Below, piece after piece: positions 1 to 64,000 of a stretch of 64,000 nt of DNA (its first letter is position 1; each line of letters opens with the position of its first letter). The notes under the pieces were generated by a model, which saw only the letters and a program-made list of their open reading frames with translations, did not search any database and had not been told where the DNA came from. This DNA is from an uncultured Prevotellaceae bacterium. GTDB lineage: Bacteria > Bacteroidota > Bacteroidia > Bacteroidales > Muribaculaceae. The stretch is taken from NCBI GenBank assembly GCA_900318205.1, contig ONJS01000006.1:1-64000 (forward strand), given 5' to 3'. The position numbers and the translations under genes were made by a program.

Positions 1-96
1 CTCCTTCCACTTGATGGTCACAGTGATGGTCTTGTCACCCTTGTTGCTGGAAACAACCCCAATTCTCTCTTTTCTTAAATTACGTTTTTCTTCCAT
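1..96 (-). CDS. rpsQ: 30S ribosomal protein S17, N-terminal part (cut by window edge)
   Basis: The reverse strand from 96 reads [20 protein letters not shown] and continues DKTITV, the conserved beginning of bacterial S17, which binds 16S rRNA in the body of the small subunit. 32 codons are present; the frame is still open at base 1, so the C-terminal half lies outside the window. It follows rpmC after 17 bases, the standard S10/spc order, and is the last visible gene of the operon that starts upstream of rpsL. Confidence 0.93.
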
Positions 97-113
97 TGTA
101 GTGGTTGTTGGGA

Positions 114-314
114 TTATTTGTTGTTCTTGAGCTCGCGTTCACGAATCTCGGTCTTCAAGCGCGCGATGAGTTTCCTGTCAAGCGTGATCTTGGCCGGATT
201 ATCGAGCGGGGAAATGGTGTGCTGGATCTTCTCCTGGACGTACTCTTTCTGTACCTGGTCGAGGCGGTCCTGCAATTCCTTATCGGTCAGTTCCTTGATA
301 TTTTCCTTTTTCAT
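114..314 (-). CDS. rpmC: 50S ribosomal protein L29
   Basis: A 66-residue protein with the L29 signature: an N-terminal helix with '[13 protein letters not shown]', the central 'NPAKI' turn and a lysine/arginine-rich C-terminal helix ([12 protein letters not shown]). L29 lies by the peptide exit tunnel of the large subunit and contributes to the trigger factor docking area; trigger factor itself is encoded in this window at 45962-47332. Full length for the family. It sits between rplP and rpsQ with short spacers. Confidence 0.96.
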
Positions 315-329
315 AATCTGGTCAAAAAA

Positions 330-761
330 TTAAACGAGTTGAGTGGGATCATAGTCGCGACGAACGACAAACTTAGTAGCTACGGGGAGCTTCTGGGCGG
401 CGAGGCGCAGGGCTTCCTTGGCGATATCAAAGCTCACACCGTCAACCTCGATGAGGATGCGTCCGGGGTGAACAGGAGCGACGTAACCGGCCACATCACC
501 TTTACCTTTACCCATGCGGACGTCGGCAGGCTTGCGGGTGTAGGGCTTGTCGGGGAAAATGCGCAGCCAGATCTGTCCCTGGCGCTGCATGTAACGTGTC
601 ACGGCGACACGGGCGGCCTCGATCTGGCGAGCGGTGATCCACTTGCTCTCCAGAGTCTTGATTCCGAAGGAACCGAAAGCGAGCTGATTGCCACGCTTGC
701 TGTACTGGCGAGGATGCCCATCACTGGGACGACGGTATCTTAATCTCTTAGGTTGTAACAT
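330..761 (-). CDS. rplP: 50S ribosomal protein L16
   Basis: 143 residues with the L16 hallmarks: '[13 protein letters not shown]', '[11 protein letters not shown]', '[16 protein letters not shown]', '[12 protein letters not shown]' and the C-terminal 'KFVVRRDYD'. L16 organises the A-site and tRNA elbow region of the 50S subunit. Residues 12-22 ([11 protein letters not shown]) differ from the basic stretch I expect from other Bacteroidales, but length and frame are kept, so I read this as divergence, not a frameshift. It lies between rpsC and rpmC. Confidence 0.96.
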
Positions 762-813
762 TTTTAATTTCGTTTTTTATAGTCACACTTCAAGTTACTG
801 ATTGTGACTGGGT

Positions 814-1563
814 TTAACGATTGTTGTTTCTCTTGCCACCGCGGAAACCACGACGCTCGCCGCGCTCTCCACGCTCGCCGCGACCGCCACCACGGCGTTC
901 GCCTGCGTTGCTGGCAAAGTTAGGAGCCAGATCCTTCTTGCCATAGACCTCACCACGGCAGATCCAAACCTTGACACCGATGACACCAACCTTGGTGTGT
1001 GCGGGCACGAGTGCGTAGTCAATGTCGGCACGGAGGGTGTGCAGCGGCGTACGGCCTTCCTTGAACATCTCGCTGCGGCGCATCTCGGCACCGTTCAAGC
1101 GACCCTTGACCTGGATCTTGATGCCCTCGGCACCCATGCGCATGGTGCTGGCGATAGCCATCTTCACGGCACGGCGATAGGCGATCTTGCCCTCGATCTG
1201 GTGAGCGACGTTAGCGGCAACGAGCTGTGCATCGAGCTCGGGGCGCTTAACCTCGTGAATGTTGATTTGAACGTCCTTGTTGGTGAGCTTCATGAGCTCC
1301 TGCTTGAGGACCTCAACCTCTGAACCCTGCTTGCCGATGATGATACCGGGGCGGGCGGTGCAGATGGTGACGGTGACAAGCTTGAGCGTGCGCTCGATGA
1401 CGATGCGTGCTACGCTGGCCTTAGCAAGACGCTCATTGAGATACTTGCGGATCTTGTCGTCCTCAACGAGAGTATCTCCATATTTACGGCCACCGAACCA
1501 GTTGGAGTCCCAACCGCGGATGATGCCTAAACGATTGCTGATTGGATTAACTTTCTGTCCCAT
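814..1563 (-). CDS. rpsC: 30S ribosomal protein S3
   Basis: 249 residues. It starts [20 protein letters not shown], the classical S3 N-terminus, has a type II KH domain with the '[12 protein letters not shown]' GxxG loop near residues 75-85, and the C-terminal domain '[16 protein letters not shown]'. The tail after residue 225 is a low-complexity Gly/Arg extension ([11 protein letters not shown] and similar) typical of Bacteroidetes S3. S3 shapes the mRNA entry channel. It starts 6 bases after the end of rplV, so the two are translationally close. Confidence 0.97.
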
Positions 1564-1569
1564 TTCGTT

Positions 1570-1977
1570 TTATGCGTCTTTTTCTTTGTTAATAGTGTCC
1601 ACGTAGATGGTCACGTGGTTGGAACGTTTGCGGATACGGTAGCCGCGACCCTGGGGGGCCGGGCGGAGGCGCTTGAGCATGGGAGCTGCATCAACCATGA
1701 TGGTCTTGATGTAGAGCTCACCGCTCTCGGCCTTCTTGCCATTCTTCTGTTCCCAGTTGCTGATTGCCGACTTGAGCAGTGTCTCAACGTCGCTGGCAGC
1801 CTGCTTGTTGGAGAAATGGAGCAGACCGAGGGCCTTGAAGACCTCGACACCGCGAACCATGTCAGCCACCAGGCGCATCTTGCGAGGGGAGCTGGGAACG
1901 TTGCGCAGCTTTGCGAAGGATTCGCTCTTGCGGGCTTCCTTCTTCAACTTAGCTGATTCATGTTTTCTCTTACCCAT
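1570..1977 (-). CDS. rplV: 50S ribosomal protein L22
   Basis: 135 residues with '[17 protein letters not shown]' and the long beta-hairpin '[27 protein letters not shown]' region (quoted in part) that reaches into the exit tunnel and is a known site of macrolide resistance changes. The ends are basic; the C-terminus has a short charged extension (NKEKDA). Operon gene between rpsS and rpsC. Confidence 0.97.
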
Positions 1978-2026
1978 TGTATTTAATTCTTTTTTGTTCT
2001 ATTAAATATAACTGATCCCGGGCCCA

Positions 2027-2296
2027 TTATTTCTTGTTGTTGCCGCTGTGGCCACGGAAGGTACGTGTGGGGGCGAACTCGCCGAGCTTGTGACCTACCA
2101 TGTTCTCGGTAACATAGACGGGAATGAACTTGTTGCCATTGTGAACGGCAAAGGTGTGTCCTACGAACTCGGGGGCGATCATCGAAGCACGTGACCAGGT
2201 CTTGATCACACTCTTCTTGCCACTCTCGTTCATGGCGTCAACCTTCTTCTCCAGTTTCACGCTGATGTAAGGGCCTTTTTTTAATGAACGACTCAT
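2027..2296 (-). CDS. rpsS: 30S ribosomal protein S19
   Basis: The protein begins [18 protein letters not shown] and carries '[22 protein letters not shown]' and '[14 protein letters not shown]', all S19 signatures. S19 sits in the head of the 30S subunit beside S13. An in-frame TTG two codons upstream (2302) could add Met-Ile, but the ATG at 2296 matches the conserved start of the family and is chosen. Operon gene between rplB and rplV. Confidence 0.96.
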
Positions 2297-2317
2297 AATC
2301 AATCGAATTTAATCAAA

Positions 2318-3142
2318 TTACTTCTTTCTTCTTTCAATGATGTACTTCGAAGACTGCTTCTTCGGTGCACGGGTCTTCAAGCCCTTAGCGTACAAACCGT
2401 TGCGGTTACGGGGATGTCCACCACTCTGGCGACCTTCACCACCACCCATGGGGTGATCAACGGGGTTCATCACGACGCCACGGTTGTGGGGGCGGCGACC
2501 CAGCCAGCGTGAGCGGCCGGCCTTACCGGACTGCTCCAGAGCGTGGTCACTGTTGCCAACCACACCAACGGTAGCCTTGCAGGTGGCGAGCACCTTGCGA
2601 GTTTCACCCGAAGGTAATTTGATGATTGCGTAGCTGCCCTCGCGGCTGGTGAGCTGGGCGAAGGTGCCGGCTGCACGTGCCATAGCGGCACCCTGACCGG
2701 GACGCAACTCGATGTTGTGAATTAAAGTACCAACAGGAATCTTGTTCAGTGGAAGCGCGTTTCCCACTTCGGGGGCCACGTTCTCACCGCTCTCGATCGT
2801 TGCACCCACTTCGAGTCCGTTGGGAGCAATGATGTAAGCTTTGTAGCCGTCTGCGTAGTAGAGCAGAGCAATGCGAGCCGAACGGTTGGGATCGTACTCG
2901 ATGGCTTTCACTACTGCCGGCACACCGTCCTTATTCCTCTTAAAGTCGATCAGGCGGAGTTTGCGCCTGTGACCACCTCCACGATAGCGGGCGGTGAGGT
3001 GACCCTCGTTGTTGCGACCGCCGGTGGAACGCTTACCGACCGTAAGAGACTTCTCTGGTGTACGCTTGGTAATGTCGTCAAATACACCAATAATCTTGTG
3101 TCTTTGCCCCGGTGTTGTGGGCTTCAATTTTCTTACTGCCAT
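2318..3142 (-). CDS. rplB: 50S ribosomal protein L2
   Basis: 274 residues with the L2 landmarks: N-terminal '[16 protein letters not shown]', the central OB-fold with '[14 protein letters not shown]', '[17 protein letters not shown]', and the catalytic-centre-proximal loop '[17 protein letters not shown]' holding the conserved histidine needed near the peptidyl transferase centre. Ends in a lysine/arginine-rich tail. It follows rplW after 6 bases. Confidence 0.98.
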
Positions 3143-3148
3143 TTCTTA

Positions 3149-3442
3149 TTATAAATTACTATAGAAATCAATAGTTTGTCCTTCGGCAAGGGTTACGATG
3201 GCCTTCTTGAAAGCCACGGTGTGGCCCTTGATGATGCCACTCTTGGTGTAACGCTGCTTGTTCTTGCCGTTGTAATTCATCGTGCTCACGTCAACTACCT
3301 TCACGTCATAGAGTTTCTCAATGGCGTCCTTGATCTGGTACTTGTTGGCTTCGGGAGACACCTTGAATGTGTAACGGTTACCCTTCTCGGTAATGGCGTT
3401 GGCCTTCTCGGTCACAACGGGAATAATCTGAATGTTCTCCAT
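3149..3442 (-). CDS. rplW: 50S ribosomal protein L23
   Basis: 97 residues: 'IIPVVTEKANAITEKGNRYTF', 'KYQIKDAIEKLYDVKVVDV' and 'GHTVAFKKAIVTLAEGQTI', typical of L23 at the exit tunnel rim, where trigger factor and SRP dock. The length is normal for Bacteroidetes. It lies between rplD and rplB. Confidence 0.96.
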   Translation of the reverse strand: MENIQIIPVVTEKANAITEKGNRYTFKVSPEANKYQIKDAIEKLYDVKVVDVSTMNYNGKNKQRYTKSGIIKGHTVAFKKAIVTLAEGQTIDFYSNL

Positions 3443-3456
3443 TGTCTGTCCTCCTT

Positions 3457-4083
3457 TTACTTTAAGTTGTTGAGCGTTTCAACCGAGCTCTCGGTAACGA
3501 GAATCATGCGGTTGTCAAGCACGCGGTAGGTGTTGATGTCGCTGGCGGTAACCACACTTGCGGTGGGCACGTTGCGCAGTGACAGATACAGGTTGGGCTC
3601 TTGTCCGGCGAGGACGACGAGCAGCTTCTGACCCTCGAGCTTGAGGTTGCGGGTGATGTTGACAAATTCCTTGGTCTTGGGGGCGTCCATCTTGATGTCC
3701 TCGATGACCATGATCTGGTTGTTCTGAGCCTTGTAGGTCAGCGCCGAACGGCGAGCCAGAGCCTTCACCTTCTTGTTCAGCTTGAAGCCGTAGTTGCGGG
3801 GACGGGGTCCGAAGACGCGACCACCACCATGGAACAGCGGAGACTTGATGTCACCGTGACGGGCACCGCCGCCACCCTTCTGGCGACCGAGCTTCTTGGT
3901 AGAGCCAGCAATTTCACTTCTCTCTTTTGCCTTGTGGGTACCCTGACGCTTGTTGGCCAGGTATTGCTTAACGTCGAGATAAACGGCATGCTCGTTAGGC
4001 TCTGCGATGGCGAAAATCTCATCGTTAAGGGTCACCTTGCGACCGGTGTCCTCACCCTTGATGTTATAAACTGCGAGTTCCAT
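3457..4083 (-). CDS. rplD: 50S ribosomal protein L4
   Basis: 208 residues from the ATG at 4083 ([17 protein letters not shown]). It contains the tunnel loop with '[19 protein letters not shown]' and '[17 protein letters not shown]', then '[19 protein letters not shown]'. L4 helps initiate 50S assembly, lines the exit tunnel and in other bacteria controls the S10 operon. An in-frame TTG at 4098 lies inside the end of rplC and would add five residues that are not conserved, so it was not used. Confidence 0.96.
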
Positions 4084-4087
4084 TCTC

Positions 4088-4675
4088 TTACATCTCAATA
4101 ATTACGATTGAACCTTTGCTGCCCGGTACTGAGCCTTTCACCATGAGAAGATTGTTCTCGGGCAATACTTTAATCACTTGCAGGTTTTGAGCGGTGCAGC
4201 GCTTGTTGCCCATCTGGCCAGCCATACGCATGCCCTTGAAAACCTTGGCGGGATAGGAGCAGGCACCGATGGAACCGGGAGCGCGCTGACGGTCGTCCTG
4301 ACCGTGAGTGGTCTGTCCCACGCCTCCGAAGCCGTGACGCTTCACGACGCCCTGGAAGCCCTTACCCTTTGTTGTGCCGATCACATCAACAAATTCAACG
4401 TTGCTGAGCATCTCTACGGTGAACTCGTCACCAGCCTTGTGCTCTCCATCAAATCCTTTGAACTCGGCCAAGAATCTTTGCGGTTTCACTCCTGCTTTCT
4501 TGAAGTGACCGGCCATGGGCTTGGTGGTGTGCTTGTCCTTCTTCTCGACAAAACCCAGCTGCAAAGCCTCGTAACCGTCAGTTTCAACAGTCTTCACCTG
4601 AGTGACAACGCAAGGACCTACTTCGATAACAGTGCACGGCACGTTCTTGCCGTCGGCACTGAAAACGGATGTCAT
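4088..4675 (-). CDS. rplC: 50S ribosomal protein L3; N-terminus apparently displaced by one base
   Basis: The body is clearly L3 ('[21 protein letters not shown]' region, '[19 protein letters not shown]', '[18 protein letters not shown]'), which nucleates 50S assembly and approaches the peptidyl transferase centre. The first ATG in frame is at 4675 and gives 195 residues. The frame directly upstream still encodes the conserved LLGKKIGM motif of L3 N-termini, with no ATG, GTG or TTG before it. An ATG CCA (Met-Pro, the expected first residues) lies just upstream at about 4703, but one base out of frame. Either a base is wrong in the assembly or translation starts unusually. The coordinates use the in-frame ATG. 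Confidence 0.93.
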
Positions 4676-4770
4676 TCCGATTTTCTTTCCTAATAATTGG
4701 CATTTCTCTTGAAATTTTAAATACTGTTTGTTAATGCTGTTAATTTAACTCTTTTGTCCAATCTCTTGTA

Positions 4771-5076
4771 CTACACCTTGATCTCGACTTCAACTCCGCT
4801 GGGCAACTCAAGCTTCATCAGGGCGTCAACAGTCTTTGCGGTAGAACTGTAGATGTCGATGAGACGCTTGAAGGAAGACAGCTGGAACTGCTCACGGGAC
4901 TTCTTGTTCACAAAAGTCGAACGGTTCACGGTAAAGATGCGCTTGTGGGTGGGCAGGGGGATAGGACCGCTGACCACGGCGCCAGTGCTCTTCACTGTGC
5001 GCACGATCTTCTCAGCCGACTTGTCAACCAAGTTGTGATCGTAGCTCTTCAATTTAATTCTAATCTTCTGGCTCAT
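4771..5076 (-). CDS. rpsJ: 30S ribosomal protein S10 (NusE)
   Basis: 101 residues: '[20 protein letters not shown]', '[20 protein letters not shown]', '[18 protein letters not shown]' and '[13 protein letters not shown]'. S10 is both a 30S head protein and the NusE transcription factor that contacts NusB and NusG. It heads the S10 gene block here but directly follows fusA (22 bases), with no tuf gene in between. A 95-base spacer separates it from the annotated start of rplC. Confidence 0.97.
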
Positions 5077-5098
5077 ATTAATATAATGTGAAATTGTA

Positions 5099-7168
5099 TT
5101 ATTGCAATAATTCGACGTGTCCTAAACATTCACTCAGCACCTTGATGGCAATCGGGGTTGCCACGGGGGCGTAGTGTGAGAACGACATGGTGCTCGTGGC
5201 ACGGCCGCTGGTGATGTTGCGCAGGGCGGTAACGTAGCCGAACATCTCGGCCAGCGGGGTGCTGGCTTTAACGATGCGGGCACCGCTGCGTGCGCTCTCC
5301 ATACCCTCGACGATGGCGCGACGCCTGTTGAGGTCGGCGATGACATCACCCATGTTCTCTTCGGGGGTCACCACTTCGAGGCTCATCATCGGCTCGAGGA
5401 GCACGGGGCGTGCCTTGCGGCAGGCGCTGCGGTAGGCCTGCATGGCACAGAGCTCGAAGCTGAGCGCGTCACTGTCCACGGGATGGTAGCTGCCGTCGAG
5501 GATGGTCACCTTGAGGCTCTGCATGGGGAATCCGGCGAGCACACCGCTGCGCATGGCGTTCTTGAAGCCTTTCTCGATGCTGGGCATGTACTCCTTGGGG
5601 ATATCGCCACCCTTCACCTCGTTGATGAACTGCAGGTTGCCGTCGAAGTCGTCGTCGATGGGCTCGACACGGCACTCGATGTCGGCAAACTTGCCGTGGC
5701 CACCGGTCTGCTTCTTGAAGACCTCGCGCACGGTTGCGGCCTGGGAGATGTTCTCCTTGTAGGTCACCTGGGGACGGCCCTGGTTGCACTCTACCTTGAA
5801 CTCGCGGCGCAGGCGGTCGAGGATGATGTCCAGATGAAGCTCACCCATACCGCGGATGATGGTCTGTCCAGTCTCCTCGTTGCTCTCAACCTGGAAGGTA
5901 GGATCCTCCTCGGCGAGCTTTGCCAGACCCACGGCCATGCGGTCGAGGTCGTTCTGCGTCTTGGGCTCAACGGCGATACCGATCACGGGCTCGGGGAAGT
6001 CCATAGCCTCGAGAGCGATGGCGTCGTTCTGGCTGCTGCACAGGGTGTCACCCGTGTGAACATCCTTGAAACCGACTCCCGCGCCGATGTCACCACAGCC
6101 GATCACCTCCATGGGGTTCTGACGGTTGCTGTGCATCTGGAACAAGCGGGAAACACGCTCCTTGTGACCGGTGCGCACGTTATAGACCTGGCTGCCGGCA
6201 TTGAACTGGCCCGAATACACGCGGAAGAACACCAGACGGCCCACATAGGGGTCGGTAGCGATCTTGAAGACCAGGGCGCACAGGGGCTCCTCAAAGAGGG
6301 GCTTGCGCGTGATCACCTTCTCGGGGTCATCGACTGCCACACCCTTTACCTCACCAGCGTCAGCGGGGCTGGGCAGGTAGGCGCAGACGGCGTCGAGCAG
6401 CGTCTGGACACCCTTGTTCTTGAACGAGCTGCCACACAACACGGGAACCACGTCGCGGTTAAGGGTGGCTTTGCGCATAGCGCTCTTGATCTCGTCCACG
6501 GTGATCGACTCGGGGTCGTCAAAGTACTTGGTCATGAACTCGTCATCAAACTCGGCGAGCTGCTCAAGCATCTTGTCGCGGTATTCGTTGCACTCGTCAA
6601 CCATGTCGGCGGGAACCTCGGCGGTCTCGTACTCGGCACCGAGCGTCTCGTCGTGCCAGTACAGGGCCTGCATCGTGATCAGGTCAACGACGCCCTTGAA
6701 GTTCTCCTCGGCTCCGATGGGCAGCTGAATGGGACACGGATTGGCACCCAAGACTTCACGGATCTGGCGCACTACATCGAGGTAGTTGCAGCCCACGCGG
6801 TCCATCTTGTTCACATAAGCGATGCGAGGCACCTCATACTTGTCGGCCTGACGCCACACGGTCTCGCTCTGGGGCTCAACGCCGCCGACAGCGCAGAAGG
6901 TGGCGATAGCGCCATCCAGCACGCGCAGCGAGCGCTCCACCTCGACGGTGAAGTCCACATGCCCCGGAGTGTCGATCAGGTTGATCTTGCCCCTCTCCTG
7001 CTCCTGCTCCATCCAGTCCATGGTTGCGGTGCCCTCATGAACCTCTCCCATCTTGTGGGTAAGGCCCGTGTAGTACAAGATCCGCTCCGATGTGGTGGTC
7101 TTGCCGGCATCAATGTGTGCCATGATGCCGATGTTACGTGTATATTTCAGCTGTGCGTCGGTGCCCAT
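5099..7168 (-). CDS. fusA: Elongation factor G with the switch I/G2 segment missing
   Basis: 689 residues, about 19 fewer than usual EF-G. Domain I starts with G1 AHIDAGKTT (residues 17-25), G3 DTPGHVDF (66-73) and G4 NKMD are intact, and domains II-V follow in full (for example '[14 protein letters not shown]', '[18 protein letters not shown]'). Between EQEQERG (ends at G60, base 6989) and [10 protein letters not shown] (K61, base 6988) the family normally has 'ITITSAATT' plus about ten residues: switch I with the G2 threonine that ligates Mg2+ and senses GTP. The loss is exactly in frame and leaves both flanks perfect. EF-G drives translocation and ribosome recycling; without G2, GTP hydrolysis should be crippled. 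It is either an assembly deletion or a real variant. Operon position is between rpsG and rpsJ. Confidence 0.95.
6978..7000 (-). other. Site of the in-frame switch I deletion in fusA
   Basis: The reverse strand reads GAG AGG GGC AAG ATC AAC CTG across this site, translating E-R-G-K-I-N-L. In other EF-Gs the ERG is followed by the ITITSAATT block and a variable beta-hairpin before (K)INLIDTPG. The arginine codon is AGG, while nearby arginines mostly use CGC or CGT. No direct repeat of more than a few bases is left at the junction. Confidence 0.85.
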
Positions 7169-7191
7169 TGTCAGTTCACGTCGTCGCTAAA

Positions 7192-7671
7192 TCAGAATCT
7201 GAAGTGAGCAAATGCGCGGTTAGCCTCGGCCATGCGGTGCATGTCCTCTTTGCGCTTGAACGCGCCACCCTGCTCGTTATAAGCGTCCATGATTTCAGCA
7301 GCCAGCTTGTCGGCCATAGTCTTGCCGCCACGCTTGCGAGCGAAAATGATCATGTTCTTCATTGAAACCGACTCTTTGCGGTCGGGGCGGATTTCGGTGG
7401 GCACCTGGAAGGTAGCACCACCCACGCGACGAGACTTCACCTCCACTTGGGGAGTGATCTTCTCCAACGCGGCTTTCCAGATTTCGAGAGGGGTCTTCTC
7501 TTCACTAGCCATCTTCTTGCCCACGAGGTCCAGGGCACTGTAGAAAATGCGGTAAGAGGTGTTCTTCTTACCATCGTACATGAGGTGGTTGACGAACTTG
7601 GTTACACGAACGTCACCGAACTTGGGATCGGGAAGGATGATCCGTTTTTTTGGCTTAACACAGTTGTAGTT
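7192..7671 (-). CDS. rpsG: 30S ribosomal protein S7; start codon not identifiable
   Basis: S7 nucleates the 30S head and touches the E-site. From the ATG at 7581 the product is 129 residues ([18 protein letters not shown] ... [14 protein letters not shown]), but family members have about 25-30 more residues before it. That conserved part is present in the same frame: [15 protein letters not shown], then [10 protein letters not shown] (bases 7656-7582). Going further upstream the frame reads V, C, N, Y, N and then a TAA at 7674-7672. It contains no ATG, GTG or TTG. The true start is therefore rare or lost through a small sequence error; the given 5' limit is only the end of the open frame. Between rpsL and fusA. 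Confidence 0.93.
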
Positions 7672-7830
7672 TTAAGTCTGCTTGGTTGTCTTTTGCTTTG
7701 TTCTTCAACGCCCGCCGCTGCGGCGCGTTTACTCAACCAAATATCCAATCCAATAAAACTGAAAACTAAGTTTGAAATTAATTTTACTTTTGAATTGTTT
7801 TAGTAAGTTTGGGCCGGTTGCGTCACCGAT

Positions 7831-8211
7831 TTACTTTTTCTTCTTAGGACGCTTGGCACCGTACTTGCTGCGGCGCTGGGTGCGGCCTTCAACACCGGCG
7901 GTGTCGAGAGTTCCGCGAATGATGTGATAGCGCACACCGGGGAGGTCCTTCACACGACCGCCACGTACCATCACGATTGAGTGCTCCTGCAGGTTGTGGC
8001 CCTCACCAGGGATGTAGGAGTTCACCTCCTTGCCGTTGGTCAGGCGGACACGAGCAACCTTGCGCATAGCCGAATTCGGCTTCTTAGGCGTGGTCGTGTA
8101 AACACGAACACACACACCGCGACGCTGAGGGCATGAGTCCAGAGCGGGCGATTTGCTGGCGGATTCCAGCGCAGTGCGGCCTTTTCTTACTAATTGCTGA
8201 ATAGTAGGCAT
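7831..8211 (-). CDS. rpsL: 30S ribosomal protein S12
   Basis: 126 residues: '[12 protein letters not shown]', '[20 protein letters not shown]', '[19 protein letters not shown]', '[17 protein letters not shown]' and a lysine-rich end. S12 sits at the decoding centre. The PKKPNS loop keeps the lysine whose change gives streptomycin resistance, so the protein looks streptomycin-sensitive. First gene of the operon; a clear promoter lies about 130 bases upstream. A 159-base spacer separates its stop from the open rpsG frame. Confidence 0.97.
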
Positions 8212-8344
8212 CTTACTTTTGTTAGTTTTTAATTAATTTGACAAAAATTTTTCAGTTTGCTTCCCTGTCCCGAAGACCACTTAATCGCCCACGTTTTCAA
8301 GCGTTTAGCGCGATTTTTGGCTCTATCGGCGCAAAAAAGCGATG

Positions 8345-8376
8345 CAAAATTACAAACAATTTTCTTAACAGCCAAA
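8345..8376 (-). promoter_or_regulatory. Promoter of the str-S10 operon (upstream of rpsL)
   Basis: On the minus strand a -33 element TTTG (8376-8373), a 20-base spacer and a -7 element TAATTTTG (8352-8345) match the Bacteroidetes primary sigma consensus TTTG-N19/20-TAnnTTTG. Transcription would start near 8339, leaving a leader of about 127 bases before rpsL, long enough for regulation. Confidence 0.7.
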
Positions 8377-8759
8377 CATTTAACCGATTTTATTTATATA
8401 TAATGTCCCACTACCACCTCCAGTAAGCCCCATTTTTGATACCCCAATAGAGCTAACTGCCTGATAATCAACACCCTCACAAGCTGTGAAAGTTTTTAAA
8501 ACTTAACATTATTTAACATCATTTAGCCGAATAATATGCCCGATTTGGGTAGTTTTCCACCGGACACCCAATTAAGGATAAAAAGCAAGCTGTAACCCCC
8601 AAAATGCCGCAAAACAGGATGAAAGTAGCAGAAAAAGACCATTTACACATTATATATATAATATATAGGGGCACCACCTGAGACATCTACCGTCAATCGG
8701 TAAGATTCTAAAGCAGCAAATAAACACCCCATCCGGGTCGGTATTCAGGATATTATGAC

Positions 8760-8767
8760 TATATTTG
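8760..8767 (+). promoter_or_regulatory. -7 promoter element for the membrane-protein gene
   Basis: TATATTTG fits TAnnTTTG. No good TTTG lies 19-21 bases upstream. The position, about 37 bases before the ATG at 8804, supports that start and excludes an in-frame TTG at 8765. Confidence 0.45.
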
Positions 8768-8803
8768 CCACATCAACACAGACAACAACTCATCATCACG
8801 ACA

Positions 8804-9340
8804 ATGGATACAACACTTATTGCTCACCTCGCCTTTTGCGCCGCAGCGTTGCTCACCTTAATAGGCATGCTACTCAAGGACACCGCGCTGCTGCAACTCA
8901 ACCACTTCAGCAACAGCCGCTTCAACTCCCACCTGCAGGAGAAAGGCGAATTATATACCGTCCCTCGCCTAGCGGCGATCGCGGTACTGGCTGGTAGCAT
9001 CACCACCATGGCGAAAGAGTCCTGGATGGTCGTCATCATCCTCGCTGTAGTACTTGCCATTTTGGGCATCTACCTGCTCTCCAAGAAGCGCCCCGATGCC
9101 TCACATTTCAACGGACGCGCCACAGGAGTTTACGGCATCTCGTTCATTCTATCGACCGTTGCAGCACCCGCCGCCGGCTTTAGCATGAACCAGGATACGA
9201 TCAATTCGACCTATGAAACAGCGCAGGCTATGCTGCTCTGTGCAGTCATCTCTCCCCTACTCGTCATACTCTCAAACTGGCTGCTGGGACTCTTCATGAA
9301 AAATGAGGAAAACGGCACAAAACCAAGCGACAATAAATAA
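8804..9340 (+). CDS. Small integral membrane protein of unknown function
   Basis: About 178 residues from the ATG at 8804 (MDTTLIAHLAFCAAALLTL). Four hydrophobic segments are visible, near residues 5-23, 55-75 (LAAIAVLAGSITTM), 78-92 (MVVIILAVVLAILGIYLL) and 145-163 (LLCAVISPLLVILSNWLL), so it is probably a four-helix inner-membrane protein. The tail is polar (NEENGTKPSDNK). I do not recognise the family. An upstream in-frame TTG (8765) overlaps the likely -7 box and was rejected as the start. It is a lone gene facing the aat cluster, with a terminator between them. Confidence 0.7.
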   Translation: MDTTLIAHLAFCAAALLTLIGMLLKDTALLQLNHFSNSRFNSHLQEKGELYTVPRLAAIAVLAGSITTMAKESWMVVIILAVVLAILGIYLLSKKRPDASHFNGRATGVYGISFILSTVAAPAAGFSMNQDTINSTYETAQAMLLCAVISPLLVILSNWLLGLFMKNEENGTKPSDNK

Positions 9341-9501
9341 TTAAAGTATCAATTGAATGTAAATATGATAATGAATTATCTCACAACTATTTATTAAAAG
9401 AGAAACTAATTCAATTTTTAAGCCAAAAACACGTTCTAGAGTCGGATTTTCACAGCAAAATCCCAATATTCGGCCATTATTTAAACAATCACTTAAATAA
9501 A

Positions 9502-9540
9502 AGCACTGCAACCTATTGTAATAAAATAGATTGCAGTGCT
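9502..9540 (-). terminator. Terminator of the clpS-clpA-aat unit
   Basis: The arms AGCACTGCAAcCTATT (9502-9517) and AATAGATTGCAGTGCT (9525-9540) pair at 15 of 16 positions around a 7-base loop. On the minus strand the stem is followed by TTTTATTT, so it mainly ends transcripts from aat; it may also slow transcripts of the facing membrane-protein gene. Confidence 0.75.
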
Positions 9541-9564
9541 GATTATTTTAAAATTTCTATAAAT

Positions 9565-10293
9565 TTACTCGTTCTCGTTGATGGAGTCATCTGGGCTATC
9601 GATTTCGGTGAGAGAGGCGACTTCTTTCAGGTATTTCAAAGCTTCGGGATTGAGGATTTCGAGATACTCTTCATAGGGGATGAAACGTCCTCCCATCGAC
9701 TTGAGGTGAGCTGTCTCCAACTGGCAGTCGATGAGTTTGCCGCCGACACGTTGCATAATCTTGGCGAGATGAATGAGAGCCAGCTTGGACGTGTTGGGCT
9801 CACGTGAAAACATGCTCTCGCCAATGAAACAGCGATCCATGGCCATCCCATAGAGTCCACCCACCAGATTGTGGTCCCTGTCCCACACCTCGACGCTGTG
9901 GGCTCTTCCCCTCAGATACATATTGGTATAGGCCTCTATCATGTCCTCGCCCAACCAGGCTCCCTCGTGGTCATAACGGCCGTCAACCTCGCTACAGCCC
10001 TTGATAACTCCCTCAAAATCATCATCAAACGTCAAATGATAGAGTTTTTTGTTCATGAGCGTACGCATCGAGTGTGAGATGTGAATCTCGTCGGGGAAAA
10101 TGACGAAACGCTGCATGGGACAGTACCATGCCGGGTAAGGCCAGTCACGGAACGAGAACCAGGGGAAGATGCCATAGCTGTAAGCCAGCATGAGGCGTTC
10201 CTCGCTCAGGTCGCCGCCGATTGCCAACAATCCGTCTTTCTCTCCCAACCTGGGATCGGGGAAAACAATATCGTCACTCAGTTCAAAAACCAT
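9565..10293 (-). CDS. aat: Leucyl/phenylalanyl-tRNA-protein transferase
   Basis: Transfers Leu or Phe from tRNA to N-terminal Arg/Lys of proteins, making primary N-degrons. 242 residues with the family blocks 'GLLAIGGDLS', 'YGIFPWFS', 'WYCPMQRFVIFP', 'AHSVEVWDRDHNLVGGLYG', 'CFIGESMFS' and 'DCQLETAHLKSMGG'. Full length; the C-terminus is somewhat acidic. It lies directly downstream of clpA (31 bases) and clpS on the same strand, so writer, adaptor and unfoldase of the N-degron route appear co-transcribed. A terminator follows. Confidence 0.96.
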   Translation of the reverse strand: MVFELSDDIVFPDPRLGEKDGLLAIGGDLSEERLMLAYSYGIFPWFSFRDWPYPAWYCPMQRFVIFPDEIHISHSMRTLMNKKLYHLTFDDDFEGVIKGCSEVDGRYDHEGAWLGEDMIEAYTNMYLRGRAHSVEVWDRDHNLVGGLYGMAMDRCFIGESMFSREPNTSKLALIHLAKIMQRVGGKLIDCQLETAHLKSMGGRFIPYEEYLEILNPEALKYLKEVASLTEIDSPDDSINENE

Positions 10294-10324
10294 AGGCTAC
10301 TCTACCCTCCTACTTTTGTCTATA

Positions 10325-12580
10325 TTATTCGTCAGGTGCCAGCTCATCGAGGGCATATTCGCCGCCCTGCTTGAGAGAGCCAAACAATATCTCACGCACA
10401 AGCCTGGTTTTGAGCCGGTTGTGGATCACACGATCCATCTCGCGTGCACCATATTCCTGGCTGTAACCCTCCTTCAATAACTGTTCGCGCGCGTGAGCGC
10501 CCAGTTTGAGAGTCACCTGCTTGGCGTCGAGCATCTCCTGCAGTTCACGCAGTTTCTTGTCCAGAATCATGCCCGCCATCTTGCGGTCCATATCATTGAA
10601 CACGACGATTGACGACAAGCGGTTGATGAACTCGGGCTTGAAAGTCTTCTTCACCTGCGCCAGCATTGCACGTCCTGCAGTCATTGACGAAGCAAAGCCC
10701 ACCGAAGCCTGATGAGCAAACTGAGCTCCCGCATTGCTGGTCATGATGAGTACCACGTTGCGGAATACCGCCTTGCGACCCTTGTTGTCGCTCAGCGTGC
10801 CATAGTCCATCACCTGCAACAGCAGGTTAAACACGTCATCGTGAGCCTTCTCGATCTCGTCGAGCAACAGCACACAGTCGGGATGCTTGCGCACGGCGTC
10901 GGTCAGCAGGCCTCCGTCATCATAACCGACATAACCCGCCGGAGAACCGATGAGCTTGGCAACGGTGTGTTTCTCAACATATTCGCTCATGTCGAAGCGC
11001 ACTAGTTCCACGCCCATTTCCTTGGCCAGGACACGTGCCACCTCGGTCTTTCCCACGCCTGTGGGGCCGACAAAGAGCAGTGACGCCAAGGGCTTGTTTT
11101 CGTCGATGAGTCCAGCTTTGGACATCTGCACCGCATCCACGACCTGCTTGACGGCATCGTCCTGCCCGTAAATCTTGTCCTTAATGCGTTGTTCCAGCGT
11201 CTCGAGGCGGTCGTTGTCTTCCTCGTCCATCGTGAGAGAATCCACCTTGGCAATGCGGGCAAGAACACTGGCAATGAGCGACTTGTCCACATGTCGGTCC
11301 TCGCCATCCTTGCGGTTCATCTGCACCCACGCGCCAGCCTCGTCAATCAGGTCGATGGCCTTGTCGGGCAGGTAACGGTCGGTGATGTGGCGGGCACTGC
11401 CGGTGACAGCGAGTTCCAGCGCATCATCGTCATAGGTCACCCCATGGAACGTCTCATAACCCTCCTTGAGCATCTGCACAATCCTCAGCGCCTCGTCAAT
11501 GCTCGGTTCCTCGATGGCCACTTGCTGGAAGCGGCGCATCAGGCCACGGTTGCGCATGATGTAGCGGTTGTATTCCTCATAGGTGGTCGCTCCGATAAAC
11601 CGCACTCGCCCGCCCTCCAGATAAGGTTTCAGCAGGTTGCTGGCATCCATCGAGCCCTCACCCGTCTGTCCAGCTCCCACGATATTGTGGATTTCGTCGA
11701 TGTAGAGGATGGCTCCTTGCTCGGCGGCGATACCGTTCATCACCGTCTTGAGGCGTTTCTCAAAGTCACCACGATATTGAGTGCCGGCAATCAGGGCGCC
11801 CAGGTCCAACTGGTAGATCTTGACACCGCGCAGTGTTTCAGGCACATTGCCGTCCTCGATGCGCTGCGCCAAGCCATAGACGATACTGGTCTTGCCCACA
11901 CCCGGCTCACCGATGTGCAAAGGGTTGTTCTTATCCTTGCGGCACAGCACCTGAATGGTGCGGTCGAGTTCATTTTCCCGTCCGATGAGGGGATTATGGT
12001 CCGCCAGATGGTCATTGATGCACAGCACATAGTCGCGCCAGCCTCCCGAAACTGCCTTCTGTTCAACAGGCTGCTGCTCTGCTTCCGCATCATCGGCCCG
12101 TGGCTCGTACTGATCGTTAGGCGCGTCAAGATAAAACTCGCCCAACGCCTCAAAGAAATCACCCTTGTCTTCATCGCTGACGAGCAGATGCAGGCAATTT
12201 GCGGCATAGGACTCCTTCAGGTCCATCATCTCATGAATCAAGTGATAGACATCGGCCGTCCCGATTTGTGCATTGCGGCAAAGCAGCACCAGGGCAGCCA
12301 TCAACTGCTCATACTGGTAGGAAAAAGTGATGACAGGCTCGGGGTCATCTTCAGGGATGCTCTCCATGCCGTCTATCCGTTCGCGCAGCTTCTCAATGAC
12401 ATCATTGATAAGGTGATCGGTTGTCACATAGGTAAGGGCAGACCTCACCTTGCTGTCGTTGAGGGCTGTCAGCAGGATATGCTCAGGGGTAACCAGCTTG
12501 TTCCTGTTTACGCTGGCAAGAACCGAAGCATCGGTCAGCAATCGCTGTAATTCTTGTGATACTTGGATTTCTTCAGGCAT
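10325..12580 (-). CDS. clpA: ATP-dependent Clp protease ATP-binding subunit ClpA
   Basis: 751 residues, ClpA-sized and without the long middle domain of ClpB/ClpC. An N-domain (about 1-150) with 'LLTDASVLASVNRNKLVTPEHILLTAL' region is followed by a linker, AAA1 with Walker A GEPGVGKT and Walker B ILYIDEIH, and AAA2 with GPTGVGKT and LLLDEIEKAHDD. The tripeptide loop that contacts ClpP appears as SVGFAS, VGF in place of E. coli IGL. It unfolds substrates for ClpP, which is encoded at 44943-45635. Between clpS and aat, consistent with degradation of N-degron proteins. Confidence 0.96.
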   Translation of the reverse strand: MPEEIQVSQELQRLLTDASVLASVNRNKLVTPEHILLTALNDSKVRSALTYVTTDHLINDVIEKLRERIDGMESIPEDDPEPVITFSYQYEQLMAALVLLCRNAQIGTADVYHLIHEMMDLKESYAANCLHLLVSDEDKGDFFEALGEFYLDAPNDQYEPRADDAEAEQQPVEQKAVSGGWRDYVLCINDHLADHNPLIGRENELDRTIQVLCRKDKNNPLHIGEPGVGKTSIVYGLAQRIEDGNVPETLRGVKIYQLDLGALIAGTQYRGDFEKRLKTVMNGIAAEQGAILYIDEIHNIVGAGQTGEGSMDASNLLKPYLEGGRVRFIGATTYEEYNRYIMRNRGLMRRFQQVAIEEPSIDEALRIVQMLKEGYETFHGVTYDDDALELAVTGSARHITDRYLPDKAIDLIDEAGAWVQMNRKDGEDRHVDKSLIASVLARIAKVDSLTMDEEDNDRLETLEQRIKDKIYGQDDAVKQVVDAVQMSKAGLIDENKPLASLLFVGPTGVGKTEVARVLAKEMGVELVRFDMSEYVEKHTVAKLIGSPAGYVGYDDGGLLTDAVRKHPDCVLLLDEIEKAHDDVFNLLLQVMDYGTLSDNKGRKAVFRNVVLIMTSNAGAQFAHQASVGFASSMTAGRAMLAQVKKTFKPEFINRLSSIVVFNDMDRKMAGMILDKKLRELQEMLDAKQVTLKLGAHAREQLLKEGYSQEYGAREMDRVIHNRLKTRLVREILFGSLKQGGEYALDELAPDE

Positions 12581-12622
12581 AGTATTATCGTGTATTTCTT
12601 TTGCTTGTTGTAAATGATTCTT

Positions 12623-12940
12623 TTATTCGGGTTCACAGGTAATCTGCAGCGGGAAGCCCTCGTTACGCGCCATGGCTCTCGCCTGGTTGGCCTTGGTCAT
12701 CGCCACGTCATAGGAATAGACGCCCACGATGGCGCTCCCCTCGCGATGCACCTTCATCATGAGCACGACCGCCTCGTCGGTAGGCTTGTTGAACACGACC
12801 TGCAGCACGTGGGTCACAAATTCCATCGTTGTGAAGTCATCATTGTGGAATATCACCTTATAGCGCCTCGGCTCCTCGATGCGTATTTTTTCGCGGGTTG
12901 CCGCACCGGTGCCCGTCCCTTGCTGATTATTACCTGCCAT
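12623..12940 (-). CDS. clpS: ClpS adaptor for N-degron substrates
   Basis: 105 residues from the ATG at 12940 (MAGNNQQGTGTG). The core 'RRYKVIFHNDDFTTMEFVTHVLQ' holds the Asn-Asp pair and 'MMKVHREGSAIVGVYSYDVA' the histidine of the N-degron pocket. ClpS hands Leu/Phe/Tyr/Trp N-termini to ClpA. A longer reading from 12970 would start inside the -7 promoter box, so the shorter start is preferred. The flexible N-terminal extension is as in the family. First gene of clpS-clpA-aat. Confidence 0.95.
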   Translation of the reverse strand: MAGNNQQGTGTGAATREKIRIEEPRRYKVIFHNDDFTTMEFVTHVLQVVFNKPTDEAVVLMMKVHREGSAIVGVYSYDVAMTKANQARAMARNEGFPLQITCEPE

Positions 12941-12967
12941 AAAAGTTGATGTCTTGTTTTTCCATGA

Positions 12968-12999
12968 CAAAATTACTCAATAAATCCCATTTACGCAAA
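12968..12999 (-). promoter_or_regulatory. Promoter of clpS-clpA-aat
   Basis: On the minus strand TTTG (12999-12996), a 20-base spacer and TAATTTTG (12975-12968) match the Bacteroidetes consensus. A start near 12962 leaves about 22 bases before the clpS ATG at 12940. Confidence 0.75.
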
Positions 13000-13190
13000 T
13001 TCCATGCCATCCGTCGGCGTCTTTTATTCTACGACAACTTGAACGACTTATACAACTAGGTTTAGAACAACTGAATGATCTGAAAATTCTGAGGGCATCT
13101 GCTAGTATTTATTATACGCATGGATTTGGGTAATTCTGATTATTCTGCAAAATATTGGTATTGATTGAGGAATAATTGACAAAAAATCCG

Positions 13191-13198
13191 TAAATTTG
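13191..13198 (+). promoter_or_regulatory. -7 promoter element of the hybrid regulator
   Basis: TAAATTTG fits TAnnTTTG and lies 13 bases before the ATG at 13212, so the leader would be only a few bases long. No good -33 element is present at the usual distance. Confidence 0.5.
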
Positions 13199-13211
13199 CA
13201 GAAATATATTC

Positions 13212-16028
13212 ATGAGAGTGTACAATATAGCCAGGTCATTGAAACGTGCTATCCGCTATCCTCTGGTAGCTGCCGTTTTGATTTTCACTTGTCATCTTGC
13301 GATGGCGGGTGAAGTTGCCGACTCCTTATACCAGATATTTCCCAATGCCGACAAAGACCAGAAGGTAGCGCTTGTCAACCAGTTGTCGCACTTGATGTTT
13401 GAACGTGAGGTTACCGACACCCTTTACGTCTGTTCGTCCTCAACCAAGCCCGATGAGATTGACGCCATGATGCATTACCTCATGTCAGAGCACTACTATG
13501 ACCGGGAGAAATATGAGGAAGCCCTGCAGGAAGGACAGCGAGCCCAGGAACTGACACTGGACCGCAAGGCCGACAAGTTCCTGAGCGATGTGCTGGGTCT
13601 GCTCAGTAACGCCCAATACCGCATAGGGGACTATGACGAAGCGTTAAAGACCCTGCTGCGGGCCTATCAGGTGGATAAGGAGCTCAACAACAAGCGCCTG
13701 ATCAGCAGCGACCTCAACTCGTTGGCTGCCATCTATCTCGCTGTGGGGCAGCCTAAACCGGGCATCCAATTCATCGAGAAAGCCATTGCGATGGAACGCG
13801 AGATGGGCCGCAAAGACCGACTCGCCACCAGGCTGGGGGTTGCCAGTGAGCTGTACCTGCTCAACAATGACCCCGAAAACGCCATGAAGGCCATCGAGGA
13901 AGCCTATGAGATTGACCTGAACGACGGACGCAATAGGAAAGCAGCAGTCAGGATGGTACAGAAGGCAGCCATCCTGGAATATGAGTCTAAACTCAAGGAG
14001 GCCCGCGCCACCATCATGCAGGTCCTGCCCGAGCTGGAGAAGGACGGCAACGCCTACTCCCTGGCGGTGGGATACAACCAGCTGGGATCCATCGAGCAGA
14101 AACTGGGCAATATCGACGCAGCCGCCGCATGGTATGACAAGGCGCTGAGTCAAAGCGTGATGTGTGGATCCCCCAAGGTGGAACGCACTGCCGAGCGCGG
14201 CCTGTGGGAGACCCTGCGCAAGAGTAACCCCAATGTTGCACTGATCCATCTGGAACGCTATACCGCCCTCACCGACTCGATGCAACGCGAAATGTCGTCC
14301 ATGCGTATGCAGGTAATGGAAACGACCATCATCAACAACGAACAGAGCGAGGTCAAAAAGAAGAGCAAACTCTTTTCCAATCTGCTGAAATGGGGAGGGC
14401 TTGCAATGTTGCTGATGATTGTGGCCATGATAGGCGGACTGTTCTACTCGTGGCTGAGAGGACGACGAATTCTACAGATGCAGCGCCAGACGCAAGCGAT
14501 GAGGTCGCACTTTTTCAACAATATCACTCATGAGCTGCAAACCCCGTTGACCGTGGTGCTAGGCGCTGGACAGGAACTGCTCGAGAGCGGCAAGGCCAAT
14601 GCCGAGGACAATAAGAAGTTGGGAGAAATGATTGTCAAGCATGGCAAGAACATGCTGGGGCTTGTCAACCAGCTGCTCGAGATGGACAAGGTGAGAAGCA
14701 TTGCACAACCCGACCTGAAAGAGGGTGATATCGTCATGTTTGTCAGGTTACTGGTCGAGAACTTTACCAACTCTGCCCAGCAGAAGCTCATCAACCTGTC
14801 ATTCTCGTCACCTGTCAGCACGATGACAGTCATATTTGCCCCCAACTACATCCGCAAGATTGTCCACACGCTCATCACCCTCGCCCTGGAGTTCACGCCC
14901 CGCAACGGCAGCATAACAGTGAAACTGTCTATGCCCGAGAACGGCAAGGTGCAGCTCATCGTGAGCGATACCGGCATCGGTATCCCCGCCGAGGAGCAGA
15001 AACGTCTGTTCAAACCGCTGACCCAGTCTCGCGATTACGATGACAATGGTCCTGCAGTAGCCGTTGACCTCTCCCTTGTCAACCAGCTTGTTCTTGCCAT
15101 GAATGGCACGATCGAAGTGGAGAGCAAGGAAGGCGTGGGCACCACGTTCACAATCGAGATTCCTGTCCAGATGATTAACGAGCAGAGCGATTTACATCCA
15201 GCTTCACCCGTTAGCATTGCCGAGGAGAGGGTCAAGGTATCGGGCAGAAAGCGGCAGCGTCCCCTGGTGTTCATTGTCGATGATGACGAAGACGTGGCAT
15301 TCTTTATCGCCAATCACCTGAAAGAGAACTACGAGTTGCGCTTTGCCCACGACGGGCAGGAAGCGCTGAACAACGCGCTGGAGCTTGCACCCTCGTTGAT
15401 CATCACGAGCCTGAGGATGCCCGTCATGGGAGGCAAGGACTTGATTCAGAAAGTGCGAGCCAATAGCACCTTGAGCCACATTCCCATGATCGCGATGACC
15501 TCGGACACGAGCGAGCAAGAGCGCCTGTCGTGCATCGAGGCCGGTGCCGATGCTGTGCTCGTCAAGCCGTTCAATTCCAGGGAACTGGTGCTAACGACCG
15601 ACCATCTCATCAACCAGAGTGCCAAGCTGCGTGAGCGCATTTCAAAGACCGTCAACGAGTCAAAGGTGACGACCACCAGCAAGGAAGACAAGGAATTCAT
15701 CAACCGTCTGGTCGATGTGATACATGCCCAGCTTGCCCTGAACGATATCGACATGGACCACATTGCTGCAGCCATGTCGATGAGCGCCAAGCAGCTGAGG
15801 ACCCGCGTGATGGCGATTACCGGTCTCACACCCGTGGCCTATATCCTGCAGGTAAGGCTGAACTACGCCAGACGCCTCATCTCCAACGAGGACACCTCGC
15901 TCACCCTCATCGCCTCCAAGTGCGGTTTCCAGAACCTGTCGCACTTCTCCAAGGCCTTCAAACAGCAGTTTGGAGTCAGCCCCACGCAGTTCCGCAAGAA
16001 CCCTGACAGCATCAGTCCCCCCTTATAG
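13212..16028 (+). CDS. TPR hybrid sensor/AraC regulator with degenerate kinase and receiver
   Basis: 938 residues resembling a hybrid two-component system on one chain. A signal-like hydrophobic stretch (residues 13-33) precedes a periplasmic TPR array (about 60-330), a membrane helix (about 392-412), a HisKA helix with NITHELQTPLT (His440), an HATPase domain, a receiver (about 680-795) and a C-terminal AraC DNA-binding domain ending 'FGVSPTQFRK'. Key residues are missing. The N-box reads HTLITLALEFTP with Leu557 where Asn normally ligates Mg-ATP. The G2 box is GPAVAVDL instead of a GxGxGL form. The receiver reads LIITSLRMP with Ser733 in place of the phospho-Asp. The acidic pocket (DDDED), the receiver Thr and Lys, and the G1 box SDTGIGIP remain. 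I infer a membrane-anchored regulator working without phosphotransfer. Target genes may be the hydrolase and peptidase downstream. Confidence 0.92.
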   Translation: MRVYNIARSLKRAIRYPLVAAVLIFTCHLAMAGEVADSLYQIFPNADKDQKVALVNQLSHLMFEREVTDTLYVCSSSTKPDEIDAMMHYLMSEHYYDREKYEEALQEGQRAQELTLDRKADKFLSDVLGLLSNAQYRIGDYDEALKTLLRAYQVDKELNNKRLISSDLNSLAAIYLAVGQPKPGIQFIEKAIAMEREMGRKDRLATRLGVASELYLLNNDPENAMKAIEEAYEIDLNDGRNRKAAVRMVQKAAILEYESKLKEARATIMQVLPELEKDGNAYSLAVGYNQLGSIEQKLGNIDAAAAWYDKALSQSVMCGSPKVERTAERGLWETLRKSNPNVALIHLERYTALTDSMQREMSSMRMQVMETTIINNEQSEVKKKSKLFSNLLKWGGLAMLLMIVAMIGGLFYSWLRGRRILQMQRQTQAMRSHFFNNITHELQTPLTVVLGAGQELLESGKANAEDNKKLGEMIVKHGKNMLGLVNQLLEMDKVRSIAQPDLKEGDIVMFVRLLVENFTNSAQQKLINLSFSSPVSTMTVIFAPNYIRKIVHTLITLALEFTPRNGSITVKLSMPENGKVQLIVSDTGIGIPAEEQKRLFKPLTQSRDYDDNGPAVAVDLSLVNQLVLAMNGTIEVESKEGVGTTFTIEIPVQMINEQSDLHPASPVSIAEERVKVSGRKRQRPLVFIVDDDEDVAFFIANHLKENYELRFAHDGQEALNNALELAPSLIITSLRMPVMGGKDLIQKVRANSTLSHIPMIAMTSDTSEQERLSCIEAGADAVLVKPFNSRELVLTTDHLINQSAKLRERISKTVNESKVTTTSKEDKEFINRLVDVIHAQLALNDIDMDHIAAAMSMSAKQLRTRVMAITGLTPVAYILQVRLNYARRLISNEDTSLTLIASKCGFQNLSHFSKAFKQQFGVSPTQFRKNPDSISPPL

Positions 16029-16078
16029 CTGAATAACGAAACTATCATAAACCCAAACAAATAACATCCCACAAAACT

Positions 16079-16270
16079 ATGCTTACACCAAAAGAACAAA
16101 ACAACCCCGTACCCAGTGTTGAGTACCAGCGTGCCCAACAGTTCATCAACCAGTCCATTGAAGCCATGGACGAGGAGATGCATATCGAGTACCGCTCCAC
16201 CATTGAGCGCAACGTCCCGCAATCGCGACTGAGGCAATGGCTCAGCCGATTGCTACACCTGTTTTCCTGA
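16079..16270 (+). CDS. Small hypothetical protein
   Basis: 63 residues starting MLTPKEQNNPVPSVEYQRAQ, with an acidic middle (EAMDEEMHIEY) and a C-terminal amphipathic basic helix (SRLRQWLSRLLHLFS). It starts 50 bases after the regulator stop and ends before the SGNH hydrolase promoter. Codon use looks coding, but I recognise no family. It could be a short membrane-associated peptide or a chance ORF. Confidence 0.45.
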   Translation: MLTPKEQNNPVPSVEYQRAQQFINQSIEAMDEEMHIEYRSTIERNVPQSRLRQWLSRLLHLFS

Positions 16271-16325
16271 GCGAAGGCCGCTCTAATTCTTTGACATTTT
16301 TTACTGGTTATATTGAGATAATTTG

Positions 16326-16333
16326 TACCTTTG
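16326..16333 (+). promoter_or_regulatory. -7 promoter element of the SGNH hydrolase gene
   Basis: TACCTTTG fits TAnnTTTG, 32 bases before the ATG at 16366. It supports the start at 16366 over an earlier in-frame ATG at 16237. The -33 element is weak. Confidence 0.5.
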
Positions 16334-16365
16334 AGGGCTCAAAACAAATCACATTTTTTGACAGC

Positions 16366-17058
16366 ATGAAGCGTACACTACTTATCGTTATGTTGTTATG
16401 GAACATCCTTGGCGGGCAAGAAGCAATGGCTCAGGACTGGGCCGGCAAGAACCGCTATCACCAGTCTAACCTCGAGCTGATGTCGCGTGAAGCCGACCCG
16501 CAGCGTGTGGTACTCATGGGCAACTCCATCACCGAATTCTGGATGGAGACACACCCGCAGTTTTTTGCCGACAACCACCTGGTGGGTCGCGGAATCGGTG
16601 GCCAAGAGTCCTACGAGATGCTGGCCCGTTTCAGGCAGGACGTCCTCGCCCTGTCGCCCCGAGCCGTGGTCATCAACTGCGGCACCAATGACATTGCCGA
16701 GAATTTCTGCCCCTATGACGAGGACATCACGATGGACAACATCAAGTCCATGACCGAGCTTGCCCTGCACAACGGCATCACGGTGATTCTCTCCTCGGTA
16801 TTGCCCTGCGACCACTTCATCTGGAACAGGTCGGTGCGCAATGTCCCCCAGAAAATCCGCTCGCTCAACGCCCGCATCATGGAACTCGCCGAGCAGCTGT
16901 CGCTGCCCTATATCGACTACTACAACGCGATGGTCTATAACGAGGGCGGAGCCATCAATCCCGCCTACAGCGAGGACGGTGTTCACCCCAATTCATTGGG
17001 CTACAGCGTCATGGAACCGCTGCTGCTGGATCAAGTAAAAAAGATCACCAAACATTAA
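16366..17058 (+). CDS. Secreted SGNH/GDSL-family hydrolase
   Basis: 230 residues. A signal peptide (MKRTLLIVMLLWNILGGQEA, likely cut after AMA) precedes an SGNH esterase fold. Block I is VLMGNSITEFW (GNS for GDS), block II is GRGIGGQ, block III is NCGTNDIAE and block V is EDGVHPNSLGY with the catalytic Asp/His pair. Related Bacteroidetes enzymes remove acetyl or acyl groups from polysaccharides; the substrate cannot be read here. It follows the regulator and is 20 bases from the M13 peptidase on the same strand. Confidence 0.88.
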   Translation: MKRTLLIVMLLWNILGGQEAMAQDWAGKNRYHQSNLELMSREADPQRVVLMGNSITEFWMETHPQFFADNHLVGRGIGGQESYEMLARFRQDVLALSPRAVVINCGTNDIAENFCPYDEDITMDNIKSMTELALHNGITVILSSVLPCDHFIWNRSVRNVPQKIRSLNARIMELAEQLSLPYIDYYNAMVYNEGGAINPAYSEDGVHPNSLGYSVMEPLLLDQVKKITKH

Positions 17059-17078
17059 CTTTATCATATCAATAACAA

Positions 17079-19091
17079 ATGAGAAAAATCACAGTTATCT
17101 TCATGGCACTTGTTGCAATGACAGCGGTAGCCGGCAATCCCGTCAAGGCCGTTGACCGCGAGAATCTGGACCCGAGTACAGCTCCAGGCACTAACTTCTA
17201 CCAGTATGCTTGCGGCGGTTGGAAACTCAACCACCCGCTCGACCCGCAGTATGCCCGTTTCGGCACCTTTGACCAGCTGGCCGAGAACAGCCGCAACCAG
17301 GTCAAGGACATCATTACCACGCTGGGCAAGGGCAACCCGCGCGGCAGCATCAAGCAGAAGGTGGGCGACCTCTATGCCCAGGGCATGGACAGTGTGCGCC
17401 TCAACAACGAGGGCATGGCACCGCTCCAGAACTACATCAACGAGCTCAAGACGCTCACGCGCGACCAGCTCATGGCAGCCATCGCCGACCAGCATCGCGG
17501 CATCGCAGCCCCATTCTTCAATTCGGCAGTCATGGCCGACCTGAAGGACTCCAACACCAACATGCTGTACCTCATGCAGGGCGGCCTGGGAATGGGTGAC
17601 CGCGACTACTACCTTGAGAAAGACGCCAACACCGTCAAGGTACGCGACGCCTACGCCAAATACATTCAGCAGTTGTTCCAACTCATCGGCTACAAGAAGG
17701 CTGCCGCCATGAAGGCTTCGCAGCACGTGATGTCCATCGAGACCGCTCTTGCTCGCGTGGCCATGACCCGCGAGGAGACTCGTGACTACAGCAAGCTCTA
17801 CAACGTGGTGACCCTGAACCAGTTGCGTGCCGACTATCCCAACATCAACTGGAGCCAGTACTTTGCCGGCTTGGACATCAGCGAACTCGACAAGGTGTGC
17901 GTTTTCCAGCCCAAGTCGCTTGCCAAGGTTAACGAGATGGTCAAGACGCTCAAGGACGAGAGCCTGAAGGAATACCTCATCTTCAAGTATATCGATGCCG
18001 CATCGCCTTACCTAAGCGACGCTTTTGCCGACGCCAACTTCGACATGTACAGCCGCGCCATGAGCGGCAAGCAGGTGAAGATGCCGCGCTGGAAACACGC
18101 CCTCGACGTGCCCAACACGATGCTGGGCGAGGCCGTTGGCCAGCTCTATGTGGAAAAGTACTTCCCTGCCGACAGCAAGAAGAAGATGCAGCAGCTCGTA
18201 GATAACCTGAAACGCGCACTGGGCGAGCACATCGCCACCCTGTCGTGGATGAGCCCCAAGACCAAGGTCAATGCCCTGGTTAAACTCAACAGCTTCACCG
18301 TCAAGATCGGTTATCCCGACAAGTGGCGCGACTATAGCGCCCTGGATATTGATCCCGCCAAGAGCTACTGGGAGAACATCATGGCAGCACGCCGTTTCCA
18401 GGCCGAATATGAATACGGCCAGCTGGGCAAGCCCGTGGACAAGGAGCGCTGGTATATGACGCCCCAAACGGTCAACGCCTACTATGAGCCCTCGACCAAT
18501 GAGATCTGCTTCCCCGCCGGCATCCTGCAGGCGCCCTACTTCGACCCCAATGCCGACGATGCCTGCAACTATGGCGCTATCGGCGTGGTAATCGGTCACG
18601 AGATGACTCACGGCTTTGACGACCAGGGCCGCAACTTTGACGCCAACGGTAACATGGTGGACTGGTGGACCCCCGAGGACGCTGCCAAGTTCCAGCAGCT
18701 GGCCGACAAGCTGGGCGCTCAGTACAGTGCCGAGATTGTTGCCGACGACGTGCATGCCAACGGCAACTTCACCATGGGTGAGAACATCGCCGACCACGGT
18801 GGACTGCGCGTGGCCTACAGCGCCTTCAAGAACACCGACCAGGGCAAGGGCGACAAGAAGATTGACGGCTTCACCCCCGATCAGCGCTTCTTCCTGAGCT
18901 ATGCTAACGTATGGGCTGCCAACATCACCAAGGAGGAGGTGCTGCGTCGCACCAAGGTGGATCCCCACAGCCTGGGCGTGAATCGCGTGAACGTAGCCAT
19001 CCGCAACCTCGAGGAGTTCTTCAGCGCCTTCAACATCCAGCCCGAGATGCCCATGTGGCGCGACCCCGCCGACCGCGTCATCATCTGGTAA
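17079..19091 (+). CDS. pepO: M13-family zinc metallopeptidase (PepO/neprilysin-like)
   Basis: 670 residues with a signal peptide (MRKITVIFMALVAMTAVAG). The N-terminal M13 domain begins 'APGTNFYQYACGGW'. The catalytic half has IGHEMTHGFDDQG (HExxH near residue 507) and ENIADHGG (third zinc ligand Glu near 568), plus 'NAYYEPSTNEICFPAGILQ' substrate-cleft sequence. It ends DRVIIW, the usual M13 terminus. It probably degrades peptides in the periplasm. No lipobox is seen. A hairpin terminator follows after a heptamer-repeat stretch. Confidence 0.95.
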   Translation: MRKITVIFMALVAMTAVAGNPVKAVDRENLDPSTAPGTNFYQYACGGWKLNHPLDPQYARFGTFDQLAENSRNQVKDIITTLGKGNPRGSIKQKVGDLYAQGMDSVRLNNEGMAPLQNYINELKTLTRDQLMAAIADQHRGIAAPFFNSAVMADLKDSNTNMLYLMQGGLGMGDRDYYLEKDANTVKVRDAYAKYIQQLFQLIGYKKAAAMKASQHVMSIETALARVAMTREETRDYSKLYNVVTLNQLRADYPNINWSQYFAGLDISELDKVCVFQPKSLAKVNEMVKTLKDESLKEYLIFKYIDAASPYLSDAFADANFDMYSRAMSGKQVKMPRWKHALDVPNTMLGEAVGQLYVEKYFPADSKKKMQQLVDNLKRALGEHIATLSWMSPKTKVNALVKLNSFTVKIGYPDKWRDYSALDIDPAKSYWENIMAARRFQAEYEYGQLGKPVDKERWYMTPQTVNAYYEPSTNEICFPAGILQAPYFDPNADDACNYGAIGVVIGHEMTHGFDDQGRNFDANGNMVDWWTPEDAAKFQQLADKLGAQYSAEIVADDVHANGNFTMGENIADHGGLRVAYSAFKNTDQGKGDKKIDGFTPDQRFFLSYANVWAANITKEEVLRRTKVDPHSLGVNRVNVAIRNLEEFFSAFNIQPEMPMWRDPADRVIIW

Positions 19092-19093
19092 TA

Positions 19094-19154
19094 TAGACTT
19101 TAGACGTTAGACTTTAGACGTTAGACTTTAGACTTTAGACGTTAGACTTTAGAC
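19094..19154 (+). repeat. Degenerate TTTAGAC/GTTAGAC heptamer repeats
   Basis: About eight imperfect units alternating TAGACTT and TAGACGT in tandem just after the M13 peptidase stop. Not CRISPR: there are no spacers. Similar AT-rich heptamer strings occur in other gaps of this window. Confidence 0.7.
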
Positions 19155-19155
19155 G

Positions 19156-19200
19156 ATTAGCCGTTAGCGGACATCCATCTGTTAACGGCTAATTGGTTTT
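19156..19200 (+). terminator. Terminator after the M13 peptidase
   Basis: ATTAGCCGTTA (19156-19166) pairs perfectly with TAACGGCTAAT (19183-19193) around a 16-base loop and is followed by TGGTTTTT. It separates the peptidase from the sigma-fusion gene. Confidence 0.75.
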
Positions 19201-19277
19201 TAACAAAGATTTTTTTCGGCTCCATGCAGTCTTTTGGTCAAATATGGCATCATACCAATAAAGGACAACTTTACTGG

Positions 19278-20948
19278 ATGGACATGGAGCGTGTCATCGG
19301 GGCAGCTATGGCTGGTGACCAACAGGCTATCGCCAAGCTCTATAATGCGTATTCCCACAAGGTGTTGGGGATATGCTATAACATTGTTGGCAACCGTGCC
19401 GTGGCCGAGGAATTGTCCCATGATGCCTTTGTGCTCGCATTCTCCAAGCTGGACCATCTGCGAAACCCTGAACGTTTTGACGCTTGGTTGTCAAGCATTG
19501 CGGCCAACGTGGCATTGCGCTACAAGCAACGCCATCATACGTTGGTCACGGTCCCTGCTGATGACATTCCAGATGAAACTTGGATTGCAGAGGAGCCTAC
19601 CGACATGCCGACGATGGACGAAATCATAGCTGCCGTAAACGCCCTGCCCAATGGCTACGGCAAGGTGTTCAAAATGGCTGTCATGCAGGACATGTCGCAC
19701 AAGGAAATCGGTGAAATCCTGGGCATTGCCGCCCATTCCTCATCATCGCAACTGGCACGCGCCAAGAAGATGTTGCAGCACTCGTTGGCCAAGTATTGGG
19801 CTATCATCCTGCTTGCGCTGCTCACGCCTCTGGCCTTGCTATTCCTGCGCCAGCCCAAAACAATTGATGAGAAACAGCCCAAGACGGCAAAGACGAACGA
19901 GCCCATAGTCACCGATGACAATCCACAAGTGACCAAACCTGCCATACTGCAGCGCAAAGAAAGCCGCAACATGGCCATTACCGTCCCCGAGAGATACAAG
20001 CAACCCAGTGTGAGCACCACAGACACAACTCAGCATGAGGAAGTGCCAAGACAGATGGTTGACACTACAACAGTTCCTATAGAAAACACGCTGCCTCACC
20101 TGAAACTGAATGGTAACATCCACTTTGCAAACGTCGGTCAAGGCAATACCATCCGGCCTAAGAAAGATGACTTCAAGCGCTGGTCAGCCGATTTAGCTTA
20201 TACTGGTCAGCCCTCACCAGAGGCAGATCGGATGACTCCTCAAAACTTCATTGTCACCAATTATGAAGCTCCATCAGTTCCAGGAGAGCCTGATCCCACC
20301 TTGACGATTGATAACTGGACTGATTATATCGCTTATCTTGAGGTAAAGAGTGACATCACGAGTGAACTATCTGAAGAGGATCGCATCATGCGACAGATTG
20401 CCAAGAGCAACGAGCCGCTCAACAATGGCCAAATTGTGCGCAAGACCCACCACAGCCTGCCGCTTACCTATTCCTTGTCGTTGAGGTATCAAGCCAACAA
20501 GAGAATCGGCTTGGAGAGCGGCATTCAGTACACAAGACTCAACTCGTTGTTTCAAACGGGTGAGGGAATCAACCGCATCGATGAGAAACAGCGCATCGAC
20601 TACCTTGGCGTTCCTATAAAGGTGTCCTATAGGATTTGGAGCGGCAAGCATGTGGGCATCTACACCTCGGCGGGTGTGACACTGGAGATTCCAGTCAAGT
20701 CAACAGTCACGACAGAGTATATCTTGAACAACCAGCCAGAACTGCGAGACAGCCATTATCTGGATGTGCCGCTGCAATGGTCAACGGGCATTGGCATTGG
20801 TGTTCAGTACAATATCACTCCCAGCATCAGCATCTTTGCAGAGCCTGGCGTACAGTACTATATCCCTGACGGCAGCGGCTTTGAAACTTACCGCACACAG
20901 CATCCGTTCACCATCACCATTCCCGCCGGATTGCGATTCACCTGGTAA
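19278..20948 (+). CDS. ECF sigma factor fused to a membrane helix and an outer-membrane-barrel-like domain
   Basis: 556 residues from the ATG at 19278, preceded by AAAGGA; an in-frame ATG at 19224 would add 18 unconserved residues. Residues about 2-85 are sigma region 2 (AAMAGDQQAIAKLYNAYS, AEELSHDAFVLAFSKLDHLR). Residues about 110-172 are region 4 (MDEIIAAVNALPNGYGKVFK, MSHKEIGEILGI). One membrane helix follows (WAIILLALLTPLALLFL, about 174-191), then a polar Pro/Thr-rich linker of roughly 110-200 residues. The C-terminal domain has alternating-residue strands (YSLSLRYQANKRIGLESGIQ, GIGIGVQYNITPSISIFAEP) ending in RFTW, an aromatic end typical of outer-membrane barrels. I infer that the sigma factor is tethered to the inner membrane and linked to a surface sensor, released by proteolysis or conformational change. 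It is the first gene of a likely three-gene unit. Confidence 0.88.
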   Translation: MDMERVIGAAMAGDQQAIAKLYNAYSHKVLGICYNIVGNRAVAEELSHDAFVLAFSKLDHLRNPERFDAWLSSIAANVALRYKQRHHTLVTVPADDIPDETWIAEEPTDMPTMDEIIAAVNALPNGYGKVFKMAVMQDMSHKEIGEILGIAAHSSSSQLARAKKMLQHSLAKYWAIILLALLTPLALLFLRQPKTIDEKQPKTAKTNEPIVTDDNPQVTKPAILQRKESRNMAITVPERYKQPSVSTTDTTQHEEVPRQMVDTTTVPIENTLPHLKLNGNIHFANVGQGNTIRPKKDDFKRWSADLAYTGQPSPEADRMTPQNFIVTNYEAPSVPGEPDPTLTIDNWTDYIAYLEVKSDITSELSEEDRIMRQIAKSNEPLNNGQIVRKTHHSLPLTYSLSLRYQANKRIGLESGIQYTRLNSLFQTGEGINRIDEKQRIDYLGVPIKVSYRIWSGKHVGIYTSAGVTLEIPVKSTVTTEYILNNQPELRDSHYLDVPLQWSTGIGIGVQYNITPSISIFAEPGVQYYIPDGSGFETYRTQHPFTITIPAGLRFTW

Positions 20949-21029
20949 AAAACCTTGTCACTGGCATGCAGTCCTTGATGGATTGGAAGCATCTACACTT
21001 GTAGAAAACCAAACCATCATGGACTTAAA

Positions 21030-22082
21030 ATGTACAAACTGACTGACTACCTCTACAATGGGCTATTGTATCTCAACAATATGTCCCGACCACGACACAA
21101 GTTGTTGAGCCAACTGATGATTTATGCCACAACGGCTTGCCAGTCACATTGCAAGCATTGCAACATCTGGCAGAAAAAGCGTGAACTCCTGTCGCTCGAT
21201 GACATCAAGCGTGTCATGCAGAGCCGCTGCATTACGAGCAGGACGACCATCGGGCTCGAAGGAGGCGAATTCATCCTGCATCCGCAAGTCAATGAGATAT
21301 TGGCATGGTTTCATCAGCACCACCCTAATTACACGCTGCTGACTAATGGCCTCGCTCCTCAACGGGTTATCGATGCTGTTAGACACTACCATCCACGCCA
21401 CCTTTATGTCTCACTCGATGGGGACAAGGAAACTTACAAGAGAATGCGCGGCTGCGATGGATACGACAAGGTGATTGAGGTCGTTGAAACATTGAAGGAC
21501 GAGGTACCGCTGTCGCTCATGTTCTGCCTGTCGCCGTGGAACTCGTTCAAGGACATGGAGCATGTCATCGATGTGGCCTTGCATTACGGCATTGACGTGC
21601 GCATCGGCATCTACGGCACGATGGCGTTCTTTGATACCACGAGCGAACTGATTGAGGCGACCGATTTTGTGGGCCGTATTCCCTCTAACATCCACAAGAC
21701 ACAAGAGAACTATGACTTTGTAGCACTTTATGATCAATGGCGGAGTGGCAACCTGCGACTTCGGTGCCAAAGCATCATGAGCAGCCTGGTCATCCACAGC
21801 AATGGGGACGTGCCGTTGTGCCAGAATCTTGATGTCAAGTTGGGCAACATCCACAATCAGTCGCTGGATGATATTTTCAACGGTCAAGCTAATGCGCTCA
21901 CTCAGTGTCGATACTCCAGGCAGTGTAACGGATGCTGGATTAACTTCCATCGCAAATATGACATCATCCTAATGCACAACCTCGAGCGACTTTTGCCCAA
22001 ACGGCTCATTGAACGATTCTATGGCCCGTATCAATGGACTGACGACACAAAAATGACCTATCATAAACTGTTGAAATCATGA
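21030..22082 (+). CDS. Radical SAM protein with SPASM/twitch-like C-terminal cysteines
   Basis: 350 residues. TTACQSHCKHCNIW gives the CxxxCxxC cluster ligands Cys37, Cys41 and Cys44. 'TIGLEGGEFILHPQV' holds a GGE-type SAM-binding motif and 'HLYVSLDG' a core strand. The C-terminal part has 'SNGDVPLCQNLDVKLGNIHNQ' region followed by CRYSRQCNGCW, the cysteine pattern of SPASM or twitch auxiliary cluster domains. Such enzymes modify peptides or small substrates; the substrate here is unknown and no clear precursor peptide is seen nearby. It starts 81 bases after the sigma-fusion gene and overlaps the next gene by 4 bases (ATGA). Confidence 0.9.
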   Translation: MYKLTDYLYNGLLYLNNMSRPRHKLLSQLMIYATTACQSHCKHCNIWQKKRELLSLDDIKRVMQSRCITSRTTIGLEGGEFILHPQVNEILAWFHQHHPNYTLLTNGLAPQRVIDAVRHYHPRHLYVSLDGDKETYKRMRGCDGYDKVIEVVETLKDEVPLSLMFCLSPWNSFKDMEHVIDVALHYGIDVRIGIYGTMAFFDTTSELIEATDFVGRIPSNIHKTQENYDFVALYDQWRSGNLRLRCQSIMSSLVIHSNGDVPLCQNLDVKLGNIHNQSLDDIFNGQANALTQCRYSRQCNGCWINFHRKYDIILMHNLERLLPKRLIERFYGPYQWTDDTKMTYHKLLKS

Positions 22083-23107
22083 TACAACAACTCATCAACC
22101 ACTATAAGCGAATGCGCACCGAGCGCTATCTCAACGAGACCTACCGTTGTCAATACGCCTTCGTCGGTATGGGTCAACACAGCTTGACCAACCTTTATCC
22201 TGTGCTTCACTACCTGCAAGTGCCGTTGAAATACATCTGCGTGACCAGTGAACGCAAGGCTCGGCTCATCGAACGCAAATTTAAAGGGATAAAAGCCACG
22301 ACCAGGCTTGATGACGTCCTTGATGATGAAGACGTGAAAGGTGTGCTGGTTGCCGCATCGCCCAGTGCCCATTTTTCCATAGCCTGCAGCGTCTTGCAGA
22401 GTGGCAAATCGCTGTTTATCGAGAAGCCGCCTTGTCAATCGGTCAACCAACTGCAAGAACTAATCAAGCTAAAACGAGAATTCAAGTCACCGGTAGCGAT
22501 GGTTGGACTTCAACAACGCTATGCGCCTGTAGTCCAGTTGCTCAAGAAGCGGCTAAAGCGCGACCGCCTCCTCAACTATGACCTTCATTACCTCACTGGC
22601 GCTTATCCAGAGGGTGATGCCCTGCTCGACCTGTACATCCACCCGCTAGATTTGGCAACTTGGCTGTTTGGCAAGGCCGAAATCGTCTCCTATGTAGAGA
22701 TTGATGAGCATTCCTATATCCTGATGCTTCGCCACCAGCACATCGTCGGCACGATAGAGTTGTCCACCTGCCACTCCTGGCAAGACGCACAGCAATCACT
22801 GACTGTCCACACTCGCTCAGGCTGCTATTACATGTCCCACTGCGAGGAGTTGAGTTTTGTTCCCAATCAGACTGCCATCGCAGGCGTACCTATAGAGAAA
22901 ATCTTCCCCCGTCGTCAATCGGTTGAATACCTGTACCGACACGACGGTTTCTCCCCGACCCTTGCGGGCAACTCTATTTACAGCCAAGGCTTTTTCCAAG
23001 AGGTCACCACCTTTGTCAACGCCGTCAAGGGCAAGAGGGCAAATGTCCTTACCGACCTTCAATCCATCGAACCGACGCTAAAACTGATAGACAACATCAG
23101 GGGATAA
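22079..23107 (+). CDS. Gfo/Idh/MocA-family oxidoreductase
   Basis: 342 residues. The N-terminal Rossmann part (CQYAFVGMGQHSLTNLYPVL) lacks the tidy GxGxxG form but keeps GMG. 'GVLVAASPSAHFSIACSVLQ' and 'KSLFIEKPPC' supply the family EKP lysine near residue 118. 'DLYIHPLDLATWLFG' resembles the catalytic histidine region of the C-terminal domain. Probably an NAD(P)-dependent sugar or cyclitol dehydrogenase-like enzyme; the substrate is unknown. Start and stop overlap (ATGA) with the radical SAM gene, indicating coupled translation. Neither protein has a signal peptide. Confidence 0.87.
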   Translation: MIQQLINHYKRMRTERYLNETYRCQYAFVGMGQHSLTNLYPVLHYLQVPLKYICVTSERKARLIERKFKGIKATTRLDDVLDDEDVKGVLVAASPSAHFSIACSVLQSGKSLFIEKPPCQSVNQLQELIKLKREFKSPVAMVGLQQRYAPVVQLLKKRLKRDRLLNYDLHYLTGAYPEGDALLDLYIHPLDLATWLFGKAEIVSYVEIDEHSYILMLRHQHIVGTIELSTCHSWQDAQQSLTVHTRSGCYYMSHCEELSFVPNQTAIAGVPIEKIFPRRQSVEYLYRHDGFSPTLAGNSIYSQGFFQEVTTFVNAVKGKRANVLTDLQSIEPTLKLIDNIRG

Positions 23108-23118
23108 TGGGTAAAAAA

Positions 23119-23204
23119 GGGACGGTTCTTTTGATGTATTTTTCGGGATGTGAAGGCAATTGGGGCCTTGTTGATGTCTTTGGCCTGTCAAAAGAACGCG
23201 TCCC
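23119..23204. repeat. Long imperfect hairpin, REP/MITE-like
   Basis: GGGACGGTTCTTTTGA (23119-23134) pairs with TCAAAAGAACGCGTCCC (23188-23204) with one bulged base, enclosing about 53 bases. It begins 11 bases after the oxidoreductase stop. It could act as a transcript end but has no T-run; it looks more like a non-autonomous palindromic element. Confidence 0.55.
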
Positions 23205-23402
23205 AACTGATGCACTCGTACTTTCAAGAAAGCACATTCTGATTGAACCGTAGAATAATCGGCAATATAGGTAAAAGAAACCGCATTTTTGATAGGTGAT
23301 AAATGAGGGGTTCTTTGTTACTTTGTGCAGCGAAAAATATACAATACAACAAACAACATTACAACAGTTCGATGATAACAGTTGATTGTCATTTCTTCCG
23401 CC

Positions 23403-23487
23403 ATGTAGAGACGCAAAATTCTGCGTCTTAAGGGCAGCATATAGTAACGCCTAACGTTTGGAGACGCAAGATTTTGCGTCTCTACAT
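23403..23487. repeat. Inverted pair of GAGACGC palindromes
   Basis: ATGTAGAGACGCAAAATTCT... on the left (palindrome 23408-23429) and the mirror ...ATTTTGCGTCTCTACAT on the right (palindrome 23461-23482) form an 85-base foldback with about 31 bases between them. Further copies of the palindrome occur at 50106-50131 and 53086-53107. Confidence 0.7.
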
Positions 23488-23558
23488 ATCCTCAAATGGC
23501 TAGAGTATTGATTGACAGCAATTATTTTCATTAAACTCACGTAAGTATTACGAACAAA

Positions 23559-24305
23559 ATGGAGACAAGACCTTACATTATCTGCCACATGATGGCTTCG
23601 CTCGACGGCAGGATTGACTGCGACATGACCGAGCAAATCGACGACACTAACCATTATTACGAGGCGCTGGATCAACTGGAATGTCCCTCGGTTATGGAGG
23701 GTAAAATCACGCTGGTAAAGCACTCGGCCCTGCCGGGGTTCTTCCAGGGTACTCAGCCCTACAAGGATGCCGGGCAACAAGTCTATAAAGCTGTCGAGGC
23801 TGAGGGATACGCCATTGGCATTGACACCAGCGGCACCCTGCTGTGGGGCGACGATACGACTGAGCACTTCGGCAAACCGCTGGTGATGATTCTCTCGGAG
23901 TGGGCCAGCCAGGAGTATCTTGATTATCTCAAGAGCAAACACATTTCCTTCATCACCATCGGGCGCGAAAGCGAGATTGAGGATGTGGAGATGCCCGAAG
24001 GATTCAGTGGTGCCCGTATTCCTGCCATCGACCTGAAAGCGGCGATGGAGATTCTGCACCGCGAGTTCGGCGTGGAGCGGCTGGCTGTGGTCGGTGGTGG
24101 CCACATCAACGGCTCTATGCTCGACCTGGGGCTGATTGACGAGGTGAGCATGATGTACGGCTATGGCATCGACGGACGTGAAGGCATGGCAGCCGCCTTT
24201 GACGGCCGCCCCAAGAACCGCAAGCCCGTGCGCCTGACCTTCAAATCGGTCACCGAGCAAGACGGTATCGTCTGGATGCGCTACCTTGTAGATAAAGCTC
24301 ACTAA
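23559..24305 (+). CDS. RibD C-terminal/dihydrofolate reductase-like family protein
   Basis: 248 residues with the RibD_C fold: 'PYIICHMMASLDGRIDC' at the N-terminus (the family 'S-x-DG-x' motif), 'GKPLVMILSEWAS' and the NADPH-binding 'ERLAVVGGGHINGSMLDLGLIDEV'. It lacks the deaminase domain of RibD, so it is a stand-alone reductase of unknown substrate, often annotated as dihydrofolate reductase family. Convergent with the deaminase-like gene at 24376. The upstream gap is repeat-rich and no promoter is evident. Confidence 0.87.
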   Translation: METRPYIICHMMASLDGRIDCDMTEQIDDTNHYYEALDQLECPSVMEGKITLVKHSALPGFFQGTQPYKDAGQQVYKAVEAEGYAIGIDTSGTLLWGDDTTEHFGKPLVMILSEWASQEYLDYLKSKHISFITIGRESEIEDVEMPEGFSGARIPAIDLKAAMEILHREFGVERLAVVGGGHINGSMLDLGLIDEVSMMYGYGIDGREGMAAAFDGRPKNRKPVRLTFKSVTEQDGIVWMRYLVDKAH

Positions 24306-24355
24306 TTAGGGATTAGAGAGGCATCCGCAATGTAGGGCCACGCCTTAGCGTGGCC
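24306..24355. repeat. Heptamer, GGCATCCGC leader and GGCCACGC hairpin module
   Basis: TTAGGGATTAGAG is followed by GGCATCCGCAATGTAG (24320-24335) and the hairpin GGCCACGC (24336-24343)/GCGTGGCC (24348-24355). The same leader precedes a different palindrome at 53071. No T-run follows on either strand, so it is not a standard terminator for either convergent gene. Confidence 0.6.
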
Positions 24356-24375
24356 GTCACCACGATGAGGGTGTG

Positions 24376-25650
24376 TTAGTCCAGGATGCGGGGTTCGGGG
24401 ATTTCCTGGCCGCGGCAGAAGCGGACGGCAATGTGGCGGTCGTCGCCGACGTAGATGAAGCGTTCGAGGCGTTGGGGCAAGGTGTAGTTGCTGTGGTTGA
24501 GGTCGCTGTCGTCGATGACGAGGGCATCGAACTCGTAGCCGGGCTCGAAGCTGCCAACGCGGCCGAAGAAACTGCCTGCCGACTTGGTGGCAATCCAGAA
24601 AGCCTCGGGGAGCGTGAGGAAGTGCTTGCCCTTGTACTTCTGGTCATAAAGTTTGCTTACCTGGATGGCATAGACCATCACGCGCATGATGCTCATGTCA
24701 TGGCCTCCGCTGATGTCGCTGCCAAATCCCACCTTCACGCCCTTTTCGAGGAAGGAGCGGATGGGTGCGATACCGGTCTTCAGGTTGATATTCGACGTGG
24801 GGCAATGTGCCACCATCACGTTGCGACGGGCCATCAGTTCCAACTCTTCGCCTTCACTGAAGACGCAGTGTGCCATGATGGTTGGAGTTTGCCCGAAGAG
24901 GCCGTAGCGGTCGTAGGCATCGCCATAGAAACGGCTCTCGGGTTCCAACTCACGCACCAAGGAGACTTCACTCGGATTCTCCGACAGGTGGGACTGCACG
25001 GGCACCTGGTACTTTTGTGCCTGTTCGCCGCAGGCCCGTAGCATGGCTGGCGAGCATGAGGGTATGAAACGTGGCGTGATGATGGGCCTGACGAGACCAT
25101 CCGGGTCGTTCCATTCGGCGATGAGCGCCTCGTTCCTTGCCATGGCCTCATCGACGCTTTCCAGCAACTCGTCGATGGAATTACGGTCCATATTGACCTT
25201 TCCGACCAATGCACCCATGCCAGCCTCACGGAACAATTCCATGAGCAGGCGCGTGCTCTCCAGATGGGTAGTGGCGAAGGTTGCGGTACGCATCGTGCCA
25301 TAGCGCCACAGGTCGTGCACAAAGCGGCTGTACATGCGCCTAGCGTAGCGCGTGTCACTGTATTTTGCCTCCTCGGGGAAGGTGTAGTTGTTAAGCCACT
25401 CCAGCAGTTCCATGTCCATGGAGATGCCCTGGTTGCGGCACTGCCCCGCATGCACGTGCATATCATTCATGGCAGGTATAAGCAGGCGGTCGCCGTAATC
25501 TATCACCTCTTGGGGCTGCTGGCCAAAAGCGTCAGCGCTGCTGGCCACGTCCACGACGCGCCCATTCTCCACGCCTACATAGCCGTTCTCCACAACCTCA
25601 AATCGGTCCTTCTCGCGAGTAAAGATGATGTTAGCCTTGTATAGTTTCAT
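24376..25650 (-). CDS. Amidohydrolase, guanine deaminase-like
   Basis: 424 residues of the metal-dependent amidohydrolase superfamily. Metal-ligand blocks: PAMNDMHVHAGQ (HxH near residues 65-67), VQSHLSENPSE, AHCVFSEGEE, HCPTSN and GSDISGGHDMS with the catalytic Asp. The HLSEN...HCPTSN combination is typical of guanine deaminases (GuaD), which turn guanine into xanthine and ammonia; other purine or pterin deaminases cannot be excluded. No signal peptide, so cytosolic. A single gene with a possible -7 box 47 bases upstream. Confidence 0.8.
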   Translation of the reverse strand: MKLYKANIIFTREKDRFEVVENGYVGVENGRVVDVASSADAFGQQPQEVIDYGDRLLIPAMNDMHVHAGQCRNQGISMDMELLEWLNNYTFPEEAKYSDTRYARRMYSRFVHDLWRYGTMRTATFATTHLESTRLLMELFREAGMGALVGKVNMDRNSIDELLESVDEAMARNEALIAEWNDPDGLVRPIITPRFIPSCSPAMLRACGEQAQKYQVPVQSHLSENPSEVSLVRELEPESRFYGDAYDRYGLFGQTPTIMAHCVFSEGEELELMARRNVMVAHCPTSNINLKTGIAPIRSFLEKGVKVGFGSDISGGHDMSIMRVMVYAIQVSKLYDQKYKGKHFLTLPEAFWIATKSAGSFFGRVGSFEPGYEFDALVIDDSDLNHSNYTLPQRLERFIYVGDDRHIAVRFCRGQEIPEPRILD

Positions 25651-25696
25651 ATAGTCAGTTTACTTGTGAATATTGATTATGAAGATTTGCTTGTTG

Positions 25697-25704
25697 CAAA
25701 GATA
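25697..25704 (-). promoter_or_regulatory. -7 promoter element of the deaminase-like gene
   Basis: TATCTTTG on the minus strand (25704-25697) fits TAnnTTTG; no clear -33 element lies at the usual distance. The leader would be about 40 bases. Confidence 0.5.
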
Positions 25705-25850
25705 GCCATTTTTTTAATTCCATGGATTTTTTATTGACAATTGGGTGCTGTTTCAAGAAAAAGTAGTAACTTAGCGGTGGAAATGAATTTGCTTTAACAG
25801 TAATTTATAAACCATAATATTCACTAACAATTTAAACCGTAATTTTTACA

Positions 25851-27329
25851 ATGCAAGTAAAAGATCTGAATCCGCAGGCAGTGTGGTCAATCTTTGATGA
25901 GATCACCAAGGTGCCCCGTCCCAGTGGCAACGAAGAAGGCAAGTTAGACAAGATCCGCGCATGGCTCGTGGACTTCGCCAAGAAACACAATCTGGAGTAC
26001 AAAATCGACAAGACCGGTAACGTGGCCATCTTCAGGCCCGCCGCTCCTGGCTACGAGAAGTGCAAGGGCATCGTGCTGCAAGGTCACATGGATATGGTTG
26101 CCGAGAAAGGTCCCGGCTCAAACCACAACTTTGACACCGACCCCATCGAGACCATCATCGATGGCGAATGGGTTCGCGCCAACAACACCACCCTGGGTGC
26201 CGACGACGGTATGGGCCTGGCTATCGCTCTGGCTGCCGTTATCGAGCCGACGCTGCAATGCGGTCCCCTGGAGGCCCTCGCTACCGTTGACGAGGAGACC
26301 GGTCTGACCGGTGCCAGCAACATCGAGGCCGACATGCTCGTGGGTGACTATCTGCTCAACCTCGACGAGGAGGAAGACGGCGTCATCACCATGGGTTGCG
26401 CCGGTGGTCTGGTAAGCCTCTTCAAGTTCAACTACAAGCCTGAGGCCGCTCCCAAGGATCGCACCTACTTCGAGATCAAGTTTGAGCACCTCCATGGTGG
26501 TCACAGCGGTGCCGACATCCACCTGGGCTTCGCCACCACGACCAAGCTGAGCAGCCGTCTGCTGTGGAACATCGGTGATAATATGGACTATGTACTGGCC
26601 AAGATTGATGCCGGTAACCTGCACAACGCCATCGCCCACGCCGCTACCCTCGTTATCGGTATCAAGCCCGAGGACAAGGAGAAGCTGAGTGTCGTTCTCA
26701 ACACCTTCATCGCCGAGGTGAAGAACGAGTTCAAGCGCACCGAGCCCAAGATGGAAATCACCTGCAATAGCGTTGACGCTCCCGAGACCATCATCGACAC
26801 CGACACCGCCCGCCGCGTTGTCAACGCCGTTTATGTAGCTCCTCACGGCATCGACGCCATGAGCATGGAGATTCCCGGCCTCGTTGAGACCTCAACCAAC
26901 CTCGCCAGCGTGAAGATGCGCCCGGGCAACCAGATCGTTGTCGAAATGTTCCACCGTTCGTCGGTTGAGAGTGGCAAATATGACCTGACCCACAGGTGCG
27001 AAACCATCTTCCGCATGGCTGGTGCCAACGAAATCATCAGCGAGGGTGGTTACCAGGGCTGGGAGCCCATCAGCGACAGCCACCTGCTCTCAGTTGCCAA
27101 GGACTCGTGGGAGAAGCTCTTCGGCGTACGTCCCGAGGTTCGCGCCATCCACGCCGGTCTGGAGTGCGGTCTGTTCCTGAAAGCCCGTCCCGACATGGAG
27201 ATGATCTCCTTCGGTCCCACGCTGCGTGACGTGCACTCGCCCGCCGAGCGCTGCCACATCCCCGCTGTGGACAAGGCCTGGAAGCAAGTACAGAACATCC
27301 TCAAGGTTATTGCCGAGGAGAGCAAGTAA
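25851..27329 (+). CDS. pepD: Aminoacyl-histidine (cytosol non-specific) dipeptidase PepD
   Basis: 492 residues, M20C family. Starts MQVKDLNPQAVWSIFDEITKV and has 'VLQGHMDMVAEKG' (first zinc His and catalytic Asp), 'NTTLGADDGMGLAIALA' (bridging Asp), 'ATVDEETGLTGA' (catalytic Glu), the lid domain 'HGGHSGADIH', and a final metal histidine in 'IHAGLECGLF'. Hydrolyses a broad range of dipeptides in the cytosol. Full length. Its strong codon bias suggests high expression. Confidence 0.95.
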   Translation: MQVKDLNPQAVWSIFDEITKVPRPSGNEEGKLDKIRAWLVDFAKKHNLEYKIDKTGNVAIFRPAAPGYEKCKGIVLQGHMDMVAEKGPGSNHNFDTDPIETIIDGEWVRANNTTLGADDGMGLAIALAAVIEPTLQCGPLEALATVDEETGLTGASNIEADMLVGDYLLNLDEEEDGVITMGCAGGLVSLFKFNYKPEAAPKDRTYFEIKFEHLHGGHSGADIHLGFATTTKLSSRLLWNIGDNMDYVLAKIDAGNLHNAIAHAATLVIGIKPEDKEKLSVVLNTFIAEVKNEFKRTEPKMEITCNSVDAPETIIDTDTARRVVNAVYVAPHGIDAMSMEIPGLVETSTNLASVKMRPGNQIVVEMFHRSSVESGKYDLTHRCETIFRMAGANEIISEGGYQGWEPISDSHLLSVAKDSWEKLFGVRPEVRAIHAGLECGLFLKARPDMEMISFGPTLRDVHSPAERCHIPAVDKAWKQVQNILKVIAEESK

Positions 27330-27430
27330 TTGATGCGAGCGTTGCTCGCAGTTTAGAGTTTAGTGTTTAAAGTTTAAAGAGGCATCCGCCATTCTTTTGA
27401 ACCGAACTCTAAACTCTAAACTTTAAACTA
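27330..27430. repeat. Heptamer repeats folding into an imperfect inverted repeat
   Basis: Between pepD and the DUF3127 gene. TTTAGAG/TTTAAAG units at 27352-27380 and their complementary CTCTAAACT/TTTAAACT units at 27404-27430 flank GGCATCCGCC (27381-27390). Same vocabulary as the repeats at 19094, 24306 and 54955. Confidence 0.6.
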
Positions 27431-27438
27431 AAAAAACA

Positions 27439-27852
27439 ATGGATATCAAAGGTAAAATTATTCAGAAGCTGGAGCCTCAGGGCGGCGTGTCCAAGGCTGG
27501 CAACCAGTGGAAGAAGCAGGAATATGTCCTCGAGACGCTCGACAGCTATCCCAAGAAGGTGAAGTTTGACTTCTTTGGAGACCGCGCCGACCAGTACGTC
27601 TTTGAGGTGGGTGACATCATCACGCTGAGCTATGACATCGAGAGCCGTGAGTTCAACGGACGCTGGTACACCGACATCCGCGGCTTCAAGGCCGTGAAGG
27701 AGGATCCCAACGCCATCGCTCCCGCTGCAGCACCCTACCCTGCTCCCGGTGAACCCGCTCCAGCACCTGCCCCCGGTGAGCCCGCACCTGCTCCCGCTCC
27801 CGGAGCCGACACGTTCGACCAGGCTGGCGCAGGCGACGACCTGCCCTTCTAA
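27439..27852 (+). CDS. DUF3127 OB-fold protein with an SSB-like C-terminal tail
   Basis: 137 residues. Residues 1-92 match DUF3127 (MDIKGKIIQKLEPQGGVSKA, 'NQWKKQEYVLETLDSYPKKV', 'FNGRWYTDIRGFKAV'), an OB-fold family related to single-strand DNA-binding proteins. A Pro/Ala-rich disordered linker (repeated PGEPAPAPA, about 97-122) leads to an acidic tip ending GDDLPF. This matches the SSB C-terminal peptide (DDDIPF) that recruits repair and replication partners. I infer a nucleic-acid-binding hub protein. A good terminator follows. Confidence 0.85.
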   Translation: MDIKGKIIQKLEPQGGVSKAGNQWKKQEYVLETLDSYPKKVKFDFFGDRADQYVFEVGDIITLSYDIESREFNGRWYTDIRGFKAVKEDPNAIAPAAAPYPAPGEPAPAPAPGEPAPAPAPGADTFDQAGAGDDLPF

Positions 27853-27882
27853 CCGCAGTCGAAACGACTACACAATCAACAC

Positions 27883-27922
27883 AACCGCTCGAGGTGATAA
27901 TGCCTCGGGCGGTTTGTTTTTG
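27883..27922 (+). terminator. Terminator after the DUF3127 gene
   Basis: AACCGCTCGAGG (27883-27894) pairs with CCTCGGGCGGTT (27903-27914) with one G-U, 8-base loop, followed by TGTTTTT. Confidence 0.8.
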
Positions 27923-28058
27923 CTCACGCTAAGCCGCAAAGTCGCTAAGAATTTAATCATTGCTCGCAAGAGGCTCGCAAATATTTTTATCTTAGATTGT
28001 TTTGCGAGCTCTTGCGAGCAATCCATTATATCTTAGTGACTTAGCGGCTTTGCGTGAG
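27923..28058. repeat. 136-base nested foldback element
   Basis: The outer arms 27923-27949 and 28032-28058 (CTCACGC...GTCGCTAAG versus its complement) match at 24 of 27 positions. The inner arms 27960-27981 and 28001-28021 (TTGCTCGCAAGAG...) match apart from one missing base. The outer-arm sequence recurs once, at 53034-53060, as a single copy. It looks like a MITE or similar small palindromic element between the DUF3127 terminator and the AlbA-domain gene. Confidence 0.7.
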
Positions 28059-28086
28059 AGTTCCAGGGGCAGAAAAGCGGAAGGAA

Positions 28087-28737
28087 TTAATCGGTGACGA
28101 TGAGGCAGCTGCCGTCATGGTACTCGAGATTGACGACTCCCATGCTGTAGAGAGCGACAACAATCTTGGTAGCCGTCTCCTCGCTGATGTGTGCCAGACG
28201 CATGTAGCCATCCAACGTGATGCCGCCATGGTTACGCAGGTAGTCAAGCAACACCTGCTCGCGCTCACTGTAGCTGATGGTCTCGGCTGTGTGTTCCTCG
28301 GCACTCTCGGTCTCCTGACTCAAGATGCGCTCATGCAGGCGGCTGGCTAGGACATTCTCGTCGGCGACACGGTAATAGACGTGCCAGTTGCCGTTGTCGT
28401 CAGGGGCCTCGACGGGTTTTTCCAGGGCCTCAGGGATGTCGGCCTTAACGACCGACTTGCCGTTGATATTGAAGACCTTGAAGCTCACCTTCTGCTCGGG
28501 GCGGCAATACATCTGTGCAGCCGTCTCGATCATGTAGATCTCCTCCTCGCTGTGCACGCCGGAAATGTTGCCGTTGTCCTTCACACCGATGAGCAGGTGG
28601 CCGCCGCTGTTGTTGGCAAAGGCGGCTATCGAGCGGGCAATCTTGCGGGCATCAGTTATCTGGTACTTAAAATCCTGATGCTCGTGTTCGCCCTGTTCAA
28701 TGAGGTCTTGTATATAATGGCTCTTCTTCTTAATCAT
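28087..28737 (-). CDS. AlbA_2 (Schlafen-like) domain protein
   Basis: 216 residues. The N-terminal AlbA_2 domain shows 'EHEHQDFKYQITDARKIARS' (the family E-x-x-x-x-E/D-F-K start), 'IAAFANNSGGHLLIGVKDNG' and 'GKSVVKADIPEALEKPV' with 'YYRVADENVLA'. The C-terminal 60 residues look like a winged helix (REQVLLDYLRNHGGITLDGYM...). AlbA_2 proteins are putative nucleic-acid-binding regulators found with ATPase or transcription domains. Foldback repeats lie on both sides of the gene. The function is not known. Confidence 0.8.
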   Translation of the reverse strand: MIKKKSHYIQDLIEQGEHEHQDFKYQITDARKIARSIAAFANNSGGHLLIGVKDNGNISGVHSEEEIYMIETAAQMYCRPEQKVSFKVFNINGKSVVKADIPEALEKPVEAPDDNGNWHVYYRVADENVLASRLHERILSQETESAEEHTAETISYSEREQVLLDYLRNHGGITLDGYMRLAHISEETATKIVVALYSMGVVNLEYHDGSCLIVTD

Positions 28738-28755
28738 AGTATTAACGAATGATTA

Positions 28756-28849
28756 TCGCCCTACGGGCGAGAAATTAAGCAAAAATTTGATAAAAAACTA
28801 AACACAAATTTTATTAATAATTTTGTTTAATTTCTCGTGCGAAGCACGA
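28756..28849. repeat. Compound inverted repeat: hairpin, long arms, hairpin
   Basis: TCGCCCtacGGGCGA (28756-28770) and TCGTGCgaaGCACGA (28835-28849) cap a near-perfect pair of about 20-base AT-rich arms (GAGAAATTAAGCAAAA / TTTTGTTTAATTTCTC). It occupies almost the whole gap between the SGNH hydrolase stop and the AlbA gene start. It could be a terminator or attenuator or a small mobile element. Confidence 0.6.
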
Positions 28850-28867
28850 TGATTGATCAGCAGTGAG

Positions 28868-30046
28868 TTAGCGGGGGGCGTCAACGCCAGGCTCCTGCGG
28901 GATGGTGGTGCCGTTGAGCACCGCACGCAGGTAAGGCTCCAGTTTCTGGGCATACCACCAGAAGCCGATGTCGGTCAGGTGGATGCCGTCAACTGTTCCC
29001 TCGTTGTTGGGGCCGTAGAGATCCTTGCAGGTGATATAGTAGAGGTTATTGGGATTATCGGCCTTGAGTTTCAGGTAATTCTTATGGTATTCGTTGTTCT
29101 TGGCAGGAAGGTACTCGCTATAGAAGGCGCTGTACTTGGCATAACTGTACATCTGACCCTCGACCATGAAGATGGGCACCTCGGGACGCAGCGTGCGCAG
29201 GATGTTGACAAAGCCATAGGTCAACGTGTCACACATGTCCTTGGTACAGTTGGGGATGGGGTCAAGGATATAGGCTGCCACGTCGGGGATGGACGCCATC
29301 GCCCGTGCCATGCAGGAATCCATCTTGCCCTCACCGCTGAATCCCAGGTTCACGCACTCCACGTCCAGGTCACGCTGGATGATGCTCGTGGCTACCATAC
29401 CGGGACGGCAGGCGCAGCCACCCTGCAGGATGCTCGTGCCATAGAAAACAAACTTCTTGCCGTGACGGGGAGAATCCAGCACCGGCTGCTTGAGAAAGGC
29501 AGTGCTGTCCACGCCAATCTCGATCCAGCGCACACCGTCATACAGCGGCAGATAAATCATATACTCGTGCATCTCACCATCCAAGCGATCGACATAGACC
29601 TTGCTCTGGATGGAATCCTGGCGCGGACGGATGTCGTTGTCGATGCGCACCGGGCGGTTGCAGTTCACAAACTGCCAACTCCTCGTGTCCTCATCCCAGA
29701 TGTAGAGGTCGGTACCCTTGATGCCCGTGTCGGCCATGTGCATCATGTGCATGTTGGTCAATAGGTTATAGCGCACAGCGACGGCTCGCGAATTGGTGGC
29801 AAAACGGAAGGCCTTGCCGCTGGTGCAATAGGCACGGTTCCACAAGGTGGGGCGTACCGAGTCCTTGAAATTCAGCGGGATGCGAGATGCCAAGGTGCGG
29901 TCAAACGCCCAATTGATCATGCGGTAATGCATCGCATCTACATAGCGCAACGTGTCCTTGTTGGTAAAATCCTGGGCACGCAGGGCGGTGGACAGCAAAA
30001 TGGCAAACGTGAATACCAATCCTATCTTCTTGAAAATGAGTTTCAT
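28868..30046 (-). CDS. Secreted SGNH/GDSL hydrolase with N-terminal beta-sandwich
   Basis: 392 residues with a signal peptide (MKLIFKKIGLVFTFAILLST, cleaved near ALRA-Q). The N-terminal half is a carbohydrate-esterase-type beta-sandwich ('WNRAYCTSGKAFRFATNSRA'). The SGNH domain follows, with VFYGTSILQGGC (nucleophile Ser), 'NLGFSGEGKMD' (Gly block) and DGIHLTDIGF (Asp/His). Not closely similar to the other SGNH enzyme at 16366. Probably deacylates a glycan in the envelope or outside the cell. Last gene of the minus-strand run that begins at the SurA-like gene; 26 bases from the PHP gene. Confidence 0.88.
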   Translation of the reverse strand: MKLIFKKIGLVFTFAILLSTALRAQDFTNKDTLRYVDAMHYRMINWAFDRTLASRIPLNFKDSVRPTLWNRAYCTSGKAFRFATNSRAVAVRYNLLTNMHMMHMADTGIKGTDLYIWDEDTRSWQFVNCNRPVRIDNDIRPRQDSIQSKVYVDRLDGEMHEYMIYLPLYDGVRWIEIGVDSTAFLKQPVLDSPRHGKKFVFYGTSILQGGCACRPGMVATSIIQRDLDVECVNLGFSGEGKMDSCMARAMASIPDVAAYILDPIPNCTKDMCDTLTYGFVNILRTLRPEVPIFMVEGQMYSYAKYSAFYSEYLPAKNNEYHKNYLKLKADNPNNLYYITCKDLYGPNNEGTVDGIHLTDIGFWWYAQKLEPYLRAVLNGTTIPQEPGVDAPR

Positions 30047-30072
30047 CGCTAATAAACTGTTAAAGTGGTGAG

Positions 30073-30888
30073 TTACAAGACATTGAGAAGCTTGATAGCT
30101 TCCAGGCGGCCGTTGTTGAGCAACGTGGGATAGTGGGCATCGCTATTGACGACAATGGGAGCGTTGAAACGCTTGAGCATCCCGAAGTACTTGAGGTTGG
30201 GATAGAAACGGTTGCGCTGCAGCCATGCCTTGGTGTTGATCTCGATGGTCAGGTGATGATCCATGATGTTTTCAAACAGGTCAATCACCAGCTTGTCATA
30301 CCACGGTTCCTCGTCAATGCCCTCAAGATACTGGCTGGCATTGAACCCGATCTTGTCCATGTGCCCGACGATGTCAAAACCGCCCTCCTCTACCATCGCC
30401 ATCATCTGGGAAAAGAAAGTCCTTACCACATACTCAATATCGCAGTTGAAGTACTTTGTCATGCGGGCCTTGAAGGCCGGAAACTTGCCGTCGATGTCCA
30501 CCATCTCGCTGGGATTGTCGATCGCAGGGATGAAATGCACCGACCCGATGCGGTAATCCAGCGGAAGGTTCTGGAAATACTCGCTGGCAGGCCCGTCACC
30601 CACGCTCACGTAATCAATCTCCATCGACGTATAGAGCTTGATGCGGTCGCCATAGACCTTCCTCATACGTTCCACCTCATCAAAATAGGGCTGCATATTC
30701 TCGCGGCTCATGTTACAGGGACTCTCAACCGAAATCGGTGAATGGGGCGTGAAACCCAGGTGGGTAAAGCCCTGCTGCACAGCCTCGGCCACAAACTCCT
30801 CGATCGTAGCATGGCCGTCGCAATACTGGGTGTGGGTATGCAGGTTATATAAGTCGGTTTCTCGTGTTATTCTCTGGAAGTCAAGCAT
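30073..30888 (-). CDS. PHP-domain phosphatase (histidinol-phosphatase-like)
   Basis: 271 residues. PHP metal motifs: 'YNLHTHTQYCDGHATIEEFV', 'GFTHLGFTPHSP', 'SMEIDYVSVGDG', 'GSVHFIPA', 'DIVGHMDKIGFN' and a C-terminal 'NSDAHYPTLL'. The arrangement matches HisJ-type histidinol-phosphatase, which removes phosphate from L-histidinol phosphate. No other his genes are nearby, so the substrate may differ. It starts 2 bases after the mutL stop, so co-translation is likely. Confidence 0.85.
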   Translation of the reverse strand: MLDFQRITRETDLYNLHTHTQYCDGHATIEEFVAEAVQQGFTHLGFTPHSPISVESPCNMSRENMQPYFDEVERMRKVYGDRIKLYTSMEIDYVSVGDGPASEYFQNLPLDYRIGSVHFIPAIDNPSEMVDIDGKFPAFKARMTKYFNCDIEYVVRTFFSQMMAMVEEGGFDIVGHMDKIGFNASQYLEGIDEEPWYDKLVIDLFENIMDHHLTIEINTKAWLQRNRFYPNLKYFGMLKRFNAPIVVNSDAHYPTLLNNGRLEAIKLLNVL

Positions 30889-30890
30889 GG

Positions 30891-32741
30891 TTAAAACATT
30901 TTATTGATCTGCTCCATCGGGATGACCGTGATGATGGTCTTACCGTCGGGAGTATAGTTGGGTTCAGGCAGCCGCAAGAGGTCTGCCACCAGAATGTCCA
31001 TTTCTTCTTGCATGAGCGTGCGGCCGGCAGGAATGGCAGCCGAGCGTGCCACCGTCAATGCCAGGTGCTCGAGAATGCGCTTCTTGAGCGGCATACCGCC
31101 ATTTTCCACCGAGTCGAGAATCTGATGAATCATCGACGTGGGGTCCACACCGTCAAGTCCGGCAGGAATGGCGTTGACCGACCAGTCGTTGCCACTCAAG
31201 GGGGACAGGGCAAAGCCCATCTGCTCCATCTCGGGCAACAGTTCCTGCAGAGCCACACTCTGGGCTGCGCTCAGGTGGAGCACCTCGGGGAACAAGATCG
31301 CCTGTGACGACATGCTGCCCGTGTGCAGGCGGCTGATGTAACGGTCAAACAGGATGCGCACGTGGGCACGGTGCTGGTCAATCACCATCAGTCCCGATTT
31401 GGCAGGCGAGAGGATGTAACGGCCCTTGAGCTGCAGGTAAACCGACTGCAGGTCGCCCATCGGCAGGACAGGCTCCTGAGAAATTTCCTCAAGGTGCTCG
31501 TCGGGCTGCTGCACCGACTCCATGCCCTCGCGCTTCTTGCGCTCAAAATTAGCGAACAGTTCGTCCCAGTTGCTCATCGTCTGGCGTTCAGGTGCATGAT
31601 GACGAGTTTGCCCGGAGCCACTACCAGCAGAGGGTTTGAAGGGATTATAGGATGAATCCACCTCAATCTCGGGGTGATGCACCTCGACATGGCTGGTATA
31701 GGCAGGAATGGCAGGAGCATCCTCGGTGTCAAAGTCTATAGCCGGGACCTCACTGAAACGCCCCAGAGCCTCTTTTACACCGGCTGCGAGAATCTGCCAA
31801 ATGGGCATCTCGTCCTCAAATTTAATTTCGGTCTTGGTAGGATGGATATTGACGTCGATCGACTGTGGATCAACGGTAAATCGCAGAAAATAGTTGGGTT
31901 GCTCACCTTCGGGAATGAGTTGCTCATAGGCCGACATCACCGCCTTGTGGAAATAGGGATGCCGCATGTAGCGCTCATTGACGAACATGAACTGCAGGGC
32001 ATTGCGCTTGCGGGCATTTTCGGGCTTGCCCACATAGCCCTGCACCTTGACCAGCGAGGTATCGATGGTGACGGGCAGCAGTTGCTGGTCAATGCTGTTG
32101 CCCATCAAGGCGGCGATGCGCTGGCGGAAGGTACCCTTCATCAGCTTGTACATCACGTTGCCATTGTGCATGAGCGTGAACTCCACTTCGTGGTTGACAA
32201 GAGCCAACTTCTCAAACTCCTTAACGATATTGCTCAGCTCCACCTGATTGGTCTTGAGGAACTTGCGTCGTGCAGGCACGTTAAAGAAGATGTTCTTGAT
32301 CATGAAATTGCTACCCACGGGACACATGTCAGGTTCCTGGCTCTCGCACTGCGAGGCATTGATGACCAGGCGGGTGCCCAATTGGGCGTCCCGGCGGCGT
32401 GTGCGCAGTTCCACCTGCGAGATAGCAGCAATCGATGCCAATGCCTCGCCACGGAAACCCATCGTGTGGAGGGTAAACAGGTCATCGGCTGTGCGAATCT
32501 TGCTCGTGCTGTGGCGCTCAAAGGCCAAACGGGCATCGGTATCGCTCATCCCCACCCCATCGTCGATGATCTGGATCAGGGTTCGGCCCGCATCCTTAAG
32601 GATAATCTGGACATGGGTAGCCTGAGCGTCAATGGCATTCTCTACCAGCTCCTTAATGACGCTGGCTGGTCGCTGGATGACTTCACCGGCGGCAATCTGA
32701 TTGGCTACAGAATCGGGCAGCAATTTAATCACATCGCTCAT
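30891..32741 (-). CDS. mutL: DNA mismatch repair protein MutL
   Basis: 616 residues. The N-terminal GHKL ATPase contains 'QIAAGEVIQRPASVIKELVENAIDA', DDGVGM and 'RHSTSKI', 'TMGFRGEALASIAAI'. The C-terminal dimerisation domain starts near 430. The endonuclease site of MutH-less bacteria is normally DQHAxxE; here it reads DQHRAHVR near residue 455, and the usual CPHGRP block reads YTPDGKT. Nicking activity is therefore uncertain. Its start overlaps the stop of the OstA-like gene by 4 bases. Confidence 0.96.
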   Translation of the reverse strand: MSDVIKLLPDSVANQIAAGEVIQRPASVIKELVENAIDAQATHVQIILKDAGRTLIQIIDDGVGMSDTDARLAFERHSTSKIRTADDLFTLHTMGFRGEALASIAAISQVELRTRRRDAQLGTRLVINASQCESQEPDMCPVGSNFMIKNIFFNVPARRKFLKTNQVELSNIVKEFEKLALVNHEVEFTLMHNGNVMYKLMKGTFRQRIAALMGNSIDQQLLPVTIDTSLVKVQGYVGKPENARKRNALQFMFVNERYMRHPYFHKAVMSAYEQLIPEGEQPNYFLRFTVDPQSIDVNIHPTKTEIKFEDEMPIWQILAAGVKEALGRFSEVPAIDFDTEDAPAIPAYTSHVEVHHPEIEVDSSYNPFKPSAGSGSGQTRHHAPERQTMSNWDELFANFERKKREGMESVQQPDEHLEEISQEPVLPMGDLQSVYLQLKGRYILSPAKSGLMVIDQHRAHVRILFDRYISRLHTGSMSSQAILFPEVLHLSAAQSVALQELLPEMEQMGFALSPLSGNDWSVNAIPAGLDGVDPTSMIHQILDSVENGGMPLKKRILEHLALTVARSAAIPAGRTLMQEEMDILVADLLRLPEPNYTPDGKTIITVIPMEQINKMF

Positions 32742-34612
32742 GGCTTATCATCAGTTTTAGGGGTTGACAATTCTTTTGATACATCGGCGCCCTCGGTGGT
32801 CTTGGCTATCGTTCCGGCATTGCTTCCCGAACGGCGGCGCGTGCCTCCCTGGATGGACTGCATGACTTGCTTGAGTTCATCGCTCACGTCATAAATATCG
32901 TCGGGAGTCTTGGGACGCAATGCGTCATACCACTGGAATTGAGGCAGATACAGGTCAGTCTTCTTGGCCAGGTATAGAGGCGTCACCTTGCCCGACACTT
33001 CGGGCCACATGATGATGCGGTCCACCTCCTGTTTGGCCTTGAGGTTGAGGCGCATAAAGCTGGACTCTGCATTAACCATCTTGTTATAGGTCGAATCCTT
33101 CTCCTGCGGGAACATGATGACCTGCACATTGCCGTCAACATCGAGCTGCCGCAGTTCCTTATTTTCAAACCACGCCTTCATCTTCTTGCCGCTCAACTGG
33201 TCGTAGTAGGTCTCGCCCAAGTGTTCGGCCATGAAACCGCCCGTCGGCAGGGTTGCCCAGTCGGCAGCGCTGTCGTTGAGGTGGACGTTGATCTCGTCGC
33301 CAAATATCTGGCGCTCAAGGTTCCAGACCACAGCATGGTTGTACATATTGATGATGGTATCGGCCTCGCTCAACTGCAATGAGTCACAGATGCCCTGCAC
33401 ATCGTTACGGAAGAAGCGCACCTGATTAAACGCCCGCAACACCCGCACCGAGTCGGTGACCGAATCGGTAACAACGTTGTTGATGAGCGTGCACAGGGTA
33501 TCGGCATGCAGGTAGATGGTATCCTTCTGCGAGAACTCGCGGGCACGGGCACGTCCCGTCACAAAGCTGTAATGGGCATTGTCATCGTGATAGCCGTAGT
33601 TGCCATCGAGGATGACCTTGTTGCTGGGGTCGGTAATCACGACATTGCCACGGGCCTCACCATAGTTGTGCTTGCGGTTGTAATAGACCGTGTCGCCCAG
33701 CAGGGTCTTGCCATCCTTGGCAGTAATCACGGCGCGCTCATAGAGCGTGGCATCATCGGCACTGGTGTTGTACCAACCGTTGGTAGTATTGATGGTATTG
33801 CTGTCGCTCACGATGAGGGTCTCGCTCGTGATGTGGGCGATGTGGTTCTGGGTATTGTAGTCCAGCAAGTCGGTAAACATCTCGTAGCGGTCGTTCACCA
33901 GATGAACGTCGCGCGAGAACTCGGCCTGCTTGGTATCCAGCTCATAGCGGCCATACTGAGAACTCAACTCGGTATTGTTGCGGTTATCGACAATCGTGCC
34001 GCCGTCAAAGTAATAGCCCACGTTGGAATTGATCTCGTAGTCGAGGGCATCGGTCAGCAGCGTGGTGCTGCGGTTCTCCAGTCGCACATTGCTACGCAAC
34101 TCGGCAACACCCTGATCGCCATAGTAATGCAGCACATCACTATACACCCACAGCGTGTCACCTTGCGTCATGCGCACATGACCAAAGGCATCAAGCGAAC
34201 TGGTCTCGGCATAGAAATAGGCACTGTCGCAGAACATGAACATGTCACCGCGGCGAAAACGCACGTTGCCCTTCAGCACCTGATAGTCAAGGCTAATGCT
34301 CTCGTCGGCCTTGAGGATATCGGCATTCTCAAGGAAAACCTTATTGGTCTGGCGGCGGCTGGCCTTGGGAATCTGCGGGGTGATACGGCTCACCTTGGGC
34401 CCCTTGGCACCCTTGCGGGCCGCCTGTGGGGGTTGCGGATTGGAGGGTTTATGCTTGTTGTCGGTTTTCACGGTGCGCGGTTTGACAGTCCGCAAAGGGT
34501 TCTGCGCCCACACGACAGGCGACATCATCAGCGCCATCAGGCAACACGCTACGATAACGTGCCGCCAGCGGTTGTTGACAGTAGAATATCGCTTATTGTG
34601 CGAAGCAAGCAT
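32738..34612 (-). CDS. OstA/LptA-like protein
   Basis: 624 residues. A signal-anchor stretch (VIVACCLMALMMSPVVWAQ, about 19-37) is followed by a Lys/Pro-rich spacer and a long OstA-type beta-jellyroll repeat region ('VLKGNVRFRRGDMFMFCDSA', 'DALDYEINSNVGYYFDGG', 'TVYYNRKHNYGEARGNVVI'). This family carries LPS across the periplasm in Bacteroidetes, acting with the Lpt bridge. The C-terminal 60 residues are low complexity. It lies between a SurA-like chaperone and mutL, an arrangement I know from other Bacteroidetes. Confidence 0.86.
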   Translation of the reverse strand: MLASHNKRYSTVNNRWRHVIVACCLMALMMSPVVWAQNPLRTVKPRTVKTDNKHKPSNPQPPQAARKGAKGPKVSRITPQIPKASRRQTNKVFLENADILKADESISLDYQVLKGNVRFRRGDMFMFCDSAYFYAETSSLDAFGHVRMTQGDTLWVYSDVLHYYGDQGVAELRSNVRLENRSTTLLTDALDYEINSNVGYYFDGGTIVDNRNNTELSSQYGRYELDTKQAEFSRDVHLVNDRYEMFTDLLDYNTQNHIAHITSETLIVSDSNTINTTNGWYNTSADDATLYERAVITAKDGKTLLGDTVYYNRKHNYGEARGNVVITDPSNKVILDGNYGYHDDNAHYSFVTGRARAREFSQKDTIYLHADTLCTLINNVVTDSVTDSVRVLRAFNQVRFFRNDVQGICDSLQLSEADTIINMYNHAVVWNLERQIFGDEINVHLNDSAADWATLPTGGFMAEHLGETYYDQLSGKKMKAWFENKELRQLDVDGNVQVIMFPQEKDSTYNKMVNAESSFMRLNLKAKQEVDRIIMWPEVSGKVTPLYLAKKTDLYLPQFQWYDALRPKTPDDIYDVSDELKQVMQSIQGGTRRRSGSNAGTIAKTTEGADVSKELSTPKTDDKP

Positions 34613-34654
34613 GTGAAATAAATAATCTAGATAAATGGATAACTAATAAACGAA

Positions 34655-34689
34655 TAAAACCTGAAGCCTAGAAGCTAAAGCCTAAAGCC
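34655..34689. repeat. Heptamer-like AAGCCTA/AAGCTAA repeats
   Basis: A short string of CCTGAAG, CCTAGAAG, CTAAAGC and CTAAAGC units in the gap between the SurA-like and OstA-like genes. Same style as the heptamer strings elsewhere in the window. Confidence 0.5.
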
Positions 34690-36072
34690 CTACTTCCCCT
34701 TCTTCAGCCAATCGTACTTGAAGTCACAGTTGCGCCAGCCTTCCTCGATATAGACATAGACGCTCTTCTGTTTCTGTGCTACCCAGTCATCAATAATTTT
34801 TCCTTTAGCCTCGCCCTCGCACATCTCCTTGATGATCATGTAGTCCTCGGCAAGGTCGGCTTTATGGCCATCGATGCGCTTAACGAGCTTGACGATAGCG
34901 ACCTGCTCACGACGCGTCTTGGGGTTCACCATGACAAACGGCTCACTGATGTCACCAGCCTTCATCGAATAAACCTTCTTACCCACCTCGGCAGGCAGGT
35001 CGGCCATCTCAAAGCGGCTGCTGTGGGTCTTCTCGTTGAGCATATTGCCGTTGTTGTTACGCGACTCCTTGTCCTGAGAAATATAGAATGCCATCTGGTC
35101 AAAGGTCTGCTTGCCAGCCATGATATCGTTACGCACCGAGTCCAGACGCGACAATGCATCGGTCAGGTCCTTATCGCTCACCTTGGGGCGCAACAGGATG
35201 TGGCGCGTGTTGATGCGGTCACCGCGCTTCTCAATCAGCTGGATGATGTGGTAACCGTCGTCGGTCTCGACGATATTGGAAACGCGCTTATTGTCGTTGA
35301 GGTTAAAGGCCGCAGTGGCATACTCTGGCAAGAGCACCGAACGGCTCTGGAAGCCCGTCTCACCGCCATAGACCGCAGTTGCCTGGTCCTGACTGTAAAG
35401 AATCGCCAGCGTCGAGAATTCACGTTCTCCGCTGTTCACCTGCTGGGCATAGTCACGCAATCGAGCCTTCACCTCGTCAATCTCCTGCTGGGGAATGACG
35501 GGATTGATGGTGATGATCTGGACCTCGACCTGCATGGGGATATAAGGCAGCGAATCCTTAGGGAGGCTGTTATAGTACTTTTGCACATCGGCAGGAGTGG
35601 CCTTGACGTTCTTGGTCAACTCGCTCTGCACCTGCTGGATGCAATACTGCTCGCTGTACATCTCGTTGAGCTTTTCACGCAATCGCGGCATGGGCATACG
35701 GAAGTATTCCTCCACCTTCTCTTTAGACCCAAGGTTGGCAATAAAGAAATTGATACGGCTTTCCACCTCGGAGGAGATGGCCGACTGCTGCACCTCGACC
35801 GTGTCGATGCGCGCCTGGTCCAGGAAGAGCTTGTTGATAGCCATCTGTTCCGGAATAACACAATAGGGATTGCCGTCGATGGGGATGCGTTCAGAGAGCA
35901 CCTGCTGGTATTGCTCCTCAATATCACTCTTGAAGATGGGCTCGTCACCGACTACCCACGCAACTTCTTCTGCCACATTGTTTTGCGCCATCATGGCCAG
36001 CGCGGTCATAGCCAGCGCCAAAGCAGTTAAAAATCTCAGTTTCACTTCTATTGTAGTTTTTGTAAATTTCAA
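34690..36072 (-). CDS. surA: SurA-like peptidylprolyl isomerase
   Basis: 460 residues: signal peptide (LRFLTALALAMTALAMMAQ), a SurA N-domain starting 'VAEEVAWVVGDEPIFKSDIE', and two parvulin domains, one with 'EFSTLAILYSQDQATAVYGG' and one with 'RINTRHILLRPKVSDKDLTD'. SurA-type proteins escort beta-barrel proteins through the periplasm. The OstA-like gene is 78 bases downstream, so the pair likely serves outer-membrane biogenesis. It has its own good promoter. Confidence 0.9.
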   Translation of the reverse strand: MKFTKTTIEVKLRFLTALALAMTALAMMAQNNVAEEVAWVVGDEPIFKSDIEEQYQQVLSERIPIDGNPYCVIPEQMAINKLFLDQARIDTVEVQQSAISSEVESRINFFIANLGSKEKVEEYFRMPMPRLREKLNEMYSEQYCIQQVQSELTKNVKATPADVQKYYNSLPKDSLPYIPMQVEVQIITINPVIPQQEIDEVKARLRDYAQQVNSGEREFSTLAILYSQDQATAVYGGETGFQSRSVLLPEYATAAFNLNDNKRVSNIVETDDGYHIIQLIEKRGDRINTRHILLRPKVSDKDLTDALSRLDSVRNDIMAGKQTFDQMAFYISQDKESRNNNGNMLNEKTHSSRFEMADLPAEVGKKVYSMKAGDISEPFVMVNPKTRREQVAIVKLVKRIDGHKADLAEDYMIIKEMCEGEAKGKIIDDWVAQKQKSVYVYIEEGWRNCDFKYDWLKKGK

Positions 36073-36076
36073 CTTG

Positions 36077-36107
36077 CAAAATTACTGAAAGTATGCCTCA
36101 GAACAAA
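36077..36107 (-). promoter_or_regulatory. Promoter of the SurA-like gene
   Basis: Minus strand TTTG (36107-36104), 19-base spacer, TAATTTTG (36084-36077). It lies so close to the gene start (36072) that the leader would be essentially absent, or a slightly later start codon is used. Confidence 0.6.
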
Positions 36108-36193
36108 ACGATTTAGCAAAATGTTTGTTAAAACCAAAGGCATAAATGGAAATCATGTCATACGGGCAACAAAACATGAATGGATACAAGAAA

Positions 36194-36235
36194 CCCACGA
36201 ATGATCATGAATTCATCTTTTTGACCATTCGTGGG
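36194..36235 (-). terminator. Terminator after the M16 peptidase
   Basis: CCCACGAATG (36194-36203) pairs perfectly with CATTCGTGGG (36226-36235). On the minus strand the stem is followed by TTTCTTG. It separates the M16 unit from the SurA-like unit. Confidence 0.7.
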
Positions 36236-36270
36236 CTTTCACGGACATTCATGCCCCTACCAAAAAACTA

Positions 36271-39171
36271 CTATTTCTTGACGGGCTTGGTGCGGTAGAT
36301 ATCTTCTTTCTTGACCTTGACGATGTTGCCGTAGCGGGCAAGCGCCTTCATGTCGAGTTTCTTGAGGTTGCCGACAATCATCAGCTGATAGGGCTGATCC
36401 TTGACATGCTGGCGATAGAAGGCCTCTATATCGGCTTGGGTCAAAGCGGGCAATTGCTCGGCGAGCGACGTTTGAGAATCGCAGGTATAGCCATTTCGTT
36501 CCAACAGTGCTATCACCAGAGGCTTGCGACGGAAGGTGGGATAGCTGTTGTTGATGTCGTTAAGCAGACTCTGACGAGCCACACTCATGTTCTCGACATT
36601 GACGGGCATATCGTTGATCAGCGAGTCGAGCAGCTCAATCGCCTGCTTAGACTTGTCACCCTGAGTGGCGACGAGGGTCATATAAGCTGACGGGCAAGTA
36701 GAATGTGCCAGCGATGGCGTCATAGCAACACCCTGTGCAGCATAGGCCATCGAACGGAATTCGCGCACCTCCTGGAACAATACCGATGACATGCCACCAC
36801 CGAAGTACTCTCCCCACAATTTCAGGCAAGCCTGGTCACGGTCACTTGTCACGCCTGTCAACGGACGGTAAATACCGATGATCGTCTGGCGCGACTTGGG
36901 CAGGTCAAAGACATATACCGTGCGCTCTTGCGGGGTATTCAATACCTTCTCCTGAAGTGCATTCTCTTGGTTGCCAGCAAGTTGCGGCAACTGAGCATCA
37001 ATCAGCCCTGCCACCTGTGAAGCGGAGAGTTTTCCGCTATAGATGAAGTCGCAACGGCAATCCAGCGCCTGCTTGAACGAGGCGACAAGAGCATCAGCCT
37101 TTATCTTCTTCAACTCCTTGGCTGTCAAGCGGGTAAGATAGGAAGAACGCTCACCCAGCATGACCTTTTGTGCCAAAGCGGCAAACACTTCGGTATTGTC
37201 GTCCCAGAAGGATTTCTCGGCTGGGCCAGCAGCATCCTTGAGGGATTCCAGTTTCTCCTCATCAGCCTTCATGTGGTCAAGGAAGTGAGCCAGCAGTCGC
37301 AGTGTCGGTTCCAAGTTGGCCTCCTCACCCTTAAGCACGAGCATCGTCATCTGCTCGTCGGCAACGATATTCAGTTGTGCGCCCAAGCGCTGCATCGCCG
37401 CACCAAAATCCTTTACCTCAAGCGAATCGGTACCCAGTTCACTCACATAATCGGCAGCAGCCTCCAGCAGTTTGTCCTGCATGGTGCCCTTGTGAAGATT
37501 GATGACAAGGCTGAAATAGTCATTCAGCGGGTTGGGACCGGCATAGAGCGTATTGCCGCTTTGCATTTTCACCTTGACAGCATCGCTGCCGAAGTCAAGC
37601 AGGCGTGGTGCCACATCCTTGACAGGGAGTTGCTCCAAGCGCTGGGCATAGGATGATTTGTCGGCCGCATGCTGGGGCTTGACAGGGGTGTACTCGGGCT
37701 TGGCAATCTGCTCGGCAGGTACACGGCCGTTCTTCTTGTGGAAACGGTAGAAATTATCAGTAAAGTACTTATTGGCTACTCGGGTGACATCATCACGCGT
37801 GATGCCGGCAATGTTCGACGTCAGTTTCATATAATCCTCCCAAGAAATGCCAGCCGACATGGCAGCCACCATCAGCTCACTGCGACTGGCGATGCTCTCC
37901 AGTTCCTTCTCGTTGTCACGGGCAATCATCTTCTTGACAGCATCCAGCTGCTCATCGGTAAAGTCACCATTCTTGAGTTTCCCGATCTGCTCAAGGCACA
38001 GGTTCTCGGCTGTCTTGACCTTACATAACAGTTTGGGAACGACCATCACTACAAGGGCCGACGCCTGATTCATGCTCATGTTCATTGCCATCGACAGATA
38101 GACGCGGTTCTTGTTGGTCAGCTCGTCGAGCAGACCCGTCTTGTTATCGTTGCTGAGCAGGGCCAGTGCCACCTTCATAGCGGGAGCATCGGCATCATAG
38201 TCGGTAGGGCCACGGAAGACCATCGCGCTCATGCCGATGAGGGGCATCGGGAAGAGGAATTTCTCCTCGGGCTGTCCGACAATGGCAGGAGCGACAATCT
38301 TGTCTCGCACGGGCTTCACGCCACGGTCAAGCTGGCCAAAGGTACGCTCCAGAACGGGCATCAACGTCTCGGGATTGATATCACCCGAGAGGATCAGACC
38401 CATGTTGGATGCCACATAATACTTCTTGTAGAACGCCTCCATGTCGGACTGGCGCGGATTTTTCAGGTTCTCGGTGCTACCGATGATGGGATAGGCATAG
38501 GGAGTGCCGACAAAGAACTTGCTCGAAATCTGCTCAAGCATCATCGAGGCGGGATCGTCGCTATACATGTTCTTCTCCTCATAGACTGTCTCCAACTCGC
38601 CCTGGAAAAGGCGGAAAACGGGATGCACAAGGCGATGGCTGTTCAGCTCACACCACTGCTCGATGAACTGCGGAGAAAAAGTATTGTGGTAAAAGGTGAA
38701 ATCGTAGGATGTTCCGGCATTCAGGTCCGAACCTCCATACTTGGTAATCAGGCGGTTGAACTCATTGGGGATGGCATACTGCGAAGCCTTGATGTTCAAC
38801 TGGTTGATGTCATGCTGTATGACCTTGCGCGCCTTCACGTCGGTCGTGCGTGACAACTCGTCATACTTCATGGAGATGGAGTCCAGATAGACCCGCTCGG
38901 CTGCATAATCGATAGTGCCCAACTCGTCGGTACCCTTGAACATGATGTGCTCAAAATAATGGGCGATACCCGTATCGGGACAATCGACAGCTCCGGCACC
39001 GACAACCACTGCGCCGAACACCTTGGGCTGGCTGTGGTCCACATTGATCCACACCTTCATGCCGTTGCTCAACTCCAGTTCCCGCACCTGCACAGCAGGA
39101 TTCACTTGTGCCTTCAGGGCCGTTAAAGCCACAAGGCACAACAGGGTAAGCATTGTAATTCTTTTCATCAT
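36271..39171 (-). CDS. M16-family zinc metallopeptidase (pitrilysin-like)
   Basis: 966 residues from the ATG at 39171 (MMKRITMLTLLCLVALTALK, signal peptide). Both halves of a tandem M16 protein are present. The active site GIAHYFEHIMFKGT carries the inverted HxxEH zinc motif near residue 65, with the distal Glu in the 'ELETVYEEKNM' helix. The second, inactive half ('RTVYVFDLPKSRQTIIGIYR') closes the chamber. Probably a periplasmic peptidase for exported peptides. It lies between two chaperone genes but is bracketed by hairpins on both sides, so it is likely transcribed by itself. Confidence 0.93.
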   Translation of the reverse strand: MMKRITMLTLLCLVALTALKAQVNPAVQVRELELSNGMKVWINVDHSQPKVFGAVVVGAGAVDCPDTGIAHYFEHIMFKGTDELGTIDYAAERVYLDSISMKYDELSRTTDVKARKVIQHDINQLNIKASQYAIPNEFNRLITKYGGSDLNAGTSYDFTFYHNTFSPQFIEQWCELNSHRLVHPVFRLFQGELETVYEEKNMYSDDPASMMLEQISSKFFVGTPYAYPIIGSTENLKNPRQSDMEAFYKKYYVASNMGLILSGDINPETLMPVLERTFGQLDRGVKPVRDKIVAPAIVGQPEEKFLFPMPLIGMSAMVFRGPTDYDADAPAMKVALALLSNDNKTGLLDELTNKNRVYLSMAMNMSMNQASALVVMVVPKLLCKVKTAENLCLEQIGKLKNGDFTDEQLDAVKKMIARDNEKELESIASRSELMVAAMSAGISWEDYMKLTSNIAGITRDDVTRVANKYFTDNFYRFHKKNGRVPAEQIAKPEYTPVKPQHAADKSSYAQRLEQLPVKDVAPRLLDFGSDAVKVKMQSGNTLYAGPNPLNDYFSLVINLHKGTMQDKLLEAAADYVSELGTDSLEVKDFGAAMQRLGAQLNIVADEQMTMLVLKGEEANLEPTLRLLAHFLDHMKADEEKLESLKDAAGPAEKSFWDDNTEVFAALAQKVMLGERSSYLTRLTAKELKKIKADALVASFKQALDCRCDFIYSGKLSASQVAGLIDAQLPQLAGNQENALQEKVLNTPQERTVYVFDLPKSRQTIIGIYRPLTGVTSDRDQACLKLWGEYFGGGMSSVLFQEVREFRSMAYAAQGVAMTPSLAHSTCPSAYMTLVATQGDKSKQAIELLDSLINDMPVNVENMSVARQSLLNDINNSYPTFRRKPLVIALLERNGYTCDSQTSLAEQLPALTQADIEAFYRQHVKDQPYQLMIVGNLKKLDMKALARYGNIVKVKKEDIYRTKPVKK

Positions 39172-39198
39172 AATTTTGGTTATCGTTTGTTTTAAAAA

Positions 39199-39234
39199 GA
39201 ATCCCGCGTGCACAACCATGGACATGCGGGATTC
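39199..39234 (-). terminator. Terminator between the PpiC-type chaperone and the M16 gene
   Basis: GAATCCCGC (39199-39207) pairs with GCGGGATTC (39226-39234); the minus-strand transcript then runs into TTTTT. It could also act as an attenuator in the leader of the M16 gene. Confidence 0.65.
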
Positions 39235-39255
39235 AAAGATTTCAAGATTATTGAT

Positions 39256-41178
39256 TTACTTCACTTGTTTCAGCACTTTCTTATTGATCTTGGCGGGATA
39301 TTTGCGGGCGAGTTCCTCTTTCCAGCGCTGCTCCAGGACGTCTTGATAGTCGCTGGTGACAGCACCGCGCACATCGGCCATCTCCTCGGGCTGGGCAATG
39401 ACGCCACCCTCAAGGATGATGAACTCTTCATATCCCTTGCGCTCAGGCTTGTCGCCCTCATGGAATGCCAGATAATCAGCCAGAGTGTTTTCGCCTTTCT
39501 TGACCACCATCCGCTCCATGCGGATATCATTACCATACTTGTGGTGGAGGCCATCGGTCAGCGTGTCGCTTGACATCACCATTGCATCAGCCTTGACAAG
39601 ATTCAAGATGCTGTCGTTCTTGGCACTGAGAATGATGCCCTTGAAGTGAGGCTCATCCCAGGTGTAGTCGGCACGGTGCGTGGCGAAGTAGTTCTCCAGA
39701 CCCACAGTGTCCTTGTTGGCAGCCTTCCACACGCGGCGGTTGCTGATTTCAAACAGCATCATACCGTCACGGTACTCGTTGAGCAGGTTGCGGTACTCGG
39801 GGTTGCTCTTCACCAACTCACGGGCGTGGTAGTCGCTGAGTGCCTTATCGGCAAGAGGCTCTACACATGACAGGATATAGGACTTGGCATCGTCAACGGT
39901 GATAAAGCGGGTTTTGGGATTGAGCTGCTTCACAAGTTCACCCACTGCAACCGACTGCTTGCCGCCATAGTTAAACAGCTGCATCGTTGAGCCCTTGATG
40001 CTGTTGGCGATGAAAGTTGAGTCATACTTGTTGCCGTTTTCTGCGAGCTTGGCAGCCAGATATTTGTCAAACGTAGGATTCAGGCGATAATTGTACTTCT
40101 TCTTCAGGTCGGTCAAGCGGCGCTCCTTGATCAAGTTAGCACGCTCGTCGCGGCTGATGGCGTTCTCGATGCTGGGACGCACCTCGCTGAGGGGAGCGAC
40201 ACCGTGAGCCACCTTCTTGATGATATGATAGCCAAACTTTGTGGCAAACGGTTCGCTGATCTCACCGTCGGCAAGGTTGAAAGCGATGTCCTCAAAGGGC
40301 TGCACCATGCGGCCACGGCCAAACCAGCCGAGTTCGCCACCATTACGGGCACTGCCGTCCTGAGACTCAGCCTTGGCCAACTCCTCAAAGTTGGCACCAG
40401 CCTTCAAGAGCCCATAGATAGAGTCAATCTGCTGCTTGCACACTGCCTTCTGCTCATCGGTAGCACCCTGCGGGAAGAGCTTGAGGATGTGCTTGGCATG
40501 GACATCGTTACGGTCACGCACGTTGTTGACGCGGATCATGTGGATGCCATAGGGGGTCTTGAACGGGTTAGAAACAGCCCCAATGGCCGTATTATACACC
40601 TCGTTCTCAAATGAATAAGGGAACATTCCGGCACTAACGAAACCATAATGGCCCTTGTTGCGAACCTTGGACTGGTCGCTGGAATACTTTGCTACCAGGT
40701 CTTCCCAGTTCTCACCTGCAAGGACGCAGTTGCGGATGCTGTCCATGCGATTGATGCTAGCCTGAGTCGTCTCGGGCGATGTGCCTAACGGCAGCATGAA
40801 GTGGTCAATATCGACTTCTTTCTGGAAACGGTCATAGGCCTCGCAGACCATCTGCCAGTGGTAGGTGGTATCCTCCACCATATAGGGGGCAGCCAGATCC
40901 TTCTGGTAGCCTTCAAATTCCTTGCGGAACAGCTCGGTGGTATCAATGCCTGCGGCCTCGGCGTCAGCGACCTTCTGCTTGTAGAGGACAAAACGGTCCA
41001 CATACTGCTCGAGGGTCTCTTTCTCGACCTGTTGCTGATTGTTCTTGTGATAAAGGTACTCAAACTCAGAGAGTTTGATGTCTTTGCCGTTGATGGTCAT
41101 AAGAACAGGATCCCCCTTGGCTATAGCGAGGATCGCAGTTCCCAACAGCAACGAAGAAATCAAAAGTTTCGCTTTCAT
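39256..41178 (-). CDS. PpiC/PpiD-like peptidylprolyl isomerase
   Basis: 640 residues with a signal peptide (MKAKLLISSLLLGTAILAIA). A SurA/PpiD-like N-domain ('LSEFEYLYHKNNQQQVEKET') and two parvulin domains follow: 'KYSSDQSKVRNKGHYGFVSA' and the better conserved 'HAKHILKLFPQG...AKAESQDGSARNGGELGWFG' (shown in parts). The C-terminal third is helical without a recognised domain. Likely a periplasmic chaperone for outer-membrane proteins, a second system beside the SurA-like protein at 34690. Confidence 0.9.
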   Translation of the reverse strand: MKAKLLISSLLLGTAILAIAKGDPVLMTINGKDIKLSEFEYLYHKNNQQQVEKETLEQYVDRFVLYKQKVADAEAAGIDTTELFRKEFEGYQKDLAAPYMVEDTTYHWQMVCEAYDRFQKEVDIDHFMLPLGTSPETTQASINRMDSIRNCVLAGENWEDLVAKYSSDQSKVRNKGHYGFVSAGMFPYSFENEVYNTAIGAVSNPFKTPYGIHMIRVNNVRDRNDVHAKHILKLFPQGATDEQKAVCKQQIDSIYGLLKAGANFEELAKAESQDGSARNGGELGWFGRGRMVQPFEDIAFNLADGEISEPFATKFGYHIIKKVAHGVAPLSEVRPSIENAISRDERANLIKERRLTDLKKKYNYRLNPTFDKYLAAKLAENGNKYDSTFIANSIKGSTMQLFNYGGKQSVAVGELVKQLNPKTRFITVDDAKSYILSCVEPLADKALSDYHARELVKSNPEYRNLLNEYRDGMMLFEISNRRVWKAANKDTVGLENYFATHRADYTWDEPHFKGIILSAKNDSILNLVKADAMVMSSDTLTDGLHHKYGNDIRMERMVVKKGENTLADYLAFHEGDKPERKGYEEFIILEGGVIAQPEEMADVRGAVTSDYQDVLEQRWKEELARKYPAKINKKVLKQVK

Positions 41179-41294
41179 TTTGTTGGTTTGAAATCTATAT
41201 TTTACGTTTTTTCATTCTTAAGTACTATAGTATAACGCACGCACGCGAGAAAAATTATATCCCACCCCGTTTTTTTTCATGATACACAAAAAAA

Positions 41295-41328
41295 GTCAGC
41301 AGGTTAGCGCTCATTCCAACCTGCTGAC
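41295..41328 (-). terminator. Terminator of recQ
   Basis: GTCAGCAGGTT (41295-41305) pairs perfectly with AACCTGCTGAC (41318-41328), 12-base loop. The minus-strand transcript continues TTTTTTTGTG. Confidence 0.85.
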
Positions 41329-41357
41329 GTTGATAACTCTGATTTTCTAATAGCGGA

Positions 41358-43535
41358 TCAGTTGCCCATCTCGCTGAGGAACTTGATGCGCACGAGGCGG
41401 ATTTCCTCCTCGGTGTAATCATCGCCCAATTCCTTCATCGCGGTCTCGATATCGTCGGTATCGCTCTCCTTGAAGTACTCAAAGATGTCCTCCTCGATGT
41501 CGTTATCAATGGCTTCTTCAATGAAATAGGAGACGTTGATCTTGGTACCGCTATAGACGATGGCTTCCAACTCGTCAAGCAATTCGTCAAAATCCAGGTC
41601 TTTGCTCTCGGCCAGGGCATCGAGGGGCACCTTGCGGTCGATGGCGGTAATGAGTTCGATTTTGTTTTTGCTCTTGTTGGCGACCGTGCGCACACGCATG
41701 TCCTCGGGACGTTCTATCTCATTCTCCTCGACATACTTCTTGATGATGTCGATGAACTCCTGACCATAGCGTTTGGCCTTACCTGGTCCCACACCGGGGA
41801 TATTCTGCAACTCCTCGATGGTGATGGGATAGGTGGTTGCCATCGCGTCAAGTGACGGTTCCTGGAAGATGACGTAGGTGGGCAGGCCATGCTGCTTGGC
41901 AATCTTGCGTCGCATGTCCTTAAGGATGCTGAAGAGCTGGCTGTCAACGGCACCACTACCGCTGCCACGCATCTCCTCGTCAAGCATCTCGGTATACTCG
42001 TTATCCTCGACAATCCAGAATTTCTCACGGCTATTGAGGAACTCCTTACCCTCCTTAGTCACCTTGATGACACCGTAGTTCTCGATATCCTTAGCCAGAT
42101 AGTCGGCAAACACGCCCTGACGAATCACAGCCATGAGGAACTTCTCATCACGCTCGTCGGCACAGCCGAACACCTCCAGTTCATTGTGTTTATAGCCCTT
42201 GATCTCGGCAGTCGCGTCACCCATCATCACATGGGCGATGTAATCGGGCTTGAAGCGCTCACGCAGGGTCAGAATCGTATCGATAGCGGCACGCAATTCC
42301 TCACTGGCCTCGACGCGCTTCTTGGGCTTGAGGCAGTTGTCACAGTTACCGCAGTTGTCCTGCTCATAGGTCTCGCCGAAGTAATGCAACAGCGAGCGAC
42401 GGCGGCAAACCGACGACTCGGCATAGTCGCGCGTCTCCAACAGCAGCTGCTTGCCGATTTCCTGCTCCGAAATGGGCTTGCCCTGCATGAATTTCTCAAG
42501 CTTGTCCAAGTCCTTGCGCGAATAGAAGGTGATGCACTTGCCCTCGCCACCGTCACGACCGGCGCGTCCCGTCTCCTGATAGTAGCCCTCCAGGCTCTTG
42601 GGGATGTCATAGTGGATGACAAACCTCACGTCGGGCTTATCAATGCCCATGCCGAAGGCGATTGTCGCTACAATGACGTCAACATCCTCGCTCAAGAAGG
42701 CATCCTGGTTGGCACTGCGCACGGCACTCTCCATGCCGGCATGATAGGGCAACGCCTTGATGTCGTTGAGACGCAGTACCTCGGCAAGTTCCTCTACCTT
42801 CTTGCGGCTCAGGCAATAAATGATGCCCGACTTACCCTCGTTGGCCTTGATGAACTTGATGATCTCGCGGTCCACATCTTTGGTCTTGGGGCGTACTTCA
42901 TAGTATAGATTAGGACGGTTGAACGATGACTTGAATACCGCAGCATTGGTCATGCCCAGGTTCTTCTGGATATCATGCTGCACCTTGGGTGTCGCCGTCG
43001 CCGTCAAGGCAATGATGGGACGCTCGCCGATGCGGTTGATGATGGGACGGATGTTGCGGTACTCGGGGCGGAAATCGTGTCCCCACTCCGAGATACAGTG
43101 TGCCTCGTCAACGGCATAGAAAGAGATGGGTACATCCTTCAAGAATGCCACATTCTCCTCCTTGGTCAATGACTCCGGAGCGACATACAGCAACTTGGTG
43201 CGGCCGCTGCGGACATCATTTTTCACCACCTCAATGGCCTGTTTGGTCAGAGATGAGTTCATAAAATGGGCGATGCCATCTTCCTCGCTATAACTGCGCA
43301 TGGCATCCACTTGGTTCTTCATCAACGCGATGAGCGGTGATATGACAATGGCTATACCGTCCATGAGACGGGCCGGCAACTGGTAGCAGAGCGATTTGCC
43401 GCCACCGGTGGGCATAAGCACAAAAGTGTCATGCTCGGCCAGCAGGTTCTCAATGATCGCCTCCTGGTTGCCCTTGAACGAATCAAAACCGAAGTATTCC
43501 TTCAGTGCCGCTGTCAACTTACTGTTCTTCGCCAT
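41358..43535 (-). CDS. recQ: ATP-dependent DNA helicase RecQ
   Basis: 725 residues. Helicase motifs: Walker A MPTGGGKSLCYQLPA, motif II DEAHCISEWGHDFRPEY, motif V/VI 'ATIAFGMGIDKPDVRFVIH' and 'YQETGRAGRDGGEG'. RecQ-Ct zinc module: CRRRSLLHYFGE with CGNCDNC. The HRDC domain ('PITIEELQNIPGVGPGKAKR') lies near 585. The final 120 residues are acidic, a Bacteroidetes-type extension. Unwinds DNA in repair and fork restart. Own promoter and terminator. Confidence 0.97.
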   Translation of the reverse strand: MAKNSKLTAALKEYFGFDSFKGNQEAIIENLLAEHDTFVLMPTGGGKSLCYQLPARLMDGIAIVISPLIALMKNQVDAMRSYSEEDGIAHFMNSSLTKQAIEVVKNDVRSGRTKLLYVAPESLTKEENVAFLKDVPISFYAVDEAHCISEWGHDFRPEYRNIRPIINRIGERPIIALTATATPKVQHDIQKNLGMTNAAVFKSSFNRPNLYYEVRPKTKDVDREIIKFIKANEGKSGIIYCLSRKKVEELAEVLRLNDIKALPYHAGMESAVRSANQDAFLSEDVDVIVATIAFGMGIDKPDVRFVIHYDIPKSLEGYYQETGRAGRDGGEGKCITFYSRKDLDKLEKFMQGKPISEQEIGKQLLLETRDYAESSVCRRRSLLHYFGETYEQDNCGNCDNCLKPKKRVEASEELRAAIDTILTLRERFKPDYIAHVMMGDATAEIKGYKHNELEVFGCADERDEKFLMAVIRQGVFADYLAKDIENYGVIKVTKEGKEFLNSREKFWIVEDNEYTEMLDEEMRGSGSGAVDSQLFSILKDMRRKIAKQHGLPTYVIFQEPSLDAMATTYPITIEELQNIPGVGPGKAKRYGQEFIDIIKKYVEENEIERPEDMRVRTVANKSKNKIELITAIDRKVPLDALAESKDLDFDELLDELEAIVYSGTKINVSYFIEEAIDNDIEEDIFEYFKESDTDDIETAMKELGDDYTEEEIRLVRIKFLSEMGN

Positions 43536-43566
43536 ATTTATCAGGTTTAGGGTTTCAATGATTTCA

Positions 43567-43597
43567 CAAATATACTATGATTTTGTGAACTGCACAA
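43567..43597 (-). promoter_or_regulatory. Promoter of recQ
   Basis: Minus strand TTG (43597-43595), 20-base spacer, TATATTTG (43574-43567), about 32 bases before the recQ ATG at 43535. Confidence 0.7.
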
Positions 43598-43686
43598 TTT
43601 TTTTCAAAAATAAATTTCACCTTGGTGGCATAAATCGCTCAAGGACCTTAATATCAACCACTAAGAGTAAAATTTCAAGTCAACGG

Positions 43687-44934
43687 CTATTGGCTATCGG
43701 CCAAGAGCTCAAAATTAGACTTTGACAATTGGTTTTCAGCAAAATCACGCGTGAGCACAAAGCGTTTCTTTTTCAACGAGGGTGCCTGATACATCACGTC
43801 GATCATAATCGTCTCAAACAGGCTGCGCAAGCCACGTGCGCCCAGTTTGAACTCGATGGCCTTATCCACGATAAAGCCCAGCACGTCGTCCTCGATAACG
43901 AGTTCTACACCGTCCATCTCGAGCAGCTTCTTGTACTGACGCACAATGGCGTTCTTGGGCTCGGTGAGGATGCGCAACAGGGCATCACGGTCCAGCGGTT
44001 CCAAGTTGGTGAGAATGGGCAGACGGCCGATAATCTCGGGTATCAGACCGTAGCTGCGCAAGTCCTGAGGAGCGACAAAGTGCAACAGTTTGTCCCGATC
44101 GGCCTTGCTCACATGGTTGCCGGCGCCGAAGCCCACCACATGGGTATTCAAGCGCTGGGCAATCTTGCGCTCGATGCCTTCAAAGGCTCCGCCGCAGATG
44201 AAGAGGATATTTTTGGTATCGACGGCAATCATCTTCTGCTCGGGATGCTTGCGGCCACCCTGGGGCGGCACATTGACGATAGAGCCCTCCAGCAGTTTCA
44301 ACAGACCCTGCTGGACGCCCTCGCCGCTCACGTCACGGGTGATGCTGGGATTGTCACCCTTGCGTGCAATCTTGTCTATCTCATCAATGAACACGATACC
44401 GCGTTCGGCCTCGGCGACGTTGTAGTCACAGGCAGCCAGCAACCTTGTCAGCAAGCTCTCGATATCCTCGCCCACGTAACCCGCCTCGGTGAGCACCGTA
44501 GCGTCAACGATGGCAAAGGGCACCTTCAGCATCCTGGCGATGGTCTTGGCGAGCAACGTCTTGCCCGTTCCCGTCGGTCCCACGATGATGATGTTGCTCT
44601 TCTCGATGTCGATGTCGTCCTCGCGGCTCTGGTTCAAGCGCTTGTAGTGGTTATAAACCGCTACCGAGAGGTAACGCTTGGCTGTTTCCTGACCGATGAC
44701 ATACTGGTCAAGATAAGCCTTGATTTCCTCGGGCTTGGGCAAGGTATCCATGTCGAGGTCCGTCAAGCGCGACTGATGCATCTTCTGGAGATACTCATGC
44801 GACAATTCAACGGCCCGCTCGGCACACTCGTTACAGATGCAGCCGTTCATACCTGGCAACATCAACTCCACCTCACGGTCGCTGCGACCGCAGAAACTAC
44901 AGTATAATGCTGATGAATCTTTCTTTTTGGCCAT
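43687..44934 (-). CDS. clpX: ATP-dependent Clp protease ATP-binding subunit ClpX
   Basis: 415 residues. An N-terminal C4 zinc finger (CSFCGRSDREV ... CICNEC) is followed by a single AAA+ module with GPTGTGKTLLAKT, 'GYVGEDIESLLTRLL' and IVFIDEIDKIARKGDNPS, then sensor II 'GARGLRSLFE'. The ClpP-contact loop is HVVGFGAG (VGF instead of IGF). Unfolds ssrA-tagged and other substrates for ClpP, whose gene ends 8 bases upstream. Bicistronic clpP-clpX. Confidence 0.97.
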   Translation of the reverse strand: MAKKKDSSALYCSFCGRSDREVELMLPGMNGCICNECAERAVELSHEYLQKMHQSRLTDLDMDTLPKPEEIKAYLDQYVIGQETAKRYLSVAVYNHYKRLNQSREDDIDIEKSNIIIVGPTGTGKTLLAKTIARMLKVPFAIVDATVLTEAGYVGEDIESLLTRLLAACDYNVAEAERGIVFIDEIDKIARKGDNPSITRDVSGEGVQQGLLKLLEGSIVNVPPQGGRKHPEQKMIAVDTKNILFICGGAFEGIERKIAQRLNTHVVGFGAGNHVSKADRDKLLHFVAPQDLRSYGLIPEIIGRLPILTNLEPLDRDALLRILTEPKNAIVRQYKKLLEMDGVELVIEDDVLGFIVDKAIEFKLGARGLRSLFETIMIDVMYQAPSLKKKRFVLTRDFAENQLSKSNFELLADSQ

Positions 44935-44942
44935 GAATCAAT

Positions 44943-45635
44943 TTACTTGTCAGGAGTTTCAGCAGGGGTTTGGCGGATGAGCACCTTGTCAATCATACCA
45001 TACTCCTTGGCTTCGTCTGCCGTCATCCAATAGTCGCGGTCACTGTCGGCATACACCTTATCATAGGGCTGGCCCGAGTGGTCGCTGATGATGGTATAAA
45101 GTTCCTGCTTGAGTTTGAGGATTTCACGGGAAGTAATCTCGATATCCGATGCCTGGCCACTGATGCCACCCATCGGCTGATGAATCATCACGCGGCTGTG
45201 CTTCAGAGCAAAGCGTTTGTCCTTCTGACCTGCCACGAGCAGCACGGCAGCCATCGAAGCGGCCATACCGGTGCAGATGGTCGAAACGTCGCTCTGGATG
45301 TACTGCATCGTATCATAGATGCCCAGGCCGGCATATACCGAGCCTCCAGGAGAGTTGATATACAGCGAGATATCCTTGCCAGGGTCAGCACTGTCAAGAT
45401 ACAGCAGCTGAGCTTGGACAACATTGGCACTATAGTCATCGACCTGGGTGCCCAGGAAGATGATGCGGTCCATCATCAGTCGCGAGAACACGTCAAGCTG
45501 CGTCACGTTGAGCTTGCGCTCCTCCATGATGGTCGGAGAAATGTAGTTGTTAGTCACACCGGCAGCGAACTGGTCCAAAGCCAAACCGTTCATGCCCAAA
45601 TGATGTACAGCAAATTTTCTGAAATCGTTTTCCAT
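44943..45635 (-). CDS. clpP: ATP-dependent Clp protease proteolytic subunit ClpP
   Basis: 230 residues, slightly long at the N-terminus as in other Bacteroidetes. The serine peptidase sites are visible: 'YINSPGGSVYAGLGIYDTMQ', CTGMAASMAAVLLVAGQ with the nucleophile Ser, HSRVMIHQPMGG with the His, and an Asp in the 'DSDRDYWMTADEA' region. Forms the tetradecameric chamber used by ClpX (next gene) and by ClpA (10325-12580). A clear promoter lies 52 bases upstream. Confidence 0.97.
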   Translation of the reverse strand: MENDFRKFAVHHLGMNGLALDQFAAGVTNNYISPTIMEERKLNVTQLDVFSRLMMDRIIFLGTQVDDYSANVVQAQLLYLDSADPGKDISLYINSPGGSVYAGLGIYDTMQYIQSDVSTICTGMAASMAAVLLVAGQKDKRFALKHSRVMIHQPMGGISGQASDIEITSREILKLKQELYTIISDHSGQPYDKVYADSDRDYWMTADEAKEYGMIDKVLIRQTPAETPDK

Positions 45636-45686
45636 AAAAAGAAATATATATTAATGAGTGAATGTTAGTTTCTTAATGCTGTAAGG

Positions 45687-45717
45687 CAAAGATAGTGCAA
45701 ATCGAACACAATGCCAA
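45687..45717 (-). promoter_or_regulatory. Promoter of clpP-clpX
   Basis: Minus strand TTG (45717-45715), 20-base spacer, TATCTTTG (45694-45687). A second -7-like TATCTTTG lies at 45782-45775 but lacks a matching -33 element. Confidence 0.7.
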
Positions 45718-45906
45718 GAGAAATTCATTTTATCTTGAAGCATTGTTGAGATGCAGCCTATCTTCGCTATTAGGCAAAGATACAATTTTTTTCTTAATCC
45801 GATAGCATCTTGAGAAACATTTTTTTCTGATATGACACAAAAATCGCGCCAAGCGACAACTTGTCACTTGTACGCCACGAGAACCGACCGCGCGACGACA
45901 AGAAAA

Positions 45907-45940
45907 GCAGGGCTGACACGATGTCCAGCCCTGCCCTATT
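45907..45940 (-). terminator. Terminator of tig
   Basis: GCAGGGCTG (45907-45915) pairs with CAGCCCTGC (45926-45934). The minus-strand transcript leaves the stem into TTTTCTTGT. Confidence 0.75.
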
Positions 45941-45961
45941 GTCTCAACGATGGTTGATGAC

Positions 45962-47332
45962 TTACTTCTCCTCTTTCTCGTAAAGCTTGCGGAAGTCCTC
46001 TACGCTGATGCTCTTCTCGTTGACCTTGACGGCCTCCTTGACTGCAGCATAGAACTTGTTGTCGATGGCATGCTCATGGATGGCCTCACGGGCACGGTCG
46101 TCCTGCATGAAGCGCTCGGCCTGCTGACGAACGAGATCCTCGGGGGCATTGTAGATGCCATACTGTGACAGCTGCTCCTGAGCGAAGATGAAGGCAGCGG
46201 TGTCGATGTCTTCCTTCTCCACCTTGATACCCAGTTCCTGAGCCAGGTGGTCCTTAACGAGTTGCCAACGCAGCTGCTGGAACATGCGCTGAGCCTCTTC
46301 GTCGGTCACCTCGGTGTTCTCCTTCTCGTCCTGCTCACGACGGAGCTTGAGGAAGCGTTTCAGGAATTCCTCGGGCAAGGGCAGTTCGCCAGCCTTCTCG
46401 GTGAGGATGCGCTGAGCGTCAACCGTGAAGCGGTAGTTGCTCTCGGGGACGTTGGCACGGCCAATCATCTCACGAACGGCCTCGCGGAAGGCAGCCTCGT
46501 CCTTCACTTCGGTCTCGGTACCGAGGACGCCCTTGAAGAACTCCTCGTTCATCTCGGCCTCCTGGTTGACCTTGATCTCCTCGATGGTCACGCGGAAGTC
46601 GCTCTTCACGTCGGCCTCGCTGCGATCCACGTTGAGCATAGCAGCCAGCTCGGCGATGTTGCCGCCATTGGCCTTGTGGGGGTTGAACACGAAGGTGTCA
46701 CCCACCTTGACGCCAACAAACTTGGCAGCCTCATCGTCATCGACCATGTAGCGCGGCGAAATCACGGTGCGCTCCACCTTGATGCCGTCCTGCTTGTCGT
46801 TGCCTTGCTCGTCGAGCTCGATCATCGAGCCACGCAGCATCGACTCCTTGTCGCTTACCTCGCCGTCAACGAGGGTGCCCAGACGCTTGCGGTCATGAGC
46901 AATAGCGTCATCGACCATCTGGTCGGTCACTTCGATATTGTAATAAGGCACGTTGATGCGCTTGTTGAGTTTCAACTCGATGGCAGGAGCTAGACCCAGG
47001 TCAAACTTGAACGCCATCTCATCGTCGTTCATGATGTCCACCTTGGTATCCTCGTTGGGAAGGGGCTCGCCTAACACATGCAGCTCATTCTCGCGAATGT
47101 GGTCATACAGTGCCTTACCCACCATGCGGTCCACCACGTCGGCGGTCACGCTGGGTCCGTAAAACTTCATCAACAGCGACTTGGGGGCCTTACCGGGACG
47201 GAATCCCTTCAAGGGGTGCTTAACGCCCATCTTGGCCACTTCCTTTGCCACGTCGGCTGCAAAATCTTCTCTCTTGATATCCACGGTAACAACAGCGTTC
47301 ACCGCATCAATCTGTTCAAAACTTACGTTCAT
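45962..47332 (-). CDS. tig: Trigger factor
   Basis: 456 residues from the ATG at 47332 (MNVSFEQIDAVNAVVTVD). The ribosome-binding signature is HPLKGFRPGKAPKSLL. A long helical C-terminal chaperone region follows ('VPESNYRFTVDAQRILTEKA', 'LPLPEEFLKRFLKLRREQ'). The central FKBP-type isomerase domain is poorly conserved, as in other Bacteroidetes. It catches nascent chains at L23/L29. An earlier in-frame ATG at 47413 lies upstream of the promoter and was rejected. It lies upstream of clpP, a common arrangement. Confidence 0.95.
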   Translation of the reverse strand: MNVSFEQIDAVNAVVTVDIKREDFAADVAKEVAKMGVKHPLKGFRPGKAPKSLLMKFYGPSVTADVVDRMVGKALYDHIRENELHVLGEPLPNEDTKVDIMNDDEMAFKFDLGLAPAIELKLNKRINVPYYNIEVTDQMVDDAIAHDRKRLGTLVDGEVSDKESMLRGSMIELDEQGNDKQDGIKVERTVISPRYMVDDDEAAKFVGVKVGDTFVFNPHKANGGNIAELAAMLNVDRSEADVKSDFRVTIEEIKVNQEAEMNEEFFKGVLGTETEVKDEAAFREAVREMIGRANVPESNYRFTVDAQRILTEKAGELPLPEEFLKRFLKLRREQDEKENTEVTDEEAQRMFQQLRWQLVKDHLAQELGIKVEKEDIDTAAFIFAQEQLSQYGIYNAPEDLVRQQAERFMQDDRAREAIHEHAIDNKFYAAVKEAVKVNEKSISVEDFRKLYEKEEK

Positions 47333-47383
47333 TACTAGGTTTGTATTGTATGTTAAATGTATAATGTTCTCAAAAAACGGCTG

Positions 47384-47414
47384 CAAAGGTACTACTTTTA
47401 GCACGATACACAAA
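47384..47414 (-). promoter_or_regulatory. Promoter of tig
   Basis: Minus strand TTTG (47414-47411), 19-base spacer, TACCTTTG (47391-47384). A start near 47378 leaves about 45 bases before the ATG at 47332 and fixes that start. Confidence 0.75.
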
Positions 47415-47504
47415 ATTTCGCCGCGTCTTTTTTTTTAAAATGTAGATAATAAGGACAATAATGACAATTGCTACACGGCACTTAACGGAAAAAAAGACAG
47501 CAAC

Positions 47505-47657
47505 TCAAACGTCTTTAACAACTTGGCATCCGCACTCCATCAGGTGGAATGTGGAACCACACTTGAAATCTTCGCGGCTCAGCGCGAAGTCCGTTTGGTT
47601 GAACAACGATTGCTTAAGATAATAAATATGAGTGTCTGTTATATCAACTGCGGGCGA
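47505..47657 (-). other. Protein-like open frame continuing past the ECF sigma stop codon
   Basis: Directly after the TAA of the sigma gene the same frame stays open for 50 codons. It reads protein-like: SPAVDITDTHIYYLKQ, then NQTDFALSREDFKCGSTFHL and MECGCQVVKDV before TGA at 47507-47505. The cysteine/histidine spacing (C-x5-H-x3-C-x-C) suggests a metal site. There is no ATG start; a TTG at the LFNQTDF point could begin a 33-residue peptide. It could be a readthrough extension, a small gene with a rare start, or the end of a broken gene. Confidence 0.35.
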
Positions 47658-48248
47658 TTACATCGTGAGGGTGATGTCGTGCTCCTCGGCAATGCGGCGC
47701 ATGTTGAGGATAGCATAACGCATACGTCCCAGGGCCGTATTGATACTCACGCCGGTGGTATCGGCGATTTCCTTAAAGCTCATGTTCTTGTAGTAGCGCA
47801 TCACCAGTACCTCACGCTGGCTTTCGGGCAGCGCTTTGATCAGGCGCTTGACATCGTCATGTATCTGGGTGGTGATGATGTCGTCCTCGATGGTGCTTGC
47901 TGCAAGTTCCTTGCGGTTGAGGATGTTCACCTCACCGTCATCGGTTGACTGCAGGTTCTCGGCCTTGATTTGCCTGTAGTAGTCAATGATGTGATTGTGG
48001 GCGATGCGTGTGATCCATGCCGGGAAGTGTCCGTTCTCGACATATCGGCCCTGCTTGATGGTCATGATGGCTTTGACAAAGGTATCTTGGAAAATATCAT
48101 TAGCTGCATCCTCGTTTTTTACCGCATGGTATATATACATGAAAAGGCGGTCCTTGTGTCGCTCCAGCAGCGCATCAAAGGCCTCGTTCTTGCCATCGAC
48201 ATACAGCGAAATGAGTTGCTCATCGCTCTTGTCTCTATATACTTTCAT
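47658..48248 (-). CDS. ECF-family RNA polymerase sigma factor
   Basis: 196 residues. Region 2 includes 'EAFDALLERHKDRLFMYIYH', 'DIFQDTFVKAIMTIKQGRY' and 'FPAWITRIAHNHIIDYYRQ'. Region 4 includes 'IKALPESQREVLVMRYYKNM', 'SFKEIADTTGVSINTALGRM'. No anti-sigma gene lies beside it. It has its own primary-sigma-type promoter with a leader of about 110 bases. Highly similar stand-alone sigma factors are common and conserved in Bacteroidales. The frame after its stop is discussed separately. Confidence 0.93.
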   Translation of the reverse strand: MKVYRDKSDEQLISLYVDGKNEAFDALLERHKDRLFMYIYHAVKNEDAANDIFQDTFVKAIMTIKQGRYVENGHFPAWITRIAHNHIIDYYRQIKAENLQSTDDGEVNILNRKELAASTIEDDIITTQIHDDVKRLIKALPESQREVLVMRYYKNMSFKEIADTTGVSINTALGRMRYAILNMRRIAEEHDITLTM

Positions 48249-48365
48249 TACTCTTAGTTATTGGTCAATAATAGGTAATGTTTGTCGATAGGCAGTCTAT
48301 TTTTAGTAGTTTATTTTCATTAAAATTATTAACTCTCTCGGTTGAAATCCGTAGATTTCAGGCTG

Positions 48366-48395
48366 CAAATATAGGCAAAATCAAAAAAACAACAA
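48366..48395 (-). promoter_or_regulatory. Promoter of the stand-alone ECF sigma gene
   Basis: Minus strand TTG (48395-48393), 19-base spacer, TATATTTG (48373-48366), leader about 110 bases. Confidence 0.65.
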
Positions 48396-48469
48396 CTTTT
48401 TTTATAAAAAAATTGACATTTTTCAGTAGAAAACGGGCCCTACACCACAGATTTCGGGGAAAAAATCCG

Positions 48470-48784
48470 TCAGCGACGACGGCGACGGGTACCTCTAAAC
48501 GACAGGATCCAGCGCGCGAGTCTGAAGCCCAACAACACATAGTCGGCCGTCTTAAGGTGGGAAACGGTATCGGAACTGAACATGAGAGCCCGGATGCCGT
48601 TGTTGGAAACATTGTCCTTCACATTGTCGAGACTATACTGCATGGAGGCGCGTCCCACCTCACGGCGAACGAGAGCCTTGGCACGGGCACGCCTGAGCTG
48701 CTCGAGCGTCATCCCCTGCCACTCGCCCGACTGGTCGGTGATGGCAGCGCTGTTGGTGTTGGTGTTAGTGTTGAGGTCACTCAT
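48470..48784 (-). CDS. Small hypothetical protein of the YtxH/holin-like cluster
   Basis: 104 residues: an Asn/Thr-rich start (MSDLNTNTNTNSAA), a charged helix (MTLEQLRRARAKALVRREVG), and a C-terminal hydrophobic/basic segment (YVLLGFRLARWILSFRG, then RRRRR). It overlaps the preceding gene by 8 bases. Probably membrane-associated; I do not recognise a named family. Confidence 0.7.
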   Translation of the reverse strand: MSDLNTNTNTNSAAITDQSGEWQGMTLEQLRRARAKALVRREVGRASMQYSLDNVKDNVSNNGIRALMFSSDTVSHLKTADYVLLGFRLARWILSFRGTRRRRR

Positions 48785-49127
48785 TGTCTTCGGGTTTTAA
48801 GAACAGTTTGCTCACAAAGCGGGCGATGGGATCCACAATGATCTGCTTCTTGAAGGCGAACACCACGAGCAGCAACAACAGCAGCAGCGCGGCGGCAATG
48901 AGCTGCGCACCCCAGGTGCAGCCCAGCGCATTGGCAAGCACTGAAATCAAGGCCGAGAACACATAGCTCAACGCAAAGGTGGCAATGATAATGACCACAG
49001 CGACAAACGCGATAGCCGACAGCAGCACCGCCAACTTCTCGACGGCTGTCAGCTTGGTGTAGTCCCACTCGAGGGCAAAGAACTTGCGCGCCTCGGTAAA
49101 CAGTTTTTTATAGTCTATCTCATTCAT
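48777..49127 (-). CDS. Phage-holin-3_6-like membrane protein
   Basis: 116 residues with two long hydrophobic helices (LAVLLSAIAFVAVVIIIATF and AALLLLLLLVVFAF) after an amphipathic N-terminus (YKKLFTEARKFFALEWDYTK). This is the pattern of the small 'phage holin family' proteins that accompany YtxH proteins in many non-phage bacterial genomes. No phage genes are nearby, so it is probably an envelope protein and not a lysis holin. Confidence 0.78.
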   Translation of the reverse strand: MNEIDYKKLFTEARKFFALEWDYTKLTAVEKLAVLLSAIAFVAVVIIIATFALSYVFSALISVLANALGCTWGAQLIAAALLLLLLLVVFAFKKQIIVDPIARFVSKLFLKPEDNE

Positions 49128-49218
49128 AACTTTTATTCAAGTCAGCCATGGCAGACTTGAAGATTAGAGATTAGTGATTAGAGGTTAGAGACATGATGAA
49201 CTGCAGCGACACCGACCA

Positions 49219-49252
49219 ACAGGCGATGCCATGTGCGAGTGACATCGCCTGT
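49219..49252. repeat. Hairpin between the YtxH and holin-like genes
   Basis: ACAGGCGATG (49219-49228) and CATCGCCTGT (49243-49252) pair perfectly, with a 14-base loop. No T-run follows on either strand, so it may be an mRNA processing or stability element. A second small palindrome (TTCAAGTC...GACTTGAA) and heptamer-like GATTAGA units lie at 49138-49192. Confidence 0.55.
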
Positions 49253-49271
49253 CAGGAGGTGTGCAATTTTG

Positions 49272-49469
49272 TCAGTCCTCGATCTGGGCGCTGATCTGCT
49301 TTACCAGCTGCTCCACCTCGTCGTCGCTGAAGTCGATGCCGTTTTTCTTCAGCATCTCCTTGATGCGCGAGCGCAGGTCGGAACCCTTCTCGGGAGCAAA
49401 CAGGATGGCTGCCGAAGCGCCTACCAGAGCGCCACCGAGGAACGCATACAATAAGCTTAATCCTTTCAT
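49272..49469 (-). CDS. YtxH-domain small membrane protein
   Basis: 65 residues. A membrane helix with glycine motifs (YAFLGGALVGASAAILF) runs into the signature FAPEKGSDLRSRI and an acidic helix (FSDDEVEQLVKQISAQIED). YtxH proteins are small stress-associated membrane proteins. It is paralogous to the next-upstream gene at 49489. Confidence 0.85.
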   Translation of the reverse strand: MKGLSLLYAFLGGALVGASAAILFAPEKGSDLRSRIKEMLKKNGIDFSDDEVEQLVKQISAQIED

Positions 49470-49488
49470 TTTTCTATCTTTTATCTAA

Positions 49489-49695
49489 TTAGTCCAACTT
49501 GTCCTTAATCTCTTCGGCGATGTCGTCAACCAGGTTGTCGAGCTTGGAGCCTTTGAGCTTCACGCCCTGTTCGCGCAGTGCATCGGCAATGCGCTTGCGG
49601 GTATCATCACCTTTCTCGGGGGCAAACAACAGGCCCACTGCTGCGCCGGCGATTGCGCCGCCAACTACAGCCATTACAATGTTAATCGGTTTCAT
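49489..49695 (-). CDS. YtxH-domain small membrane protein
   Basis: 68 residues. The helix MKPINIVMAVVGGAIAGAAV is followed by LLFAPEKGDDTRKRIADALR and an acidic amphipathic tail ending EEIKDKLD. First gene of a four-gene minus-strand cluster with the second YtxH protein, the holin-like protein and the 104-residue protein. Promoter about 100 bases upstream. Confidence 0.85.
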   Translation of the reverse strand: MKPINIVMAVVGGAIAGAAVGLLFAPEKGDDTRKRIADALREQGVKLKGSKLDNLVDDIAEEIKDKLD

Positions 49696-49791
49696 ATCAC
49701 TCTGATAATTTTAGAATTAATAATGCCTTAGTATGGTCTCAACCTGCAAATACCATGCCACATCAGGCGGTAATTGGCACATTTGAGGCTA

Positions 49792-49823
49792 TAAAATTAC
49801 TCCTTCTTTTCCATTCATGCAAA
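49792..49823 (-). promoter_or_regulatory. Probable promoter of the YtxH cluster
   Basis: Minus strand TTTG (49823-49820), 20-base spacer, TAATTTTA (49799-49792), which matches TAnnTTTG at seven of eight bases. Confidence 0.5.
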
Positions 49824-49829
49824 CTTTTT

Positions 49830-50166
49830 CAAAAAAAACTACTTTTTCCAAGCCAGCAGCGCTCCCTCTCCTCCTGCAGCCTGCATCTGCACATTGAACC
49901 GCACGCTAAAGTTCCAAGCCGCAAAATCCAATACGATCGTGCTCACATCCATGGATTGGAAGACAAGAAAGAAGAATAGATTTTATTTCATTGATAACCA
50001 ATAAACTGCCTTCACAACTATTCTAAAAAAACTCAGTGTCTTTGCGTGAAGTTATCCGTTGGAAGGGTTGCCACCCCAAGGCGAAGCCCAACTTGGCGGG
50101 TACGGGAGACGGGAGATTTTGCGTCTCTACAGGGAGGACGCAACCCAAAACCTAAAGCTTAAACAA
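49830..50166. other. Intergenic stretch between the YtxH cluster and uvrA
   Basis: No gene visible. It contains a sequence resembling the arms of the 27923 foldback (CTCAGTGTCTTTGCGTGAA at 50032-50050), a decayed GAGACGC palindrome (50106-50131) and heptamer-like CCTAAAGCTTAAAC near 50151-50163. Confidence 0.5.
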
Positions 50167-50198
50167 TTTGGTTTTCTCACGAAAAAGCCGTACCTTTG
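50167..50198 (+). promoter_or_regulatory. Promoter of uvrA
   Basis: TTTG (50167-50170), 20-base spacer, TACCTTTG (50191-50198). It leaves about 14 bases before the ATG at 50219 and excludes an in-frame start at 50168. Confidence 0.75.
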
Positions 50199-50218
50199 CG
50201 GGCTCAATTTTTCCAGCA

Positions 50219-53017
50219 ATGGCTACCAGAGGAGACATCATTATCAAGGGGGCCCGCGTCAACAACCTGAAGGACGTTGACGTGGCGATACCACGCGGCA
50301 AGTTTGTCGTCGTGACGGGCCTGTCAGGCAGCGGCAAGTCGTCGCTCGCCTTCGACACCCTATATGCCGAGGGGCAACGCCGCTATGTCGAGAGCCTATC
50401 TTCCTATGCCCGCCAGTTCATGGGGCGCATGAGCAAGCCTGATTGTGATTTTATCCGCGGTCTGCCACCTGCCATCGCAGTTGAGCAGCGCACCGTCACG
50501 CGCAACTCGCGCAGCACGGTAGGCACGAGCACCGAGATCTACGACTACCTCAGGTTGTTGTTTGCCCGCGTGGGCAAGACCTATTCGCCCATCTCAGGAG
50601 AAATTGTCAAGAAGCATACCGCCAACGATGTCATCGACACCATTAACACCTATCCCGACGGCACCCGCCTGGCACTGTTGACCGAAGTCATTGTTCCTGA
50701 GGGCCGCGACCTGCGCACGCAGCTCGACATCCTTGTCAAGGGCGGCTACTCTAGGCTGATGACGCGCGACGGACGTTTCATCGACATCTCCCAGGTCATG
50801 GAAACCGAGGGCAACATCAACGCTGCCGACTACCGTCTGCTCATCGACCGTATGGCAGTGACTCACAGCCGCGACGACGAGATGCGCCTGCTGGACTCCT
50901 TGCAGACAGCTTTCTACGAGGGCAAGGATGAGTGCATCGTCGTTGTATGGCAGCAGGACGGCACGCTGGCAGAGCACCGTTTCTCCAAGCGTTTTGAACT
51001 GGACGGAATGACCTTTGACGAGCCGAGCGACCTGATGTTCAACTTCAACAATCCCATCGGGGCGTGCCCCACGTGTGAAGGCTTCGGCAGCGTGATTGGC
51101 ATTGACGAGAACCTGGTGATTCCCGACAGGAGCCGCTCGGTGTATGACGATGCCGTCATGTGCTGGCGTGGCCAGGTGATGGGCGAGTGGAAACGTGAGT
51201 TCATCCATGTTGCAACACGGCACAATTTCCCCATTCACAAGCCTTATCACGAGCTGACACAGGAGCAACGCGACCTGCTGTGGCACGGCACGGGCGATAG
51301 TGAGTGGAGCGGCATCGACGGCTTCTTTGAGTGGGTAAAGAGTAAATCCTATGCCATCCAATTCCGCGTGCTGCTGGCCCGCTACCGCGGCAAGACTGTT
51401 TGTCCCGACTGCCACGGCACGCGCCTTAAGCCCCATGCCCAATATGTCAAGGTGGGCGGCATGACCATCAGCGACCTGGTGCGCATGCCCGTCAAGGACC
51501 TGGCACAATGGTTTGCCCAGCTGACACTTGACGAGACCGATGCGCTGATAGCCAAACGACTGCTCACCGAGATCAACAGCCGTCTGGACTATCTGTGCGA
51601 GGTCGGTGTGGGTTACCTCACGCTCGATCGCCTGTCGGCGACCTTATCGGGCGGCGAGAGCCAGCGCATCAATCTGGCAACTGCTCTGGGCAGTTCGCTC
51701 GTCGGCTCGGTCTATATCCTCGACGAGCCCTCCATAGGTCTGCACCCACGCGACACCCACCGCCTGATCCACGTGCTGCGCATGCTGCAGCAGTTGGGCA
51801 ACACGGTGGTCGTCGTCGAGCATGACGAGGACATCATCCGCAGCGCCGACTATCTCATCGACGTGGGACCCGAGGCGGGACGCAAAGGCGGCAGAATCAC
51901 CTATCAAGGTCCCGTGGACCGTCTTGCCGACGCCACCGAGAGCTACACCGCCCGTTACCTCACCGGCACGATGACCATCCCCGTCCCCAAACGGCGCCGT
52001 CCATGGAACCAGTATATCGAGGTCAAGGGCGCAACGCACAACAACCTCAAGAACATCAACGTCAAGTTCCCGCTGGGCGTGATGACTGTGGTTACCGGTG
52101 TCAGCGGCTCGGGTAAATCTACCCTCGTGGGCAAGATCCTCTACCCTGCCCTAGCCCGTCAGCTGGATCAGACCGCTGACGCCCCTGGCAGTTTCAGCGG
52201 CATCGGTGGCGACCTGAGTCGCCTGCAGGCCGTGGAATTTATCGACCAGGGACCCATCGGCAAGAGCACGCGCAGTAACCCTGCGACCTACTTGAAGGCC
52301 TTTGACGAGATACGCCAGTTGTTCGCCCAGCAGCAACTGTCCAAGCAGATGGGCTATAATGCCGGCTTCTTCTCGTTCAACTCGCCTGGCGGCCGTTGCG
52401 AGGAGTGCAAGGGCGAGGGCACTATCACCATCGAGATGCAGTTCATGGCGGACATCACCTTGACCTGTGAGGCATGCCACGGCAAGCGTTTCAGCCGCAA
52501 CGCTCTTGACGTGACCTTCCGTGATAAGACCATCAGTGATGTGCTCGACATGACCGTGAACCAGGCCATTGAGTTCTTCAGCGAGTCCAACACCTATAAC
52601 GAGCACAAGATTGTGCGTCGCCTCAAGCCGTTGCAGGATGTCGGCTTGGGCTATATCAAGCTGGGACAGTCGTCATCGACCCTGTCGGGCGGTGAGAACC
52701 AGCGCGTGAAACTGGCCTACTACTTGAGTGGTGAACGCCAGGGCAACACGTTGTTTATCTTCGACGAGCCGACGACGGGTCTGCACTTCCACGACATCAA
52801 CACGCTGATGCGCTCATTTGACCAACTCATCGGCAACGGCCACACGGTGGTCATCATCGAGCACAACCTTGACGTCATCAAGTGTGCCGACCACATTATC
52901 GACCTCGGTCCCGAGGGCGGCGACAAGGGCGGCAATATCGTCGTCGAGGGTACACCCGAGCAGATTGCCCAGTGCAAAGAGAGTTACACGGGCCGTTTCC
53001 TTGCCGAAAAACTTTAA
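50219..53017 (+). CDS. uvrA: Excinuclease ABC subunit UvrA
   Basis: 932 residues from the ATG at 50219 ([20 protein letters not shown]). Two ABC ATPase modules: Walker [15 protein letters not shown] and [13 protein letters not shown], signatures [12 protein letters not shown] and [12 protein letters not shown], Walker [14 protein letters not shown] and [13 protein letters not shown]. Zinc-binding CxxC pairs are [24 protein letters not shown] and CEACHGKR. It detects helix-distorting lesions and loads UvrB. An AlkD-like repair gene follows 122 bases downstream. Confidence 0.98.
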
Positions 53018-53033
53018 CAAACTACGAATTGCC

Positions 53034-53107
53034 TCACGCTAAGACGCTAAGTCGCTAAGTTTTTTTATATGGCATCCGCAATGTAGAGACGCAAAATTTT
53101 GCGTCTC
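53034..53107. repeat. Composite repeat after uvrA
   Basis: CTCACGCTAAGACGCTAAG with GTCGCTAAG and a T-run (53034-53066), the leader GGCATCCGCAATGTAG (53071-53086), and a perfect 22-base palindrome GAGACGC...GCGTCTC (53086-53107). The first part matches an outer arm of the 27923 foldback. The T-run may help end uvrA transcripts. Confidence 0.65.
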
Positions 53108-53139
53108 ACAAGCGACGACAATGACTCACAATATTTTTT

Positions 53140-53709
53140 ATGGATACTGACAACAAGCTAGAAATATTACGTGGTATCAGGAAGGAGTTTTTTGCCTTCC
53201 GCAACGGAATCGTTGCCGATACGCTCAGGAAAGCGGGTGACCCCCACACGATGATTATGGGGTGCCTGCTGGTGGACATCAGCGGCATCGCTTCACGTTT
53301 TGGCGAGGCTATCGGTGAGGCTGAGCAGCGAGCTGCCATCGCCAGCGAATTGTGGAGCGACACCAATTCCCGTGAGTGCCGCCTGGCTGCTCCCATGCTC
53401 TACCCTGCCGACATGATGACGCTGGAACTGGCGGTGAAGTGGTGCGAGGCCGTCGAAACGGTTGAGGTCGCTGACAACCTGTGCCACAAGCTGATGCGCA
53501 AAATTCCCGATGCCGATACGCTCTTCCGCCAACTCATCGCACAGGACAAACCGTTGGTCAAGTACACGGGATACCGCCTGTTGCTCAACCTGCTCCTGTT
53601 GGGTAAAGTGCAGCCCAACGACTCGCTCAAAGCCATCGTCGAGAGCGATACCGAGCAAGCCCAACAACCGCTGAAGTCACTTCTAAAAGATATCCTGGAA
53701 GAGTTGTAA
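53140..53709 (+). CDS. DNA alkylation repair (AlkD/HEAT-repeat) family protein
   Basis: 189 residues, all helical, resembling AlkD-type HEAT-repeat glycosylases: 'DNKLEILRGIRKEFFAFRNG', 'AIASELWSDTNSRECRLAA', 'ELAVKWCEAVETVEVADNLC'. The family flips out alkylated purines; this member is shorter than typical AlkD (about 230 residues) and its catalytic residues cannot be confirmed by eye. It is next to uvrA and converges on hemW with a 9-base gap. Confidence 0.72.
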   Translation: MDTDNKLEILRGIRKEFFAFRNGIVADTLRKAGDPHTMIMGCLLVDISGIASRFGEAIGEAEQRAAIASELWSDTNSRECRLAAPMLYPADMMTLELAVKWCEAVETVEVADNLCHKLMRKIPDADTLFRQLIAQDKPLVKYTGYRLLLNLLLLGKVQPNDSLKAIVESDTEQAQQPLKSLLKDILEEL

Positions 53710-53718
53710 TTAATCCTC

Positions 53719-54855
53719 CTATTCGTCCCACATGAGGTCGCGGATAATGCTGTCGCTGAGCATAATGCCGTCACGCGTCAAGACGTAGCGGCCGTCCTCG
53801 GTCACACGCAGGTTTCCCGCCTCAACGTGCCGTGCCGCCTCGCGAATGAAGTATCGCCAAGCCTCGTCGCCGAAGTCCATGCGCAGCCACTCAGCATCCA
53901 CGCCCAGTGCTGTCCTCAGTCCCAACATCACGCGCTCGTCATAGCGTTCACTGCGCGATAATTCCTCAAGTTCACAAGCCAATTCACCAGCCAAAACCTT
54001 ATCCATGTACTGGCGAAGGTCATGCGGGTTCCACCTCCTCACCTTGCCGTCATAACTGTGCGCTGCTGCACCGAGGCCCAAATAGGGCGTGTCATCCCAG
54101 TAGGAGGAATTATGGCGGGAGTGATAATCAGGCAAGGCGAAGTTGGATATTTCATAATGCTCATAGCCAGCCGCTTGCAATTCATCTACAAGGATGCGAT
54201 ACATCTCCAAGCATTGCTCCTCAGGCACTTCAACGACCTCGCCTCGTTCGCGCTGCCGCCACAGGCGAGTACCCTCCTCATAAGTCAGTCCGTAGGCCGA
54301 AATATGCTGAGGTTTCAATGCGATAGCCTGCTCTACCGAAGCCGTCCATGAGGCAACCGTCTGTCCTGGCAGACCGAAGATGAGATCAATGCTGATGTTG
54401 TTGATACCCGCTGCGCGCAGATTGGCGACAGCATCCATCGCCTGACGCGCCGTGTGACGGCGACCTATCAACCGCAGAATCGGATCCTCGAACGACTGCA
54501 CGCCCATACTCACGCGATTTACACCGAGAGCAGCCACGCCACGACACCACTCGGGTGTTACGTCGTCGGGATTGGCCTCGACCGTAAACTCCTCAACGTC
54601 AGACAGGTCAAGCGATTCACGCAGACCATCAATCAATCGCGACAACAAGGGCAAAGGCAGCTGCGACGGCGTACCACCACCCAGGTAGAGCGTCTTGACC
54701 TGGGCATCACACAACTCACCACGTCGCAGCCGCGCCTCGGCTACCACTGCTTCAACGTAGGAAGTACCGGCATCGGCCAATTGCAACGTCGAGAAAAAGT
54801 CGCAGTAGCTGCAACGACTCGCACAAAACGGAATATGGACATAAACTCCTGCCAT
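53719..54855 (-). CDS. hemW: Radical SAM heme chaperone HemW (coproporphyrinogen III oxidase-like)
   Basis: 378 residues. MAGVYVHIPFCASRCSYCDF carries the CxxxCxxC motif plus the following Cys-Asp-Phe typical of HemW/HemN. 'TLYLGGGTPSQLPLPLLSRL' and 'RVSMGVQSFEDPILRLIGR' are conserved SAM-binding blocks, and the C-terminal HemN domain follows. HemW delivers heme to respiratory proteins; it lacks the extra N-terminal residues of true HemN. Divergent from the EF-G2 gene. The promoter sits directly against its start codon. Confidence 0.93.
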   Translation of the reverse strand: MAGVYVHIPFCASRCSYCDFFSTLQLADAGTSYVEAVVAEARLRRGELCDAQVKTLYLGGGTPSQLPLPLLSRLIDGLRESLDLSDVEEFTVEANPDDVTPEWCRGVAALGVNRVSMGVQSFEDPILRLIGRRHTARQAMDAVANLRAAGINNISIDLIFGLPGQTVASWTASVEQAIALKPQHISAYGLTYEEGTRLWRQRERGEVVEVPEEQCLEMYRILVDELQAAGYEHYEISNFALPDYHSRHNSSYWDDTPYLGLGAAAHSYDGKVRRWNPHDLRQYMDKVLAGELACELEELSRSERYDERVMLGLRTALGVDAEWLRMDFGDEAWRYFIREAARHVEAGNLRVTEDGRYVLTRDGIMLSDSIIRDLMWDE

Positions 54856-54862
54856 AGCGATG

Positions 54863-54894
54863 CAAAGATACTATTTTCTCATGATACCACCAAA
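54863..54894 (-). promoter_or_regulatory. Promoter of hemW, nearly leaderless
   Basis: Minus strand TTTG (54894-54891), 20-base spacer, TATCTTTG (54870-54863). The start codon is at 54855, so transcription should begin within a few bases of the ATG. Confidence 0.7.
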
Positions 54895-54949
54895 GAAGGG
54901 CAAAAGCGACAAAACCACACCAGGTGAATCAGGACAACGCAAATTCCGC

Positions 54950-54994
54950 AAGAGAGCTAAAAACCTAAAAACTTAGAGTTTAATCATCCGCCAA
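54950..54994. repeat. Heptamer string followed by CATCCGCCA
   Basis: GCTAAAAACCTAAAAACTTAGAG leads into TTTAATCATCCGCCA. The combination of heptamer string and (G)CATCCGC repeats what is seen at 24306 and 27352. Confidence 0.5.
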
Positions 54995-55059
54995 CATATG
55001 GGGACAAGGGCCGTTTTGGCATATTTTTGGGCATTGTTAAAAATTTCCTTTTAATAATG

Positions 55060-55090
55060 TTGAGTTTCTCAACAAAAAGTAGTAATTTTG
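55060..55090 (+). promoter_or_regulatory. Promoter of the EF-G2 gene
   Basis: TTG (55060-55062), 20-base spacer, TAATTTTG (55083-55090). The leader is about 60 bases. GTTGAGTTTCTCAAC (55059-55073) is a small palindrome over the -33 element and could be an operator. Confidence 0.65.
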
Positions 55091-55156
55091 CAGGCTGTTT
55101 AGCGAACTGAACAACAATTCACTATATAACAACCATTTAACAACAAAATCAAACTA

Positions 55157-57316
55157 ATGAAGGTTTACAAAACAAACGAGATTAAGAACATCTCTCTCGT
55201 CGGTGGCAAGGGCGCTGGTAAGACCACTCTCACCGAGTCTATCCTCCTTGAGGGCGGCACAATCAGCCGCAGGGGTACTGTTGATGGCGGTAACACCGTC
55301 AGTGACAACACCCCGGTTGAGAAAGAGTATGGTTACTCTGTTTCCTCTACCGTGTTCTATGCCGAGAAGAACGGCAAGAAGCTCAACTTCTTTGACTGCC
55401 CGGGCAGTGACGACTTCGTGGGTAACACCGTTACCGCTCTTAGCGTTACCGACACCGCCGCGCTGGTAGTTGACGGCCGCAATGGCGTCGAGGTAGGCAC
55501 CATGAACAACTTCCGCACCGTTGACCGCATCGGCAAGCCGCTGATGTTCGTCATCAACCGCCTCGAGGACGAGAAGTGTGACTTTGACAACGTTTATAAC
55601 CAGCTGCGCGAGACCTACGGCAACAAGGTTGTTGCCCTCCAGTTCCCCGTGAACGCAGGCCCCGGCTTCAACAGCGTGGTTGACGTGCTGGCTATGAAGC
55701 AATATACCTGGCCCAAGGACGGCGGTAAGGCTACTGCTGCCGACATCGACGGCGCATTCGCCGACAAGGCCGAGGAGTACCGCATGGCACTGCTCGAGAT
55801 GGCTGCCGAGAACGATGAGGAGCTGATGATGAAGTTCCTCGACGAGATGACGCTGACCGAGGAGGAGACCATCAAGGGTATCCGTCTGGGTATGGTTGAC
55901 CGCAGCATCTTCCCCGTCGTACTGGTAAGCGCCGAGAACAATATCGGTACCGACCGTATGCTCGACATCATGAGCATCATCGTTCCTGACGTGACCGAGA
56001 TGCCCGCTCCCAAGAACGCCAACGGTGACGAGGTTCCCTTCGACGAGAGCGCACCCGTGAGCATATTCTTCTTCAAGACTTCGGTAGAGAGCCACATCGG
56101 TGAGGTTTCCTACTTCAAGGTAATGAGCGGTACCCTCAAGGCTGGTGCCGACCTGACCAACATGAACCGCGGCAGCAAGGAGCGCCTTGCTCAGATCAAC
56201 GTGGTTTGTGGCCAGAACAAGACCCCGATCGACGAGCTCCACGCTGGTGACATCGGTGCTGCTGTGAAGCTGAAAGATGTTCGCTGCGGCAATACCCTCA
56301 ACGAGAAGGGCTGCGAGCACATCTTTGACTTCATCGCTTATCCCGCTCCCAAGTATCAGCGCGCCATCCGCGCCCTCAACGAGAGCGAGACCGAGAAGCT
56401 GGGTGCCGTCCTCAACCGCATGCACGAGGAGGATCCCACGCTGTTGATCGAGCAGAGCAAGGAGTTGCGTCAGACCATCGTTTCAGGTCAGGGCGAATTC
56501 CACCTGCGCACTCTGAAGTGGAACATCGAGAACAACGACAAGATCCAAATCGAGTATCAGGAGCCCCGTATCCCCTACCGCGAGACCATTACCAAGGCTG
56601 CCCGTGCCGACTATCGTCACAAGAAGCAGTCTGGTGGTAGCGGCCAGTTTGGTGAGGTTCACCTGATCGTGGAGCCCTATCGCGAGGGTATGCCTGAGCC
56701 CGACACCTATAAGTTCGGTAACCAGGAGTACAAGATGAACATCAAGGACAAGCAGGAAATCCCCATGGAATGGGGCGGTATGCTGGTTGTCTATAACTGT
56801 ATCGTCGGTGGTGCCATCGATGCACGCTTCATCCCCGCCATCGTTAAGGGTATCATGGACCGCATGGAGCAGGGCCCGTTGACCGGTAGCTACGCTCGTG
56901 ACGTGCGCGTCTGCATCTACGATGGTAAGATGCACCCGGTTGACAGTAACGAAATCTCCTTCCGTCTGGCAGCTCGTAACGCCTTCTCCACCGCATTCCG
57001 CGATGCTAACCCCAAGGTTCTCGAGCCCGTCTATGACGTTGAGATCCTGTTGCCCGCTGACTGCATGGGTGGTGTACAGAGCGACCTGCAGGGCCGCCGC
57101 GGCATCATGATGGATATGTCGAGCGCCAACGGTCTGGAGCGCGTTAAGGCCCGCATCCCCCTGAAGGAGATGTCGAGCTACAGCACCTCTCTGAGCTCTA
57201 TCTCAGGTGGCCGCGCTTCATTCAGCATGAAGTTCTCGAGCTACGAGCTCGTGCCCGCCGACGTGCAGGCTCAGCTGCTCAAGGAGTACGAGGAGAGCAA
57301 GCAGGACGAGGATTAA
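55157..57316 (+). CDS. EF-G paralog (EF-G2) with altered GTPase motifs
   Basis: 719 residues with all five EF-G domains ('GQGEFHLRTLKWNIENN', 'ITKAARADYRHKKQSGGSGQ', 'LKEMSSYSTSLSSISGGRAS'). Domain I: G1 GGKGAGKTT is intact, but the switch I block reads EKEYGYSVSSTV, G3 is DCPGSDDF (Ser84 where canonical EF-G has the catalytic His), and G4 is NRLE instead of NKxD. This matches the Bacteroides EF-G2 type, for which translation without GTP hydrolysis and a role in gut colonisation have been reported. Ordinary full-length ORF with strongly biased, ribosomal-like codons. Terminator directly downstream. Confidence 0.93.
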   Translation: MKVYKTNEIKNISLVGGKGAGKTTLTESILLEGGTISRRGTVDGGNTVSDNTPVEKEYGYSVSSTVFYAEKNGKKLNFFDCPGSDDFVGNTVTALSVTDTAALVVDGRNGVEVGTMNNFRTVDRIGKPLMFVINRLEDEKCDFDNVYNQLRETYGNKVVALQFPVNAGPGFNSVVDVLAMKQYTWPKDGGKATAADIDGAFADKAEEYRMALLEMAAENDEELMMKFLDEMTLTEEETIKGIRLGMVDRSIFPVVLVSAENNIGTDRMLDIMSIIVPDVTEMPAPKNANGDEVPFDESAPVSIFFFKTSVESHIGEVSYFKVMSGTLKAGADLTNMNRGSKERLAQINVVCGQNKTPIDELHAGDIGAAVKLKDVRCGNTLNEKGCEHIFDFIAYPAPKYQRAIRALNESETEKLGAVLNRMHEEDPTLLIEQSKELRQTIVSGQGEFHLRTLKWNIENNDKIQIEYQEPRIPYRETITKAARADYRHKKQSGGSGQFGEVHLIVEPYREGMPEPDTYKFGNQEYKMNIKDKQEIPMEWGGMLVVYNCIVGGAIDARFIPAIVKGIMDRMEQGPLTGSYARDVRVCIYDGKMHPVDSNEISFRLAARNAFSTAFRDANPKVLEPVYDVEILLPADCMGGVQSDLQGRRGIMMDMSSANGLERVKARIPLKEMSSYSTSLSSISGGRASFSMKFSSYELVPADVQAQLLKEYEESKQDED

Positions 57317-57341
57317 TCCCCAGTTCTACACATTATATAAT

Positions 57342-57382
57342 AATGGGTGCCCCGCCAGTCGGGACACCCATTATTATCTTTT
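57342..57382 (+). terminator. Terminator of the EF-G2 gene
   Basis: AATGGGTGcCCCG (57342-57354) pairs with CGGGaCACCCATT (57360-57372), followed by ATTATCTTTTTAT. Confidence 0.85.
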
Positions 57383-57449
57383 TATCTAGATTGAAAACAC
57401 ACTTGGGAAAAAACGTAAAAGAATTAGACTATCGGCGATTTTCACCTTT

Positions 57450-57533
57450 GATACCAGGATGAACCAAGATGGCAAGTTGTCCATCAGCGACGTAGCAACA
57501 CTGATCGACCTCATCATGAATAACGACATATAA
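57450..57533 (+). pseudogene. Remnant of a dockerin-like calcium-binding repeat
   Basis: The frame reads DTRMNQDGKLSISDVATLID, then LIMNNDI and TAA at 57531-57533. DxNxDGxxSISDVxxLI is the dockerin/EF-hand-like signature found at the C-terminus of many secreted Bacteroidetes proteins. Only about 27 codons are recognisable; the frame upstream is open but shows no secreted domain. A perfect 12-base stem (57566-57615) follows as its old terminator. Probably what is left of a deleted gene. Confidence 0.5.
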
Positions 57534-57565
57534 GACCTGCTGCCTGTTACCAGAATATCACCAAC

Positions 57566-57620
57566 AGTTGCATCCGCGTTTACTCGACTTTATGAGCATT
57601 CATGCGGATGCAACTGCTCT
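57566..57620 (+). terminator. Hairpin/terminator after the dockerin remnant
   Basis: AGTTGCATCCGC (57566-57577) pairs perfectly with GCGGATGCAACT (57604-57615) around a 26-base loop, followed by GCTCTTTAA. The T-run is weak. Confidence 0.55.
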
Positions 57621-57729
57621 TTAACTCTGAACCCCGAAATACTAACCCGACTTCTCTGTCCCATTTGGCTGCAAAAGTGGGCGTTTTAACATTTGACGTT
57701 AAATTTTTCAGCAAAAAGTGAAACAAAAT

Positions 57730-57760
57730 TTTGTTTTTTCACAATAAAGTGTTAATTTTG
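57730..57760 (+). promoter_or_regulatory. Promoter of rprX-rprY
   Basis: TTTG (57730-57733), 19-base spacer, TAATTTTG (57753-57760); the leader to the ATG at 57808 is about 41 bases. Confidence 0.75.
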
Positions 57761-57807
57761 CCGTTGATTGTTAAAATCAAGGTTTTAAAATAAACAAAGA
57801 AACTCTC

Positions 57808-59307
57808 ATGAAGAGATCTACGATATGGATATTGACGGTAGTGATGGCGATCGCCCTGCTGGGACTGCTCGCCATGCAGATCGTCTATATGGAAAAGATG
57901 GTTGACATGCGCAACAGTCAGTTCAGCGAGATTGTGATGCGCAGCCTCTATAGTGTATCGACGATGCTGGAGCAGAACGAGACCAAGTACTTCCTTGACA
58001 AAGACCTGGCCGAAGCCGAGCAGATGTATTCAGGCATCAGCGAGAACAGTTTCAGCTTTGGCGAGAGCAAAGAAGCCAATATCGACACGACACTCAACAC
58101 CGAGGATCCCGCCAACCTGCGTCCCGCCAACCGCAACACATTGAAGGACTTGAACGACAGCTACCAGCATAAGCAGGAAATCCTCAGGGGACAATTCCTG
58201 TACCAGAAGAGCCTGCTCTATGAGGTCATCTTGACCATCCTCAACCACTCCAGTGACCGCCCCATCCAGGAGCGCGCCGACAGTGCCACGGTAGCCAGCT
58301 ACCTGAGGTCGGAACTTGAATTCAACGGCCTGTCGCTTCCTTTTGAATTTGCCATCGTGAACCGCACCAATGGCGTTGTCTATAAGACAAGCGGCTATTC
58401 CCCGATGAGCCAAGCCGATGTTTACAGCCAGGTGCTGTTCCCCAATGACCCGAAGAACAAGCGTAATACCCTGAACGTCACCTTCCCCAACAAGAGCGAC
58501 TACATCTTCTCGTCGGTGAAGTTCCTGGTGCCCTCGCTGGCTTTTACCTTCCTGTTGCTGGGCGTGTTCCTGTACACCATCTCGGTGGCCTTCAAGCAGA
58601 AGAAGCTGAGCGAGATCAAGAACGACTTCATCAACAACATGACGCACGAGTTCAAGACGCCCATTTCGTCCATCTCGATTGCTGCCCAGATGCTCAACGA
58701 CGACAGTGTGCGCAAGAGCCCCGAGATGCTCAAGCACGTGTCGGGCGTCATCAACGACGAGACCAAGCGCCTGCGCTTCCAGGTCGAGAAAGTGCTGCAG
58801 CTCTCGCTGTTTGACCGCAAGAACGCTACCATGCGCCTTGAGGAAGAGGACGCCAACGCCAACATCTACAATGTCATCAACACCTTCAAGCTGAAGGTCG
58901 AGAAATATGGTGGCCACATCAATGCCAACCTTGACGCCGAGGATCCCATCATCAACGTGGACAGGATGCATTTCACCAACGTGATCTTCAACCTGCTGGA
59001 CAACGCCGTCAAGTACCGCCGCGAGGACGTGCCACCCGAGCTCACCGTTACTACGGTCAATCCCGACGAGGACCACATCCAGATCACCGTCGCCGACAAC
59101 GGCATCGGCATGAAGCGCGAGGACCTGAAGAAAATCTTCGAGAAGTTCTACCGCGTCTCGACCGGCAACCTGCACGACGTGAAGGGCTTCGGCCTCGGTC
59201 TGGCCTATGTCCACAAGATGATAGACCTCTTCGGCGGCTCGATCCGTGCCGAGAGTGAGGTGAATCAAGGATCGAAATTTATTATCACATTACCACTATA
59301 CAAATAA
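57808..59307 (+). CDS. rprX: Sensor histidine kinase, RprX-like
   Basis: 499 residues. Membrane helix 1 (IWILTVVMAIALLGLLAMQ, about 6-24), periplasmic sensor of about 220 residues, helix 2 (VPSLAFTFLLLGVFLYTISV, about 242-262), HisKA with NNMTHEFKTPISSIS (His near 284), and HATPase with N-box VIFNLLDNAVKYR, G1 DNGIGM and G2 'GFGLGLAYVHKM'. All catalytic boxes are intact, unlike the regulator at 13212. The order with an OmpR regulator 17 bases downstream and the sequences of both match the RprX/RprY system of Bacteroides. Confidence 0.92.
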   Translation: MKRSTIWILTVVMAIALLGLLAMQIVYMEKMVDMRNSQFSEIVMRSLYSVSTMLEQNETKYFLDKDLAEAEQMYSGISENSFSFGESKEANIDTTLNTEDPANLRPANRNTLKDLNDSYQHKQEILRGQFLYQKSLLYEVILTILNHSSDRPIQERADSATVASYLRSELEFNGLSLPFEFAIVNRTNGVVYKTSGYSPMSQADVYSQVLFPNDPKNKRNTLNVTFPNKSDYIFSSVKFLVPSLAFTFLLLGVFLYTISVAFKQKKLSEIKNDFINNMTHEFKTPISSISIAAQMLNDDSVRKSPEMLKHVSGVINDETKRLRFQVEKVLQLSLFDRKNATMRLEEEDANANIYNVINTFKLKVEKYGGHINANLDAEDPIINVDRMHFTNVIFNLLDNAVKYRREDVPPELTVTTVNPDEDHIQITVADNGIGMKREDLKKIFEKFYRVSTGNLHDVKGFGLGLAYVHKMIDLFGGSIRAESEVNQGSKFIITLPLYK

Positions 59308-59323
59308 TTAAAACAAAAACATT

Positions 59324-60031
59324 ATGGAAGACAAGCTGAAAATTCTGTTGTGCGAAGATGACGAGAATTTGGGAACCCTCACCCGTGAGTATCTCGAGGA
59401 CAAGGGCTTCAAGGCCGAACTGTATGCCGATGGAGAGGCTGGCTACAAGGCTTTCCTCAAGGGCAAGTATGACATCTGCCTGCTCGACGTGATGATGCCC
59501 AAGAAGGACGGCTACCAGCTCGCCCAGGAAATCCGCGCCGTCAACAGCGACGTGCCCATCATCTTTCTCACCGCCAAGGCTCTGAAAGAGGACATCCTCG
59601 AGGGCTTCAAGATCGGTGCCGACGACTACATCACCAAGCCCTTCTCGATGGAGGAGCTCGTGATGCGCATCGAGGCCATCCTGCGCCGCGTCAAGGGCAA
59701 GAAGGGCAAGGAAGTCACCGTTTACAAGATCGGTAAGTTCACCTTCGACACCCAGCGCCAGGTTCTCTTCACCGACGACCGCAGCGAGAACCTCACCACC
59801 AAGGAGAGCGAGCTGCTGAGCCTGCTGTGTGCCCACCTGAACGAGATTCTGGAGCGCAACTTCGCGTTGAAGACCATCTGGATCGACGACAACTACTTCA
59901 ATGCCCGCTCGATGGACGTTTACATCACCAAGCTGCGCAAGAAACTCAAAGAGGATCCCAACATCGAGATCATCAACATCCACGGCAAGGGCTACAAGCT
60001 CATTGCTCCCGAGGTAGAGACCGAGGAATAA
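59324..60031 (+). CDS. rprY: OmpR-family response regulator, RprY-like
   Basis: 235 residues. The receiver has ILLCEDDENLGTLTREYLED, phospho-Asp in CLLDVMMPKKDGYQLAQE, Thr in FLTAKAL and Lys in DYITKPFSME. The C-terminal winged helix ends 'ARSMDVYITKLRKKLKEDPN' and 'IINIHGKGYKLI'. RprY in Bacteroides binds DNA and has been linked to redox and acetylation-dependent control. Cotranscribed with rprX; a compact terminator follows. Confidence 0.94.
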   Translation: MEDKLKILLCEDDENLGTLTREYLEDKGFKAELYADGEAGYKAFLKGKYDICLLDVMMPKKDGYQLAQEIRAVNSDVPIIFLTAKALKEDILEGFKIGADDYITKPFSMEELVMRIEAILRRVKGKKGKEVTVYKIGKFTFDTQRQVLFTDDRSENLTTKESELLSLLCAHLNEILERNFALKTIWIDDNYFNARSMDVYITKLRKKLKEDPNIEIINIHGKGYKLIAPEVETEE

Positions 60032-60060
60032 TCCATCGACATCCATACCTATAATAAAAG

Positions 60061-60083
60061 TCGCCCCATCAGGGCGATTTTTA
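60061..60083 (+). terminator. Terminator of rprX-rprY
   Basis: TCGCCC (60061-60066) pairs with GGGCGA (60072-60077), 5-base loop, followed by TTTTTATTAT. Confidence 0.8.
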
Positions 60084-60160
60084 TTATATGGCAGATATAC
60101 TGTCGGTATCCTAAATTGCGTTAAATCCGGAATAATCTTCCACCGTCCGAGGTATAAAGG

Positions 60161-60191
60161 TTGCACTATTGGAACGAAAACACTAATTTTG
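60161..60191 (+). promoter_or_regulatory. Promoter of plsC
   Basis: TTG (60161-60163), 20-base spacer, TAATTTTG (60184-60191), about 28 bases before the ATG at 60220. Confidence 0.7.
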
Positions 60192-60219
60192 TGCGGTTAA
60201 AAATGTGATTAATCAAGAA

Positions 60220-60951
60220 ATGATATACCTCTATCGGATATACCAGTGGTGCATCGTGGCACCCATCATGCTTGTTTACAGCATCATTACCGCATTAATC
60301 ACCATGCTGGGATGCCTGTTTAACCAGGAATATTGGGGTTATTTCCCTGCCAAGTGGTGGGCGCGGGTGTGGTGCTGGCTGCATCTTGTCCGCATACGCG
60401 TCGTGGGCCGTGAGCTCATTGACCACGAGACGAGTTATGTGTTTGTCGCCAACCATCAGGGAGCCTACGATATCTTCTCAATCTACGGTTATCTGGGACA
60501 TAACTTCAAGTGGATGATGCGCAAGGGCATCACCAACATCCCCATCATCGGCACGGCCTGCCGCATGGCTGGTCACATCCTGGTTGATACCCACTCCACC
60601 CAAGGCCTGCGCAACACCATGGCCGCCGCCATGAAGAAGTTGCACCGAGGCATGTCGATCGTCGTCTTCCCCGAGGGACGCCGCACCGACACCGGCAAGA
60701 TGGGACCCTTCAAGAACGGCGCTTTCAAGCTCGCCCTGGAGTTCGGCCTGCCCGTGGTACCCATCACCATCGACGGCAGCTACAAGGTCATGCCACGCAG
60801 CACCTTCAACGTGACGCCCGGCACCATTATCCTCACCTTCCATGCGCCCATCGAGCACACCGGTGGCAACGATATCGCCCAGGTGAGTGCCCATTGCCGT
60901 GAAGTCATCCAGCAGGACCTTCCCCAAGACCAACGCGACACGCCACAATAA
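60220..60951 (+). CDS. plsC: 1-acyl-sn-glycerol-3-phosphate acyltransferase
   Basis: 243 residues from the ATG at 60220; an in-frame GTG at 60205 would add five residues. An N-terminal membrane anchor (WCIVAPIMLVYSIITALITM) precedes the acyltransferase core with the catalytic FVANHQGAYD (HxxxxD), 'KWMMRKGITNIPIIGTACRM' and VVFPEGRRTDTGKMG, the glycerophosphate-binding EGRR. It makes phosphatidic acid from lysophosphatidic acid. Single gene with a strong promoter; it converges on the CpsB-like gene. Confidence 0.93.
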   Translation: MIYLYRIYQWCIVAPIMLVYSIITALITMLGCLFNQEYWGYFPAKWWARVWCWLHLVRIRVVGRELIDHETSYVFVANHQGAYDIFSIYGYLGHNFKWMMRKGITNIPIIGTACRMAGHILVDTHSTQGLRNTMAAAMKKLHRGMSIVVFPEGRRTDTGKMGPFKNGAFKLALEFGLPVVPITIDGSYKVMPRSTFNVTPGTIILTFHAPIEHTGGNDIAQVSAHCREVIQQDLPQDQRDTPQ

Positions 60952-60961
60952 GCACAAACAG

Positions 60962-61028
60962 AAAACAAGAAGTGCAATAAATACTTCATGATGAAAACCA
61001 TCAACGTATTTATTGCACTTCTTGTTTT
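60962..61028. terminator. Bidirectional terminator with a perfect 23-base stem
   Basis: The arms 60962-60984 and 61006-61028 (AAAACAAGAAGTGC... and its exact complement) pair at all 23 positions around a 21-base loop. A-rich and T-rich stem bases supply a T-run in both directions, so it can end plsC (plus) and the CpsB-like gene (minus). Unusually long for a terminator. Confidence 0.75.
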
Positions 61029-61048
61029 GTCCCTGGACTTACCTGCCG

Positions 61049-61798
61049 TTACCAGACGATCGTGTCATTCTTGACTGTGGGCTCGATTTCACGGCTGAGT
61101 TTGCGCCACTCTTTGGAGTTGATATAGTCCATGATGATGTGGGCATGCTTGATGTTGTGCATATCGCTGCCCAGATAGTCGATCATTCCGTTGTGGGCAA
61201 ACCACAAGGCACTGTCACGGGCTTCCTCGCCGAAGTAACCGGTGAACGACAGAATATTGACCTGGAACTTGGCACCGGCATTGTGCAACTGCTCATAACG
61301 TTTGCGACGACGGGAGTAGTAGTTGTAACGCTCGGGGTGAGCCAGAATGGTCTTATAGCCCTTGACCTGCATGTCAAACAGCAGTTCGTCAAGGTTCATC
61401 AACTCCTGCTGGAAAGAGTTCTCGAGCAGGATGTGGTTGCCAGGCATCGGTATCAGGTGGTCGGCAGCATATTCCTTATCAAAATATTCATCCATGCGGT
61501 ACTCGGCACTCAAGTGCAACTTGATGCTGAGACCGGCATCGGTCACCGCGTCCTGGAGCTTCAGGAAAGCATCCATCAGGCTCTCGCGCGTGTTCTCAAA
61601 GGTCACCGCCGTCACATGGGATGTGAGGATGATATTGCTGATACCCATTTCCTGTTCGGCATGAAGCATCTCTAACGAGTCCTCAATAGAACGTGAACCA
61701 TGGTCCACACCCGGCAGGATGTGACAATGGATGTCGGTATTGTAGAAGAGCATTACCTGCTCTCTATTACTCTTGAACAAATTGCCAAATAGGCCCAT
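61049..61798 (-). CDS. CpsB/CapC-family PHP protein-tyrosine phosphatase
   Basis: 249 residues. Metal motifs: NTDIHCHILPGVDHGS, 'GISNIILTSHVTAVTF', 'LSAEYRMDE', 'TILAHPERYNYY' and YLGSDMHNIKH. This is the CpsB/YwqE manganese-dependent tyrosine phosphatase family, which dephosphorylates bacterial tyrosine kinases controlling capsule or exopolysaccharide export. No kinase or polysaccharide gene lies in the window, so it is encoded apart from its expected partners. Confidence 0.88.
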   Translation of the reverse strand: MGLFGNLFKSNREQVMLFYNTDIHCHILPGVDHGSRSIEDSLEMLHAEQEMGISNIILTSHVTAVTFENTRESLMDAFLKLQDAVTDAGLSIKLHLSAEYRMDEYFDKEYAADHLIPMPGNHILLENSFQQELMNLDELLFDMQVKGYKTILAHPERYNYYSRRRKRYEQLHNAGAKFQVNILSFTGYFGEEARDSALWFAHNGMIDYLGSDMHNIKHAHIIMDYINSKEWRKLSREIEPTVKNDTIVW

Positions 61799-61838
61799 AT
61801 TATAACTATCTAGTATTTTTATCTAACAAATTGACCTG

Positions 61839-61867
61839 CAAAAATAATAATTTTTTTTCTTATACAA
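61839..61867 (-). promoter_or_regulatory. Promoter of the CpsB-like gene
   Basis: Minus strand TTG (61867-61865), 18-base spacer, TATTTTTG (61846-61839), about 40 bases before the ATG at 61798. Confidence 0.5.
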
Positions 61868-61986
61868 CCTCGAAGCCCAATTAATTTATTAACAATTCAT
61901 TATCCTCATCTCTCCAAAATCCACCAGCATCCATCCGATAATAGTTAAAAATTGTGTTACCTGAGTGGAAAAAACCTAACAGAGTA

Positions 61987-62015
61987 TTGCGGGATGGAAA
62001 ATATACTTACCTTTG
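61987..62015 (+). promoter_or_regulatory. Promoter of trkA-trkH
   Basis: TTG (61987-61989), 18-base spacer, TACCTTTG (62008-62015), leader about 57 bases. Confidence 0.6.
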
Positions 62016-62077
62016 CCAGCGTGACTTTGTATTAATTCACGCATTACAGTTTATCGACCCTAACCCAAATTAAGTAT

Positions 62078-63424
62078 ATGAAAGTCATTATCGTAGGAGC
62101 AGGAGCCATCGGAGCCCATCTTGCCGACCTGTTCTCCAAAATCAGGCAGGACATTGTCATCATTGATGACGACGAGGAAAAGCTTGAGCGCATCCAGGCC
62201 GACTGTGACCTGATGACAATATACTCCTCTTCCAATACACCCATCAAATCGCTAAAAGAAGCAGGCGTGAAGAGCGCCGACCTTTTCATCGCCGTGACCC
62301 GTGACGAGAACCTGAACCTGAGCCTCTGCGTACTGGCCAAGTCGATGGGGGCTCGCCAAACCGTTGCCAAGGTCGAAAACGTCGAGTTCACCGACCAGCA
62401 AATCGTCAACTCGTTCAAGTCAGCCGGCATCTCGTCGATCATCTACCCCGACCAACTGGCAGCCATCGACATCGTCAACGGTCTGGAACTGACCTGGGCC
62501 CGCCAGCGGTGGGAAGTGCATGGCGGCTTGCTCACGCTGCTGGGCATCAAGCTGAGGAACAGTTGCGAAATTCTCAACCAGCCCTTCAAGGACATCTTTA
62601 AGCCCGATTCGCCCTACCACGTCGTCGCCATCAAGCGTGGCACGACGACCATCATACCCACTGGCAATGACATGCTCCTCGACGGTGACTATGCCTATTT
62701 CATGACCACCAGGGAGTTTGTGCCCAACTTGAAACACATCATGGGCAAGAGTCATTATCCCGATGTGAAGAATGTCTTTATCGTGGGCGGCGGCAAGACT
62801 GCCGTAAGGGTTGCCAACATGCTGCCCAGCGGGATGCGTGCCAAGATTTTTGAGAGCAACACCCATCGCTGCGAGGAACTCATTGAGCTGGTGGATACCG
62901 ACCGTGTGATGATCATCAATGCCGACGGACGCTCGGTGGCCAACCTGATGGAAGAAAACATTAAGAGCGCTCAGGCCTTTATCGCATTGACAGGAAACGC
63001 CGAAGCCAACATCCTGGCATGCCTCACCGCCAAGCAGCTCGGCGTGAGCAAGACCATTGCCATGATCGAAAACATGGACTACATGGACATCGCCGGCAAT
63101 GTCGATATCGGGACCATCATCAACAAGCAGGCCCTCACTGCCAGCCACATTTACCAACTGCTGCTCAACGGAGACGTCCGCAACATGCGCAACCTGCTGA
63201 CTGTCAATGCCGACGTGGCAGAATTTACAGCCCATCCCGGTTCACGCATCACCCGCAAGCGGGTGCGTGACCTTGACTTCCCTGTCGAAGCCGAGTTGGG
63301 TGGCATCGTCCGCAGCGGCAAGGGTTTACTCGTGAACGGCAACACACTGATTGAGCCAGGCGATATCGTGGTTGTCTTCTGCCACGGAACAGAAATCAGC
63401 CGCATTGAAAAGTATTTCATCTGA
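62078..63424 (+). CDS. trkA: Trk system potassium transporter TrkA
   Basis: 448 residues in two repeated halves. Each half has an RCK_N Rossmann domain (MKVIIVGAGAIGAHLADLFS; VFIVGGGKTAVRVANMLPSG) with an acidic ribose-binding end (IIDDDEEKLERI; IFESNTHRCEEL), followed by an RCK_C domain ('LLTLLGIKLRNSCEIL'; the C-terminal 'LVNGNTLIEPGDIVVVFC'). TrkA is the cytosolic NAD/ATP-sensing ring that gates TrkH. trkH starts 8 bases downstream. Confidence 0.96.
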   Translation: MKVIIVGAGAIGAHLADLFSKIRQDIVIIDDDEEKLERIQADCDLMTIYSSSNTPIKSLKEAGVKSADLFIAVTRDENLNLSLCVLAKSMGARQTVAKVENVEFTDQQIVNSFKSAGISSIIYPDQLAAIDIVNGLELTWARQRWEVHGGLLTLLGIKLRNSCEILNQPFKDIFKPDSPYHVVAIKRGTTTIIPTGNDMLLDGDYAYFMTTREFVPNLKHIMGKSHYPDVKNVFIVGGGKTAVRVANMLPSGMRAKIFESNTHRCEELIELVDTDRVMIINADGRSVANLMEENIKSAQAFIALTGNAEANILACLTAKQLGVSKTIAMIENMDYMDIAGNVDIGTIINKQALTASHIYQLLLNGDVRNMRNLLTVNADVAEFTAHPGSRITRKRVRDLDFPVEAELGGIVRSGKGLLVNGNTLIEPGDIVVVFCHGTEISRIEKYFI

Positions 63425-63432
63425 GCACTACC

Positions 63433-64000
63433 ATGTTCAATAGCCGATTGATATTCAAAATTCTAGGCACACTGCTCTGGATAGAGGCAGCATTCATGAC
63501 GCTGAGCCTCATCTTGGCCCTGTGCTACCAGGAGAGCGACATCATGCCTTTTGCCGTGACAATCGCCCTCACCGCACTAGTGGGAACAGGACTGAGGCTC
63601 CTGCTTGGACGCCATGCCGATAGTGCATTGAGCCGCCGTGACGCCTATCTGCTGGTCACGGTCGTCTGGATAGCCTTTGCGCTGTTCGGGATGCTGCCGT
63701 TTCTCATCGGCGGATATATCGACAATGCCACCGACGCCTTCTTTGAGACCATGTCAGGACTGACGACGACAGGAGCGACATGCATCGACAAGGTGGAAGG
63801 CCTGCCTCACGGCCTGCTCTTCTGGCGTTCATTGACACAATGGATAGGCGGGTTGGGAATTGTTTTCTTCACCATCGCCATCATTCCATCCTTTGTCGGC
63901 GGTTCGGTCAAGGTCTTTGCCGCCGAAGCGACCGGCCCCATCAAAAGCAAGATGCATCCTCGATTGACGACCAGCGCCAAGGCCCTGTGGGGCATCTATC
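63433..64000 (+). CDS. trkH: Trk potassium transporter subunit TrkH, N-terminal part (cut by window edge)
   Basis: 189 codons from the ATG at 63433 (MFNSRLIFKILGTLLWIEAA), open to the window end. It shows several membrane helices and the first selectivity-filter loop FFETMSGLTTTGATC, followed by 'WRSLTQWIGGLGIVFFTIAI'. This fits TrkH/KtrB-type K+ channels with four pore loops; the rest lies outside. Same operon as trkA. Confidence 0.95.
   Translation, partial: MFNSRLIFKILGTLLWIEAAFMTLSLILALCYQESDIMPFAVTIALTALVGTGLRLLLGRHADSALSRRDAYLLVTVVWIAFALFGMLPFLIGGYIDNATDAFFETMSGLTTTGATCIDKVEGLPHGLLFWRSLTQWIGGLGIVFFTIAIIPSFVGGSVKVFAAEATGPIKSKMHPRLTTSAKALWGIY

Follow-up and report, generated by a model that had tools for sequence, protein, structure and literature searches.

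Introduction

Cell-surface signalling across two membranes and the periplasm is usually the work of three proteins, a receptor, an anti-sigma factor and a sigma factor, and if a single polypeptide were to perform the whole relay, it would be about the smallest such relay. Among the closest described systems are the Dma proteins. Dma2 begins with an anti-sigma domain, continues with a membrane helix, a long disordered tether and a C-terminal barrel, and is encoded next to a separate ECF gene; the genes beside it are among the most upregulated when Dma2 is lost (PMC13088901). The same paper also mentions Dma3 of Bacteroides thetaiotaomicron (bt_2778-2779), a Dma of unknown role that has no adjoining sigma gene and carries an N-terminal sigma domain of its own, for which the authors cite Pardue 2024, and it reports higher expression of this two-gene locus when dma1 or dma2 is deleted (PMC13088901). 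Similarly, IutY of Pseudomonas putida (ECF243) carries sigma and anti-sigma parts on one polypeptide and works with a separate receptor, and its sigma domain is freed by Prc and RseP (PMC5411451), and proteolytic release is also expected for ECF48/52/53 (PMC8999054).

In this article, I describe a related protein from a gut bacterium of ruminants, encoded in a stretch of 64 kb that was analysed as a whole (the window), in which an ECF sigma factor, a membrane helix, a linker and a predicted outer-membrane barrel follow one another in a single gene. It resembles Dma2 in the helix, the long tether and the C-terminal barrel, and differs in that Dma2 is a two-gene system with an adjacent ECF gene and an N-terminal anti-sigma domain (PMC13088901). 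As in IutY and ECF48/52/53, a sigma domain, a membrane helix and an extracytoplasmic part share one polypeptide, although those proteins, which are likened here by their published descriptions, have an anti-sigma part and, as described, no outer-membrane barrel (PMC5411451, PMC8999054). With Dma3, again likened by description rather than by sequence, it shares both the sigma domain at the N-terminus and the lack of an adjacent sigma gene. The original prediction had set the protein apart from known Dma proteins because the sigma factor itself occupies the cytoplasmic end; this contrast does not stand, since Dma3, as described in print, already has an N-terminal sigma domain, and the architecture is therefore known (PMC13088901). 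The fusion is accordingly filed here as a member of the Dma3 type, and what is new is a pair of promoter-like sites and the exchangeable targets behind them. Neither these nor the missing anti-sigma domain found any mention in the literature searched (subscription papers and preprints lay outside its scope), and the regulatory circuit appears to be unreported so far. The Dma3-type architecture has been noted once, without known targets. The promoter pair supplies the names of candidate target genes and DNA sites, and if Dma3 works alike, these would be the first direct target genes, and the first mechanism, for that orphan class.

Architecture of the fusion protein

The features of the locus are collected in Table 1. 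The product of the single open reading frame matches the Pfam models Sigma70_r2, Sigma70_r4_2 and OMP_b-brl, each above its own cut-off, as well as the superfamily model TIGR02937 (cut-off 42.9, score 62.1 bits), and these matches, together with the orthologs in many genera discussed below, bear out the original view that a sigma factor with regions 2 and 4, a helix, a linker and a barrel-like domain lie on one polypeptide. A single hydrophobic helix lies immediately C-terminal to region 4, and the polar linker that had been expected after it is also present, though at about 108 residues it falls just short of the 110 or more predicted; linker length is similar across the fusions listed, and the linker is followed by a first strand and then a long loop. 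Translation from an in-frame ATG at 19224 (574 aa) was considered as well, as the 18 upstream codons are conserved in frame, and was rejected because the ortholog L021 has a GTG at this place and the conserved block coincides with a promoter, whose -35 box the ATG overlaps; 19278 is therefore the likely start. The host genome, a 3.62-Mb draft in 53 contigs, has 17 matches to Sigma70_r4_2, of which only the one in the fusion lies in a frame longer than 350 aa, and the nearest other sigma match in the window is 27 kb from the fusion gene. No separate partner gene, such as one for an anti-sigma factor, was seen among the neighbours in the window or as the next downstream gene in other loci.

Table 1. 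Coordinates of the fusion gene, its domains and the neighbouring features in the window
Feature	Position	Strand	Basis or remark
Sigma - membrane helix - linker - barrel fusion gene	19278..20948	+	556 aa
Sigma-70 region 2, residues 21-86	19338..19535	+	Pfam PF04542, E 1.7e-10
Sigma-70 region 4, residues 114-166	19617..19775	+	Pfam PF08281, E 1.5e-10; HSSSSQL in recognition helix
Membrane helix, about residues 173-192	19794..19853	+	Hydropathy; abuts region 4, no anti-sigma domain in between
Polar linker, about residues 193-300, presumed periplasmic	19854..20177	+	dN/dS 0.257; author's division
C-terminal barrel domain (predicted), residues 301-556	20178..20945	+	Pfam OMP_b-brl; ends RFTW
Promoter 1 (own, putative)	19225..19253	+	-35 TGCAGTC 19225-19231, N16, -10 CATCAT 19248-19253
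Promoter 2 (target, putative)	20967..20995	+	-35 TGCAGTC 20967-20973, N16, -10 CATCTA 20990-20995
Inverted repeat (RNA hairpin)	20970..21025	+	-25.1 kcal/mol, z-score -5.2
Putative target gene 1, radical SAM / SPASM protein	21030..22082	+	350 aa; Pfam PF04055 and PF13186
Putative target gene 2, GFO/IDH/MocA oxidoreductase	22079..23107	+	Pfam PF01408; 4-nt overlap with target gene 1

The C-terminal domain is predicted to be an outer-membrane barrel of the OMP_b-brl type, as the original prediction had proposed for the domain ending in RFTW, the evidence for this assignment being the Pfam match and homology with split Dma-like barrels. Within the whole protein, OMP_b-brl matches residues 397-522 (E 1.1e-6) and scores 29.4 bits, where the cut-off lies at 28.7; for the barrel domain alone PF13505 scores 31.6 bits against the same cut-off of 28.7, and PF13568 reaches 18 to 20 bits on the window protein, below its cut-off of 27. 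Among 19 family members at E 0.001, PF13505 matches 14 and PF13568 matches 18. When the sequence is read by eye, a first strand is followed by the long loop (about residues 311-390) and by strands 2-8, and a profile comparison of fusion with split Dma-like barrels by hhalign gives E 2.8e-55 over 167 columns. An aromatic C-terminal residue is common to many outer-membrane proteins, and the RFTW end fits this pattern. AlphaFold, run on a shallow alignment of 16 close sequences, returned a mean pLDDT of 38 both for the full length and for the barrel only, and at this quality the models confirm neither a closed barrel nor a contact between sigma domain and tether. A PDB profile search gave no credible match (best E 0.094).

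Split relatives and the missing anti-sigma domain

The relation to Dma that had been suggested is supported by a split pair on another contig of the same genome, in which a 187-aa sigma gene overlaps a 415-aa gene for a helix, tether and barrel. The barrels of the window protein and of this pair share 35% identity (E 4.7e-24) and the sigma domains 27% (E 1.5e-15). Such split genes are termed Dma-like here from their build alone. Read from the segments, about 45-60 residues precede the membrane helix in the split Dma-like proteins, whereas in 73 distinct fusion proteins the helix is separated from the end of region 4 by -3 to +7 residues. Furthermore, a model of the split N-termini (45 rows) matches 48 of 53 barrel-only ORFs; of the five that it misses, four are fragments of interrupted fusions. 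Its only two matches in the set of 114 fusion ORFs (73 distinct) are copies of one protein and lie inside the barrel of that protein; between sigma domain and helix of the fusions the model found nothing. The short gap and the silence of the model both indicate that the fusion has no anti-sigma domain and that region 4 therefore runs straight into the membrane helix, in agreement with the earlier proposal that an anti-sigma factor is seemingly not needed.

The fusions occupy one side of a branch in trees of 92 rows (58 fusions and 34 split), with support of 100/99 for the sigma tree and 98/96 for the barrel tree; 14 near-copies had been dropped from 106 rows, and duplicates and interrupted loci had been left out beforehand. 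Similarly, a tree of 36 hand-picked rows with other ECFs of the genome as the root recovers the fusions as a clade (100/96), while the split rows have no supported arrangement (28/0). These sequence trees are most simply read as a single fusion of a formerly split pair. Inside the fusion group, the sigma and barrel trees conflict in places: the sigma domains of L053 and L066 are sisters (98/97), but their barrels fall into different clades and their sequences change at the junction of region 4 and the helix, which looks like an exchange of sensor modules.

Conservation and distribution

Among the 19 loci listed from named metagenome-assembled genomes (MAGs), 15 are intact full-length orthologs with 81-93% identity, three are interrupted, at three different places (L015, L022, L023), and one is a remnant (L027). 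These MAGs are labelled uncultured Bacteroidales, Muribaculaceae or Prevotellaceae, some are titled sheep or roe deer, and those of the RUG series are presumably of rumen origin. An M13 peptidase gene that lies upstream of the fusion gene in the window is found at 3 of the 19 close loci. Beyond the close relatives, at least 25 further full-length fusions with 28-36% identity occur in 101 genomes of the genus, and fusions checked at individual loci are present in at least 10 other genera (among 397 genomes of the family) and in at least three other families (among 393 genomes of the order). In a partial sample of 296 genomes of the phylum, whose listed members belong mostly to other orders of the class, the own genome alone gave a full-length match at E 1e-40, and all these distribution counts are lower bounds. 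The possibility raised with the original prediction that homologs might always be split into two genes is thus not what is seen, as fused homologs exist in many genera.

Selection has acted unevenly along the protein. Among 16 close sequences, dN/dS is lowest in region 4 (0.028) and amounts to 0.107 in region 2, 0.105 in the piece between regions 2 and 4, and 0.117 in the membrane helix; the linker is the fastest-evolving part, and the barrel domain can be divided into the first strand plus loop 1 (0.173) and strands 2-8 (0.064). This pattern indicates that both ends of the fusion protein are under selection.

A pair of promoter-like sites

The idea that the fusion might share a target promoter with its own upstream region holds at the level of a sequence motif. 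TGCAGTC-N16-CATC has exactly two matches in the 64-kb window, at 19225 and 20967, against 0.02 expected, one before the fusion gene and the other beginning 18 nt past its stop codon, ahead of the radical-SAM/oxidoreductase operon. Promoter 1 is also the sole zero-mismatch match to TGCAGTC-N16-CATCAT in the whole genome. It belongs to a block of roughly 60 nt at the start of the gene that is conserved in 19 of 20 close loci (window included) and absent from the interrupted L022, and beyond this block the upstream DNA in the alignment of the 20 is mostly unrelated; fusions of other genera and families are likewise preceded by a box of this kind.

The motif expression was fitted by eye and written after viewing the sequences, and interrupted, truncated and duplicate loci were left out of the counts that follow. 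It is present upstream of 59 of 71 fusions (mean 1.0 and maximum 4 in 200 shuffles), and of 29 of the 40 that remain when the set is thinned at 80% sigma identity (shuffles: mean 0.4, maximum 3). Unlike the fusions, the sigma genes that stand unfused in the stretch examined (34 from split pairs and the broken L172) have it in only 1 of 35 cases. In 45 of the 71 fusions (shuffles: mean 1.1, maximum 4) the motif recurs no more than 120 nt past the stop codon, as it does in 1 of 36 split or broken Dma-like genes. Both copies are found in 42 fusions, 37 of which have equal spacers; the motif is absent upstream in 12 and downstream in 26 of the 71. A fixed pattern, then run on 297 genomes of the family, gave 35 sites in 24 genomes, compared with 2 for the reversed control, and 27 of these sites flank fusions (22 seen on loci and 5 by coordinates), 2 precede CotH-type genes and 6 are elsewhere. 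One of the fusion-flanking sites, in G213, is about 250 nt upstream and so farther away than the rest, and the fusions of G178 and G240, counted here as well, carry a stop within the match.

The motif also varies together with the sigma domain. Its last -35 base is C for all 22 proteins with an SRSQ helix and T for 41 of the 42 others (7 of the 71 were uncalled), and since the SRSQ sigma domains belong mostly to one clade, this co-variation comes close to a single evolutionary contrast; the -35 types of the first and second copies within a locus mostly agree. Taken as sequence evidence, the promoter-like sites suggest that the fusion sigma activates its own gene together with the adjacent ones, although another ECF sigma with similar specificity could be the reader. 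When two mismatches are allowed, the own genome has 130 sites, against 68 for the reversed control, which leaves room for more targets. No clear further target beyond the two window sites emerged among the 31 of these that were inspected with an open-frame test, which is weak and excludes little because promoter 1 itself lies in an open frame; 11 of the 12 sites with one mismatch are in frames of 275 aa or more, and the one GCAGTCT-ATCWAT site is inside a 619-aa frame.

Candidate target genes

The radical SAM family encoded behind promoter 2 recurs as the next gene in the close loci L013, L018 (as a short frame) and L025 (after 397 nt), in other genera (L150, L154, L161) and in one other family (L156, L157), and it is also found behind further fixed-pattern sites of the scan of 297 genomes. 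At 12 of 14 close loci with a radical SAM gene another gene intervenes, for a secreted protein, a BNR-repeat protein or an S41 peptidase, and when the 13 close loci with any insert are considered, a third copy of the motif precedes the radical SAM gene, in strict form at 11 and in weaker form at 2. The genes behind other fusions are of the CotH, methyltransferase, MBOAT, acyltransferase 3 or serpin type (each annotated from a single representative), and the common theme of these candidate targets may be modification of the envelope or surface.

Proposed mechanism and alternative readings

In my reading, the fusion is probably an autoregulated one-protein surface-signalling sigma factor of the Dma3 type that serves itself and the neighbouring operon. 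Its N-terminal ECF domain would reside in the cytoplasm, fused directly to an inner-membrane helix, and the linker would cross the periplasm to a small outer-membrane barrel with the long first loop as the likely sensor. Region 4, tethered against the membrane, would replace the anti-sigma domain of the split relatives and hold the protein silent, until a signal at the barrel, or failure of the barrel, gave RNA polymerase access to the sigma domain, the simplest route being a cut in the linker and membrane helix. The freed sigma factor, presumably the reader of both sites, would then transcribe its own gene from promoter 1 and the radical-SAM/oxidoreductase operon from promoter 2. Proteolytic release is proposed by analogy, because the sigma domain of IutY is set free in this way by its two proteases and the expectation for ECF48/52/53 is alike.

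Several other readings deserve consideration. The barrel might report on its own assembly, with the tether cut upon misfolding, and thus sense outer-membrane biogenesis and not a ligand; the C-terminal aromatic residue shared with many outer-membrane proteins and the stronger constraint on strands 2-8 than on the first strand and loop would fit, but the apparent exchange of the sensor module between L053 and L066 suits a change of ligand better, and I regard this as unlikely. I would give the same low weight to a sigma domain that might be active without release, staying membrane-bound while signalling shifts its position, as in a one-component membrane transcription activator. The almost spacerless passage from region 4 to the helix and the constraint on the helix itself would suit mechanical coupling as well as a protease site; however, a sigma factor pinned at its C-terminal helix would have little room for core polymerase and the -35 box, and IutY, the single fused ECF whose activation has been characterised according to these sources, works by proteolysis (PMC8999054, PMC5411451).

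Decay of the sigma domain, such that only the barrel or tether matters and another ECF sigma reads the motifs, is considerably less probable. It could account for the 3 genes that are interrupted in the 18 close loci covering the full gene, with promoter 1 gone as well in the case of L022, and for the remnant at the 19th, but a decayed domain would hardly hold the lowest dN/dS of the protein in region 4 or have a -35 base that follows its recognition helix, and the interruptions at three different places are distributed as assembly errors would be. Lastly, the window's genome and its named relatives are metagenome assemblies or drafts, and a frameshift or assembly join near 19.85 kb had been named as a possible undoing of the whole idea; this origin can be set aside with near certainty, because separate assemblies from many genera and from three further families carry the same fusion, one of them being the single-contig genome G736.

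More tentatively, and with slightly more doubt than confidence, I would extend the preferred reading of a one-protein signalling sigma factor to a complete circuit from the outer membrane to the gene, made of one gene and two promoters. The barrel would be both sensor and leash, no anti-sigma factor would take part, the regulon would consist of almost nothing beyond the fusion itself and the next gene, and the cassette would evolve by swapping its sensor barrel at the region 4/helix junction and its target gene behind a fixed promoter, while a hairpin before the radical SAM gene could shut out read-through. Because of the promoter pair, signal, release and regulon can be addressed directly by reporter assays, and if sensors and targets are indeed exchangeable, the system would provide a natural modular switch for gut Bacteroidales.

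A hairpin at the second promoter

The inverted repeat in Table 1 holds most of promoter 2 and ends just 5' of the radical SAM start codon. Transcription initiated at promoter 2 would leave out the 5' arm, and the hairpin could therefore act on read-through alone, by stopping or silencing it. In an alignment of 13 distinct sequences its pairing is held in 94.9% of cells, against 91.6% in shuffles, none of which was as high, and pairing falls to 20-48% when the arms are slid against each other. Pairs changed on both sides number 2 of 21, as many as in 155 of 500 shuffles, and the four pair types were reached by 492 of 500, whereas the 7 cells changed on both sides were reached by no shuffle. Fourteen other second promoters, folded without a control, gave -5.7 to -26.3 kcal/mol, and the strongest of these are at the radical SAM loci of other genera.

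Promoter 2 and the genes behind it

Promoter 2, the promoter-like motif between the fusion stop and the radical SAM gene, overlaps a conserved, hairpin-forming inverted repeat that stops at the start codon of the radical SAM gene and shows some compensatory changes within its pairs. A promoter placed inside a terminator is one conceivable role for this hairpin and shielding of the start site is the other, both being possible. The close orthologs at loci L009, L010, L014, L016, L020 and L024 carry differing cargo genes at one common insertion spot behind promoter 2, and each has a third motif copy between cargo gene and radical SAM gene. At L027, just 78 residues of the fusion are left, with the amidohydrolase gene next to them, and the remainder of the fusion, the radical SAM gene and the oxidoreductase gene are all missing from that locus.

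The fixed promoter pattern also precedes CotH-type genes in genomes G302 (L219) and G170 (L213), with no fusion adjoining them within the fetched stretch; in G302 it sits after a radical SAM gene and before the CotH-type gene.

Variation in the fusion and its surroundings

In L172, from the nearly complete genome G471, a fusion-type sigma gene, its helix reading PHSSSSQL, and its barrel occupy two overlapping frames, reflecting either a frameshift or true re-splitting. Sigma and barrel trees place the sigma domains of the L053 and L066 fusions as sisters and their barrels in different clades, and from these sequences the helix-linker-barrel module seems to have been swapped where region 4 meets the helix.

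The gap that separates the fusion from the M13 peptidase gene contains short direct repeats (TTAGACTTTAGACG-like), with similar repeats at the matching position in L011. The window also holds a second ECF sigma gene, only distantly related to the fusion sigma.

Locations of the minor features
Feature	Location	Strand	Identity
Direct repeats	window 19095-19165		
Inverted repeat	window 20970-21025		
Second ECF sigma gene	window 47718-48221	-	25%
Fusion remnant	L027:4001-4408		99%
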